From NCBI RefSeq assembly GCF_022539505.1, contig NC_061512.1, positions 250,558,510 through 250,622,509 of the forward strand: a stretch of 64,000 bases of DNA, given 5' to 3'. The notes below the pieces were generated by a model that was not told where the DNA came from, did no database searches, and worked only from the letters and a program-made list of their open reading frames with translations. The stretch is from Lolium rigidum. Taxonomy: Eukaryota; Streptophyta; Magnoliopsida; Poales; Poaceae. The first letter of the stretch is position 1. Each line of letters begins with the position of its first letter. Both the position numbers and the translations under genes were made by a program. Shown in pieces: positions 1-64,000 of this stretch.

Positions 1-272
1 CTCAATCAGTTATTTTATGCACTAATCAAAAGATATCAACCGTTTAATTTTGCAAATAATCTCGAATGTGTTCAAGTTTAGATCTAGTTCAGCATCTAGA
101 ATCTGTTTCTTTGCCTATGATGAATGGTTGGGCACAAATTTTTACAGGAGGGTTCAGCGAACCATTGCCGTGTACAAATCCGTTGTGCATGAGCTTTAGT
201 TCGCTAACACCTTCCCCGTAGATATATAATCATGTCCACTCTAACCGAGGCCGACTCTGCTTTTTCTTAACT
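1..272. other. Left-edge AT-rich intergenic DNA
   Basis: AT-rich sequence with no long open frame, repeat or terminal motif that I can identify. It leads into the GC-rich stretch at 330-730. Confidence 0.4.
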
Positions 273-330
273 TTGTTATCATGTACGTTAGTCATCGTTG
301 CAACTCATTCACTAGTTTCTCGTTTGATAT

Positions 331-733
331 GGATCGATGTCCGGCAGCCGACGTCGGCAGCGACGAAGAGGAGGAGGACGTCAAGACTCGCCGAGATCCC
401 GCGGAGGCCGCAGGGTCGGCCGCAGCATCTCCTACTTCGCCAAGGAGGTGTACAGTGCCCCTTCGCACCAGGAGACTCGGCGCCACGGACTTCAACCGCC
501 TCGTCACGCATGCCGAGAACATCAGCAACACCTTCCCCAACGTCGGCACGACGGTGAACGTCCACTCCTTCCGCGCCAAGCACGTGGCGCTCGGCATGCA
601 CCTCCGCAGCCTTGCAGCCGGGTGGAGATCTCCGCCGGCCGCATGCCTCCGCTCAAGCCCAAGGCTCCCAAGGGGAGCAAGAGCAACAAGTGGAGGCAGA
701 GCCGGATGGGGTAGGCGGAGTCCCCGGACGTAG
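331..733 (+). other. GC-rich stretch with two overlapping ORFs, unknown
   Basis: The composition here is gene-like (GC-rich, CpG-rich) and two + strand frames stay open. One begins at an ATG at 331 with an acidic run (DEEEED) and later reads ATDFNRLVTHAENISNTF. The other begins about 337 and ends in a Lys/Arg-rich tail (KPKAPKGSKSNKWRQ). Neither is recognised as a family. The normal-looking residue composition moves from one frame to the other, which would fit a frameshifted relic or gene fragment rather than an intact gene. No TATA box or splice pattern was evident. Positions 740-1200 downstream hold no gene; a degenerate Stowaway-like end (GTAGGGAGTA) lies near 1016-1026. Confidence 0.3.
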
Positions 734-1210
734 TGCCGCCGTCGCTCGCCTCCTAGTTTGTTGTTGGGATCCCTTTGTTGTTAGCTAGGGATCCCTTGTT
801 GTTATGTTAGTATGATGGTGCCGTGAAGAACCTCGTTACTATGTTGGCTCGCCGTGTATGCAGCCTATTATCTATCCATATTATCTAGGGATTATCTATC
901 CCTAGTCTACTATATTTTGTTGGCCGTACTTAGTTTTCTTGATTTACTATGACCGTGAATTTATCGTACATTATCCCGGAGATTTGCTTCTAGATTTAAC
1001 TACATACATATGGACCGTAGGGAGTACTAGATTTGCTGCCATATTGGGCAAACAACGAGGGCCAAAAGGCACAAATAATTGAAGAAAGTCGAAATGCAAG
1101 CTTCTCTAGATTTTATACTAATTTGGTGAAAAGGACAGAGAGAAAGAGGGAAAAAGGTGCACTTAATAATGCCAATTTTGGGCCGAGAGAGACGAACCCA
1201 GCTCCTCGCT

Positions 1211-1320
1211 CACGTGCAACCAAACGCTCTCGTCCCGTCCCACGCGGTCCCTTTCTACCAGCCCCACGCGACGCGGGCCCACACGACGCGGCCCCACACG
1301 ACGCGGCCCCACACGTGACG
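1211..1320 (+). promoter_or_regulatory. CBF-1 upstream region with two CACGTG boxes and a 15 bp repeat
   Basis: Two palindromic CACGTG (G-box/ABRE-like) hexamers lie at 1211-1216 and 1312-1317. Between them a roughly 15 bp GC-rich unit (core ACGCGGCCCCACAC) occurs about three times in tandem (about 1264-1312). The block sits 240-350 bp upstream of the original CBF-1 ATG at 1560, so a role in CBF-1 control is plausible. CACGTG boxes are known bZIP/bHLH sites; their use here is inference. No convincing TATA box was found between this block and 1560. Confidence 0.4.
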
Positions 1321-1559
1321 GAACGGTCAACTAAACGGGAATCCTCGCCGTCCGAGTTGCTTCTCGCGGGTTTCGGACAAACGCTTGGGGGTAAAACCGA
1401 GGAAAACCAAGCGAGGTGCGAAAACTGAGTACAACTAAGGAACTGAGGGCACGAAAATAGAAATCCCTTCTTCCAAACCAAGCTCCACTGCCCCTCAGCA
1501 CACAGCTACCCAGCCCAACACAGAGCAACCATCTCCAGTACACAGGCTCTCGAACCGAG

Positions 1560-1622
1560 ATGGACGCCGCCTCCGCGTCCACGTCCGGCCAGGACCAGCA
1601 GCAATCGCGCCACAGGACGGTG
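1560..1622 (+). pseudogene. Original 5' coding end of CBF-1, cut off by transposon insertion
   Basis: Twenty-one codons starting MDAASASTSGQDQQQ and ending RTV, in good ATG context (gagATGG). This matches the N-terminal style of grass CBFIII proteins, in which a Gln-rich leader and RTV lead into [10 protein letters not shown]. After codon 21 (AGGACGGTG, 1614-1622) the frame runs into the transposon at 1623-2182 and stops at TGA about 1650. The same nine bases recur at 2183-2191, where the CBF frame resumes in the same phase (R-T-V then TSEPPKRP). The segment is therefore the severed start of the gene whose body is at 2183-2794. A transcript from the old promoter would give only a roughly 30-residue peptide unless the insert is spliced out. 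Confidence 0.85.
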
Positions 1623-2182
1623 GAGTCCTGCTTCGGTGCTCCCCCCACTTGAAACTTCTTAAGGGTATTTTGATCTAAGGTACTTATTTAGTACGGTAGA
1701 ATCCGGTCAAACCTTAACTGTTTTCTTAATCTGCTGCTAGATATATCGTTCTTGCGGCCGGCCGCACGCACGTGTACATGTTGCCGGCCGAGCAGCTCCG
1801 GTACGTGTATCTAGACTTTATGACATCAACCAAGCTGGCCGCCGGGCGTGCTGATCAGTTCATGGCGTCGGCTGTGCTCTCTCCGCCGATGGCCACATGC
1901 ACGCGTACGTGGACATCACGTCGCCGGCCGACCTGCTCGCCGTAGGCACTCGTACACATGAATTTCAGAGCCGTGGCTGACAAGGACGGCATACGGATAA
2001 AATAGTACAAGCGCCCGTATATTTATGAATTTGGGCAATACGGATTTTAGTGCTTAACACAAAATTAACACTACGCAAAAAAACACAAAATTAACTAATG
2101 ACAATCATATCCTTTATTATGAAGGGGTATAGAGTAATCTCGACCCTTGATGTGTTTAGGGGGGAGCACTGAAGCAGAAGCG
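1623..2182. mobile_element. 560 bp TIR transposon (MULE-like) in CBF-1 coding region, 9 bp TSD
   Basis: Flanked by perfect 9 bp direct repeats AGGACGGTG (1614-1622 and 2183-2191). The ends are inverted: the left end from 1623 and the right end read from 2182 share CTGCTTCRGTGCTCCCCCC with one mismatch. A 9 bp target duplication is typical of Mutator-like elements; the TIR is short (about 24 bp), as in non-TIR MULEs. The arms are AT-rich, but 1755-1950 is GC-rich with an open frame containing LPAEQLRYVYLDF, which looks like a captured gene fragment (Pack-MULE style); its source is not recognised. No transposase is encoded, so it is non-autonomous. Confidence 0.8.
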
Positions 2183-2794
2183 AGGACGGTGACCTCGGAG
2201 CCGCCGAAGCGCCCCGCGGGGCGGACCAAGTTCCGCGAGACGCGCCACCCGGTGTACCGCGGCGTGCGCCGCCGCGGCCGCGTCGGGCAGTGGGTGTGCG
2301 AGATGCGCGTGCAGGGCGCCCGGGGCTCCAGGCTCTGGCTCGGCACCTTCGCCACCGCCGAGATGGCGGCGCGCGCGCACGACGCCGCCGCGCTCGCGCT
2401 CTCGGGCCCCGACGCCTGCCTCAACTTCGCAGACTCCGCCTGGCGGATGCTGCCGGTCCTCGCCGCCGGCTCCTTCGGCTTCGGCAGCGCGCGGGAGATC
2501 AAAGCCGCCGTCGCGCTCGCCGTCGTCGCGTTCACGGTGCGGGCTGCCCCGGTCGCGTCCGCAGCCGTCCTGGCTGCAGCCGAGAAGGTCGTCCTCGGCT
2601 CGCCGACGCCGGCCGCCGCCCTGTTCTACATGTCGTCCGGCGACCTGCTGGAGCTCGACGACGAGCAGTGGTTCGGGGGCATGGTCGCGGGCCCGTACTA
2701 CGAGAGCCTCGCGCAGGGCATGCTCGTGGAGCCGCCGGACGCCGGAGCGTGGCGTGAGGACGGCGGGGTTGTGGAGACGCCGCTGTGGAGCTAG
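2150..2794 (+). CDS. CBF: CBF/DREB1 AP2 factor (CBFIII-like), 5' end displaced
   Basis: CBF/DREB1 proteins are nuclear activators that bind CRT/DRE (RCCGAC) sites and drive cold and drought acclimation. This frame has the N-terminal signature [16 protein letters not shown], a complete AP2 domain (about residues 33-91: [42 protein letters not shown]), the second CBF signature DSAWR, then [19 protein letters not shown] typical of CBFIII members, and an intact acidic C-terminus ending TPLWS. The first ATG in frame (2150) and its next 11 codons lie inside the 3' TIR of the inserted transposon, so the present N-terminus ([11 protein letters not shown]) is transposon-derived. The original start was 1560. 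Whether the residual 214-residue protein is made depends on a new promoter inside the insert. The AP2 domain and C-terminus show no damage. DREB1-type Val14 is present; Val replaces the Glu19 of dicot CBFs, as usual in monocots. Confidence 0.85.
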
Positions 2795-3290
2795 TTGCTC
2801 GAGTAATCCAGGACTGTAAAAATATTAAGGAAGTAGTACTACTACCTGCATATTCTCTGTTTTCTCTTCTTTCCAAATACAGGAAGAAACAGAGTATGTG
2901 TTCTTCGATCATTGTCAAGATCCGGTTTCTATATTTGAGGAAGGGCCAATTGCTACTTCAGTTATTATCTATCCTGCACTCCATGAACCCAAACAAGATA
3001 TTCTTAAGGCACGAAAGGGATAAAGACGTCACTGTTGAATGGCACCTTGTGCATTCCAAGTGGCTTTGACGCTTTGCATTTTTCTTTTGCTATGTCTTAG
3101 TCACAATTTTTTATGTCCCAGTTATACCTAAAAAGAGTGCAAGTCGTTTTCAGTTGCTCCTTTCTGCCAATAGTGTAACTGCATTTCTCTTTAAACTATG
3201 GTTGCACTTTTTCAGACGACAAGACTTAAGAAAATCATAGTCAAATATTCAAAAGTGTCTACCACTTACAAATATAGCAAACATTAAACA
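2795..3290. other. CBF-1 3' flank, no gene seen
   Basis: AT-rich sequence after the stop codon. It may hold the 3' UTR, but there is no strong polyadenylation signal to fix an end. No repeat family is recognised. Confidence 0.4.
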
Positions 3291-3292
3291 AT

Positions 3293-4697
3293 GGGAAACG
3301 CTCTGATTCCCCCGGACGATCCACGCGATCGCATCCTCCTGCTTCCTAGGGTGACACGCGTCCCACGAGCCCCACACACGAGATGAAGGAATCGCATCCT
3401 CATCCTTATCTGTTCCTCCCTGCTCTCTCTCTTCTGTCTCCCGTCCCTCTCACCGCGCCATGGCCATGGCCTTTTCCCCAAATCCTCGGTACTGCCGCGC
3501 ACCAACAAAATTCGCCGGATACCCGCTCCGCCGCGGCGTTCGCCTGATCTACTCGCCTGCGTCTCTCCGCCGAGTCCCTACAACACTAGGGCCGGCCTTT
3601 CCATCTCCGCCACCAGTGCTCCATGCCTGGCCTCACCACCACCCTGCGAGTGGCTCGCGCCGGCCGTCGCCGCCACGGATCTCCGGCCTGAAAGTTGCTC
3701 GCCCGCTTCTACAGACGGTCGTCCGCGCTGCTACAAATAGCCGGCCGCCCTGCTACAGAAGGCCGCCGGCGCTGCTACAGACAGACCGGCGGCGCTGCTA
3801 CAGAAGGCCGGCGGCGCTGCTACAAACAGCCGTCGAACCTGCTACAGAAGGCCGGCGGCGCTGCTACAAACAGCCGTCGAACCTGCTACAACCGGCGGTC
3901 CGCGCTGCTACAAACAGACCGGCGGCGCTGGTACAAACAACCGTCAAACATGCTACAACCGGCGGTCCACGCTGCTACCGAAGTTCGGCGACCCTGCTAC
4001 AAACAACCGTCCAACCTGCTACAAATGACGGTCCATGCTGCTACAAACAGCCGTCCTCTACGAGCCCCGGCCGCCGCTTCTGCAAGGTCAGCCGCCGATT
4101 GCTTTGCAGCAAACGGCGTTTGCCACTGCTACAAGCGCCGTCCGCTTCTACTGCAAGGTCGAGCGCAAGGCACTGTTGCTCCAAACGGCAGCCGCCGGTG
4201 CTACAAACGCTGGCCGCCGGTGCTACAAACGCCGACTAATTATGCTTCAAGGGGGCTTGGATGAGCATGGCTGCCAGCGGTGATGGCAGAAGCCGGAAGG
4301 TGCGGGCGGTGATGGCGCCAGGGCGGTGCTGCGGGCAGGCGACGGTGGGCTACGAACGCGGGGCGATGGGGCTGGCGTGAGGAGCATCATCGGCGATGGC
4401 AAGCCGCGGCGCTGCTTCGACACACTGGAGAGGTGCTGTGCAAAGTGGAGCAGCGCCGGTGGTAGTTTTCCCCCGCGCGAGTCGTTTGCTGCGAGCGGCC
4501 ATGGATGCCGCCCTCGCCGGAGTTGGACACCGGTCAGGGGCAAGCGTCATGGCGAAAGGGGGCGCGTGTGAGCATCGATTTCGTGGGAATTTTTTAATTC
4601 TAGATGGAGATGCCTAGACGTGGGCCAAGTCAACTAGCAATCTGAGACGTACCTACAACACGATCCAACGGTTGGGCACCCGGGGGATCGGGGATTT
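3293..4697 (+). repeat. GC-rich TGCTACA-phased repeat module I
   Basis: From about 3700 to 4230 the heptamer TGCTACA (usually TGCTACAA or TGCTACAG) recurs about every 15-30 bp, separated by GC-rich spacers. A roughly 46 bp unit is exactly duplicated between about 3795 and 3886. Long frames read through it (3460-4239 and 3695-4264) and give low-complexity peptides of CYKQPSNLLQ type, the expected by-product of a repeat without stops rather than a gene. The left edge has GATTCCCCCGG (about 3306) and ACACGCGTCC (about 3353), and similar blocks recur inverted at 6170-6235. This suggests termini of one transposon family, class not established. Confidence 0.55.
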
Positions 4698-4719
4698 GAT
4701 CCCCCGGGGGACGCTCAGC
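4678..4719. repeat. 42 bp palindromic boundary, copy 1
   Basis: Identical over 42 bp to 5801-5842. The core is an inverted repeat, CCCGGGGGATC then nine bases then GATCCCCCGGG, followed by ACGCTCAGC. It reads as the end of one module abutting the start of the next. Confidence 0.7.
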
Positions 4720-5811
4720 ATTGCCCAAAGGAAAACGCTGACGTTCCTCCGGAGGAACAGCGTTTTGATCCCCCGCCTCGTACACACGCCACGCGTCCCT
4801 GCAGATCAGAAGAAAACGGGCAGCACATGGCGGGGCCCACCCCATCTTCCACCACGACCTTATCCTTTCGTGCAGATTTTCCCCCAATCTTCTCTCCCAC
4901 GAGCTTGGGTCCATGGCTGGAGATGGAGCACCGCGTGCCCCACGCTGCCTTGCCCCCACGCTGCTGCACCACCACCTCCCCTACCCCGCCATGGGTACCA
5001 TCCCTCCTCCCTGCTCCGCGCCACCCCGCCATGAGACTCCGCCCCGCCATAGCTGGATGCGAGACCCAGGGGAGGTCGCCGGCCGGGGAGCCGATGATGC
5101 GAGCGGCGTCGGCGGCTGCTACATGCGGGGTCGCCGTATGCTACTATGGCGGCGGCTGCTGCTACATGGTCGCCGGCCTCTGCTACATGTCGCGGCGGCG
5201 GCGGCTGGGCCTGCTACAATAGACAGAGGCTGTTGCTACGATGGGCGTCGCCGACTGCTACATGCGGCGTCGGCGTGTCGCACAGCGGGCAGCGGCTGCC
5301 GCTACATAATCGCCACCCTTCCGGTACTTGCCGCGGCGGCGGCGCAGCTCGCTCAACCGGCGGAGGCTTCGCTACGACGGGCTTCACCGGCTGCTACATG
5401 GGTCGGCCGACGGCTGCGACAAGCTGCGGCGACCTGCTACAAGGGGCGATGGTCATTGCTACAAGTAGCGGCGGTGGTTGCTACAGACGGCGCGCCGCCG
5501 ATCTGCAACTAGGCCGCCGGCGAAGCTACGTGCGGCTAGTGGCGATGCTACAATCCCGGGACGGCGGTGCTGCATGCTTGGGGCCGTCGTGCTACCGGGT
5601 GCTGCCATCAGGGGCCGGAGTTGGTGCCGAGTCGGGCGGCGGCACTGCAAGCCGGACGCCACATCGCCGGAGGTGCTGCAAGCTCGGGCGCGCGAAGGTC
5701 GGGAAAAAGGAAATTTCCATAGGTGGTTTTTCTTCTCTGTTTTTCCATGCGGGAGCGTTGACTCCAGATCCGAGCCATTAGTTGCATCGGGCGGCTGGCA
5801 ACCCGGGGGAT
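4698..5811 (+). repeat. GC-rich TGCTACA-phased repeat module II
   Basis: Same architecture as the preceding module: starts with GATCCCCCGG, contains ACGCGTCC near its left side, a run of GCTACA-type heptamers (about 5115-5600, often CTGCTACATG), and ends just before the next 42 bp boundary. Open frames across it are repeat-derived. No transposase motif is visible in either strand. Confidence 0.5.
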
Positions 5812-5842
5812 CGGGGATTTGATCCCCCGGGGGACGCTCAGC
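5801..5842. repeat. 42 bp palindromic boundary, copy 2
   Basis: Identical 42 bp copy of 4678-4719. It joins module II to a shorter third module. Confidence 0.7.
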
Positions 5843-6245
5843 GCGACCCTTATGTAGCAGTTCTGAGCGTCCATGGCTACACATGGCCGCCGCCCACGGC
5901 TCGCAACGGCGGCTGCTGCTCTGTATCGTTGTCGTCGCCTCGTCAGTTCCCCGCTTGCTCGTGACTTGGGGACTGCGAGATGGGGGCACCGAGCGGAGGG
6001 GACGGCGGCGTCACGGAGTCGGAACGGCAGCGAAGCTGAGTGGGCATGGCGGCGGCGGTGGCGCGGCGCTGGGCGTGCGCGGTGGTTTTTTTCTAGATGC
6101 ATCGTCTAGTGAGGAAGACGATGCAGTGTCGTTCGTGTCGTTAATGAGAGGATAATGAGGTGGGGCGGGCCCAGCTCGGTGGACGCGTGTCTCACGCAGG
6201 ACCAGGAGGACGGGAGCGAAGTTATCCCCCGGGGGAACTTTGTAC
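5821..6245 (-). repeat. Short terminal module III of the same family
   Basis: Begins GATCCCCCGGGGGACGC and ends in an inverted counterpart (ATCCCCCGGGGGAAC near 6223-6238). The last 75 bp, read on the minus strand, resemble the left edge of module I (C-rich GATAACTT block, then ACACGCGTCC). Outer ends of the 3.3-6.25 kb block are thus inverted relative to each other. Confidence 0.45.
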
Positions 6246-6339
6246 AATTGTATGTACAAGGAAAACCCAAATAACATCACTACATATCAGGTTACACACA
6301 ATCATCAAACTACAAGTATCAACCATCAATTCCATAGAA

Positions 6340-6650
6340 ACATGTCTACATAAATTAGACAATCATTTTAAGCACATATACTAGCATGCTCTCAATTTTT
6401 TTTCGATAAAGGGCGCTTTATTATTACTTAAGTCAAGTATTACACCCGGCCTCTGCATAACAAGGATGCACACAGCCGCTGAAAGTTCCAGTTGCAGAAA
6501 ACCATAGTCAAATATAAGCACATATACTAGCGAGCTCTCAATACATGTTTTAACCATCAATTCCATAGAAGCATGTCTACATAAATTAGGTAATCAATAT
6601 AAGCACATATACTAGCGAGCTCTCAATACATGTTTTAATCATCAATCCAT
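6340..6650. repeat. 85 bp tandem repeat, interrupted
   Basis: The unit beginning AAGCACATATACTAGC occurs at 6370, 6516 and 6601; the last two are 85 bp apart and nearly identical, including a shared ACATGTTTTAA(C/T)CATCAAT stretch. Between the first and second copies (6397-6515) lies an unrelated segment starting with a T run and CGATAAAGGGCGC, which looks like a retroposon 3' end in reverse orientation. In that case two AAGCACATATACTAGC copies could instead be its target duplication. Confidence 0.55.
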
Positions 6651-7329
6651 CTAAGAAAAAATAGCAAAAAATACATAGAAAGAATGGAGGATACATTGGG
6701 TGGTCTGAGAGGTGCAGAGGAAGCGTGGAGGTCTTCCGGCAGCTCATAAGCGAGGCTCTTGTTGACACACTCACTCGGCTCGCCACTATTGTTGTCCTAG
6801 ACGCAGCCCTCCTCCTTGTCACTATTGCTGATGAGTGGTAAAAACACTCATCTTTATCCCGTTTAAACCGGGTATCTTTCTTCATTATGATGAAAATATC
6901 TCTCTATACCTTGCCACTAATCACATCATTGAAAAAATGTGCAAATCTCCTTGTTATTTTATTTTATGCAGAAAATGGACACTTTGAGGATTAAATGAAA
7001 GGTAATTAATTAATGAAGCACGACGTGGGAATATCGCCAAGTGAACCAGTCCTCGAAGACATTCAACAGTTACCTTACCGACCAATGGTACCGTCATCCC
7101 CGCCCGTACGAATGATCGTACGGTGTGTCGGTGGTACTGCTTTGTCAAACCAAGTATTTCTTGTGAGATCAACGAGGGCGTCTGAGAGAGAGAACTCCAC
7201 GAAACCTCATTTTGTAGGCACAATCAGATCTCGTCTTCACCAAAGTTCTATCGTCGCCACCATCAACTCCTGCCGCCTCATCCATCATCATCTAGCTGAC
7301 TCTACTTACAACAAACTGTAGGCATCAAG
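6651..7329. other. Intergenic DNA, no gene seen
   Basis: AT-rich with short frames only; no recognisable motif on either strand. Confidence 0.4.
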
Positions 7330-7341
7330 AAAATAATTGTT

Positions 7342-7578
7342 GTGCAAATTAAAGATTGTCTTGCACTTGTTGATCTTGTTATTGATGATATGCCCAAAGA
7401 TTCAATAGCATCTATCATTCTTGGTAGGCCCTTTTTAAGAACTATGCAAGCTTTGATTAATCTACACGAAGGGAACATGGGGTTTGAGTTACCTCCACGA
7501 ACCCCTTCCGTTGTTCATTTCCCTAGAAAGACGAATAGGGACAACGACAATGGGATCATCACTTTGAAGGCAAATTAA
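7342..7578 (+). pseudogene. Retrotransposon protease-region fragment
   Basis: A 78-residue frame with IILGRPFLRTMQALINLHEG, the conserved segment after the catalytic Asp in Athila/Ty3-gypsy retropepsins. Neither the active-site Asp nor the flanking gag and RT are present, so this is an isolated relic. Confidence 0.6.
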
Positions 7579-8600
7579 TTTGGGTTGGAATCCACATACC
7601 AAAGAAGAGTCGGTCATCATTGTGGTCGAGCTAACCGACCGAAAACGTAAGCGTTTCATGGGAGACAAGTCATATATATGAAATAAAAGTTCTTAAATAG
7701 TTTTGATTTTGTATGTTCAAATAAAAGTGTTTAGAGTTAGACTAATGGAGAGAAGAGGAAAAAGGTAATCTACTCCCTAATCATGTTCAAATACTCCTTG
7801 ATTTTTTACTGAGGTTATGCTATTAAAATATTGCCCTTTCAATCCACTGAACTCATATTCTAAGTCTTAGAAAATTTTCGAAGATAATGATCCGTTTTGA
7901 GCCATCAACACGACCACTGTACGGCCAACGAGGCCATACCCGTACCATTAGGGATGCTTCGACCCCAAATTTCGGTATTTTTTTTACATATTATTTAACG
8001 ATGAACGGCACAGGCGGGCATGCCCATGCCCCGTGTCCGCACCAGAAGGATGATGAAACCATCGATTGTTGTTGTAACTTTAGCAGGCACTATTACGATC
8101 ATGCATGGAAAATAGCCGTGTTCTTCCAATATAGCAGGAATAGGGGCAATTTTTTGCCAGTGTGTGGTTTCTATTTTGGGTAAAGATAATACTCCTTCCG
8201 TTTCAATGAATAAATTTTATAATATTTTTTAAAAATCAAATCATTTAATACAAAAAAATAAAATCATCAACTATATTTTCATGCGATCTCTATGGAATAT
8301 CATATTATTGGTGAATTTCTATAAAAGTTTAATCAAACTTTGCTTGGGCAGTCTATGATATGGTTAGGTTCTGGCCCTAAAGATGTCCTTTAGTTTCTAG
8401 AACTTGATCGCTCTGTAACCGCGCCTGTTCAATAAAGTTCCAGGTTTACCCGCAAAAAAAACTTTTTTTGGCTTGATTTTTTTAAAATACGTCTTATCTA
8501 TACGTCTTATCTATACGCACATATACGTCTCAGTGGCATAGAAATGAGTTTGCCAGATGTGTCCCTAGGATTTTGTGAGCTTAATCAAATGGGTTACTCA
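7579..8600. other. Intergenic DNA with Stowaway-like remnant
   Basis: AT-rich. TACTCCTTCCGTTTC near 8190 resembles a Stowaway MITE end; no partner end was found. Around 8400-8460 an AATAAAG-containing stretch ends in an A run (about 8453-8462), resembling a retroposon 3' end. No gene is supported until the CBF-2 3' UTR, which begins near 8610. Confidence 0.35.
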
Positions 8601-8678
8601 GATTTTAATTTGCTGAGCGGGAGCAGGTTGAGTTCGTTCGAGAGATATTCTGTCAAAACAGGGTCGGGTGTTTCAGTT

Positions 8679-9335
8679 TCAGTAGTGGCTCCAGAGCGCG
8701 GCGCAATCAGCTCCGCCGTCCCAGCAAGCCTCGGTGGATTCGTGCGGCGGCGGCGGGTCAAGTAGCATCCCCTCCGCGAAGTCCGCGTAGTACGAGCCCA
8801 GGTCCATCTCCCCGGACATGTCCAGCTCGAAGTCGTACATGTCGCTGCCCAGCACAGCCGTCGCCGGCAGCTCGAACAGTTCATCCAGCGCGCTGGAGGT
8901 GTCGACCTCGTCGGCTGGGCCTGGGATGGTCTCGGCGCAATAGGCGGCCTCCCGGCGCTGGAAGTCCGCGACGGCGGCGAGCGCTGCGCGCCGGACGGCC
9001 GCGAGATCGGCGAGTCCGGACGGGACGGCGAGAAGCCGGGCGGAGTCGGCGAAGTTGAGGCACAGTTCGGAGCCTCCTCCCAGCGCGAGCATGGCGGCGT
9101 CGTGCCCGCGCGCGGCAGCCTCGGCGGTGACGTAGGTCCCGAGCCAGAGCCGCTCGCCGCGCTTGCCGGGGACGCGCACCTCGCACACCCACCGCCCGGC
9201 GCTGCCCCTGCGCCGCACGCCGCGGTACACCGGGTGCCGCGTCTCCTTGAACTTGGTGCGCCCCGCCGGGCGCTTCTGGTGCGAAGACGGCGAGGAAGGG
9301 GAGCTCCATTGCTCGGCGCCGCCCATGCCGTCCAT
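8679..9335 (-). CDS. CBF: CBF/DREB1 AP2 factor (CBFIV-like), CBF-2
   Basis: Single-exon gene of 218 residues. It has [15 protein letters not shown], a full AP2 domain (about residues 37-95: [51 protein letters not shown]), the leucine-rich stretch [24 protein letters not shown], and the acidic C-terminal activation region [20 protein letters not shown] ending ALWSHY. It should be a nuclear activator of cold-responsive genes. The DSAW(R/L) signature reads DSARL: the invariant Trp is Arg (CGG, one base from TGG). The usual RAHDAAM reads RGHDAAM. The frame is otherwise intact. The start at 9335 lies 93 bp below a TATA box. Sequence from the 3' UTR (about 8611) to the upstream promoter (about 9610) is shared with the gene at 51.5 kb, so the two are duplicates. 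Confidence 0.93.
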
Positions 9336-9424
9336 TGGAAGTCTGGAACAGAGTGTGGTGGCAGGCTAGATTGTCGAGCTCGAGCTCGGAGTGGCGGGTA
9401 ACTCAGTCTGCTGTGTGGAGGGCA

Positions 9425-9480
9425 GTCTTATATAGTTTGTGCGTGACGCGTTCAAAATCTACGTGGGGTCGGGTGCCGAC
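9425..9480 (-). promoter_or_regulatory. CBF-2 core promoter with TATA box and CRT/DRE
   Basis: On the minus strand CTATATAA (+ coordinates 9428-9435) lies 93 bp above the ATG. The 42 bp block 9425-9466 matches 52452-52493 of CBF-3 at 37 of 42 positions and includes a CTACGTGG/CCACGTAG ABRE-like core (about 9459-9466). A consensus CRT/DRE GCCGAC on the + strand lies at 9475-9480, about 40 bp above the TATA box. This is the site CBF proteins themselves bind, so auto- or cross-regulation within the cluster is possible. Confidence 0.7.
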
Positions 9481-9590
9481 TGCCACGTTGGAACGGAACA
9501 GCCGGTGCCAAGCTGCCGCGTGGCGTTCAAAAAGGCAGCTTCGCGCTCAAGAGTTAACGAGTGGTGGTGATTGACTAATCGGGCTCCACT

Positions 9591-9612
9591 CAGCCCATTG
9601 GAGGCCCAAACA
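9591..9612 (-). promoter_or_regulatory. Distal conserved block of CBF-2 upstream region
   Basis: CAGCCCATTGGAGGCCCAAA on the + strand is matched by CAGCCCATGGAGGCCCAAAT at 52560-52578 above CBF-3. The block contains a GGCCCA site II-like core (TGGGCC on the minus strand). It marks the far edge of recognisable promoter homology between the two genes. Confidence 0.5.
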
Positions 9613-10327
9613 GTTGGATGTACTGTATTATGTATCTTAACCGCGTTATTTCTTTGTAAAATATATTTGGAGGGCTCCGCTCGTTAGCTTGGAGTGCATA
9701 TGGAGCCAAAACGACATGACAGACAGACCCCCAAATTTTAATTTGTACTTCTGATACCTTCTAGTACTCCCGCCAAAACCTCTACTTGATCCCCCATCAT
9801 TAGGGGTGTATATATTAGCTATTGCAGTGAATGTTTAGGGCAAGTATAATTATGTGACGTCAGCATCTATTAGATTTAATTCATAAAATTCATATTTATT
9901 TAAAAGAGAGAGTTATTTAGAGATGTTGTATTGAGATGATCCCTTAATAAAGAATAAGAAAATGTTATTTTCTCTATTTTATAAAATATCTTTCCTTAAT
10001 AACATAATTTTTCAGTACAAATAATTACTACTCCCTTCGTGTCAAAATATAAGACATTTAAGAAAAATTTAAATCATCTGAAAAATCGGGCAGAATGATA
10101 TCGCTACGCCTCGTCTTCCATCTCCACCTCGACCTAGGTGTTCATCTTCCATCTCCGCCATGGCCGAGCACTCCTCCGCCACGCCTAGCTCCCTTGATCC
10201 CATTCGCCCGGTGGCCTCATCCCCTCCGCCCTAGGTCACGCTCTCCTCCACCCTAGGTCGCCTCATCCGTTATAAACGCAACAAGCAAATAACGAAGAAC
10301 GGAAAGGAAATCATAGCGGAAACGAGG
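9613..10327. other. Intergenic DNA with Stowaway MITE end
   Basis: AT-rich. TACTCCCTTCGTGTCAAAAT near 10031 followed by ATAAGACATTT is a recognisable Stowaway-type terminus, but the opposite end is missing and unrelated C-rich sequence follows from about 10090. No gene is supported. Confidence 0.45.
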
Positions 10328-11348
10328 CCGGCCCTAGTGGGTGGGCGGGTGTGTGCGCCGCCCGGGGCCCTAAAAATCTGGGGGCCCAATCCTAAATATA
10401 TGTACATATGTTGCCTGTCTAAGTAGTAACTATGCTCAGCTGAAAAAAAAGGCCCATGGGCAGATCGTGAACAAGACTTTGCTTGATTGCTTCGTATTTC
10501 CATCGATCCGGGAGACACGGACGATTAATTAGCCTTCCATACTTTGCTTCGTATTCCACGCAGCCTTCCGGACTTTGCTTCGTATTTCTCCGCCTCGTCG
10601 CTTCGTTCTCGTTCGGTTCGTTGCAGCCAGGAGGCAGGGCAGGAGGGATTGATCTCCGTATTCTTTTCCTCGTTTACGACGCCCAGCCCCGAACGACGGT
10701 CGAGCCCGGACGATGCTCGACGCTGGGTCGACGTCATGATGCAATCTTCCTGCGACGGTGCGACCAGGGGATGGGTGCGACGATCAGCGATCTCCCGGGC
10801 ACAGCACAGTTCGGCTTCCCGCACCGATCAGAGATTCAATCGCCGTCCGCCGTCCGCCGGTAACAGTTCGCCACTACTCATGTAACACACTCTTTTATTT
10901 TAAAGTAATTTTCCTCTAATTCTTAATTTTTGATGGTCAGTTCGTCGACTTGTCATCTTGTCGATGTCGTCTTCCTTGAGAAAGGGTCCATCTGGTCTTC
11001 CTTGAGAAAGGAGTTTTTTAAAGTTGAAATTATTGAAGAATTATTTGAGGTCAACAATGACTCAACAGAGGTTAAATGGTTTGGCAACATTATGCATTGA
11101 GAAGAAATTATTGGATGACATCGACATCGATCCCATCATTAGTGACTTCTCATCAAGAAATGTTACAAGGAAATTTTAAGGTACTATGTATAAATTATTA
11201 CATATGCTATTGTTTTCGGATGCATTTAAATGTTATTGAGGACATGTTTTTTACGTATATATTCATTATTACTATCGTCGTGTCTATATTAAGGCCCGAA
11301 ATTTTAGTCTCTCCCAGGGCCCTCAAAATCTTAGACTCGCCCAGGGCA
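10328..11348 (+). mobile_element. Decayed, internally deleted hAT element
   Basis: The left end has GGCCGGCCCTAGTGGG followed by GCCCGGGGCCCTAAAAATC; the right end, reversed, reads CCCTGGGCGAG then GAGGGCCCTGGGAGAG, an imperfect inverted counterpart of the kind seen at ends of TTF-zinc-finger hAT elements. A transposase C-terminal relic lies inside at 11018-11178. At about 1 kb it is much shorter than an autonomous copy. Its right end abuts directly the truncated LTR of the next element. Confidence 0.6.
11018..11178 (+). pseudogene. hAT transposase C-terminal (dimerisation) relic
   Basis: A frame ending at TAA about 11178 reads LKLLKNYLRSTMTQQ, RLNGLATLCIEKKLLD and ends near ISDFSSRN. This is the conserved C-terminal dimerisation segment of TTF-type zinc-finger hAT transposases. 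Nothing upstream of it (zinc finger, DDE core) survives in a readable frame. Confidence 0.7.
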
Positions 11349-11796
11349 CACACTGTCACCATTACACCATGCAGGAGGAATAGACTACTTTAATAACATC
11401 ACATGAGTAGCACATAAACTAGTAGCGATACAAAGCTCATCATATGGATCTCAATCATGTAAACAGCTCATGAGATCATTGTATTGAAGTACATAGGAGA
11501 GAGATTAACCACATAGCTATCGGTACAGCCCTTAGCCTCGATGGAGAACTACTCCCTCCTCATGGGAGACAAGCAGCGGTGATGAAGATGGCGGTGGTGT
11601 CGATGGAGGAGCCTTCCGGGGCACTTCGCCGTCCCGCGGCGTGCCGAACAGAGACTCCTGTCCCCCAGATCTTGGCTTCGCGATGGCGGCGGCTCTGGAC
11701 CTTTTCTCGTACCGTGGCTTATTCGTATCGAAGATTTAGGTCACGAGGCTTTAAATAGGCGAAGAGGCGGAGTCGGAAGGGCTACGGGGGGCCCAC
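11349..11796 (-). repeat. TE1 3' LTR, left piece (truncated)
   Basis: Matches 48866-49316 of the other TE1 LTR from CACACTGTCACCATTACACC onward. It is broken at its left by the hAT remnant and at its right by TE2 insertion. The continuation is 39402-39725, where its terminal CA reads CG. Confidence 0.85.
11792..11796. repeat. TE2 target-site duplication, left (CCCAC)
   Basis: Five bases repeated at 39397-39401 directly after the TE2 3' LTR, as expected for a Ty3/gypsy insertion. Confidence 0.85.
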
Positions 11797-12183
11797 TGAC
11801 ATAGGCATCCCAAATGGGCCTGCCGAAGATAGTACCCGGGGTTTCATCGGAGGCCCACTACTCGAAGAATAAGAAGATTCGGAAGCCCATTTAGTATTAA
11901 GGAAAGATAGTTTGTTTTAGGAAAGATAGAGTTTTATAATCTCACGGGTTGAGTATGAAACCCTCCCGAATTCTGTAACTTGTGTATTACGAAACCCTCG
12001 GCTCCACCTCCTATATAAGGGGAGTCGAGGGACAAAGAAAGGATCGAATCTATTGTCAACATAACCCTAGTTTTCATAATCGTCGAGTACTTTTCGACTG
12101 AAACCTTCGAGATCTACTTGCCCTCTACTTCTATCAAAACCCTAGTCTACACCTGTAGGCATTGACAAGTTAATCCCTTGTCA
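11797..12183 (+). repeat. TE2 5' LTR
   Basis: 387 bp from TGACATAGG to CTTGTCA, with TGACA/TGTCA inverted tips. A TATA box CCTATATAAGG lies near 12010-12021, about 170 bp before the LTR end. Confidence 0.92.
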
Positions 12184-12185
12184 AT

Positions 12186-12203
12186 TGGCGCCGTCTGTGG
12201 GAA
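12186..12203 (+). other. TE2 primer binding site
   Basis: TGGCGCCGTCTGTGGGAA lies 2 bp after the LTR. It has the TGGCGCC start of Tat/Athila-type plant primer binding sites. Confidence 0.75.
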
Positions 12204-12224
12204 TTAGAGGTTGCAAGGAGCTGA

Positions 12225-14456
12225 TCTCGATGGCACGTTCAAGATCGTCGACTTCGTCGGTAGCAAGCAATGCGATGGATCGAGGTAACAAGGGAAAAAC
12301 TCGATCTAGTCAATTTTATTCCTCACCCGCCCTCCCGTATGGATGCATGTGCCTATCTGGAGGAGCCCATCATCATGACGTTCGGAGAATTCCGATTTGG
12401 CGTCAACAAGGACGGATCTTACCGTCTCGAAGTTCCGATCTCGTCGGAATTTTCAGCGGTTGATTCTGACTTCTCGTCGATCGACGAGGAGTTTTCTTCG
12501 CCACGCTTCATCGACACCAAGGCGAAGGGAAAGCTCGTCAAGATCTTCGCCGACACACCCTTCGAGTCGTCTCGCGGACTCCTTTATAAGCAGCGATTCC
12601 GATAGCGTCGACAGACTTCAACTTCATCGACAAATCGTTGCCATTGGAAAGGTCTTCACCAATCTATACGATGGTGTCACCAATCCTGACAAAAATCAAT
12701 GCTCAAAATATCATCAGATCTATGCGATCGAAGAGGCAGGCCGATCAGAGCCAGAACATCAGAGGCTTTCGACAATTTGGGAAACCCATACGTCGATCCC
12801 GCTGATCTCAGGAGAGGCCTAGGCACTAAATACGTCGGGTCCTCGCCTCGAGAAAGAGTACAACTCCCGCAAGCAGCATGGGACAGGGCTGCAAGAGCCA
12901 TGGATGGTTCGAACCAATGACCACCACCGCTACCGCACAAGAGCTACAAGCATATCAATATAGACTTGCTCGAGTAAGTCGAGAGCTGGAAAACATGACA
13001 GCATCCTTGAATAGGAGAAAAGAGGCGGCTTCCGCGTCCGAGCAGGCGTCGAGCAGGGGCTCGGTCGACGATCGAAACTTCGCGGATAGCCATCGAGAGG
13101 CCCGAAGAAGATCGAGATCTCGGCTGCAAAAATATACCCGAAGGAGAGAGGGGAAACCTAATTCAAAATCTCGACATGTCCTTCATGACGATCGATGAAA
13201 GGGGAAATATCATCCCAAAAACACCGAAGCATGTTACATGGCAACACGAAGCTTACATCTTGGCGTCCAGACCACCTCCTGGGGACCCGAGAGAACCATT
13301 GTTCAATATGGTGATGGCTGAAGTAGGAGTTATGGGAACAGCGTTTGCAACAACGCCTCCCGAAGAAAACCCTAGGCAAAATAGTCCACGACCAACCGCA
13401 GCAGTTCAAGATCCTCCAAGAACAAGTGGAGCAAGAGACACAGCAGTCCAAGTAAGGGTAGACAGAGCGCGACAAGAAAGAAGAGAGCGCGCATTCACCG
13501 AAGTTGCCGACGAAGATATGTGTGGGCTCCCGTGTTTCACGAGAAGAGTTCGAAAGACTCGGGTCCCAAAAGGGTTCAAGCTACCCGAAAATTTCAAGAA
13601 ATTCGACAGACCGCAAGATCCCGAGGATTGGCTCGTGGATTATCTCGAGATGGTGAAGCTGGTAGGAGGAACCAGAGCAACAGCTATGCAAAGTATCCAA
13701 GTTCACTTGAGCGGTGCCGCGAGATCTTGGATAAAGAAACTCCCCCCAAGTTCCATCGACAGCTGGGATAACTTTGAGGACATCTTCGTGAAAAATTTCC
13801 GATCCACCTGCAAGAAACCTGCGTCATTGGAAGAGTTGAGAGCGTGTCGACAAAAACATGACGAATCGATGAGAAAATATATACAGCGGTGGAACATTAT
13901 AAAAAACTCGGCAGAAGATATATCTGACGAGAGAGCAATAGATGCGTTCGTAGCAGGAATTCGGCGAGGCGACTTCGTCGAGGACTTAGGGAGAACTAAC
14001 CCTAAGACCATATCAGCACTCATGGAGATAGCCAATAAGTGGGCAGATGGAGAAGACGCAATATACAACAAGCGACACAGGTCGCCAGAAGAGGATCGTG
14101 GTCGAAATTATCAAAATAGAAGACGATTTTCTCGCCAGTTCTACAACAACGATGCTCCCGGCCATATATCGGCCGGATTTCGGGGAAATCCTGGAGGAAA
14201 TAGTCGAGATGACTATCAAAGGAGTAACGAGCAACAAGGCGACAATAGAGGTGATTTTCGTGGCAACAGGCAAAATAGTGGACCAAGGATTCCAAGACCT
14301 TACGTGTCTCCCGAGGAGATGATGAACGGTCCGTGTCAAATGCACTTTTACCTCGACAACAATGGAAAGAGGCAGTCAGGACATCTCCAGAAAGACTGCC
14401 GTAATTTTCAGGCAATGCTGCGAGCCGCAGGAATTGCAAATGCCCGAGGCAAATAA
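12225..14456 (+). pseudogene. TE2 gag
   Basis: The N-terminal part (about 12225-13175) is broken across frames. The long intact part 13176-14456 (426 residues) contains the retrotransposon gag core (about residues 140-245: DPEDWLVDYLEMVKLVGG, ARSWIKKLPPSSIDSW, NFRSTCKKP, MRKYIQRWNIIKNSA, DAFVAGIRRGDF), an Arg/Asn/Gly-rich nucleic-acid-binding tail, and a knuckle-like CQMHF...GHLQKDC. Gag packages the element RNA in cytoplasmic particles. Frameshifts upstream make full-length Gag impossible. Confidence 0.85.
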
Positions 14457-14635
14457 CAGAAACCCTCGGGAGCCAAGGAGCGAGATCCACCTTCCACCTC
14501 CTCCCGCAATTACCGACGAAAATCGACACCAGCTCGGAATAGCGGCAGCACCACACCCACCTCCATATGTTGATCCTAATTCTAACGGTGCGGTCTCGAT
14601 GATTCGAAAGCTAGGCCATCCAACAGGCGCGTGAA

Positions 14636-15390
14636 GGTAATCTCGCGACAAGTGTTCATGGCAGAGAAGATGCCTCCACCAACGATCGAGTACTTAAATT
14701 GGTCGGGGCAAGACATCGGCTTCACAATCGCGAGACCATCCGCGAGCAAGTTCCTCGACCAGGACAATCAGCACTCATCTTACCCGCAGAATCGCTGGTT
14801 TTGACGTGTCGAGAGTTTTCATAGATGGCGGCAGCGAGCTTAAACCTCATGTATGCAGATACATTGAGGAAGATGAACATATCCTCGGCAAACTTGAAAC
14901 CAACCGACACACGTTTCCATGGGATTACACCGAGAGAAGCCAAGTTATCCGTTGGGCAAGATCAACCTCGACGATCAGTTTGGAACCCGAGAAAACTACA
15001 GGATAGAGAATTTGGAGTTCGAAGTTGTGGATTTTCCATCGCAATATCATGCTTTATTGGGACGACCAGCATATGCCGGGTTCATGGCAAGTACCGCATT
15101 ATACATATCTCGTTGTGGAGGTTGCCTGGACCTAAGGGACCTATCACAATCAAAGGAAGTTTCGCGTTATCTGATAAATGCGACAAGGATTTTCATCGAC
15201 TATCAGAAACTTTCGGGATGCAAGCAGAATATGCGGCACCAAGGTTCACTGATTATGATGTGCTGCCAGAGGTAGGGAGATCTTCCAAGGAGCCAACTTT
15301 CAATACAACAAAGGATTCAAAAGAGGTACAGATCCACCCGACAGGTCCAAAGAAAACAACATCCATTGCCGGAAACATGGATGTCGCATA
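14636..15390 (+). pseudogene. TE2 aspartic protease region (degenerate)
   Basis: VFIDGGSELKP (about 14812) is the active-site motif of the Tat retropepsin (DGGS in place of DTG/DSG). FPSQYHALLGRPAYAGFMA (about 15040) is the downstream conserved LLGRP segment. The reading frame shifts several times between them. Confidence 0.75.
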
Positions 15391-15399
15391 GGAAAGCGC

Positions 15400-16780
15400 G
15401 CTCGTCGAGTTCCTCCGTGAGCACTGGAAAATCTTCGCATGGTGTCCAGCTGACATGCCAGGAGTACCCAGGGAACTTGCCGAGCACCACCTCAATTTGG
15501 ATCCTCTCGCAAGACCAGTAAAGCAACCTTTGCGGCGTTTTCGGAGCCTAGCCGCAAAGCCATGTTATCAGAAATAGATCGACTCAAAGATGCTGGTTTC
15601 ATCAGAGAAATATCTACCAAAGCCACATGGGTAGCTAACCCAGTGATGGTGCCGAAAAAACACACAATAGTCCTTCGCATGTGCGTCGACTTCACGTGTC
15701 TCAATAAACATTGTCCCAAGGATCACTTTCCCCTCCCAAGGATCGATCAAATCATCGACTCCACGAGCAGGATGCGAACGTCTTTCCTTTTTGGACGCAT
15801 ACTCCGGTTATAACCAGATCAGATTAAAAGAAGAAGACGAAGCCAAAACAGCGTTCATCACACCTTATGGCGTGTTTTGCTACAAAACAATGCCCTTTGG
15901 TTTGAAAAACGCGGGAGCAACATATCAACGGATGATGCAGAAGTGCCTAGCAACACAGATTGGAAAAAACGTACAAGTCTACATCGACGATGTCGTAATA
16001 ACATCAAAGAAGGGGTCGACTCTGATCGACGATTTGAAGGAAACCTTCGACAACCTCGATAAATTCTGCCTCAAGCTGAACCCGACAAAGTGCTCGTTCG
16101 GAGTTCCTGCAGGAGAACTTCTCGGGTTCTTAGTATCAGCAAGAGGGATTGAAGCTAACCCTGAAAAAATCCAGGCCATAGTGACTATGCGAAAGCCAAC
16201 AAAGTTGAAAGAAATACAACAGCTAACGGGGCGAGTCGCAGCTTTAAGCAGATTCGTCGCCAGGCTAGGAGAAAAGGCGCTACCGTTCTATGCATTGATC
16301 AAACAGGGGGGAAAATTTCAATGGAACGAGGAAGCAGATAGAGCCTTCGAGAACCTCAAACGAGCAATTTCGACACCACCGATATTGGTGGCGCCTAAAG
16401 AGAAAGAACCTCTCCTCTTGTACATTGCAGCCACACCTCAGGTGGTCAGCACGGCCCTAGTAGTCGAGAGAGAAGAAGAAGGCAAGCTTCATGGAGTTCG
16501 CAGGGCCGAGTATATTTCATCGGCGAAGTACTTTCACCTTCAAAACAAGCGGTACCCACAATATCGAAACCGGCATATGGAGTATTCACGACAAGCAAGA
16601 AAATTGCGACACTATTTTTCGACGCACCCGATAATAGTAGTTAATGAGGCTCCCTTGTCAAATATACTCGAACAACCCGGAAGCTACGGGTCGTGTCTCC
16701 CTTTGGGGAATAGAACTTTCTCCTCGGGACATCACGTATGAAAAAGAAAAGCAATAAAATCGCAGGTTTTACCAGATTTC
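15400..16780 (+). pseudogene. TE2 reverse transcriptase with start of RNase H
   Basis: Motifs in order: DAGFIREISTKATWVANPV, RMCVDFTCLNKHCPKDHFPLP (15562-15780), then after a frameshift near 15790 DAYSGYNQI, MPFGLKNAGATYQRMM, and the catalytic YIDD at about 15983, through LLGFLVSARGIEANP. The connection/RNase H start follows (PLLLYIAATPQVVSTALVVE). At least two frameshifts inactivate it. Confidence 0.88.
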
Positions 16781-16792
16781 ATTGCAGAGTGG

Positions 16793-17435
16793 ATGGAACT
16801 ACAAAACACAGGGCCTCCAGATTTATCGAGAACTTGGACCATGAACTTCGACGGGTCCAAAAGGTTGGAAGGTGCTGGAGCAGGCGTAATATTGGTATCA
16901 CCTGAAGGCGATAAGTTGAAATATGTTCTGCGGATGACGTTCCCAAACGCGTCTAACAATGAAGCAGAATATGAAGCTCTCATACACGGGATGAAGATGG
17001 CGAAAGCGTGCGGTGCAACCCGACTGAAAATTTTCGGCGACTCACAATTGGTGGCACAAGCAAGTTATGAACCAATGTGATGCGATCAACGAAAGTATGA
17101 TAGCATACAAAGAGGTGTACAATGAGCTGGAGAAATTATTTGATGGTTGCGAGGTAAACCACATCAGCAGGATGAGTAACGATGAAGCCGATGTTCTTGC
17201 AAACATCGGGTCACAGTGTCTCGCGATTCCTCTAGGCGTATTCTGGGAAGAGATAAGCGAGAGATCAACAAAGCCAGCAAAAACAAAGAAGGAGAAGAAA
17301 GAGAAACCCTCGAGTATCACCAAAGACACATCAGAAGAAGAAGAGCAAGAGCTAGTCATGATGGTGCAAACTCCATGGATGCAGGTTTACATATCATACA
17401 TCCTAAGGAAAACGATACCCGACGATCCAGCTTGA
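16793..17435 (+). pseudogene. TE2 RNase H domain
   Basis: MNFDGSKRLEGAGAGVILVSP starts a Tat-type RNase H. NNEAEYEALIHGMKMAKA carries the catalytic Glu and FGDSQLVAQ the catalytic Asp. The frame shifts near 17070, and NDEADVLANIGSQCL, with the last Asp, follows in another frame. Confidence 0.85.
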
Positions 17436-17472
17436 AGCAAGGCGAATAATTAGGAGATCAAAAGCTTTTACC

Positions 17473-18615
17473 GTGATAAAAGGGGAGCCGTACAAACGAA
17501 GTATCTCGGGCGTGCTACAGAGATGTGTTACACCCGAAGAAGGAAGAATCATCCTGAAAGATGTGCATGAAGGAATATGCGGTCACCACGCGAGTAGTCG
17601 AGCTATCGCGGCCAAAGTTTTCGGAGCAGGATTTTACCTGGTTAACGGCAATAGAGGACGCGAAGGAAATAGTGAGAACTCTGCGACGCGTGCCAAAGAT
17701 TTGCCGCCAAACCTCACTCTCCCGCAGCAGTAACTTATGCCAATCCCACTATCTTGGCCCTTTGCTCAATGGGGTCTCGACATGGTGGGAAAACTACACA
17801 AAGCTTCGCCAGGAGGTTATGAGTATATGCTTGTCGCTGTCGACAAATTTACAAAGTGGATCGAAGAAAAGCCGATAAATTCACCGGACGGTGCGTCGGC
17901 GATTAAGTTCGTCAAAAGCATCGTCTTTAGATTTGGAGTTCCTCATAGCATTGTCACAGACAACGGCAGTAACTTTACATCCAAGGAGTTCAAAGCATAT
18001 TGCGCAGAAGTGGGCATCAAATTGAGTTTTGCGTCTGTTGCGCATCCACAGACCAACGGTCAAGTTGAGAAGGCCAACGGCATCATATGCAATGGTATCA
18101 AGAAACGCCTACTAGGTCCATTGGAAAAAGCTCGGCATACCTGGCCAGATGAGCTGCCAAGTGTGTTGTGGAGCATCCGAACAACACCAAATACGGCGAC
18201 ACAAGAGACGCCGTTTTTTCTGGTCCATGGCGCCGAAGCAGTCCCGCCGATAGAAATAGAGCACGATTCTCCAAGAGTCACAGAATATGATGAAGAAACC
18301 TCGAGAAAAGCTTTGGAGGATGACGTCGATGCACTTGACGAAGCTCGAGATGAAGTCCTGTCACGAGTCGCCAAATATCAACAGGACCTGAAGAATTACC
18401 ACACTCAACGATTGCGCCCAAGGTCTTTTCAAGTTGGTGACTTAGTTCTGCGACTCAACCAAAAAAGTCACGAAAAACTCGAGTCACCATGGCTTGGACC
18501 CTACATCGTCACAGAAGTAATCGAAGGAGGAGCATACAGAATCAAGGACAAGAAGACGGGGAACGTCGAGCCAAATCCTTGGAACGTGGCGCAGCTCAGG
18601 AGTTTTTACGCCTAG
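17473..18615 (+). pseudogene. TE2 integrase
   Basis: The zinc-binding part (HEGICGHHASSRAIAAKVF) lies at 17473-17700 with a frameshift before the CxxC. The catalytic core and C-terminal domain are in one intact frame, 17737-18615 (292 residues): DMVGK (first Asp), TDNGSNF (second Asp), NGQVEKAN (Glu), then RPRSFQVGDLVLR and WLGPYIVTEV. Stop at 18613-18615. Confidence 0.9.
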
Positions 18616-19262
18616 ATAACGAAATATAGTCTCCTCTGTAAACATACAATGTACTAAAACGCCCGCGAGTTTTCAGACGCACTCTTTTCCTTTTTCGGGG
18701 CACCGAGTGGGGCCGGAGAAGGTTTTTAATGAGGCGGGCTCGCGGTGCTGCAATATAATAAAGATAGTGTCAATATAACTTCTTCATCGACATGTTCAAA
18801 GTCCCCGACCCGACGAATTCCAATATAGTCCCTCGAAAAAAGAAAAGCCTTGCCTTGGTATTAAAATACCTCGTGAGTCAATAAAAATACAAAATAGTAC
18901 TCAACAAAGTAGCTCGGGGGCTGATATTAGCCGAAACTACATATTGAATAAATGCCTTGGTTCAAAATCTCGCATTTTACAAATACGACGAATAGCCACC
19001 GAAAACACTCTGGGGCCGGACAAATATAGAAATATGATGTTTGCTTCACAATATAATCACAATCATGATTTACAAGGAAGGATTATCTACCAAAAGAAAA
19101 TAATTAGTCTTGATTCAATATATCATCAAGGGTAATTCCGTTTTCTTCAGAGCAGCCGCCAAGAAAATCAGCATAATGACCATCCGCAAAAAGTCGGCAT
19201 CCATCCGAAGAAGGTCTTCAATCATTTCTTCGGCTATAGGTGTAACCTTCGTGTTAATACGA

Positions 19263-20100
19263 TCAACACCAACTCTTCGGCGCCGTACCTTCTCGTGAAC
19301 TTTTGCAACAACTTGGGTCGATCAAGCTTTGAGTGGCGGATCCGAAGCATGATAAGGGCAAATCGGCGCCAGCCACCGGCTGAGCTCTGACAAAGTTATG
19401 GATCCTGTGGGCATCCTTAAACTTCTCCATTAACTCGGGAAGAGTTTTTGGTTGAATGTTCCGAGGAAACATAGAGTTATAAACCATAGACACGGTCTTG
19501 GTACAGAAGTCAAGATACCCGCGAACCTGAAGCGCGCGATCTTGAAATCTGACAATCTGGCGAGTTCGTTCAGGCGTACCCCGAAATAGTACTCCATGCT
19601 CTTTGGCAAGACGAAGAAGTACATTGGACCGAGCTTCGACACGTTCATCCTCAGAAGTAGCATCCAAAAAAGAACCTATTTTTTCCAAAAACCAGTGCGC
19701 AATAAGAAGACAAGCAAAAAGGAAAAGAAAAGCACGACAATAAAGCATACCTGCCATATCCAAGCTAGCATCTGTCAGCCAGCTGAAGCATAGCACTTTC
19801 ACGAGAAATGGCTGCAGCAACTTCAGCAACAACGGCGTCCTTCTCACTCATAGCATCTCGAGCTTGTTGGAGTGCAATTTTCTCCTTTCGAAGATTCTCG
19901 AGATTGCTCCATAAGCATAAGCGATTGCTTCTTCACGGACCGGAGTTGTACTCGAAGTTCTTTCACTTTTTCTCGTCGGATCCTTACTCGCGTAATCATC
20001 AACAAAATCAACGGGGACGAGAGGATTTCTTCGGCAAAGACGAAGGAAAAACTTCGGAAGGACCAGGAACCGGCGTATAGTTGTCAAAAATCAACTCGAA
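19263..20100 (-). pseudogene. Second extra-gene fragment in TE2, minus strand
   Basis: Downstream of the stop of the main opposite-strand gene (20282), the minus strand again codes for a coiled-coil-like piece (from about 20090) and then a domain-like stretch, LEKIGSFLDATSEDERVEARSN, ending near FVRAQPVAGADLPLSCFGSA. Its pattern (acidic middle, MFPRNIQPKTLPELMEKF) parallels the C-terminal domain of the TE3 extra gene (LFRTLWPGEVVPDTFSLISDRL). It is either the true 3' exons of the gene or a duplicated module; frameshifts prevent a decision. Confidence 0.45.
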
Positions 20101-20281
20101 AAATAGAAAAACGTCGACATCAATCATTGAGACAAAGATAGACTTCCATTCATTCTCATAATATATACATGTCTATTACGGTAAGAAGGACCTCTAGAAG
20201 ATCTAATCATCGCCAGGAACACTATGGCGACAAGCACCAAAAGGAGGAGGCAAACTAAAAACAAAGCAAAAGAGCATTAAA

Positions 20282-23200
20282 CTAGACCTCCGGCCTTGAT
20301 GAGCTGGGAGTCGAAGATGGCTTGATCCCGAGATAGGCCAGGATTTTCTTCGTGTTCAGCTTTTCCGCCTTGACCAATGATCGCCATCTTGCTTGCTCTA
20401 TCTGCTCCGTGTCGCCAACTTTGGCCCAGTCAATAGTCTGTTGACTGTCAGCAACTAGGGCGACGGTGCTTTCAACGGCAACCTTCATGTTCTCATGGCG
20501 CATCTTCAGCCCAAGATCTTCGGGAGGATTAAAGCACTTGGCAAGACCAAGGAAAGTCGCGGGCTCCTCTTTCTTCGGGAAGAAGTAGGGGAAAAGCTTC
20601 GACAACCCTGTCCTAGCTTCATCAATGCCCTCACGCGCTTCCGTCCCATGAAATTCAAGGAACGAAACGGCGTCAAGAAGAGGATCATTGTCGGGATCCT
20701 CAAGTTCAAATTCTTGAGAGGTTTTATCTGCCAATATAAACACCCGGTTAGCAAAAGAGTGCAGATAGGAAAAATCCAAAGGATATGAAGTGGTTCAGAT
20801 ACTTACTGACAAAGCGACGATTTTGCGTCCTTATACGTTTAGTAATCGCTTCTTCACGAGCGATTTGTGCAGCTATGTGATCGCTCAGCGAAGTCTCGGC
20901 ACCATGCAAACGTTTCCGAAGATCTTCGACACCAGCAGCATCAGCCTTAGCTTTGTCAGCTTCTTGCCTAGCTTCAACAGCATCCGACTCGGCCTTCTTA
21001 TGTCGTCGTGGTGAACGAGCAGATGCCATGGGATGGCTTATCTTAGGGCCGAATGGACGCTAGAGGATTCGGGGGAGGGTTTGTGACTAGATGGACGAAC
21101 TTCCGGATGCTTTCCTCAAGAACTTGGCCAAGGCCAGAGGTAGAAGAAGAAAGACACAAGGACGAACTCGCTCTAGATCACCATGTTCATTGATCTCCAG
21201 ACAGGTTACAGGTTGTTCTCTCTACTGTGGATCGCGCCCGTATAAAGGGCTGCCCCCTCTCCTTATATAGGGGAGAGGGTGGCTTACGGAACAAGAAACC
21301 CTAATGGGATCTTTGACTAGACAAACTACTTTACAAAGATACTTTATAAAGCTACTTTAATCACGGATGACGCCGGGGTCTTCTTTAAACATGAAGGATG
21401 ACGTCCTCCGGCTTCTTTGACCGTCATCCTCCTCCTTGTCTTCTAGTCTTCGTTTAAAGCTACTTTGCTTAGCTCATCCTTGTCCTTTAGCTCCTGACGG
21501 AATCTTTGACCAGTCAGCCGGCACGTTGTTCCTACTGGTGCGCCGGTATCTTTCCTTCCTGGTTCCGGTATACCCCTCTTGGGGATACCGGCTTAGCTTC
21601 ACTTAGCCAAAACTCTATTTCTTATTCCGGCATGAACATTAAACCGGTATCTTGAAGGGTAAGACCACCCGGTATGGCACACCTTTGGCATACCGGGGGT
21701 CATCCCCCCAACATTAGTCCCCGAAGCTGGTATGGTCTGGCGGATCCTATCCAACAGACCATGCCAGGTTTTCTTATCTTAGATACCGGTTTAACTTTCT
21801 TGGTTTTTGGCTCACATCCGGCATCTTCGCCCGGACTCGCATTTTTTCTGTTCGCAAGGCATTCTCCGGCATCTTACTCTCCGGTATCTTAGTCTTTAAG
21901 TCTCTCCTCGACGAGGTCGAGAATATTTCGGGTTCTGTGCGTGTCAGAGACATGCGCACTGTGACTGTCGCGCCAGTGTCAGTTGTCACTTCGTATTGAC
22001 ACTTGCGCGCTCATTAAATGCACCGCTCCAGATCCCACTCACCGCTTCGCATCCCGTGTGCGCCTCGGTGTGGCCTTCTTTTTTCCGCGTGTATCTCTAT
22101 GACACGTGGCGATCAGCGACGCGAACCGTCGCGGGCCGCGAGGCAAACCGCGCTGGCCCAGCGGTTTTCGGCCCACCTTCTCTCTCCTTTATAAGCTCAA
22201 CTGCCCCTTCTTCTTCCTCTTCTTCGCATTCTCTACCTTCGCGCATAGTGCTCCTCGCCTCTGCACCTTCACCGCGCTTCGTCGCCGCTGCTCGCTTGAG
22301 CCTCGCCGCCCGGCGAACTTACGCCGCGCCTCCGCCGGACCTCGTCGTGCGGAGAGTTCCTGCAGCGTCTTCTTCAGGCGCACTGCATTCTCGCTTCTTC
22401 TTGACCTTCACCGCCTCGCCGTCGGCAGAGCTCACCGGCGACCGCAGGCCTGTTCTTTCGCCGGAGAAGGTCTTCCTCATCAACTGCGACACTCAAGGTC
22501 AGTTCTAATCTTGCTTTGTTTGCCATTTGCTCGCTTTTCAGATCTGGGGTCTACGGTGTTCTTATTTCTTCCTTTTTCTTTTGTTTTTCTCTTACTCGTA
22601 GATCTTCACGTGGGGGTCAAGTGTGGGATTTCTGTTTCCTTGCCTCCCATCCAATGTCTGACGAGGAATCTTCCTCCGCATCTTCCTCTTCCTCTTCCGC
22701 TAGTCGTAGCAAACAATCTTCCGGCGAATCTACATCTTCAGATTCGATAAGAACAGATTCCGGCAGTCAGCAGGACTCCGGTAGCCAGCAAGGTTCCGGT
22801 AGCCATCAAGACGCCGGTAGCAACCAAGATGCCGGTAGCCACCTAGAACCCGGTAGCTCTAGCCAAGCATCCGGCAGCCATCTTAAAGCTGGTAGCTCCG
22901 GTGAAGCTTCAAGTAGCTCTAGCCAATCTTCCGGCGAGGAGCCTTCCCCAATCACCCGCGGAGCCTGGATGGGCTCCAATGTTTCTAAGTATGAGATCGA
23001 TTGGTTATACCGGTCCCGTAGGATTCCGGAAGGAGTCAATTGCCGGATTCCTGGTGACGAAATAGTACCGAAACCCCGGGACGGTGAACGTGTTGTTTTT
23101 CTTGCTCACTTTGAGCGTGGCTTTGGCCTTCCTCCATCTTCTTTTTTCCTTGATCTTTTAGATTTCTACAAACTCCAACCTCATCATCTTCCCGGCAACT

Positions 23201-26200
23201 CCGTCTTTTACCTCTCCTGCTACACCACCTTTATGGAGGCCTATATCGGCATTCGTCCCACTCGCGAGACGTTTGCCCGATTCTTCGCTCTTCGGATTAA
23301 CTCCGTTCAGGGCGTAGACATTCCTGCTCCCAAACCCCCCGTACAATGCGGGTCTTGCATCATCAGCTCCCGTCAAGGGAGCCCCTTTTTTAAGTTTTCC
23401 GGCCTGGAATCTTGCCGGTTATGGCAAGGGACGTTTTTCTATGTGAAGAACAACGGCCCCGCAGATCTTATTTGTCTGCCTCCTTTTGATCCGGCGCCGC
23501 CCGCAAAGATCAACTGGAGCTACAATCCGAAGGAGGCTCACAACGAGACCAACCGGATTATACGCTTCATGAAGCAGAAGATGAAGGACACCGGCATCTG
23601 CTCCGATGATATCGTCCGCACTTTTATCTCGCGCCGGTACTTCCTCCGAAGCGCCGTGCGCACGGGATGAGCGAGATGTATGGCCCCGGCGATCCTACCA
23701 AGATCACGGAGCCTTCCCCTTAGCAAGAAGGATGTTGTTCTCAAGGCTAGGCAGATTTGCCAAACTGCTATGCCTTTTAACTGGAAATGGGGCCTCCTTC
23801 CCTTCAGCACTACTAACCCTCCGACCCAAGAAGTAAGGGACTGAGCGATTGGGGTTGCTTTTTGCCGGTAACTTTTTGCTTTCGCTTATTTTCTTTTTCA
23901 TGTTTCAGGCCAAGGACCGCTTCCCCCTGATCGAAGCCGAGCGGCGAGGAGTTTGCCGGAAGCGCGCCCTCGACTCCTTCGACCCAGATCCCTACATTTT
24001 CTGGAAGGATCTGAAGATGGGCAGGACCCCGGCATCTCGTCTGGGCCGGTCTCCGCCAAAGCCAACCGGGTCCTCTGATGACCTGGTCATGCTTGAGGTA
24101 TTTTCTCTTCCGGTTTCTTTTACTCTTCCGTTATCGTTTTCCTTCGAACTGCTTCTTAGCCTCATTCCAATTACAGATCCATGAGCACGTGCCGTCCCTC
24201 GCGCGCCGAGGCCGCACGCGAGTTTGTGGACAAGCTCATGGCCCAGGGCCAGAAGAACAAACGGTCGCCATCAGACGATGGCTCCAGCCAGGCCCCTCCC
24301 TCCAAGCGCTTCCGGACTGAAGACCTGGGGGAGAAGAAAGTGGGCGTGCGCCGCTACGCGCGCAAGCAGATGCCAACCGCCTCCGGGTAAGTTTTTTATT
24401 CTTTGACTCGTCTCTTTTTGCTAAGTTCTTTTTCCGGTTACTTTCTTCCAACCATGTCTCTTTCTTTTTCTTAGCCCCGCGCTCAAGCTTGGCCCAAGGC
24501 CGTCCGAATCTGAGGGTTCCGCAAGGACCTCGACTCCTCCTCCTCACTCAAGCCCGGCACCACCTGGTGCCGGTAACACCTCTCGCCTCCCTCTCGGGGG
24601 CACCACAAGTTCCGGGGCGTGCGGCCCCTTCATCATCGGATCACCGCACGGAGGAGGATATTTCCTTCTTCCCGCGAGAACCAAGACGCCGGCACCAGCA
24701 ACATCGGTGCCGGAGAAGAAAATGTTGCCGGGCAGGCGGAGCCTCCAGCTCCTCCTGTCCTTGAGAAAAAGACAACTTCCGCGCCGGAGTCCTCCGCGCC
24801 GGAAGGTTCCAACTCGGGTGGTGCGCCTACCGCTCCCCCTTCTCCACGAACCATTCTCATGCCGCCGCCAAGTGCTCCTGGCGCCCAGCCTTCCGGGGCT
24901 GCTTTCGCCGCGCCACCGCCCAAGACCTCCAGGCTTACCAAGGGAAAGGCGACGGCTCCCAGCGCCTCTTCTGCCGGCCAGCAGCCCCTGGTGCTACACG
25001 TCTCCAAGGCCGCCCAGAACACTGTCACCAAGGCCACCGGTCTTCTTGGCCGCATAACTGATTTTAAGCGCAGAGGCCGGGATTCGGGGCACCTTCTGCC
25101 CTACGCCCAGAAGTGGAACGCCGCGGACATAACTCCGGCGACCCGCGGCTTGGGCAAGGACAGGTTGCCGGCACCTGACCCCATTGGGAACCGGTCTTCC
25201 GAGGAGCACTTCGCGCGGCTTCGCTGCGCCGTGAAAGAGCTGGATAGTGCGTGGTACGACGCCACGAACAACCTAATGGTACGCTTTACTAACTTTCCTC
25301 AATTGTTACCGGTTTCCTTCTTTTCCGGGTTTGTTCTATCTTTTAGTTTTATGTTGGTTTCTCTCCTGTCTATCTTCCCAGTCCCCGAGTTTTGTGGTGA
25401 GAGCGTAGCTTTCAGGACAAAACTTTAACTTTCAAAAACTTAGCGCGAAACCGGCACTGCCAGTCCCCGAGCTTCGGGTTAAGAACTCTGTTCTTAGCGC
25501 GAAACTTACTTTAGAACGCGCGAAACCGGCACTGCCAGTCCCCGAGTTTTGTGGTGAGAGCGTAGCTTTCAGGACAAAGCTTTAACTTTCAAAAACTTAG
25601 CGCGAAACCGAGACCGCTGCCCCCGAGCTTCGGGTTAAGAACTCTGTTCTTAGCGCGAAACTTACTTTAGAACGCGCGAAACCGGCACTGCCAGTCCCCG
25701 AGCTTCGGGTTAAGAACTCTGTTCTTAGCGCGAAACTTTACTGATCTTTTTTGCCTTGAACAGCTCACGGCTGACGCTCGGAAGACCCTCTTTGAGGAGC
25801 TCTTATGGGAGCATCGGGAGCTTGTTGAGGCACACGACAAGTGCCAAGGTAAACTTTTGTTCTGCCGGCATCTTTCTTACCGGAACCTTTTTTCTTCTAA
25901 CACTTGTAATTTCTGCTTGACAGTGCTCCCAGAAGCTTCCATTGATGCTCTCAAAGAGCAGCTCGCCAATGCCCAACGTACGACTCTATTTTTTCCTTCG
26001 GCTAACTTGGCTTTACTTTGAATTTTACCAACACCTTGTTGTTTACACCTTCCTTTCCGGTTTGCAGGGGAGAAGGAGCAGCTGATTAAGCAACGATCGG
26101 GAGGAGCCGAGCGCCCGGAAGACCAGCTACCGAGAGCTCAAGTCCCGGCTTGTCCAGCTAGGTCTTGACCATGCCAAAGTTCTCGAAGCCGCCGAAGCCG

Positions 26201-29200
26201 ACGCAGCGGCCAAGATGAACGAGGCTCGGAGAACGCTAGCAACGCTACCGTGGTGCCGCAAGCTGACTCGGGAGGAGCTGGCCAAGGCCCGGAAGGCTGC
26301 CGAGGAGAAGGTCGCGTGGTTGGAGGAGGAGCGCAAGGAATGCAACCAGTTGATCCTTCAAACTGACAACCTTGCCCACCGTGAGTTCTCTGATTAATGC
26401 ATACAAGCCATTTTTCCTCCGGCCTCATTTTCTTTTCGCTATCTTTTCTTCCGGTCTCTTTTTCTTCCGGATTCTTTTCCTTAGCCCTTTTTCTTTGCAC
26501 AGGCCTCTTTCCGGATTCCCAGACGCATGCTGCCAAGAAGGTCAACGCGCGCCGCACTACCCAGGGCCAGGCGAATCTTGCCGTGCCATGGACACCCCAT
26601 GACCATCTGGTCGCGCTTAACGCGCGGGTGTCCCATATGCGCGCCATTGATCGCAACTTATCTGACATCCCTGATGTAGCTTCCCAGCTCTTCAGGACTC
26701 TTTGGCCTGGCGAGGTGGTGCCGGACACCTTCTCTCTGATTAGCGATCGCCTCAAGGGCGCCGGCAGGAGGATCCGCGAATGGCAGTGCTCTGCTGCCCG
26801 CGCTGGAGCAGACTCTGTCCTTCGAGTCGCCTGTTCCTGGTACCCGGAGCTCGACCTGGATGCCTTCACCGGAGTGCGCGAAGGCGCGGAAACCGATCTG
26901 GACCCGATCCTTGCTGCCAAACGGCAGGATCGCGCGTACCGCATCGCGGAGTACGCCGAAATGCGCACCTTCATTCCTCCCCCTCATGGCGTTCAAGATT
27001 ATCTTGATGAGGAGGAAGATGAAGCCGAGGAGGAGCCTCTGGATGATGCTGGTGCTGGCGACGCTCCCCCTGAAGCTCCTTCTGCCTGATCTTCTTCCCT
27101 AAGATTTACCTGTCATGCCCCTTGGCCCTGTGTGGCTTAAAACAATGTTTGGTTAAATTCTGCCCCGGTATGCCGGGGCTTATGATGTAAAACTTTAAGT
27201 CCGCTGATGGTTGTCCTACAACATTTTGTGCCGGTAGGTTATACCGGTAGCTAATTATCTTAAGTTTGCCTTAGCGTTTCTGCGTTTGGTTCTGCTTTTA
27301 TCCTGCACTTGCAAAGATTTCCCAAATTGTTTCTGCATCCAATTCGATGCACACTTGGTTCTTTTGCCTTGACTCTGCCTGCCTTCTCTGGGCGTTCTTT
27401 GGCATATGAGCACAAGGTTCTTTCACCAAATAAGCATTTTCTTGAACTTAGAAATAATTCGAAATTTTGCAAAAAACCGGTATGACCGGGGTTAGTTAAA
27501 TTTTTCCGGATTGTTCTTTTCCGGTTTCCCTTTCCACAGTTCATGTGCTTATCCCCTACCGGTTTATCTTGCTTGCCATGAAGCCAAGTTATGGACAACA
27601 GCAGAGTCGAAGACTCCGGTAGGGTTTAGCACATTACTAAACCGGAAAGAAAAAACGTTCAATAAGCAACCGGCAACAGAAAAAATAGACATGTTTCATG
27701 CACTTTAATAAAGCAAGTCCCCGAGATTTGTTCGAGGTTCCGACATCTTTTTATTCATAGCACATAAGGTACAAAAAGGAACTTCTTACACCACAACTTC
27801 AAGAGTAGAAAGGACGCAACAAGGCTACGTTCCATGGACGTTTGGTCTCGTCTCCTGATCTGTCCGCCTTCCCCTTTTTCCATTCCTGCGCATCAATTAA
27901 GTAATATGCATCATTGTGGAGAGCCTTGCTCACAATGAAAGGTCCTTCCCATGGAGGGGACAGCTTGTGCCTGCCTTCAGTGCGCTGCACCAGGCGTAAA
28001 ACCAGGTCTCCTTCTCGGAATACCCTCGGGTTTACCTTCCGGCTATGATAGCGTCGTGAGGTTCTGCTCGGTAAATGGCTGTTCTTGCCAAAGCTAGCTC
28101 TCTTGCTTCTTCTAGCAAGTCTACATCATTTTCTCTAGCCTCTTTTACCTCTTCTTCGGTATAGAGCTGCACCCTTGGTGAATCATGGAGAATGTCGGTT
28201 GGTATGACCGCTTCTCGCTCCATAAACCATGAAGAATGGTGTGTATCCGGTAGACCGGTTCGGAGTTGTTCTTAGACTCCACAGCACTGATGGTAGCTCA
28301 TCGATCCAACATCCCGGCGACTTTTCCATTGCATCAATGAGTCTTGGTTTGATACCGGAAAGTACCAAAGCATTTGTCCTTTCAACTTGACCATTGCCTT
28401 GCGGGTGCGCCACTGAGCACAAATCCAGCCGGATGTTTTTGCTTTCACAGAACCGCTTGAATTCTCCTTGGGAAAAGTTCGTGCCATTGTCAGTTATGAT
28501 ACCTGTGTGGGTATCCATATCGCAGATTACATCTTTCGAGAATTTTACTCGCTGTGTGGCCATCACACTTTGCGATAGGCTTCACCTCCAGCCACTTGGT
28601 GAATTTATCCACCATTACTAAGATGTGGGTCATGTTTCCCCTCGCGGTTTTGAACGGTCCAACCATGTCCAAACACCACACAGCGAAAGGCCAAGTTAGC
28701 GGTATGGTTTTCAAGCCGGATGCTGGGGTATGGTTTTGCTTAGCGTACCTCTGGCAGCCATTGCATTTCCTTACCAAATCCTCAGCATTGTCTAAGGCCG
28801 TGGGCCGATAGAACCCATGCCGGAACACCTTTGCTACCAAAGCCCTCGAAGAGGCATGGTGCCCGCATTCTCCTCGATGAATTTCCTTAAGCATTTCTCT
28901 TCCTTCTTCCGGCTCCACACACCTTTGGAGGACACCGGTAACACTTCTCTTGTACACCTCGCCATTGATGATGGTGTAATCTTTGGACCTTCTCTGTATC
29001 CTTCTTGATTCATTTTCGTCAACCGGCAAGGTGCCGTTGATCAGGAATTCCTTAATAGGTTTAACCCAAGATGGTGTCTCTCTGACCACAAACACCGGCA
29101 TGTCTATGTCCATGCTGTCCACAAGCATTGCCTCTTCCGGCATGGGCGTCGCAGTCCCCGAGTTTACCGATACAGTCCCCGAGTTTGCCGGAGTAGTCCC

Positions 29201-32200
29201 CGGGTTTCCTTCGTCGATCTCCATTGGCACCACATGTGATTCCGGTACAAAAATTGATTCCGACTCCGGACTTGGTTTGATTGATGGAACCCTCAAGTGC
29301 GCCAGAGCTATTCCGGGAGGAATTTCTTGCCTGGACGAACCTAGCTTGGACAAAGTATCTGCGGCCTCGTTTTCTGCGCGCGGCACATGGTGAAATTCAC
29401 ACCCCTCGAAGAAGCCGGCAATCTTTTGCACATGGAACCGGTATGAGGCCATGTTGGCATCTTTTGCGTCCCAATCTCCGGAACACTGTTGCACTACAAG
29501 ATCTGAGTCACCATAGCAAATGATCCTGAGTGCCCCGATCTCTTTTGCGACCTTTAGCCCATGTATTAGAGCCTCATATTCAGCGACATTGTTTGATGCC
29601 CTGAAGTGCACTTGTAAAACATACCGGAGGTGATCTCCCTTTGGTGAGGTGAGTACCACACCGGCACCTAGGCCCTCCTTGAGCTTGGATCCGTCAAAAT
29701 GCATCTTCCAAGTACTCTATCTTGTGTTCCGCGGCTTGTATTGTATCTCCGCCCAATCGACCAAGAAATCAGCTAAAGCTTGCGATTTTATGGCATCTCT
29801 TCTTTCATATACCGGTACGTACGGTGATAGCTGAATTGCCCATTTTGCAATCCGGCCGCTGGCATCCTTGTTGCCCATGATATCGGAGATGGGTGCCTCA
29901 CTCACCACCTTCATGGGGTGTTCCTCAAAGTAATGCTTGAGTTTCGTGGCGGCCATGAACACACCATAAGTCATTTTTTGAAAGTGCGGGTAGTTTTGCT
30001 TTGATGAGGAGAGCACCTCGCTCAGGTAGTATACCGGCCTCTGGACGGTTTTTCCTTCCTCTTCTCTTTCCACCACAACCACAACACTAACTACCCGGTT
30101 CGTTGCCGCTATATAAAGCAACATAGGTTCTCTTTCCAAGGGTGAGGCCAAAATTGGGGCCGTTACGAGCATGTTTTTCAATTCTTTAAACGCTGCGTCT
30201 GCCTGCGTGGTCTAGACAAAAGTATCCGATTTTCTCATCAAAGCATAAAGCGGCAAGGCCTTTTCTCCTAGCCTGCTTATGAACCGGCTTAGCGATGCCA
30301 AGCTTCCGGTGAACTTTTGCACATCTTTCGGTTCTCGTGGGATAGTCATTCTTTCTATCGCCCGGATTTTTACCGGATTGACCTCAATACCCCGGCTTGA
30401 CACAAGGAAACCAAGCAGCTTGCCGGCAGGGACACCAAAGGTGCACTTTGCCGGATTGAGTTTCATCCGGAACCACCTTAGGTTATCAAATGTTTGCCGG
30501 ATGTCATCGATTAAGGTATCTTTTACTTTAGTTTTTATCACGATATCATCCACATAAACTTGCACATTTTTTCCGATTTGATCAAACAAGCATTTTTGCA
30601 TACAGCTACTGGTACGTTGCACCAGCGTTGCGCAAACCAAAAGGCATAGTAACATAGCAATAAGCCCCGTGCGGGGTAATGAACGCAGTTTTTATTTGAT
30701 CTTCTTTTTCGGGGAATTTGGTGGAAGCCGGAATAGGCATCCAGGAAAGACAACAGCTCACACCCAGCGAGTAGAATCAATCACTTGATCGATTCGGGGC
30801 AAAGGGAAAGGATCTCTTGGGCAAGCTTTGTTGAGGTTGGTGTAGTCGATGCACATGCGCCACACTTTGGCGAGCTTTGCCTCCAAGTTCTCATCTTTTT
30901 TCTTTTCGACCAACACCGGATTGGCCAGCCACTCTGTGTGCGTGACCTCCACGATGAAACCGGCTACCAGTAGCTTTGTTACTTCTTCTCCAATGATCTT
31001 TCTCCTATCTTCAGCGAACCGGCGCAAAGGTTGCCGCACCGGCTTAGCATCCTTCCGGACATTGAGAGAGTGCTCAGCCAGCTCCCTCGGAACCCCTACC
31101 AAGTCATCAGTAGACCAGGCAAAGATGTTCCGATTCTCACGGAGGAAGCTGACGAGCGCGCTTTCCTATGCTTGGCTGAGGCCGGCACCGATACGGACGG
31201 TGCGCTCTGGGTAAGCCGGATCCAGCGACAATGTTCTTTGTCTCATTTGACGGCTTGAATGTCGGTGAGTCCAAGCTTCCACTCATTGCCGCTAAGCTCA
31301 ACTTTGAGGACCGAGCCGAGCGCAACATGCAGCTTGCATTCTCTTTTTCTCCTCCGCGATCACCGGCGATTCCGCTAGGTTCGATCCGGCGTACGCTGTT
31401 TCCATTGAGACTTTGTAGTTTCCCACCACGGTTAGTGGTCCACGAGGTGCCGGCATCTTCATCTTGAGGTAGGCTGTATGGGTTGACGCCATGAAAGCCG
31501 CCAATGCCGGTCTCCCCAACAAGGCATGGTAGGGACTATCTAAGTCCACCACCTCGAACTCAAGGTTCTCAACACGACAATTGTCACGTCCTCCAAACGA
31601 CACATCCACCCGAACTTTTCCTATCGGGGCACAAGACAAACCGGGAACAATCCCATGGAAAGTTGTGTGAGTTGGCTGCAGCGATGTTTTCTGTTATGCC
31701 GAGCGTACGCATGGTGTGCTTGTACATGATGTTTATGCTGCTACCATTGTCTATCAGCACCTTGCTGAATTTTACTCGAGTTTCCGGCCCCTTCATGATT
31801 GGGTCCACAACGAGAGCGTATCCACCCGGATTCGGCATGACCTTGGGGTGATCCTTGAACGACCAGGTGATTTCCTGATCAGACCACAGCATGTATTTTG
31901 GAACTGCCGGCATCACGGCGTTCACTTCCATGGAACGGCGATGCACGCTTTGCCTGTCCATTGGCTCCGTGACAAAGACAACCATGCACAAGTGTGGGTC
32001 TTCATAAACATTCCGGCCTAAAGGTGCCGGTGGAGGTGGCTGGTCATTGTTTTGCTCCACCCGGTTGACCTGCTGGTACTGCTGCCTGTTTGGCTGCACC
32101 GGTAAGGCGTTTGCTCCAGTGAGCGGTGGTGGAGGTGGTAATTGTTGTTGTTGCTGCATGGGGCCCCCTGGCGCCTGCGCATCTTTTACCGCTCCCCTTT

Positions 32201-35200
32201 GCATCAAGAACTTGGTCCAAGAACAATCCTTCGTCAAGTGGTTCGACGGGTGATCCGGATTTGGCGTGTGCCACCGGCAAGGTTGGTCCATGGCGGTTTC
32301 CATGGTGTATTTCACGGGTTCCTGCCAGTTCTTTTTCTGGCCCCAGGGTTTCTTTTCTACCCACTGCTTCTTAGGACCCGCCCACGGCTGCGATCCGGTT
32401 TTTTGTCTCTGACTGCCGCTGGCGTCAGAATTTTCTTGCACGGCAGCAACTTGCTGTGATGCATATTTTCGATCCGGGAAATCTTCCCTCCTTTTGTTGT
32501 TCCGGTTATCCCGGTATTGCTGCTGATGCGGATTCGACTGCTCCGGCTCAGCTTGCACTGCCGGCTGCATTGGGTCTCCCAATGCATAGTCGTATCGCCA
32601 CACGTATCATCTCTGCTAGAGTTGTGGGCATGCTTCTCTGCAGTCTTTGCCACAAAGGCGATCCTCTCCGGCATCCTTGACTGAACCAAGCTATAGCTTG
32701 TGCCTCAATCACTCCTTCACATGTGTTTCTCATTGAGTTCCACCGGGTGAGATAATCCCGGTCTGGTTCTCTCCGCACGCCGTTGGCACGAGGCAAGCTC
32801 GTTGGGGCCGGTTTGGCCTCTTGTAGGTACTGCTGAAGTTGTTCACAAACGCTTCCTCAAAGTCCAACCATCCGTTAATACTTCCTGCCGGCAAGTTGTT
32901 TAGCCAGATCCTCGCAGGACCCACAAGGTAGGACGGTATGATTCTTACCGCCCAGCGCCGGTTTACTCCACCACCAGCCACATAAACAGCTGTGACATAA
33001 TCTGTCAGCCAGTCTTCCGGCTTGGTCGTACCATCGTATGTTCTTGTGTCTCGGGGCAACTGGAAATTGCGCACCGGTGGTTCTTCTCTCATGATCCGAG
33101 GGCCAAAGCACCTTGGACCAGGAGGTCCTTCACATTCAACTATCGCAGATAGACGTACTCGTCCGGACTCGTGCCTCGCATCCCGGTCCGGCAAACATCT
33201 TTCCCCTAGGCGTTCTCCCAAGGGGTTCCGGTGGACTCTTGTTCGTTCCGCCTCGGAATCTGATTCATCATATTCTTCCGAGTTCCGCGGCCCTTGCCTG
33301 CCGGTACCGTGGTGGTGGCATCTCTTCATCCACGCACGCCACTCTTGCGGCTTGATAATTTTGCCCGGTTTCATATCTACCGGCATGATTGTTTCCGGCA
33401 TAGCCTCCCTTGGCATAGCCCCGATCTGTCCCTTGGCTTTTTCTACCGGCATCATGTTGCCCGGCTTTTTGTTTTCCGGCAAGAACTGGGTCATACACAG
33501 TCATCTGCCGTGCGTTCTTTTCCTTTCTTTTGTCCGGGTGAGGGGACGATGCCTGCCCCTGGGACTTGCTTCCGGCATTCTTTGTTGAACGCGCGGACTT
33601 TGAGGCCACTGCCTCGTTCAGCTTAGCCAGTTGCTCAGCATTTTGCTGCTCAATCACTTTCAACAGCTCTTGTACACGTTCTTGCTGCTTTGCCAACTCG
33701 TCACCGGAAAGAGATTCACATAATGCTACTGCAGCTTTAGCGGCTTTTATAGTTTTATCCGGACTACTGTACTTAGGCTTTTCTATGATGCTCACAGATA
33801 CAGATGCACTCTTGCCGGCAAGAACTTCTTTGCGCAAATCCTGATCTAGATTGCGAGCCTTAAGCCGGTTTTCCGGCATCCTAGCAGCATGAGCACTAAC
33901 TGAAGCAAAGCCATGGGCAGCGTTGTACTCACGTAGGGTTAGGTTCAGCTCGCGCTGCGCCCGGATGATGTCGGCACCGCCGGTAAGCAGGGCCTTGCGT
34001 GTGGCTTCCAGCTCCTCCTGAGCCTTTGCCGGGTCGATGTTCTGCGCGATGGGCGTGGCCAGCGTGTTCATCGCCGCTTGAAGAGGTGTTGCCGGTGGTG
34101 CTGATGATGCTCCCGCGACGCCGGCGTCACGCTCCAGCGGCGGTTTTGCTGCGCGGGTCGATGCCGCACGCTCAGCTCCTTCCTCCACAGCTCCCTTGCC
34201 GGTGTTGACCGCACCAGCCATCATGACCTCCACGCTGCCGGCGGCGCGGCCAGCACACAGCCATCTTGGCGGATCCGGCGCCACCAGCACCGGCGAGAGG
34301 CGCTGGCGCACGAGGACGGTGCCGAGGTAGATGCGGATGCTCGCCGAACTCGATGGTGCGGCCGTTCGTGGAAACTTGCCGCCGTTGGCGAAGCAGCCAG
34401 CATTATCGTTGATGAAGTCCATGTTGTAGATGCGTTCCACGAGCGCGGACACCGTGCGCTCGCCGTTGGTGTCGAGGATGCCCGCCCGAATATGAACTCC
34501 AGCAAGCGCCACCTCTCGCCCCACGGTGGGCGCCAACTGTCGTCGTGGTGAACGAGCAGATGCCATGGGATGGCTTATCTTGGGGCCGAATGGACGCTAG
34601 AGGATTCGGGGGAGGGTTTGTGACTAGATGGACGAACTTCCGGATGCTTTCCTCAAGAACTTGGCCAAGGCCGCAGGTAGAAGAAGAAAGACACAAGGAC
34701 GAACTCGCTCTAGATCACCATGTTCATTGATCTCCAGACAGGTTACAGGTTGTTCTCTCTACTGTGGATCGCGCCCGTATAAAGGGCTGCCCCCTCTCCT
34801 TATATAGGGGAGAGGGTGGCTTACAGAACAAGAAACCCTAATGGGATCTTTGACTAGACAAACTACTTTACAAAGATACTTTATAAAGCTACTTTAATCA
34901 CAGATGACGCCGGGGTCTTCTTTAAACATGAAGGATGACGTCCTCCGGCTTCTTTGACCGTCATCCTCCTCCTTGTCTTCTAGTCTTCGTTTAAAGCTAC
35001 TTTGCTTAGCTCATCCTTGTCCTTTAGCTCCTGACGGAATCTTTGACCAGTCAGTCGGCACGTTGTTCCCTATCGGTGCGCCGGTATCTTTCCTTCCTGG
35101 TTCCGGTATACCCCTCTTGGGGATACCGGCTTAGCTTCACTTAGCCAAACTCTATTTTCTTATTCCGGCATGAACATTAAACCGGTATCTTGAAGGGTAA

Positions 35201-37631
35201 GACCACCCGGTATGGCACACCTTTGGCATACCGGGGGTCATCCCCCCAACATCTTACGAGCCTCCTCACTTTGCTCTAATTTTCGAGCAAGTGTATTGGC
35301 ACGTTCATTAACCTCTGCCAGTTTCTCTGTCAAGAAAGTTAAAAACGTCGACAACAAGATAGCAAGACAGCACAAGCAAAAAAGAAGTGACGAAGCATTA
35401 CCTTCAGTTTTGCTGGCATAATCACGGTACCCAAGGAATTGAGCACCAATACGAAGAAGCTCTTTGATCGTAGGCTATCAAAGAAGGACAAATAAAGAAA
35501 ATGTCGGTATGGGAAAAATGATGGCACGTAGAAGCAAATGGAGAAAATATAGACAAGCAACAAGCGCATTAAGAACTTACATCATCCAAGAGAGGGTTAG
35601 AAGAGCTACTCGATTGAAGAGTAGGTTCCGGAATTGATTCAACCCTTGCCCTTTTTGGTGAAGGGACACGGGGGCTTGAAGGAGGAGTAGCAGCGCCGAC
35701 GTTCTGTTGAGGAGGCGAATTTTCTTCTCCTTCAACTGGCGTCTCCGAGGCGACTAATGTATGTGACGTACTCGTTCGAGCAGCCACATCAGCAGTTGGT
35801 ACTTCTTCTTCATCATCACTGACATAGGCATCCCAAATGGGCCTGCCGAAGATAGTACCCGGGGTTTACTGGAGGCCCACTACTCGAAGAATAAGAAGAT
35901 TCGGAAGCCCATTTAGTATTAAGGAAAGATAGTTTGTTTTAGGAAAGATAGAGTTTTGTAATCTCACGGGTTGAGTATGAAACCCTCCCGAATTCCGTAA
36001 CTTGTGTATTACGAAACCCTCGGCTCCACCTCCTATATAAGGGGAGTCGAGGGACAAAGAAAGGATCGAATCTATTGTCAACATAACCCTAGTTTTCATA
36101 ATCGTCGAGTACTTTTCGACTGAAACCTTCGAGATCTACTTGCCCTCTACTTCTAACAAAACCCTAGTCTACAATCTGTAGGCATTGACAAGTTAATCCC
36201 TTGTCAATCACTACGAGTAAATGTCGACAATATAAAAAGCAAGATAGACAAAAATCTTCAAGTACAAATAAATAGAGAAAGGGTACTTACGAACTGATGA
36301 GAGTCTCGAGGTATGGATCATAAGCTGCCTTCTGGCGAGAAGGAACAGCTTCTTCGGGCTTTGAGGTGCCGGAATCTTCGGCATCATTCCTTTTCCTCTT
36401 GTTCTTTGGAGAAACAGCAGGAGGAGGAGATTGTGCCGACGTAGTGGCTTCAGAGGCATCCTCCTTTTCGTCAGATCCCGCAGATTTTCGAGATTCTGCG
36501 GGTTCATTTGCAAAAGAGGGGGCATCTTGGTTATCGTCGGAGATAACATCCCTTTCTTTGACTTCCCCACCTTCAGGAAGAGGAGGAAGTGAAACAAGAT
36601 TTGGGTGGTCCTGTATAAAAGAAGGAAGGATGTCAGAAAGGAGTAACAACACAAATAGCAAGACAATAACAAATTACGGCGACAATTTTTACCTTAGGAA
36701 GCGCATTGGCTGCACTGTATGGTCGCACGCGATAAGTGGAAGGGATAGAATCTTTCTTCTTGAGAGAAGAAATTTTTCGGATAAGCCTATCCAAATCTTT
36801 GACTTCCAGATTCGTCGACAAGCGATCTGCATCTTCATCGCCAGCATAATTCCAGAAAGGGTTTTTGCGAGCCTGAAGAGGCTGCACTTTAGTCCTAAGG
36901 AAATACGCCATAATTTGGATGCCTGATAATTCTTTTCCACGAGTATTCTGCAACTCATGGATGCGGGTCATCAGGGCCTCCGTCGAAGTTCTTTCTTCCT
37001 CGGTAGCTTCTGCGTCCCAAGAACGGCGGCGAAGGATTTTCTCGGCACCGTCAAAAGGAGGAATGTTGTCTTCGGCGCATCCATGGTTTTCTTCACGAAT
37101 ATATAACCACTTCTTGCGCCACCCTTGAACGGAGTCAGGGAGTTTGACGTCGAAGTAGTTGACGGAGGAGCGAACAGAAATAACAACGCCGCCTATATTA
37201 TAGGCGACATTGGCAGAGCCATTACGGCGACAGAAGAAAATGCGCTTCCATAATGCCCAGTTAGGCTGGACACCAAGGAAGGCTTCGCAGAGGGTGATGA
37301 AGATGGAAATGTGAAGGATAGAGTTGGGCGTGAGGTGATGAAGTTGGAGACCATACACAAAAAGCAATCCCCGAAGAAAAGGGTGAATGGGGACGGAAAG
37401 ACCACGGATAAGGTGATCAACAGAACTTACCCGGTACCCCATTGGAGGGGTTGGGTAGCTCTCCTCACTGGGGAAGTGTAATGCCTGGGGTTTTGTGCTG
37501 ATCCCCAGCTTCTTCAGGAGGTTCAGATCCTGGTTCGTGATCTTGGACCGCTCCCACTCCGCGGCTCCTAGATCCGCGGCAGCCATCGATGAATCGGGTG
37601 TGATGTGCCTGGTCAAGCGACGCGGTGGCAT
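20282..37631 (-). CDS. TE2 opposite-strand spliced gene (PF04195-type gypsy extra ORF), interrupted by TE3 and TE4
   Basis: Predicted exons on the minus strand, all GT-AG: 37631-36693, 36610-36291, about 36210-36207 plus 35819-35581 (split by TE4), 35474-35402, 35326-35252 plus 20995-20807 (split by TE3), and 20727-20282. Exon 1 (313 codons from MPPRRLTRHITP) has the 'putative gypsy-type transposon' domain: SVDHLIRGLSVPIHPFLRGLL, YGLQLHHLTPNSILHI. Exons 2-3 are Ser/Pro/acidic with a basic cluster (KNKRKRND); exons 4-5 are coiled-coil; exon 6 ends PSSSRPEV. A TATA box (CTATATAAG on the minus strand, + 37759-37766) lies about 130 bp above the ATG. Function is unknown; such ORFs occur in Tat elements. 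It is disrupted here. Confidence 0.7.
20996..21000. repeat. TE3 target-site duplication, left (TCTTA)
   Basis: Repeated at 35252-35256 after the right LTR of TE3. Confidence 0.9.
21001..21713 (-). repeat. TE3 3' LTR
   Basis: 713 bp, nearly identical to 34538-35251. It contains a minus-strand TATA box (CCTATATAAGG, about + 21260-21270) and many CCGGTA-type hexamers. Both LTRs carry an in-frame ATG (MASARSPRR) at their inner minus-strand end. Confidence 0.92.
22188..22195 (+). promoter_or_regulatory. TATA box of TE3 opposite-strand gene
   Basis: TTTATAAG, followed about 460 bp later by the ATG at 22654. The intervening leader is C/T-rich and contains a plausible GT-AG intron (about 22498-22600). 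Confidence 0.5.
22654..27089 (+). CDS. TE3 opposite-strand spliced gene (PF04195-type gypsy extra ORF)
   Basis: Predicted exons: 22654-23832 (with two frameshifts after 23640), 23909-24097, 24177-24386, 24475-25278, 25764-25848, 25924-25977, 26068-26380 and 26503-27089, all with GT-AG borders. The N-terminus is a Ser-rich tail with repeated GS(H/Q/S) units (DSGSQQ-type, about residues 25-90). Then comes the gypsy-type transposon domain (FERGFGLPPSSFFLDLLDFY, LQPHHLPGNSVFYLS, MEAYIGIRP), a Pro/Ala-rich linker, coiled-coil exons (KARKAAEEKVAWLEEERKE), and a C-terminal domain with an acidic end (DEEEDEAEEEP). The role of such proteins is unknown. Frameshifts in exons 1 and 7 make this copy non-functional. 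Confidence 0.7.
25379..25740. repeat. Tandem repeats inside an intron of the TE3 extra gene
   Basis: Two related units alternate: one of about 83 bp starting AGTCCCCGAGTTTTGTGG and one of about 75 bp starting with the variant AGTCCCCGAGCTTCGGG, each ending GCGCGAAACCGGCACTGCC or a close variant. About five units are present. They enlarge the intron between exons 4 and 5. Confidence 0.8.
27090..27795. other. Convergent gap between TE3 extra gene and pol
   Basis: AT-rich spacer where the + strand extra-gene transcript and the - strand gag-pol transcript would terminate toward each other. It has scattered CCGGTA hexamers and no coding evidence. Confidence 0.5.
27796..29704 (-). pseudogene. TE3 RNase H and integrase
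   Basis: Minus strand. 29704-28490 is one frame: MHFDGSKLKEGLGAGVVLTSP and NNVAEYEALIHGLKVAK, YGDSDLVVQ (RNase H), an acidic/Pro linker, then the integrase zinc site HHASSRALVAKVFRHGFY with CNGCQRYAKQ, and DMVGPF (first Asp). After a frameshift near 28530 the core continues with TDNGTNF and NGQVERTN (28566-28183), and after further breaks the C-terminal WEGPFIVSKAL and WNVALLRPFYS (27990-27799). Confidence 0.88.
29717..31350 (-). pseudogene. TE3 reverse transcriptase
   Basis: Minus strand, several frames. 31102-30758 has LLVAGFIVEVTHTEWLANPVL, MCIDYTNLNKACPRDPFPLP. 30780-30538 holds FLDAYSGFHQI, then a shift. 30655-30212 has GKNVQVYVDD (catalytic), LLGFLVSSRGIEVNP, FTGSLASLSRFISRLGEKALP. 30181-29717 is the connection/RNase H start. 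Frameshifts near 30760, 30640 and 30200 abolish function. Confidence 0.88.
31300..32603 (-). pseudogene. TE3 gag C-terminus and protease
   Basis: The 32603-31584 frame has a Gln/Asn/Arg-rich tail, a knuckle-like CRWHTPNPDHPSNHLTKDC, Gln and Pro runs, then the retropepsin motif VLIDNGSSINIMY (DNGS variant). The following frame (31639-31298) carries YHALLGRPALAAFMA. Gag and protease lie in one frame, as usual for Tat elements. Confidence 0.85.
32604..34566 (-). pseudogene. TE3 gag
   Basis: The 34566-33268 frame (432 residues) starts at an ATG inside the 5' LTR (MASARSPRR) and reads through the primer binding site into an Ala-rich coiled region (LEATRKALLTGGADIIRAQREL; QERVQELLKVIEQQNAEQLAKL). 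After a frameshift near 33480 the gag core follows (33494-32730: PEDWLTDYVTAVYVAGG, GPARIWLNNLPAGSINGW, FVNNFSSTYKRP). A further break lies near 32740. Confidence 0.8.
34538..35251 (-). repeat. TE3 5' LTR
   Basis: 714 bp copy of the left LTR with only a handful of differences, for example AACTCTATTTTC versus AAACTCTATTTC near the inner repeats. This indicates a young insertion. Confidence 0.92.
35257..35814 (-). other. TE2 interior between TE3 and TE4
   Basis: Contains exons 3 to 5 of the TE2 extra gene on the minus strand (see entry at 20282-37631) and their short introns. No other gene. Confidence 0.7.
35820..36206 (+). mobile_element. TE4: solo LTR of TE2's own family, TSD ATCAC
   Basis: 387 bp, TGACATAGG...CTTGTCA, flanked by ATCAC at 35815-35819 and 36207-36211. 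It differs from the TE2 3' LTR at only about five positions. Solo LTRs arise by recombination between the two LTRs of a full insertion. Read on the minus strand it sits four bases inside exon 3 of the TE2 extra gene, just after the splice acceptor TCGTAG. Confidence 0.93.
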
Positions 37632-37758
37632 CAACAATGGCGGAGAAGTGTAGTTACGAAGAGAAGAGCTTCGAGAGCTGAGGAGCGCAAGAGGAAGTTT
37701 TGCAGAGGAAAGCAGGGGAACGGCGCGAGCGGAAGTGCTCGAGGTAGAAGAAGGGGAT

Positions 37759-37767
37759 CTTATATAG
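37759..37767 (-). promoter_or_regulatory. TATA box of TE2 opposite-strand gene
   Basis: CTATATAAG on the minus strand, about 130 bp before the ATG at 37631. It supports independent transcription of this gene against gag-pol direction, and excludes the longer frame that begins upstream at 37835. Confidence 0.6.
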
Positions 37768-37834
37768 AGGTGCGGTGAAGCGGCGGATCGTTGGATGGAA
37801 AATATGTGTGGCAGATGATAACCACGTGTATACA

Positions 37835-39006
37835 AGGGTAAAAAAGTACTTTAACATTGACGAGGTTACGGAGCGTGTGCCAGAAAAAGTGGAGAACATG
37901 TGTCCCCCACTTGCACGACGTGTCCGTTAGATCAGGAATTGGGACCCACAAGGCAGTGAAAGAGGCGGCAATGGTCAGTTTCCAAAATAAGAAATCGTGG
38001 CTATCATCAGCAATGACGTCGTCAAAATGAAAGAAAAGCTCGACTACGAAGTTTGCAGAGATTATCGAGACGCAAGGATATTTCGGGAGCCTTTGTTCAA
38101 ATACAAGTTTTTGCCCAAATGCTCGGGGGCTACTCTGGAAAAATAGAAACTTCGAGTATGACAAGATAGAAATGGCAAAAGCCTATGACCAAATGCAAGC
38201 ATTTGTTCATAGCCTCGGGGGCTACTCCCATCGGGAGCGCTGGTCGCGCACCCGACAAATATAAAACTGTCGAGAAGGATTATAAATATAGCGGCAACGG
38301 ATACTAATCATGGAGCCTACACCCAAGCACAAGTCCTTGGATGTAGCCTCGGGGCTACTCCCATCGGGAACGCTGTTCGCGTGCCCGATGAATTTTTATC
38401 AAAATAAAGAAACAGAAGTGAGTATATTTCGAGTTACACAGATAACTCTACATATACTCCCATCGGGAAGACAAAATAAAGTCATCAAATATGACTCGAT
38501 AAAATGTGCTATTCCAAAGCTGAAAAGCACTCGACAATATATTCTCAGAACGCCAAAGTTGCGATCAATTTCTGAATGCCGCAAATTTGCGAGGTTAAGA
38601 CCCGGATCCGTTCTGCCGGGCGTGGCATCGCCGAAGACTGCGCTCGCTACTTTTATCCGTATCAACGGATACGAAGAAAAATCCTAACGGACGCGTTAGG
38701 TACTCGATAAATTTGACTCGGGACTCGACGGAATGGTAAGACCTTAAGCGGCACCCGTCGAAGTTTGCACCCGTATCCCGAGATCATGTCCAGGGACGTG
38801 ATCTTGAAGTAGGTTTTTGCGGATTGCCACTAGAGCAGTTAACTAGTACCTGATCCGTCAGATGAACTAGCCCCAACTACCATTATCCCTGTACAATATA
38901 GAATTTTATGTGAAGAAGTATAAATAAAAAAGTTAAAGCTCTCGAATAAAAATAAACAGTCGATATTTTCCCTGATTCTACGATTCAAGCAAAATCTCGG
39001 GGCTAT
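37835..39006 (+). other. TE2 3' noncoding region with CCCATCGGGA repeats
   Basis: No open frame of note. A short motif, GGCTACTCCCATCGGGA with following CGC-rich sequence, recurs at about 38222, 38352 and (shorter) 38457, and GCTCGGGGGCTACTC at about 38119. This is a degenerate subterminal repeat region before the 3' LTR. Confidence 0.55.
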
Positions 39007-39396
39007 CGACATAGGCATCCCAAATGGGCCTGCCGAAGATAGTACCCGGGGTTTACTTGGAGGCCCACTACTCGAAGAATAAGAAGATTCGGAAGCCCAT
39101 TTAGTATTAAGGAAAGATAGTTTGTTTTAGGAAAGATAGAGTTTTGTAATCTCACGGGTTGAGTATGAAACCCTCCCGAATTCCGTAACTTGTGTATTAC
39201 GAAACCCTCGGCTCCACCTCCTATATAAGGGGGAGTCGAGGGACAAAGAAAGGATCGAATCTATTGTCAACATAACCCTAGTTTTCATAATCGTCGAGTA
39301 CTTTTCGATCTGAAACCTTCGAGATCTACTTGCCCTCTACTTCTAACAAAACCCTAGTCTACAATCCGTAGGCATTGACAAGTTAATCCCTTGTCA
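39007..39396 (+). repeat. TE2 3' LTR
   Basis: 390 bp copy. The first base is C instead of T (CGACATAGG), so the TG terminus is mutated. It ends CTTGTCA followed by the TSD CCCAC. Confidence 0.92.
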
Positions 39397-39401
39397 CCCA
39401 C

Positions 39402-39725
39402 ACAACGAGCCGGCGCGCCCCTCCGGCCGCGCCGCCTTAGTGTGTGGGGCCCTCGTGGCCCCCTCCGGTCCCTCTCGAGTGTTCCGGAAGCTTCGTGGAT
39501 TTCTAAGATGCTGGGCGTTGATTTCGTCCAATTACGAGAATATTTCCTTACTAGGATTTCTGAAACCAAAAACAGCAGAAAACAGGAACTGGCACTTTGG
39601 CATCTCGTCAATAGGTTAGTTCCGGAAAACGCATCAAAACGATATAAAGTGTGAACAAAACATGTAGGTATTGTCATAAAACAAGCATGGAACATCGAAA
39701 TTATAGATACGTTGGAGACGTATCG
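39402..39725 (-). repeat. TE1 3' LTR, right piece
   Basis: Continues 11349-11796 after removal of TE2. It contains the conserved GTTGGAGACGTATC terminus and is followed by the TE1 polypurine tract (AAGCTTGGGGATGC on the minus strand, 39726-39739). Confidence 0.85.
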
Positions 39726-39739
39726 GCATCCCCAAGCTT

Positions 39740-40416
39740 AGTTCCTACTCGCCCTCGAGTAGGTAAACGATAACACAAATAATTTCTGAAGTGACATGCT
39801 ACCATCATAATCTTGATCAACATTATTGTAAAGCATATGACATGAATGAAGTGATTCAAAGCAATGATCTATAGCTTGCTAACAAATAGATAACATATAG
39901 CAAAACTTTTCATGAATAGTACTTTCAAGACAAGCATCAAAAAGTCTTGCATAAGAGTTAACTCATAAAGCAATAAATTCAAGGTAAAAGCATCGAAGCA
40001 ACACAAAGGATGATTAAGTTTCAGCGGTTGCTTTCAACTTGTAACATGTATATCTCATGGATAATTGTCAACATAGAGTAATATGATGAATGCAAATAAG
40101 CAAGTATGTAAGAATCAATGCACAGTTGACACAAGTGTTTGCTTCTAAGATGGAAGGAAATGGGTAAACTGACTCAACAATAAAGTAAAAGATAGGCCCT
40201 TCGCAGAGGGAAGCGAGGATTAAATCATGTGCTAGAGCTTTTCAAGTTTTGAAATCATATAGAGAGCATAAAAGTAAAATTTTGAGAGGTGTTTGTTGTT
40301 GTCAACGAATGGTAATGGGTACTCTAACTACCTTATCAACCAGAGGAGAGGTTGCTACAGTAGTAAACAACTTCCAAGACTCAACAAAACAGTAGCAAAA
40401 TAAACACATGGGTTAT
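39740..40416 (-). other. TE1 interior, 3' part
   Basis: Reverse complement of TE5 interior sequence 44870-45473 plus about 43075-43155. It is noncoding, and the block between these two parts is deleted in TE1. Confidence 0.8.
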
Positions 40417-42111
40417 TGATACGTCTCAAACGTATCTATAATTTCTGATGTTCCATGCTTGTTTGATGACAATACCTACATGTTTTGTTCACACTTTATA
40501 TCGTTTTGATGCGTTTTCCAGAACTAACCTATTGACGAGATGCCGAAGTGCCAATTCCTGTTCTCTGCTGTTTTTGGTTTCAGAAATCCTAGTAAGGAAA
40601 TATTCTCGGAATCGGACGAAATCAACGCCCAGTACCCTATTTTCACCGGAAGCCTCCAGAACACCCGAGAGGGACCGGAGGGGGCCACAGGGGCCCCACA
40701 CACTAAGGCGGCGCGGCACAGGGGGGCACGCCGGCCTGGTGTCTGGCCCCACCAGGGCCCCTCCGAGGCTCCCCTTTCGCCTATATAAGCTCCCTGACCT
40801 AAAACCCCGAGACGAATAAGCCACGGTACGAGAAAAGTTCCAGAGCCGCCGCCATCGCGAAGCCAAGATCTGGGGGACAGGAGTCTCGTTCCGGCACGCC
40901 GCCGGGACGGGGAAGTGCCCCCGGAAGGCTCCTCCATCGACACCACCGCCATCTTCATCACCGCTGATGTCTCCCATGAGGAGGGAGTAGTTCTCCATCG
41001 AGGCTCGGGGCTGTACCGGTAGCTATGTGGTTCATCTCTCTCCTATGTACTTCAATACAATAATCTCATGAGCTGCTTTACATGATTGAGATTCATATGA
41101 TGATGCTTGTAATCTAGATGTCATTATGCTAGTCAAGTGGGTTTTACTTATGTGATCTCCGGAGACTCCTTGTCCCACGTGTGTAAAGGTGACAAGTGTG
41201 TGCACCGTGTGGGTCTCTTAGGCTATATTTCATAGAATACTTATTCACCGTTATGAATGGCATAGTGAAGTGCTTATTTATATCCCTTTATGATTGCAAT
41301 GTGCTTTGTATCGCTACTAGTTATGTGCTACTCATGTGATGTTATTAAAGTAGTCTATTCCTCCTGCATGGTGTAATGGTGACAGTGTGTGCATCGTGTG
41401 GTTCTTGTCGTAGATTATGATCATAATATCTTGTAGGTTATGGAGTTGATTATCGCTATGATAGTATTGATGTGATTTATTCCCCCTTTCATAGTGTAAT
41501 GGTGACAGTGTGTATGCTATGTTAGTACTCGGTCTATTTTGCAAAGATCTATTATGCTCTAAGGTTACTTAAACATGAATATCGAATGTTGTGGAGCTTG
41601 TTAACTCCGGCATTGAGGGTTCGTGTAATCCTACACAATTAGTGGTGTTCATTATCAAACAAGAGTATATGTAGCACAAATGAGAGAAGTTATTATTTAT
41701 TATGCGATCAATGTTGAGAGTGTCCACTAGTGAAAGTATGATCCCTAGGCCTTGTTTCCAATACGCAAACAACGTTGATTTACCGTTCTATCTGCATGTT
41801 TACTTGCTGCCATATTTTATTCAGATTGCTATTACCACTCATATCCATCCATACTACTTGTATTTCACTATCTCTTCGCCGAACTAGTGCACCTATACAT
41901 CTGACAAGTGTATTAGGTTTGTTGGGGACACAAGAGACTTCTTGCTTTGTGGTTGCAGGGTTGCTTGAGAGGGATATCTTTGACCTCTTCCTCCCTGAGT
42001 TCGATAAACCTTGGGTGATCCACTTAAGGGAAAACTTGCTGCTGTTCTACAAACCTCTGGCTCTTGGAGGCCCAACACTGTCTACAAGAATAGAAGCACC
42101 CGTAGACTTCA
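40417..42111 (+). repeat. TE5 5' LTR
   Basis: TGATACGTCTC ... GTAGACTTCA. Contains a TATA box near 40783 (GCCTATATAAGC) and two imperfect internal repeats around ATAGTGTAATGGTGACAGTG and ATGGTGTAATGGTGACAGTG (about 41360 and 41490). Confidence 0.92.
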
Positions 42112-42273
42112 AGCTATTTTTCGGCGCCGTTGCCGGGAGGAAAGGAAAAGGTACTCACACTCCGGATCTCGGCTACTAAGCTATTTTCCGGCGCCGTTGT
42201 AAGTACTCAAAGCTATTTCCTTTAGATCCTGCAATTGCATCTTTTGGTTTCTTGTTTACACTAGTTAGGCATA

Positions 42274-43011
42274 ATGGAAAGTAACAATGAGCTTCTTATT
42301 CTATTTCCTGAGTTAAGACATGGATTGTTTGTTGCGAAAATTAAAAAACCTATGGAATCTTATTTGCATGCTAGTAGCAATGATATTAGTATGAACGCTT
42401 TGAACACCATTGTTGTTAATGATATGGAAAATTCTAAGCTTGGGGAAGCTGGTTTTGATGAGCATGATATTTTTAGTCCCCCAAGCATTGAGGAGAAAAT
42501 TTTCTTTGATGATACTTTGCCTCCTATTTATGATGATTATAATGATAGTGGTCTTTTGGTGCCGCCTACTATGGAGAGTAAATTTTATTATGATTATACT
42601 ATGCCTCCTACACTTGATGAGAATAATAATGATAGCTACTTTATTGAATTTGCTCCCACTACAACTAATAAAATTGATTATGCTTATGTGGAGAGTAATA
42701 ATTTTATGCATGAGACTCATGATAAGAATGCTTTATGTGATAGTTATATTGTTGAGTTTGCTCATGATGCTACTGAAAGTTATTATGAGAGAGGAAAATA
42801 TGGTTGTAGAAATTTTCATGTTACTAAAACACCTCTCTATGTGCTGAAATTTTTGAAGCTACACTTGTTTTGTCTTCCTATGCTTGCCACTATACTCTTC
42901 ATGAACTTGTTTATTTACAAGATTCCTATGCATAGGAAGCATGTTAGACTTAAATGTGTTTTGAATTTGCCTCTTGATGCTCTCTTTTTCTTCAAATACA
43001 ATTTCTTGTGA
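42274..43011 (+). CDS. TE5 internal ORF, unknown function
   Basis: 245 codons beginning MESNNELLILFPELRHG. The N-terminal two thirds are acidic and Asn/Asp/Tyr-rich (NDISMNALNTIVVNDME, GFDEHDIFSPPSIEEKIFF, PPIYDDYNDSGLLVPP). The C-terminus has a hydrophobic span (LPMLATILFMNLFIY) followed by a basic stretch (KIPMHRKHVRLK), so it could be membrane-associated. No gag, zinc-knuckle, protease or RT motif is seen. An older copy in TE1 (47987-47472, minus strand) is recognisable, which suggests past constraint or a recent common source. Confidence 0.65.
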   Translation: MESNNELLILFPELRHGLFVAKIKKPMESYLHASSNDISMNALNTIVVNDMENSKLGEAGFDEHDIFSPPSIEEKIFFDDTLPPIYDDYNDSGLLVPPTMESKFYYDYTMPPTLDENNNDSYFIEFAPTTTNKIDYAYVESNNFMHETHDKNALCDSYIVEFAHDATESYYERGKYGCRNFHVTKTPLYVLKFLKLHLFCLPMLATILFMNLFIYKIPMHRKHVRLKCVLNLPLDALFFFKYNFL

Positions 43012-45473
43012 GTGCATCATTAAAACTGCTGAGCCCATCTTAATGGCTATAAAGAAAGAACTTCTTGGGAGATAACCCATGTGTTTATTTTACTACAGCA
43101 ATTTTTGTTTTGTTGATTCTTGGAAGTTGTTTACTACTGTAGCAACCTCTCCTTATCATGTTTTTGTGCCAAGTAAAGTCTCTATGTTAAAGTTGATGCT
43201 ATATTTGGGATCGCTGCGCAGAAACAGCATTGCTGTCTGTCACGAATTTGAGCAGAAGTCTCTGTAAGAAAATAAAAAAAATCTGAAAATTTACGTGTGT
43301 GATCCTCAGATATGTACGCAACTTTCATTAGTTTTGAGTTTTTTCATTTGAGCAAGTTAAGTTCCCCTTCCAGATGCATCTTTACGGACTGTTCTGTTTT
43401 TGACAGATTCTGCCTTTTATTTCGCATTGCCGCTTTTGCTATGTTGAATGAGTTTCTTTGTTCCATTAACTTTCGGAAGCTTTGTGCAATGTCCAGTAAG
43501 TGATAAGAATGATTTTGTCACCTCTGAACATGTGAATTTTGATTATGCACTAACCCTCTAATGAGTTTGCTTGAAGTTTGGTGTGGCGAAGTTTTCAAGG
43601 GTCAAGAGAGGAGGATGATATATGATCAAGAAGAGTGAAAAGCCTAAGCTTGGGGATGCCCCGTGGTTCATCCCTGCATATTTCAAGAAGAATCAAGCGT
43701 CTAAGCTTGGGGATGCCCAAGGCATCCCTTCTTCATCAACTTATCAGGTTTCTTCTATTGAAACTATATTTTTATTCAGTCACATCTTATGTACTTTACT
43801 TGGAGCGTCTGTGTGATTTTATTTTCATTTTGTTATTTTCATTCTCTGAATAAGTTCATCCTTGTGTGGGAGAGAGACACGCTCTGCTGGTTCATATGAA
43901 CACATGTGTTCTTAGCTTTTAATGTTCAAGGGCGAAAGTTGATCGCTTCACTTGTTGCTATTTGGTTGGAATGAGAAAATGCTTCATATGGTCTTGAATA
44001 ATTTGATACTTGGCAACTGTTTTGAGCTCTCATATATCATGTTTAAGCTCTTGCATCATGTAGTTTAAACCTAGTAGTGGAGAACTACTGTAGAGCTTGT
44101 TGAAATTTGGTTTGCATGATTGGTCTCTCTAAGGTCTAGATATTTTCTTGTAAGAGTGTTTGAGCAACAAGGAAGACAATGTAGAGTTTTATAATGCTTG
44201 CAATATGTTCTTATGTAAGTTTTGCTGTACCGGTTCATACTTGTGTTTGCTTCAAACAACCTTGCTAGCCAAAGCCTTGTACTGAGAGGGAACACTTCTC
44301 GTGCATCCAAAACCTTGAGCCAAAACCTATGCCATTTGTGTCCACCATATCTACCTACTATGTGGTATTTCCTGCCATTCCAAGTAAATACTTCATGTGC
44401 TACCTTTAAACAATTCAAAAGTTATTATCTCTTATTTGTGTCAATGTTTTATAGCTCATGAGGAAGTATGTGGTGTTTTATCTTTCGATCTTGTCATTTA
44501 CTTCTGACAGACTTTCACAATGGACTAGTGGCTTCATCCGCTTATCCAATAATTTTGCAAAAATAGCTGGCAATGAGGTTCCCAACCTCAATTAATTAAC
44601 TTGCATTAATAATTCTCTTCACATGTTTTGCTCTGACTTATCAGTAAGCAACTTAAATTTGCAAATGGACACTCCTCCATGGTATGTGAATGTTGGAAGG
44701 CACCCGAGGATTCGGTTAGCCATGGCTTGTGTAAGCAAAAGGTTGGGGGGAGTGTCACCTAATAAATAAAACTAAAGTACATGTGTAAACAAAAGAGAAG
44801 AGGGATGATCTACCTTGCTCGGTAGAGATAATGTCCTTCATGGGAGCCGCTCTTGAAAGTCTCGGTTGATAAGGTAGTTAGAGTACCCATTACCATTCGT
44901 TGACAACAACAAACACCTCTCAAAATTTTACTTTTATGCTCTCTATATGATTTCAAAACTTGAAAAGCTCTAGCGCATGATTTAATCCCTGCTTCCCTCT
45001 GTGAAGGGCCTATCTTTTACTTTATTGTTGAGTCAGTTTACCCATTTCCTTCCATCTTAGAAGCAAACACTTGTGTCAACTGTGCATTGATTCTTACATA
45101 CTTGCTTATTTGCATTCATCATATTACTCTATGTTGACAATTATCCATGAGATATGCATGTGAAAGTTGAAAGCAACTGCTGAAACTTATATCTTCCTTT
45201 GTGTTGCTTCGATGCCTTTACTTTGAATTTATTGCCTTATGAGTTAACTCTTATGCAAGACTTTTTGATGCTTGTCTTGAAAGTACTATTCATGAAAAGT
45301 TTTGCTATATGATTCATTTGTTTAGTCATCATTTTTGTTAGCAATCTTTTGCTTCAGATCACTCCATTCATGTCATATGCTTTACAATAATGTTGATCAA
45401 GAATATGATGGTAGCATGTCACCTCGGAAATTATTTGTGTTATCGTTTACCTACTCGAGGACGAGTAGGAACT
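43012..45473 (+). other. TE5 interior, noncoding
   Basis: About 2.4 kb AT-rich sequence without meaningful frames. Near 43640-43715 AAGCTTGGGGATGCCC occurs twice about 50 bp apart, resembling extra polypurine-tract copies inside the element. Confidence 0.6.
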
Positions 45474-45488
45474 AAGCTTAGGGGATGC

Positions 45489-47183
45489 TGATACGTCTCA
45501 AACGTATCTATAATTTCTGATGTTCCATGCTTGTTTTATGACAATACCTACATGTTTTGTTCACACTTTATATCGTTTTGATGCGTTTTCCGGAACTAAC
45601 CTATTGACGAGATGCCGAAGTGCCAGTTCTCGTTTTCTCGCTGTTTTTGGTTTCGAAATCCTAGTAAGGAAATATTCTCGGAATCGGACGAAATCAACGC
45701 CCAGTACCCTATTTTCACCGGAAGCCTCCAGAACACCCGAGAGGGACCAGAGGGGGGCCACAGGGGTCCCACACACTAAGGCGGCGCGGCCTGAGGGGGG
45801 GCGCGCCGGCCTAGTGTCTGGCCCCACCAGGGCCCCTCCGAGGCTCCCCTTTCGCCTATATAAGCTCCCTGACCTAAAACCCCGAGACGAATAAGCCACG
45901 GTACGAGAAAAGTTCCAGAGCCGCCGCCATCGTGAAGCCAAGATCCGGGGACAGGAGTCTCTGTTCCGGCACGCCGCCGGACGGGGAAGTGCCCCCGAAG
46001 GCTCCTCCATCGACACCACCGCCATCTTCATCACCGCTGCTGTCTCCCATGAGGAGGGAGTAGTTCTCCATCGAGGCTCGGGGCTGTACCTGGTAGCTAT
46101 GTGGTTCATCTCTCTCCTATGTACTTCAATACAATAATCTCATGAGCTGCTTTACATGATTGAGATTCATATGATGATGCTTGTAATCTAGATGTCATTA
46201 TGCTAGTCAAGTGGGTTTTACTTATGTGATCTCCGGAGACTCCTTGTCCCACGTGTGTAAAGGTGACAGGTGTGTGCACCGTGTGGGTCTCTTAGGCTAT
46301 ATTTCACGGAATACTTATTCACTGTTATGAATGGCATAGTGAAGTGCTTATTTATATCCCTTTATGATTGCAATGTGCTTTGTATCGCTACTAGTTATGT
46401 GCTACTCATGTGATGTTATTAAAGTAGTCTATTCCTCCTGCATGGTGTAATGGTGACAGTGTGTGCATAGTGTGGTTCTTGTCGTAGATTATGATCATAA
46501 TCTCTTGTAGGTTATGGAGTTGATTATCGCTATGATAGTATTGATGTGATTTATTCCCCCTTTCATAGTGTAATGGTGACAGTGTGTATGCTATGTTAGT
46601 ACTCGGTCTATTTTGCAAAGATCTATTATGCTCTAAGGTTACTTAAACATGAATATCGAATGTTGTGGAGCTTGTTAACTCCGGCATTGAGGGTTCGTGT
46701 AATCCTACACAATTAGTGGTGTTCATTATCAAACAAGAGTATATGTAGCACAAATGAGAGAAGTTATTATTTATTATGCGATCAATGTTGAGAGTGTCCA
46801 CTAGTGAAAGTATGATCCCTAGGCCTTGTTTCCAATACTGCAAACAACGTTGATTTACTGTTCTACTGCATGTTTACTTGCTGCCATATTTTATTCAGAT
46901 TGCTATTACCACTCATATCCATCCATACTACTTGTATTTCACTATCTCTTCGCCGAACTAGTGCACCTATACATCTGACAAGTGTATTAGGTGTGTTGGG
47001 GACACAAGAGACTTCTTGCTTTGTGGTTGCAGGTTGCTTGAGAGGGATATCTTTGACCTCTTCCTCCCTGAGTTCGATAAACCTTGGGTGATCCACTTAA
47101 GGGAAAACTTGCTGTTGTTCTACAAACCTCTCGCTCTTGGAGGCCCAACACTGTCTACAAGAATAGAAGCACCCGTAGACATC
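45489..47183 (+). repeat. TE5 3' LTR
   Basis: Copy of 40417-42111 with few differences. It ends ...GTAGACATC then G at 47184. Confidence 0.92.
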
Positions 47184-48151
47184 GATTATCTCCCAAGAAG
47201 TTCTTTCTTTATAGCCATTAAGATGGGCTCAGTAATTTCAATGACACTCTCGCAAGAAATAAGATTTGAAGCAAAAGAGAACATCAAGAAGCAAATTCAA
47301 AACACATTTAAGCCTAACCCACTTCCTATGAAAAGGAATCTTGTACACAAATAAATTCATGAAGAACAAAGTGGCAAGCATAGAAAAGCAACACAAGCGC
47401 AATTTCAAGATTCTCAACATAAAGAGGGGAAACTTAATATTATTAAGATGCATATAACCATGTTTCCCTCTCTAATAATAACTTTCAGTAGCATCATGAA
47501 CAAACTCAACAATATAACTACCACATAAAGCATTCTTGTCATGAGCCACATGCATAAAATTATTACTCTCCACATAAGCATAATCAATTTTATTATTTGT
47601 AGTGGGAGCAAATTCAACAAAGTAGCTATCATTATCATTCTCATCAAGTGTAGGAGGCATAGTATAATCATAATAAAATTTACTCTCCATAGTAGGCGGC
47701 ACCAAAAGACCACTATCATTATAATCATCATAAATAGGAGGCAAAGTATCATCAAAGAAAATTTTCTCCTCAATGCTTGGGGGACTAAAAATGTCATGCT
47801 CATCAAAACCAGCTTCCCCAAGCTTAGAATTTTCCATATCATTAGCAACAATGGTGTTCAAAGCGTTCATACTAATATCATTGCGACTAGCATGCAAATA
47901 AGATTCCATAGGTTTTTTAATTTTCGCAGCAAACAATCCATGTCTTAACTCAGAAAATAGAATAAGAAGCTCACTGTTGCTTTCCATTATGCCTAACTAG
48001 TGTAAACAAGAAACCAAAAGATGCAATTGCAGGATCTAAAGGAAATAGCTTCGAGCACTTACAACGGCAACAGAAAATAACTTAGTTACCTGGGACCGGA
48101 GTATGAGGGCCTTTTACCTTTCCTCCCCGACAACGGCGCCAGAAAATAGCT
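47184..48151 (-). other. TE1 interior, 5' part with old copy of the internal ORF
   Basis: Reverse-orientation relative of 42112-43075. The ORF copy at 47987-47472 (171 codons, MESNSELLILFSELRHG...) retains most of the family sequence, then goes out of frame near codon 171. PBS at 48121-48141. Confidence 0.8.
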
Positions 48152-49637
48152 TGATGTCTACTCACGCTTCTTTTCCTGTAGACAGTGTTGGGCCTCCAAG
48201 AGCAGAGGTTTGTAGAACAGCAGCAAGTTTTCCCTTAAGTGGATCACCCAAGGTTTAGGGAGGAAGAGGTCAAAGATATCCCTCTCAAGCAACCCTGCAA
48301 TCACGATACAAGAAGTCTCTTGTGTCCCCAACACACCTAATACACTTGTCAGATGTATAGGTGCACTAGTTCGGCGAAGAGATAGTGAAATACAAGTTGT
48401 ATGGATGTATATGAGTGGTAATAGTAATTTGAATAAAATATGGCAGCGAGTAAACATGCAACGTAACAGTAAATAAGCGGTGTTTGCGGTATTGGAAACA
48501 AGGCCTAGGGATCATACTTTCATTAGTGGACACTCTCAACATTGATCGCATAATAAATAATAACTTCTCTCATTTGTGCTACATACACTCTTTGTTGGAT
48601 GATAAACACCATTCATTGTGTAGGGCTACAAGAGCACCTCAATGCCGGAGTTAACAAGCTCCACAACATTCGATGTTCATATTTAAATAACCTTAGAGCA
48701 TAATAGATCTTTGCAAAATAAACCGAGTACTAACATAGCATACACACTATCACCATTACACTATGAAAGGGGGAATAGATCACATCAATACTATCATAGC
48801 GATAATCAACTCCATAACCTACAAGAGATTATGATCATAATCTACGACAAGAACCACACGATGCACACACTGTCACCATTACACCATGCAGGAGGAATAG
48901 ACTACTTTAATAACATCACATGAGTAGCACATAGACTAGTAGCGATACAAAGCTCATCATATGGATCTCAATCATGTAAACAGCTCATGAGATCATTGTA
49001 TTGAAGTATATAGGAGAGAGATTAACCACATAGCTACCGGTACAGCCCTTAGCCTTGATGGAGAACTACTCCCTCCTCATGGGAGACAGCACCGGTGATG
49101 AAGATGGCGGTGGTGTCGATGGAGGAGCCTTCCGTGGGCACTTCCCCGTCCCGGCGGCGTGCCGGAACGAGACTCCTGTCCCCCGGATCTTGGCTTCGCG
49201 ATGGCGGCGGCTCCGGACCTTTTCTCGTACCGTGGCTTATTTGTATCGAAGATTTAGGTCACGAGGCTTTAAATAGGCGAAGAGGCGGAGTCGGAAGGGC
49301 TACGGGGGCCACACAATAGGCCGGCGCCCTCCTCGGCCGCGCCGCCTTAGTGTGTGGGGCCCCTGTGGCCCCCCTCTGGTCCCTCTCGGGTGTTCTGGAA
49401 GCTTCGTGGATTTCTAAGATGCTGGGCGTTGATTTCGTTCAATTCCGAGAATATTTCCTTACTAGGATTTCTGAAACCAAAAATAGCAGAAAATAGGAAC
49501 TGGCACTTCGGCATCTCGTCAATAGGTTAGTTCCGGAAAACGCATCAAAAAGATATAAAGTGTGAACAAAACATGTAGGTATTGTCATAAAACAAGCATG
49601 GAACATCAGAAATTATAGATACGTTGGAGACGTATCA
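48152..49637 (-). repeat. TE1 5' LTR
   Basis: 1486 bp. In element sense it runs TGATACGTCTCC...ATCA. It is shorter than TE5 LTRs and more diverged. Inverted relative to the TE5 3' LTR 970 bp away. Confidence 0.9.
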
Positions 49638-50280
49638 GCTTACAAGAGATATATATTGACTGTGGCAGCGATCTTACAAGCCTCTGACGACGGGACTTGC
49701 TCCGCTCGTCAGAAATTAATCTCCCTTTAATATGAGTTTGGATCACAACATAACATCATCCCCTCCACCCCTGGTCACCTCATCACCTGATAGTCTAGAG
49801 CCAATGCAGCCTACGATTCTGAGGACCAAGTCGCCTGATCCCCTGATCGTCGAGAGCAAGAGGTCGCCCAGATCATCCAGAGCCTTGGTTGGAGCTAAGA
49901 GGGTGCCTGCGCGGGGAGCGGCAGAGGCAGGTGAGAACGGTTGTGGGAACGTGCGGTGGCAGTAGCCGTTGATTACTGGATGTGCGATTAAGATAGATGT
50001 GCTTGGTTATTGCCTATTCTTTGAACACATATCTAATTTGCCCTCGAAACATGCTTTCGCACCACTTTATAAATAAAGGCAAACGGCCAAACCGATACAA
50101 AGTGATGATGAAATCCTCTTAAAAGCATATAATGGATAAAAAGAAAAACTAAAAGCACCGAGCTTGCCACCGAAGATGCCGTCTAGGCAAATCTTGTGAA
50201 TCTTGGTGTCATGGTATTTGGTTGAGTTAAGTTAATATATGAAAATTGATTATTATTGAGAGGCTATAAACTTCAGAGTT
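49638..50280. other. Intergenic DNA, no gene seen
   Basis: Resumption of non-TE1 sequence after its outer LTR. A 78-codon frame (49732-49965) is proline/serine-rich and lacks any recognisable feature. Confidence 0.4.
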
Positions 50281-50970
50281 AACATGAGAAAAGAACTTAC
50301 ATGCGGGACTCCTAGGAGAAACGATCGGGAAGAGGCCAAAAAAAAACCCATCTAGGGTTCTTTCCCTCGCCGGCGACGCTGTTGGTCCGCTCCGCCTCTA
50401 GTGGCCTTAGGACCTTGGAGGTGTGGCGGACCACGGCCTCTCGTCGGCGAGAGGGTTTTCGTTATTTGTTAGGTTATTATCAGTGTCTTCTTCGGGATGG
50501 TGAGGCGGCAGCACTATCTTGATGTCAGAATAAGGTCCTCCCCGCTCTATCCTCGCTCTGGTGGTGCGTCTAGCATTGGCGGAGGGCGCGTGGAGTCATG
50601 TGCCCGGCGGATCTCGCGGGATCCGATCGGTTTTCGTGTTCGTTGTGTGGTTTCAGGTCAGTCTCTTCCGATCTACAGTTGTCATCTTTGGCGACGGTTG
50701 TTGCTCTGGTGTGCTTGTCCTTTGGGACCTTAGTACGATGAGTTCCCGTCTGTCTACTACAACAAACTCTACTACGACAAGCTTTGCCCTGCTCCGGTGA
50801 TGGAGGGGTGTGGACAGCGGCGCCCCTTCGGCTCGCGTCAGTGTTTGTAGTCGTCGCTAGGTGGTCGAAAGACCTATTTGTAATTTTTATTACTTTTAGA
50901 TCAGTTTGTACTGCTATTGATGATTATTAATAAGTCGGTGGTTTTCGTAAAAAACATGAGAAAAGAACTT
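50281..50970 (+). mobile_element. Retroposon (SINE or truncated LINE) with 18 bp TSD
   Basis: AACATGAGAAAAGAACTT is duplicated exactly at 50281-50298 and 50953-50970. The 654 bp between begins with a CTAGGGTT-containing leader (about 50350) and ends TCGGTGGTTTTCGTAAAAA, an A-rich 3' tail. A long TSD plus A tail is the hallmark of target-primed reverse transcription. No RT is encoded. GC-rich frames inside (50497-50800) are not recognised. Confidence 0.85.
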
Positions 50971-51500
50971 CCTTCATTTCACCGGATCAGAATTCTAACG
51001 CTTACATCAACAAATGCAACAGTGTTTACCTACTGCACTACACTACCAAACTAAATATCTAAGGTGGCATCTAAAAAAATCTAAAAAAAAAGTGACCCAC
51101 TATATCTAGGCATCTTGCCCTGGTGGCCATAGGATTCAGGAAGGCGCCGCCAAAGAGCGAGGCACGTCAGATCGCCGCGTCACTTCGCGTGGCTACCAGG
51201 ACTCTGAGGGAAACCGGGAAAAGACCTCCGATGGGTTGTCGCCTTCTTGGACACATCTTCTGGAATCTGGATTAGATTGCTTGGACAATCTTTTTTTAAT
51301 TACCCTTTTCTGACGCAATCTTTTTGCGATCTGTCTGAAAAATCTGAAACCGATTGACAGCGAGCAGCAGCGTCCTTCCTCTCGTGTTTCTTCTCCTTGT
51401 TGGTGTCATGTAATTTGACGAGTTCAGTTCAGATTTCCACAGATTTTGCTATGCTGGCTGGAAGCAGGAGCAGGCTCAGTTCGTTCCATGTGGTTTCACG
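50971..51500. other. Intergenic DNA and CBF-3 3' flank
   Basis: No gene. From about 51460 the sequence resembles the CBF-2 3' UTR (AGCAGG, CTCAGTTCGTTC, GGGTGTTTCAGTTTCAG), so the duplication reaches past the stop codon. Confidence 0.5.
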
Positions 51501-51527
51501 GAGCAGGGTCCGCCGGGTGTTTCAGTT

Positions 51528-52319
51528 TCAGGTGTAGCTCCAGAGCGCGGCGTAATCAGCTCCGCTGTCCTCCCAGCACACCTCGGTGAATTCTGCCGCC
51601 GGCGGCGGCTCTAGGAGCATCCCCTCCGCGAGGTCTGCGTAGTACGATCCGAGGTCCATCTCCCCGGACATGCCGAGCTCAAAGTCGAACATGTCATTTC
51701 CCATGCCAAGTGCTGCAGCTGCCGGCACCTCGAATAATCCATCCAGCTCAGAAGACAGGGACGTGGCCGACGAGCCGGCGTCGTCCGCGGACGAGGATTC
51801 CGACGCGCTGGAGGCGTCGGCCTCGTAAATGGGGACGGTCGCGACGCAATCGGCGGCCTCCCGGCGCTGGAGGTCCGCGACGGCGGCGAGCGCCGCGCGC
51901 CGGACGTCGGCGAGGTCGGCGAGCGCCGCGCGCCGGACGTCGGCGAGGTCGGCGAGCGCGGACGGGACGGCGAGCAGCCACGCGGAGTCCGCGAAGTTGA
52001 GGCGCGCGGCGGAGGCGGAGGCGGAGACAGGGCGGCCGCCGAGCAGCGCGAGCATGCCGGCGTCGTGCGCGCGCGCGGCGGCCTCGGCCGTGGCGTGCGT
52101 GCCGAGCCAGAGCCGCTCGCCGCGCTTGCCGCCGGGGACGCGCACCTCGCAGACCCACCGGCCGGCGCTGCCGCGGCGCCGCACGCCGCGGTACACCGGG
52201 TGCCGCGTCTCCTTGAACTTGGTGCGCCCCGCGGGACGCTTGGGCGGCGGCTGCACCCTCAGCGCCGGCGAGTGCTCCTGCGACGACGTTGAAGAGGAAG
52301 ATGAGCCGCTCATGTCCAT
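51528..52319 (-). CDS. CBF: CBF/DREB1 AP2 factor (CBFIV-like), CBF-3
   Basis: Intact single-exon gene, 263 residues, starting [17 protein letters not shown]. It has [17 protein letters not shown], the AP2 domain ([44 protein letters not shown]), the intact CBF signature [17 protein letters not shown], and the C-terminal acidic activation region ([20 protein letters not shown]) ending ALWSYT. It is a nuclear CRT/DRE-binding activator by family. An ATG further upstream at 52433 lies only 22 bp from the TATA box, i.e. around or before the likely transcription start, so 52319 is taken as the start. Oddities are an exact 33 bp in-frame tandem duplication ([11 protein letters not shown] repeated), a Gly insertion in the AP2 loop (PGGKRGERL), a short insertion before LNF (RPVSASASA), and DAG for the usual DAA. 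Confidence 0.95.
51886..51951 (-). repeat. Exact 33 bp tandem duplication in CBF-3 coding sequence
   Basis: 51886-51918 and 51919-51951 are identical. In protein terms [11 protein letters not shown] occurs twice in the leucine-rich helix after the DSAWL signature; CBF-2 has a single copy. Confidence 0.97.
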
Positions 52320-52451
52320 CGCTGGCTGCCGATCGAACACTAGCTGGGTATGGTTGGGATGTGGAGTGTGACTGAGGGTCTGAGGTTGCCGGCGATGTTG
52401 ATGAGGTCGAGCTCGGAGTGCTGGGTAACTCATTGCTGTGAGAGGTGTGCG

Positions 52452-52493
52452 GTCTTATATAGTTTGTCCCTCACGCGCTCAAAATATACGTGG
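52452..52493 (-). promoter_or_regulatory. CBF-3 core promoter
   Basis: Minus-strand TATA box CTATATAA (+ 52455-52462), 136 bp above the ATG, inside a 42 bp block matching CBF-2's promoter at 37 positions, with the same ACGTGG core at its far end. Unlike CBF-2, no GCCGAC was found next to it. Confidence 0.7.
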
Positions 52494-52686
52494 CGGCGGG
52501 CGGCGGCGCGTTTCCGGTGAGGAGCTGACGCGTGGCATTTTTTGCAGCGTTAAGCAAAGCAGCCCATGGAGGCCCAAATGAATTGACCCATATTCTATTT
52601 CGAGACGCTCTGCGCTGTAAAGCCACGTACACGACAGGATTTCTGTTCGCTTTTGTGATCTTGTGATATCTGTACATGTAAACTAA

Positions 52687-54451
52687 GAGCATCCCCACTC
52701 GTTGGCGCTCCCCACGCCCAAATCCGGCGAATTTTTCGTCTGGATTGGAGGAAGATTTGGCGTGGGGAGTATTAGTTTCCCAGCCGCGTGCCCAGGCGAA
52801 GTCGACGAGGCGAATTTGAAAAACGGAAACTTGACAAACTACGGCTAAAAACGGGTGAATATAGACTAAATTTAATGATATTTATCATATAACGGGCGGA
52901 GTTCATACATAGAGGCCGAACTCGACTATATTTCGAATTCGGCTAGGGGAATTCAAATGCTAATTCTAAAACACGGCGATCTACATGCCTAAATGGCGGT
53001 AGAACACCGTGTAGTCGCCGTCGTCGCCGTCGGAGCCGTCGTCCTTCGGGCTGCGCGGCCCGGCCGCCGCCGCCCGGCCGGCGTCTCCCCACCACCCCGG
53101 GGATGGCTTGTGCATGTCGTCGTCGTCGGAGGACTCGAGGTCGACGACGGGGACAGCGACGCCGGAAGGAGGTGTCGCGGGACGGCGGAAGCGCGCGGCA
53201 TCGTCGTTGGCGGTTGTGGCACCGCGGGCGGCGCGGGCGGCGCGTTGGTGTGCGGCGGCCAGGTCCAGCAGCCGCCGCTGCTGCTCCGCCTCCCCGCCGC
53301 TCCCGGGCCGCGCCGGCCCATTCCGAGGCGGCGTCGTCCTCGCGCTTCTCCTCCTCCAAGTCCTTCGGCCGACCCGGCGATCGCCTCCGCCAGCGCGGCT
53401 TCCTCCGCGCGCTTCGCCTCCTCCTCGGCGAGCTGGAGTGCGGCGGCCTCTTTCTTCGTCCTCTTCCGGCCGCTCTGCGGCGCGGAAGGCTGGTCGCGGA
53501 TGACGAGGGCGCCGCTGCTGCGCCCTCTGGTCGGCGGCGGAGACGCCGGCTCCCTCTTCACGCGCGCCGGCGTCGAAGGCGACGTCGCCTCCTCCCTCTT
53601 CACCGGCGCAGGAAGTATGAGTTCCACGCCGTGTAGTTGTCGGGGTGGTGGCGTGGTTCGGCGCGCTCCTCATCCGTCATCTTCATCCGCGCCTCCTCGA
53701 TCTCTATGTCGAGGAGGTTGCCCCGAGGCGGCGGCGGATTGGCACGCCGCCACGGCTCGCCCGCCACCCACCGCCGGGCGGCCTCGTGTCCGGCGGGCAG
53801 GGGTACCCCGCCCGGTGGAGGAGGTGCCCCTCCCACGCGTGGAGCGAGCGGCGGGGAAGCCATTGTTGGCTGCGCCGTCGTCGTCGGAGAATGCCATCTT
53901 CGGAGAGCGGGGGAGAGTGGACGGAGACTAGAGGGAGACCGGAGGGAGAGTGGATCACGGGGTACCCCGGCGGCGAGCGGAGCGGCGTATATAGGTGCGG
54001 CCGGCACGGGGGATTAATGCGGCGTGGAGTGCGACGCGTCCGCGGCGAGCTGACCGGCGGCAGCCTTTGACCGCGTGGAGTGCGCGCGGAAGACGATGCG
54101 TGCGCGGAAGACGACGACATTAACTCGCCGCGTGGACGGCGAATGCAGATCGGCGGCAGGCTTTTACAGCGCGCGGAAGACGATGCGATGAGGACGACGA
54201 TCGGTATCTCTCGCCGACAAGTTGGGGCCACCAGACGCGCGGGAAGTTTCCTCGGTATTTCCCGCGCTTCGTTTCGTCCGGAGTCCCCGAGCGCTCCCCG
54301 GGGGCCGGGATGGCGTGGGATCGCCGGATGAAACTAGGCCCAATTCCGGACGAAAACGAGGAACCGGGGGCGCGACTGGGCCGATTTACGCCGTCCGGAT
54401 GTAAAAAACGCTCGCCGGGGGCCTGTTCGGGGGGACGAGTGGAGATGCTCT
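52687..54451 (-). mobile_element. PIF/Harbinger-like element, 1.77 kb, TSD TAA
   Basis: Left end GAGCATCCCCACTCGT; right end reversed GAGCATCTCCACTCGT, one mismatch in 16. TAA on both sides (52684-52686 and 54452-54454) fits the TWA target preference of PIF/Harbinger and Tourist elements. GAGCATCTCCA-type ends are common in grasses. The GC-rich interior codes on the minus strand for a protein unlike a DDE transposase, so it is probably non-autonomous or carries the accessory ORF only. Confidence 0.75.
52985..53900 (-). pseudogene. ORF inside the PIF/Harbinger-like element, frameshifted
   Basis: Minus strand. Probable start near 53863 (MASPPLAPRVGG), then WVAGEPWRRANPPPPRGNLLDIE, EEARMKMTDEERAEPRHHPDNY and TAWNSYFLRR; a frame change near 53610 leads to a basic/Ala-rich coiled region (KKEAAALQLAEEEAKRAEEA); another near 53350 leads to LDLAAAHQRAARAARG, VVDLESSDDDDMHKPSPGWW, ending DYTVFYRHLGM. 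No DDE triad or Myb/SANT motif is recognised. The ordered composition across frames argues for a decayed real protein rather than chance. Confidence 0.45.
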
Positions 54452-54454
54452 AAA

Positions 54455-55230
54455 ATCTCGTAGTCTAGGTGTCCCCTCTCCCTTTCTTCTTCTCCACCGT
54501 CTTCGGAGTGCCGCCTTCAACAGAGCAGCTCACAAAGACACCAGAGCACTGAATTTGTATTTCGAAGGAAGTTCTGAATATCTGGTGAAGAGATTTGTAT
54601 TTTGTTTCGACAAAGGAAATATGTTAATATCACGAAGATACCAACTACATGCAACCTATGCATCAAAGCATTGTCCTGATTGCAATATGGATACACACGG
54701 CAAAAAAAAAAAACACAAAAGAATAGTTTCGCTATAGAGAACTATTCCTTGTAACAACGGACCAAACATCACCAAGACATCACAAGAAAAACTGTCTTCT
54801 CCAAAAGTGACGCTTTCAGGAAGAGAACATTGCAGAATCACCGTTATCGCCGTGATCATAGATAGATCACATTTTTTTTAGCCAGGAGAAAATCAACGCT
54901 CACAAAACAATGCCTTCAATAAGGACATTGTCTTGGCAACAGATCGCGAAGTTTCGCATCACTCTCCCTGTAACCTTACGGTCCAATAAGAGATGGTTGC
55001 ACGCGACCGAATCCGATCCGATCCAGCAATCTCCAGGTACATCGCCCAATGGACTTGGCATTGGAGCATCCTGAACTCGACACTCCAATCTGATCAATGA
55101 ATACATGCATCAAGTAGATATTCATCATGCCCCGCCATGGGATGGATCCTAGAACCAAACCCCCTTTATTCGAAACCAGGCCGACAGCCCCCACGGCACC
55201 GGCCATCACCCGGCTACCAGACCCAATTAT
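54455..55230. other. Intergenic DNA, no gene seen
   Basis: Short frames only. Contains an A-rich run near 54702-54713 and no recognisable element ends. Confidence 0.4.
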
Positions 55231-55235
55231 TTGTA

Positions 55236-55439
55236 CCATGGGGGGGGGGGGGCATGGTACAGAGATGCATTATCTGTAGCATGGAGGGGTGACACGCTAA
55301 AGGTATAGGTGTGTACCTATAGCGTGGGGTGGCGCGCTACAGGTACATATTACCACTGGCGTGATATTTGTATCGTGGGGAGGGCACACTACTAACCCCT
55401 AAAGTGGCACGATCATATGAGCATTTTTCATAGTAGTGA
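55236..55439. mobile_element. CACTA-like element right end with subterminal repeats
   Basis: Ends TTTTTCATAGTAGTG (55425-55439), i.e. CACTACTATGAAAAA on the minus strand, the usual CACTA terminus. The preceding 200 bp hold repeated motifs (GTAGCATGGAGGGGTGACACGCT, TAGCGTGGGGTGGCGCGCTAC, GTATCGTGGGGAGGGCACAC), like CACTA subterminal repeats, after a 12-base G run near 55240-55251. The opposite end was not found, so this is a fragment or a very short derivative. Confidence 0.5.
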
Positions 55440-55765
55440 GAAGAAAACAGAGATTTAAAATCTGCAAGAGAATTCGTTCGGATGTTGTCTTAATATTTCA
55501 TCATTACCATGTATGCTGTTTTTGCTCAGTTTTCGGATTCTCCAAGATTAAGATCTCTGCTAGTCAACGTTTTCAAAAACATGGACGCCACCACCACCTG
55601 CCCACATCAAGGCAAAGATCAATGCAACTAGAAGCCAAGTCCCTAGTAACAAGGGGACACAATGAGACATCAAATCGATGCCATGTTGGCCACAGCACAC
55701 GCTTAATAATGGAGGAGGAGAGGAGACGCTAGCTGAGTTAGCGCGTCACTGTGCATCGATCATTC

Positions 55766-55970
55766 ACCGCGTGAGAGTAGGGCGGCTGCTTCCTCCACCA
55801 CCACACGCTCGCGCACTGGACCAGCGAAGCGACGGCAGGGCACGCTTGCCACTAGCGCGATTTTGACAGGAACACTGAGCTACCGCGTGAGAGCTCTGCG
55901 GCTGCTTCCTCCACAACCACTCAAGCGCCCACTGGACGAGCGAAGCGACGGCAGGCACGCACGCTACGCT
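55766..55970. repeat. Imperfect 116 bp tandem duplication
   Basis: ACCGCGTGAGAG ... GCGGCTGCTTCCTCCAC ... GAGCGAAGCGACGGCAGG (first copy CAGCGAAGCG) occurs at 55766 and again at 55882, period 116 bp, with scattered substitutions. No coding function is evident. Confidence 0.8.
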
Positions 55971-56621
55971 TGCGTTACGACAATGTTGACAGCAACAAGA
56001 TTCAGTGCTCCAGTTGCCATTTCTAGACTACTTGGATGTGGTAGCTGGGGCGCGCACCCGCCTGGGCCACATGTTCTACTGATACTGGATGATGACAAGT
56101 TGATGACGACAGTTACCCTTGGTCTTCCTGTTCGTCTCACCACACGTGAACATAGTATCTTCTTTCAGCAGGACGCCTGGAAGACTGCAACCATCATTTT
56201 CAACCAAAAGCGATGCCTCTCCATGTAGTAATGTAGTATTGCGTCTGTCTGGAGGTGTTCAACTGTTCAAGTACGGTTTTGTTATACTGAAAGCCTCTTC
56301 AGATTGTTCCAAAGCCTCTACATGTTCTTCTTCATGGATTTATTACAGTCAGACGTCTATTGTATTCGAGCTCAATATACAAAATTAGCATCAACAGTAG
56401 TAGGTAATTACAGACACATCACGTCAGGTTGCAACACTCAAGTTAAACAAACTAGTGCTCTCTTTTTTCCTACGACAGAAATTACCGGTTTGCTATACAG
56501 ACAAGGGCTACCTAACTTAAATTTATACCTAATAAGACCCCCAAAAGAAACATTAACACAATCACTGGCGCATATACAGCAGTGGCAGCAAGGCCAGTCA
56601 GTCAGGGCGTGTCAGCTTGTT
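55971..56621. other. GEN1 3' flank, no gene seen
   Basis: Mixed composition. It probably includes the 3' UTR of the minus-strand GEN1 gene near its right end; no clear polyadenylation signal was chosen. Short frames here show no family features. Confidence 0.4.
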
Positions 56622-59600
56622 TCAGTCGAACAGCAGCCGGCGTCGCAGGGACTTGGGAATTTTTTTGTTCAGGTCCACGGGCGAGGCTTTTCTCGAGCCA
56701 GGTTTCGACGACTGCCCCGCTTCAGCCTGCGGCTTCTTCCCGGCGGCTTCGTCGCCCGCTCCCTTCTTCGCGCGGTAGAACTCCTTGATGCTGAGCTGCA
56801 CCCCGCTGGGTCTCGGCCCTCTTGGCGTCTCCAACGTGCTGATTGCCTTGGATTTCCGTGACCTTGATTTCTCTTCTTTGAGCCTCTGTACATAATTCAG
56901 TGGGTTTGTTAATCGCACTGAAAAAAGTTTTTGTTCAAGAAACAAAGATGCAAATCGCAAATATAAATAAGTAGCTCATTACAATCTCCAGAAAGCATCA
57001 TCATCTTTTCAGTTCTATCACAGGGAAGAAAGTAACAATTGTGCACCTGTAGGGCCTGAAACCGCTGTGCTTCATTAGGAAATGCGGCATCCACGAGCTG
57101 GATATCTTCATCAGTCAACAGAAAGGTGCCGTTATCGTCCCTGAGTACTTGTGGCAGTTCTGGATCATCCAATGAGTCAGCAGACTCACAATTCACAGTT
57201 GCCTCCTCCTCGTCATCATCATCGTCTAAAACAATCACCTCAGCCTCACTCTCACCATCTAATTCTGGCTTCCTGTCAGATACATCTCCAGAAACCATAC
57301 CACGAGTGACCCTATTCCATTTGACCAAGTAGTAAGGGTGGCCATATCTTATCTTAATCCGTTGAATTGAATGGAATTCATACTGGTCACAGAGAAGCAA
57401 TGATTGACATGGAGACGAAGCCATTTCACGTAAATATATGGTTGATAGCATAGGGAGCATGTGCTGTCGGATATATGATGGCTCCCAGTTCTGCGTATAT
57501 TTTAGCATGTCAACCAAAGCCTCAACGTTAGGCTCATTCCACACAAACAACGGAACACCACTTTCTGCAGACAGGGTCATGAGGACTCAGTATCTATCAA
57601 TGAGGGCAATTAACAGATTTTAATGCAGGCAGATACTGAAGGACAAAGTGAGGACGATATGACTAGCACTTGCAGACTTCACTCTGAACTATATGCACAA
57701 CAGAAAAATAGTAAAAGCAGTGTTATTAACTTTTACCTTTATTCAAATTGTCATCGCAAAGATATAGTTTAATTATCTCCTCATTTGGGAAATTTGTCTC
57801 AGCAGCTAATCTTTTGCAGACCTTGATTTGCCAATTCTCATGTCTCCTCTGTGCTTTCAGGTCACGTGCCTAACATTGATTCCATCAAAGATACTATTAA
57901 TAGATAGATCATTAAGAACTTATAAATCATTTACAAAGGGGAAAATAGACACGCCATACTGTCTTGATTATTTGATTGGACGGAGAACATCAAAAGCATT
58001 ATGACAGTAAACAAGTCAACAGATCAGGCATAGTAAACATGCGAAAGCGACTGTTTTTATCTGAATCAGGCACTGTAAATTAGACAACATGACTGTACTG
58101 GTCTGTGCAATACACACTAAACAAATAGTATTAAGAAAGCTGGGAAGGTTCTTGCAAAAGGGAAAGTTATGCTTTACAGTAAATCAAGTGAGATTACCTG
58201 GTCACAACTAGGACATTCACATTTGAAACCAGCAGGTTTTTCCACGCAATGTTCTAATGAATCCAACAAGCAATAATTGCACCCAGTCTTGGTATGATCT
58301 TTCTTGCTGCCAGGGTGACCGCAGTGTGAGCAGTGAGGCGATCTCACAACTGCTGGGCTCTTTGTGGATGTCGACTGTAGATCATCAACATTGGTCTTGT
58401 CATCTCCTTCTGCGAATGGATAGATTCCTCTACCAATTTCATGTAATCTGGAGAAGCAAAAATAAGATCAGGTTCAGACAAGCAATGCTGGCAAATTCAT
58501 TCCGCTACAAATAACAAGAACTTCTCATCAAAGTAGGAAACATACTTATCTAAAATACAATCTTCATCAAATAACTGCACAAACCGAAGTGCGGTCTCAA
58601 CCCCAAAACCAGGCACCCCTTGCAAATCATGGTCACAGCCAATAAGAAGTGCCATGGCTACCATTTGTTTCCTCTTCAATCCAATGCCGGACTCAATGTC
58701 TGCTATGTTGTAGCACTCAAAAGGTTCCTGAAGAAAATTCCAGGTGATCATCGGACCATTGTACAGGGAGACTGAAACAAATGAAAAAAAAAACGTGGGT
58801 ATCAAAACCATAAGAGACTGCCTACCTTACAATTCGATCGGAGCACTTTTATGACAGTCTTTGCTCCAAAGAGGAAAGCATCACTGTCTGAAGTAATGCA
58901 GGCAGCCACTTCACCCTCATGATTCAACTGAGCGCAAAGGGCTTCGGCTTCACCCTTTGCCTGCAATACTGGCATTCCAAGATATCCCAGCAGTTCCTAC
59001 ACGATACAGAAAATTGAAGCTGTCAAAGATAGGATCTTTGGTGTAGCCCCAGAGCACCGAAATACATCGGCAACCTAGACTAGAGTGGAGAGTAAAATTA
59101 CTGCCTAGTGGCCTCAAAGGCTTATAAAACAATGACCTTCAGTCGAGCTTTCTTAGTAACCAAATTAAATTCTAAATCGTGAAACAACATTAGGGGCAAG
59201 ATATAGGCAGGCACTAACCACACAGTCCTTGACGTATCGCGTGAACAAAGCGTTTCTCCTCTTGGCCGGCGCCGGGACACTGGCCTCCCCTTCCGGCTGT
59301 GCGCTCGTCGACGGAGCCACGTCAATCCCGGAGCCCCGGAAGAAGCGTGCAGCCCTCGCCTGCGACTTGAGCGGCGACGGCTGGCCGTCCACCACGAATA
59401 CCGGGAAAGCCCCCATCTGCAGCAGTGCCAGAGACGGAGCAACACGAGTGAATCAAAATCGCAGGATAAAAATGAGAAATCGAAACTAAGATTCAGAAAT
59501 GTTGCATCTCCAAGATTGACGCTTGAAGAGCGCGAGATGTCCACTGAGGAATGCGGACCGGCGAAACCGCGATACGAGACACGAAACTAGCACTGGGGAC

Positions 59601-59924
59601 ATCAGCGAACGGCGACTGCGACGAGGCGCAAAATCCAGAGGCAGTCGACGGAAAAGAAAGGGGGGAGGGACGTCTGAGGGAAGGTGGGGGAAAGGAGAGG
59701 GGAAGGGGAGCCCGACCGACCTTGGAGAAGAGGGCGAGCGTCCGGAAGAAGGTGGTGCGGATGTGGGGGTGGCGCGCGTGCGGGGAGCGCGCCCGGATGG
59801 CGGTGCTGTGGGAGACGATCCAGAAGGAGAGGTCGACGGCGACGCGGCGGCCGCGGAGGAAGCCCGGGCCCTCCTGCCGCGCGTACGGCTTCAGCAGGTC
59901 CCAGAAGCTCCCGCCCACGCCCAT
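56622..59924 (-). CDS. GEN1: GEN1-like XPG/RAD2-family endonuclease (Holliday-junction/flap nuclease)
   Basis: Eight exons, all GT-AG, phases consistent, 639 residues without a break: 59924-59721, 59416-59219, 58996-58826, 58727-58546, 58447-58198, 57869-57737, 57564-57047, 56885-56622. The XPG N domain starts MGVGGSFWDLL with VAVDLSFW (D31) and MGAFPVFVVDG (D78). The XPG I domain has KGEAEAL (E150, E152) and ITSDSDAF (D171, D173). The H3TH region reads CDHDLQGVPGFGVETALRF. Then a Cys-rich stretch (CSHCGHPG, GCNYC, CECPSCD; residues 291-334), a chromodomain-like YEFHSIQRIKIRYGHPYYLVKW cut at about 441-462, an acidic run (DDDDDEEE), a PIP-box-like QLSIKEFY (582-589) and a basic tail ending RRRLLFD. 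GEN1 resolves recombination and replication intermediates in the nucleus. Retention of all acidic catalytic residues indicates a working gene. SEND1 is the close alternative. Confidence 0.88.
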
Positions 59925-60130
59925 CTCGCCCCTCTTCGCCGGCGTCGGCGTCGGCGTCGGCCACGGCGGTGGGTCTAGTCTTGCTGCGCCGGAGTTCGGT
60001 GACTCGCGTCGCGGGTGTCTCGCTCGCCGTTGCGGCTAATGGGCCGTTAGGTTGGGTGCCCGTGGCTATGTACGGTGGGCCTGCACAAGATGAGTCGACT
60101 TTCCGTCTGTTGGATCCAAAGAAGAAATAA
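59925..60130 (-). promoter_or_regulatory. GEN1 promoter/leader region with site II motifs
   Basis: GC-rich leader with a GGCGTC hexamer repeat (about 59940-59958) just above the ATG. Two TGGGCC site II-type motifs lie at 60040-60045 and 60076-60081. Such motifs (TCP-factor sites) are common in promoters of plant replication and repair genes. No TATA box was seen, as often in housekeeping genes. Confidence 0.45.
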
Positions 60131-60394
60131 CAAAAACTGAAGCAGTTGCGTTGGCGCCTGTTCGGTGTTCTCTCATCAGGAACGGGAAAAAAAGGCTGAA
60201 ACGATTTTTCTTATTGTACTATTAAAAGAAATGCAAATCCAGGATTAAGATTTAGTTCATATGTTCTAACAAAACTGTAAATCCTTGGGTACCAATTTTT
60301 TTTTGTTTTCTTCTTCCTATTGGTCAGAAATTAGAACCTTGGCTCCTGTCCGAAAACTACAAATGTAGCTCGTGCTGGTGTTTTCTAATTTTAA
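60131..60394. other. GEN1 upstream AT-rich DNA
   Basis: No gene or repeat end recognised. A T run at about 60298-60304. Confidence 0.4.
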
Positions 60395-61858
60395 TTGTCT
60401 TTATGGGAGGGAGATATATTGCTAATGGGGTGATGTTGTCACAAGAGATTCTGAGAGAATCCAAAGTAAAAAAAGGAAGCATGGGGTTGTATTGAAGATT
60501 AACTTTGAAAAAGTTTATGACAAAGTAAATTGGAATTTTCTTGTGGACTGTTGTAAACAAAAAGGTTTTAGTGACAAATGGATAGTTTGGATCAAGGAAG
60601 TTGTGACAAAAGGGACTCTTAGTGTTAAAGTCAAGAATGTGGTGGCCCATATGTTGGCAACTAGGTGTTAGAAAGGGGGGTCCTTTTGCTCCTTTTTTGT
60701 TTAACATGGCTGCTGATAGCTTATCATAGATGATTGTTACTGCACAAAGAAATGGTCTGTTAAAAGGACTAGCTGATAATATTGTGCAGGATGGTGTGGT
60801 TATTTTGCAATATGTAGATGACACAATCCTTTTATTGCAAGATGACTTGGAAGGAGATAGAAATCTGAAACTGCTCCTCTATATTTTTAAAATCATATGT
60901 CTGGTCTGAAAATTATTTTTGAGAAAAGTGAAACCATTATGATTTTGGAGGATGCCTATAGATTGCAAGAGTATGTTGAATTTTTCAACTGTCAAAAAAG
61001 AGTTTGGCCTATCAAATACCTGGGGACTCATGTCTGTGCCAGAAGGTTAACTGTATCTGAATTGTAGTTCCTAGAGGAGAAAGTAAAGATGAGTATGGGT
61101 GGTTGGATGGGAGGAGCAATGTCCATTGGTGGCAGACTGATAAAAAATGATGTTTGTTTCTATCAAATGTCTATAAGATTGCTTCATAAGACAAATATTG
61201 AAAATATTGCTAGACCAATCAGAGCTTTCTTCTAGGCTGGTTGTGCCAACAAAACAAAATACCACTTTGTCACATGGAAGTGGATCTGCAAATCTAAGAG
61301 TAAAGGTGGTTTGGGGGTAAAAGATCTGACTGAATTTAATATTAGTCTCATGTGCAAATGGTGGTGAAAGTTGGAGAATGAAGAAAGACCTTGGCAAGAT
61401 TTCATGAGAACAAAATATTTGGATTTACTAGTATTTACTAGTATTTACTTTGCAAAGCATAGAAATGGTGATTCTCCTCTGCGGTCTGACATGTTGCATA
61501 TTAGAGATATTTACTTGTGTGGCACGAGAATGTTAGTTGAAAATGGATGCAAAACTAGCTTCTCGGGAGATGCTTGGTGTGGGCACTCCCCTTTGAAAGA
61601 AAAATTCTCTGATATGTACAACATATGCAATGAACAACTAATTATTGTAGCTGCTGCAAAAAAATATGAGTTTAGAGACTTTCTTTCAAAAGATGGATGT
61701 CTATTGATCTGCAAGTGCAATGGTGTGGCCTTGTTGATATTCTCAATCAGGGTGTGCTCAATGACAGTCTAGACAAACCAATATGGCAATGGACAAAAGA
61801 TGGAAACATTAGTGTCAGGAGCCTGTATAAGCAGATGTGCAGTAATGAAGTGGACGGG
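60395..61858 (+). pseudogene. LINE-type reverse transcriptase remnant
   Basis: A decayed non-LTR RT on the + strand with several stops and shifts: GRYIANGVMLSQEILRE, KINFEKVYDKVNWNFL (catalytic Asp region of LINE RTs), RKGGSFC/PFLF block, catalytic YVDDTILL (about 60814), then the C-terminal zf-RVT-like part MGGAMSIGGRLI, KGGLGVKDLTEFNISL and MCKWWWKLENEERPWQ. A 133-codon frame (61371-61772) is its longest open piece. It is truncated on the right by the LTR element at 61859. Both LINE ends are lost. Confidence 0.82.
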
Positions 61859-63437
61859 TGATGCGCGTAGATGTACACGTCCGTTGGGAACCCCAAGAGG
61901 AAGGTGTGATGCGCACAGCAGCAAGTTTTCCCTCAGAAAGAAACCAAGGTTATCGAACCAGTAGGAGCCAAGAAGCACGTGAAGGTTGTTGGTGGAGGAG
62001 TGTAGTGCGGCGCAACACCGGTGAAACCGGCGCCAACGTGGAACCTGCACAACACAATCAAAGTACTTTGCCCCAACGTAACAGTTGAGGTTGTCAATCT
62101 CACCGGCTTGCTGAAAACAAAGGATTAAGCGTATCGAGTGGAAAATGGTGTTTGTTTGCAAAGAACAAGTAAGAACGAGAGAATATATTCAGATGCAAAA
62201 GAATGGACCAGGGTCCACAGTTCACTAGAGGTGTCTCTCCAATAAGATAACTAACATGCTGGGTGAACAAATTACAGGCGGGCAATTGACAAATAAAGAT
62301 TCAATACATATCAATGATGATTACTATGTGATTTAATCAGGGCATTACGACAAAGTACATAGACCGCTATCCAGCATGCATCTATGCCTAAATAATTCAC
62401 CTTCGAAGTTATCATCCGAACCCCATCCAGTATTAAGTTGTAAACAACGAGATAATTGCATTAAGTATGGCGCGTAATGTAATCAACACAAATATCCTTA
62501 GACAAAGCATCAATGTTTTATCCCTAGTAGCAACAAGACATCCACAACCTTAGAACTTTCCGTCATCTGTCCCGGATTAAATGGAGGCATGAACCCACTA
62601 TCGAGCATAATTACTCCCTCTTGGAGTTACAAGTATCAACTTGGCCGAGCCTCTACTAGCAACGGAGAGCATGCAAGAACATAAACAACACATATATGAT
62701 AGATTGATAATCAACTTAACATAATATTCTATATTCATCGGATCTCGCCAAACACAACATGTAGCATTACAAATAGATGATCTTGATCATGTTAGGCAGC
62801 TCACAAGATCTAAACAATGATAGCACAAGCGGATAAGACAACCATCTAGCTACTGCTATGGACCCATAGTCCAAGGATGAACTACTCACGCATCAATCCG
62901 GAGGCGGGCATGATGATGTAGAGCCCCTCCGGTGATGATTCCCCTCTCCGGCAGGTGCCGGAGGCGATCTCCTGAATCCCCGAGATGGGATTCGCGACGG
63001 CGGCGTCTCTAGAAGGTTTTCCGTATCGTGGCTCTCGGTACGGGGGTTTCGCGACGAAGGCTATTTGTAGGCGGAAGGGTAGGTCGGGGGCCACACGAGG
63101 GCCCCACACAACAGGCCGGCGCGGCCGGGGCTTGGGCCGCGCCGCCCGGTGTGTGGCCGCCTCGTGGCCCCACTTCGTTTCCCTTTCGGTCTTCTGGAAG
63201 CTTCGTGTAAAAATAGGACCCTGGGCGTTGATTTCGTCCAATTCCGAGAATATTTCCTTACTAGGATTTCTGAAACCAAAAACAGCAGAAAACAAGAATC
63301 GGCGCTTCGGCATCTTGTTAATAGGTTAGTGCCGGAAAATGTATAATAATGCTTGTAAAGTATGTATAAAACATTCAAGTATTGTTATAAAAGTAGCATG
63401 GAACATAAGAAATTATAGATACGTTTGAGACGTATCA
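61859..63437 (-). repeat. TE6 3' LTR
   Basis: Intact TG...CA tips. The GC-rich part (62880-63200) corresponds to the transcribed leader of the family. Confidence 0.88.
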
Positions 63438-64000
63438 AGCATCCCCAAGCTTAGTTCCTACTCGCCCTCGAGTAGGTAAACGATAACACAAATAATTTCG
63501 AAGTGACATGCTACCAACATAATCTTGATCAACATTATTGTAAAGCATATGAGATGAATGGAGTGATCTGAACAAAAGATTGCTAACAAAGATAATGACT
63601 AAACAAATGAATCATATAGCAAAACTTTTCATGAATAGTACTTTCAAACAAGTATCAATAAGACTTGCATAAGAGCTAACTCATAAGCAATAAATTCTAA
63701 GTAGAATGCATTGAAGCAACACAAAGGATGATTAAGTTTCAGCAATTGCTTTCAACTTGTAACATGTATATCTCATGGATATTTGTCAACATAGAGTAAT
63801 ATAACAGGTGCAATAAGTAAACATGTAAGAATCAATGCACACAGTTAACACAAGTGTTTGCTTCTAAGATAGAAAGAAATGGGTAAACTGACTCAACATA
63901 AAGTAAAAGAATGGCCCTTCGCAGAGAGAAGCATAGATTACTATTTTTGTGCTAGAGCTTTTGTTTTGAAAACATAGAAACAATTTTGTCAACGGTAGTA
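61859..64000 (-). mobile_element. TE6: Athila-type LTR retrotransposon, 3' end; runs off the window
   Basis: 3' LTR 61859-63437 (1579 bp; on the minus strand TGATACGTCTC...CGCGCATCA), followed rightward by the polypurine tract (AAGCTTGGGGATGCT on the minus strand, 63438-63452) and interior sequence matching the TE1/TE5 family (compare 39726-40250) to the end of the window. The LTR shares its first roughly 550 bp with TE1/TE5 but has a different remaining part, so it is a sister family. The 5' LTR and TSD partner lie beyond 64000. The left flank is ACGGG. Confidence 0.85.

Follow-up and report, generated by a model that had tools for sequence, protein, structure and literature searches.

A 64 kb stretch of Lolium rigidum DNA was analysed, referred to here as the window, in which a CBF gene starts at the native ATG 1560 and has its coding sequence cut after codon 21 by an insert of 560 bp (Table 1). 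The initial annotation had described a CBF gene split at 1622, with 9 bp repeated at 2183 and the reading frame resuming in phase, and this description is borne out by the exact 9 bp duplication and the in-frame join of the two flanks. The native ATG lies in the context GAGATGG, which is strong by the consensus, and its frame runs into a stop at 1650-1652, inside the insert. The insert and one copy of the duplicated target (TSD) together make 569 bp, which is 2 mod 3, so that a straight read-through puts the CBF body out of phase. The downstream body carries an AP2 domain (Pfam PF00847, E 3.8e-14), and the translation of 2192-2794 contains both PKRPAGRxKFxETRHP and DSAWR, the CBF signatures flanking AP2.

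Table 1. Features of the interrupted CBF gene and of its insert (positions in the window)
Feature	Position	Strand	Remarks
5' CBF coding piece, codons 1-21	1560..1622	+	MDAASASTSGQDQQQSRHRTV
Frame from native ATG in the disrupted gene	1560..1652	+	30 codons, then TGA within the insert
TSD, left copy	1614..1622	+	AGGACGGTG; exact 9 bp
Insert, TIR element	1623..2182		560 bp; no known coding content in the readings tested
Left TIR core	1628..1646	+	CTGCTTCGGTGCTCCCCCC; 18/19 paired with the right core
TATA-like string, putative	2018..2025	+	TATATTTA; reached in 24% of shuffles
Element-derived ATG with 10 more codons	2150..2182	+	in frame with the CBF body
Right TIR core	2159..2177	-	CTGCTTCAGTGCTCCCCCC
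TSD, right copy	2183..2191	+	AGGACGGTG; exact 9 bp
Remaining CBF coding sequence	2192..2794	+	AP2 domain and C-terminus intact; stop 2792-2794

The earlier statement that the insert has matching inverted ends (TIRs) with one mismatch is correct for the 19 bp core and does not extend to 24 bp, over which 19 of 24 positions match, the outer 5 bp of each side (GAGTC and, as reverse complement, CGCTT) agreeing at 1 position. Further inward there is no significant pairing. With up to 3 mismatches allowed, the TIR pattern occurs in the window at these two places only, where 0.01 would be expected, and an exact shared 9-mer at a comparable spacing, with slack, was found at 2 of 8286 positions sampled. 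Chance is excluded as an explanation for this arrangement of insert, TSD and TIRs. The insert has a GC content of 49% with a GC-rich middle. Three readings of it gave no transposase and no other Pfam family above the cut-off, one of them showing two matches far below the cut-off (RepB_primase, E 0.077, and DUF1118, E 0.099), and for one composite reading no protein relatives were found at E≤0.001 among 81 candidates. A second copy of the element was not found within the window, and the TIR pattern gave 0 matches in the viral_contigs collection and one in genome_contigs, in a bacterial MAG (L001), which is taken as a chance match. An origin as a Pack-MULE with a captured host gene was rejected, as the GC-rich middle (about 1743-1942) has neither a Pfam family above the cut-off nor a protein relative in the readings tried, and an LTR or TRIM origin was rejected on the inverted orientation of the ends and the 9 bp length of the flanking duplication.

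Joining 1560-1622 to 2192-2794 restores an in-frame product of 221 aa (222 codons with the stop). The junction was compared with 21 relatives, chosen from 120 listed among 3507 found, as proteins only and not as orthologue DNA. Nineteen of the 21 reach the junction, and in 18 of these the stretch TV-x-SE(P/R)PKRP is unbroken; the sole exception is P0010 from Festuca arundinacea, which has an unrelated N-terminus, while P0063 and P0072 begin downstream of the junction. At the protein level the relatives thus join 1622 to 2192 in frame, and the observation withstands the first of the refuting conditions set in the initial annotation.

In a tree of 27 rows the disrupted gene is nearest to P0002 and lies beside CBF IVd rows. 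The 15-row clade with CBFIVd-4.1, CBFIVd-A22, HvCBF4 and HvCBF9 has a support of 87/81 (not starred), and the enclosing set of 17 rows, which also contains HvCBF2A and CBFIVb-D21, has 99/95. This placement gives moderate support to a predicted CBF IVd type (CBF4/CBF9-like) for the disrupted gene, and assignment to CBF IIIc does not fit the tree. The two further CBF genes in the window group with HvCBF15/16 at a weak fork (80/84), and one CBF of the window, at 51528-52433, contains a 33 bp tandem repeat of 2.9 copies (51864-51959) that repeats 11 residues in the protein.

The best matches among the relatives listed are two proteins of Lolium rigidum, P0001 and P0002, and both appear to be intact near-copies on the same chromosome as the disrupted gene, outside the window. 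The body of the disrupted gene is identical to P0002 at 196 of 197 residues, plus a 6-residue gap, and to P0001 at 195 of 203. None of its 203 body residues is private when compared with the 21 relatives, which also holds for P0002 and P0006; this shows a lack of decay and nothing further. In its N-terminus the disrupted gene resembles P0001 more, in its body P0002, with the switch near the insertion point, and this mismatch in affinity suggests that gene conversion or unequal exchange may have taken place, as judged at the protein level only. A further L. rigidum relative, P0072, is annotated from an internal Met with an alignment gap of about 19 residues, and is possibly a second degenerate copy.

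We consider it very probable that a non-autonomous Mutator-like element recently hit one CBF IVd-type copy after codon 21, leaving a copy that is probably null. The element would have inserted into one CBF4/CBF9-like copy and duplicated its 9 bp target, and in mRNA from the native promoter translation would start at 1560 and stop at 1650-1652, with the body out of phase. What we infer is loss of function, recency and tolerance through redundancy: the copy would be null or nearly so because the native frame stops within the insert and the additional 569 bp shift the phase of the body, the loss would be tolerated because intact copies exist, and the body would be clean because the duplication (or gene conversion) and the insertion are both young. 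The initial annotation had taken the absence of decay as a sign of recent insertion or of continued selection. The lack of decay stands and fits a recent event, but selection is not needed, since a body that differs from intact P0002 at a single aligned residue is explained by a young copy. Most probably, then, the gene is a redundant copy lost to an ordinary event.

P0001 and P0002 may be tandem copies or uncollapsed haplotype copies. It is rather unlikely, although compatible with a transposon insertion, that the disrupted gene and P0002 (or P0001) are alleles of one locus, the latter intact, retained as two copies when an outcrossing plant was assembled. L. rigidum is outcrossing in habit, the body is nearly identical to that of P0002, and the neighbouring CBF at 8679-9335 (P0121, 100%) likewise has an L. 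rigidum near-copy, P0122 (87% in BLASTP, 98% over 196 tree columns). The same reading draws on the use of purge_dups for a published L. rigidum assembly, not necessarily the one analysed here, as stated in an excerpt of the genome paper (PMC9664059). However, P0002 differs in its N-terminus as well as by the 6-residue gap, P0001 differs at 8 of 203 residues and groups with an L. multiflorum protein in the tree (84/94), and the consecutively numbered CBF proteins of L. multiflorum (006726-006729) suggest tandem copies in that species.

As to the inserted DNA itself, it is most likely a small non-autonomous Mutator-like element (MULE), a candidate assignment in which both the family and the TSD length are taken from one copy. 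There is good support, from the TSD, the TIRs, the size and the in-frame empty site, for an insertion of Mutator-like signature in the CBF coding region, in agreement with the earlier proposal that a 9 bp TSD points to such an element. The unpaired outermost bases, and TIRs that are short for a MULE, count against the assignment. For a MULE a TSD of about 9 bp is expected, and AGGACGGTG stands on both sides of the insert, with a single copy corresponding to the junction in the proteins of the relatives. An insert from another superfamily, for example a hAT element with an 8 bp TSD and one chance base, or a piece of filler DNA, would agree with the one copy seen and with the short and imperfect ends; we regard it as unlikely, as nine exact flanking bases, the in-frame empty site and the paired ends favour transposition, and the ends of the insert do not start with the hAT motif.

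The initial annotation had also noted that the right TIR contains an ATG plus 11 codons in frame with the AP2 domain, and had proposed that a nearly full-length CBF with a transposon-encoded N-terminus could be made. The in-frame ATG is real; it sits at 2150, 9 bp inward of the right TIR core and outside the core itself, and the 11 codons before the duplicated RTV include the ATG. The frame 2150-2794 is open, which makes such a protein possible, but the proposal is unsupported, and the presence of an in-frame ATG is unremarkable. When inserts are read backwards from the gene, an in-frame ATG precedes any stop in 26% of 20000 random ones drawn from a Markov model and in 33% (1826/5455) of window segments, and an ATG offered by 26-33% of inserts is therefore no sign of selection. 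That transcription starts in the insert and that ATG 2150 is used, giving a working CBF of 214 aa with 11 transposon-encoded residues at its N-terminus, is very unlikely in our estimation. The AP2 domain in this frame is intact with the flanking CBF signatures downstream, the relatives vary in their N-terminus ahead of RTV, that of P0010 being unrelated, and upstream of the ATG there are the TATA-like TATATTTA (2018) and a CRT/DRE core (1927). The counts of TATA-like strings, CRT/DRE cores and G-box cores in the insert are, however, reached by 8-24% of shuffles, on which ground promoter motifs in the insert were rejected as a signal. Ten ATGs, counting 1560, precede 2150, and from two of them, 2098 and 2119, a frame extends beyond 2150 out of phase. 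The context of ATG 2150, TTGATGT, is weak by the plant consensus. The window's own open reading frame is unmarked among the 120 proteins listed of 3507, which is a weak point against the chimeric protein because, with proteins clustered at 90%, it could be concealed behind P0001 or P0002. The further proposal, that the insert supplies its own promoter (from the TATA-like string at 2018 and the CRT/DRE core at 1927) in addition to the start codon, so that a CBF with a new N-terminus would come perhaps under CBF-driven cold regulation, is highly improbable.

That the insert is removed by splicing, so that the CBF gains a few residues, deserves hardly any weight. Among 235 GT..AG pairs tried, 10 give back an uninterrupted frame (a count with no chance control and with acceptors unscored), including the pair 1636-2177 that uses both TIRs, but their four donors agree with AGGTAAGT at no more than 2-4 of 8 positions, the donor at 1680, with a 6/8 match, comes after the stop at 1650-1652, and CBF genes are normally intronless. 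Splicing out of the insert was rejected on its weak donors.

Other parts of the window also contain repeated sequence. Two neighbouring units, at 3704-4235 and 5105-5560, are rich in TGCTACAA-type repeats of about 22 bp and are probably repeat-bearing mobile elements; a 51 bp sequence with GGGGATTTGATCCCC follows both units (4669-4719 and 5792-5842, 94%). The very similar open reading frames 42274-43011 and 47472-47987, on opposite strands, and a further similar pair with a shared orientation (40448-40998 and 45520-46109) are duplicated repeat blocks.

A literature search in open-access PMC, judged from listings, showed among the papers listed none on transposon insertion into CBF coding sequence in Lolium, and the word CBF is absent from the main text of the L. 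rigidum genome paper (PMC9664059). The locus cleanly illustrates gene birth and death within a CBF cluster of a grass, one copy being interrupted and others, near-identical to it, intact. Should the insertion segregate among ryegrass populations, it could mark CBF copy dosage and frost tolerance, and if the body were expressed from the insert, a transposon would have furnished a stress regulator with both its promoter and its first codons.

The disrupted gene resembles the CBF IVd genes HvCBF4, HvCBF9 and wheat CBFIVd-4.1 in its AP2 domain, its placement in the tree and the presence of other CBF genes nearby, and differs from them in that the coding frame of the window copy is interrupted. Mutator-type MITEs of grasses are hundreds of bp long, have short TIRs and no coding capacity, often lie near genes and reach a high copy number. 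The ryegrass insert is like them in its length of hundreds of bp, its short TIRs and the lack of coding content in the readings tested, and unlike them in being seen in a single copy within the 64 kb. For expression of a CBF body driven by an element, the outward-reading promoter of Mu1 at maize hcf106 would be the model. According to excerpts of the respective papers, MULEs have TSDs of 7-12 bp (PMC9168764), maize Mu elements have TIRs of ~215 bp and TSDs of 9 bp (PMC2774946), and barley Hvu_Abermu has TIRs of 138-145 bp with ends GGG...CCC, with 9 bp TSDs in 267 of 278 bounded copies (PMC9168764). In contrast to maize Mu and Hvu_Abermu, the ryegrass insert has a TIR that extends over no more than ~19-24 bp and whose outer bases do not pair, and no transposase in the readings tested; what it shares with both of these MULEs is a 9 bp TSD in combination with TIRs.
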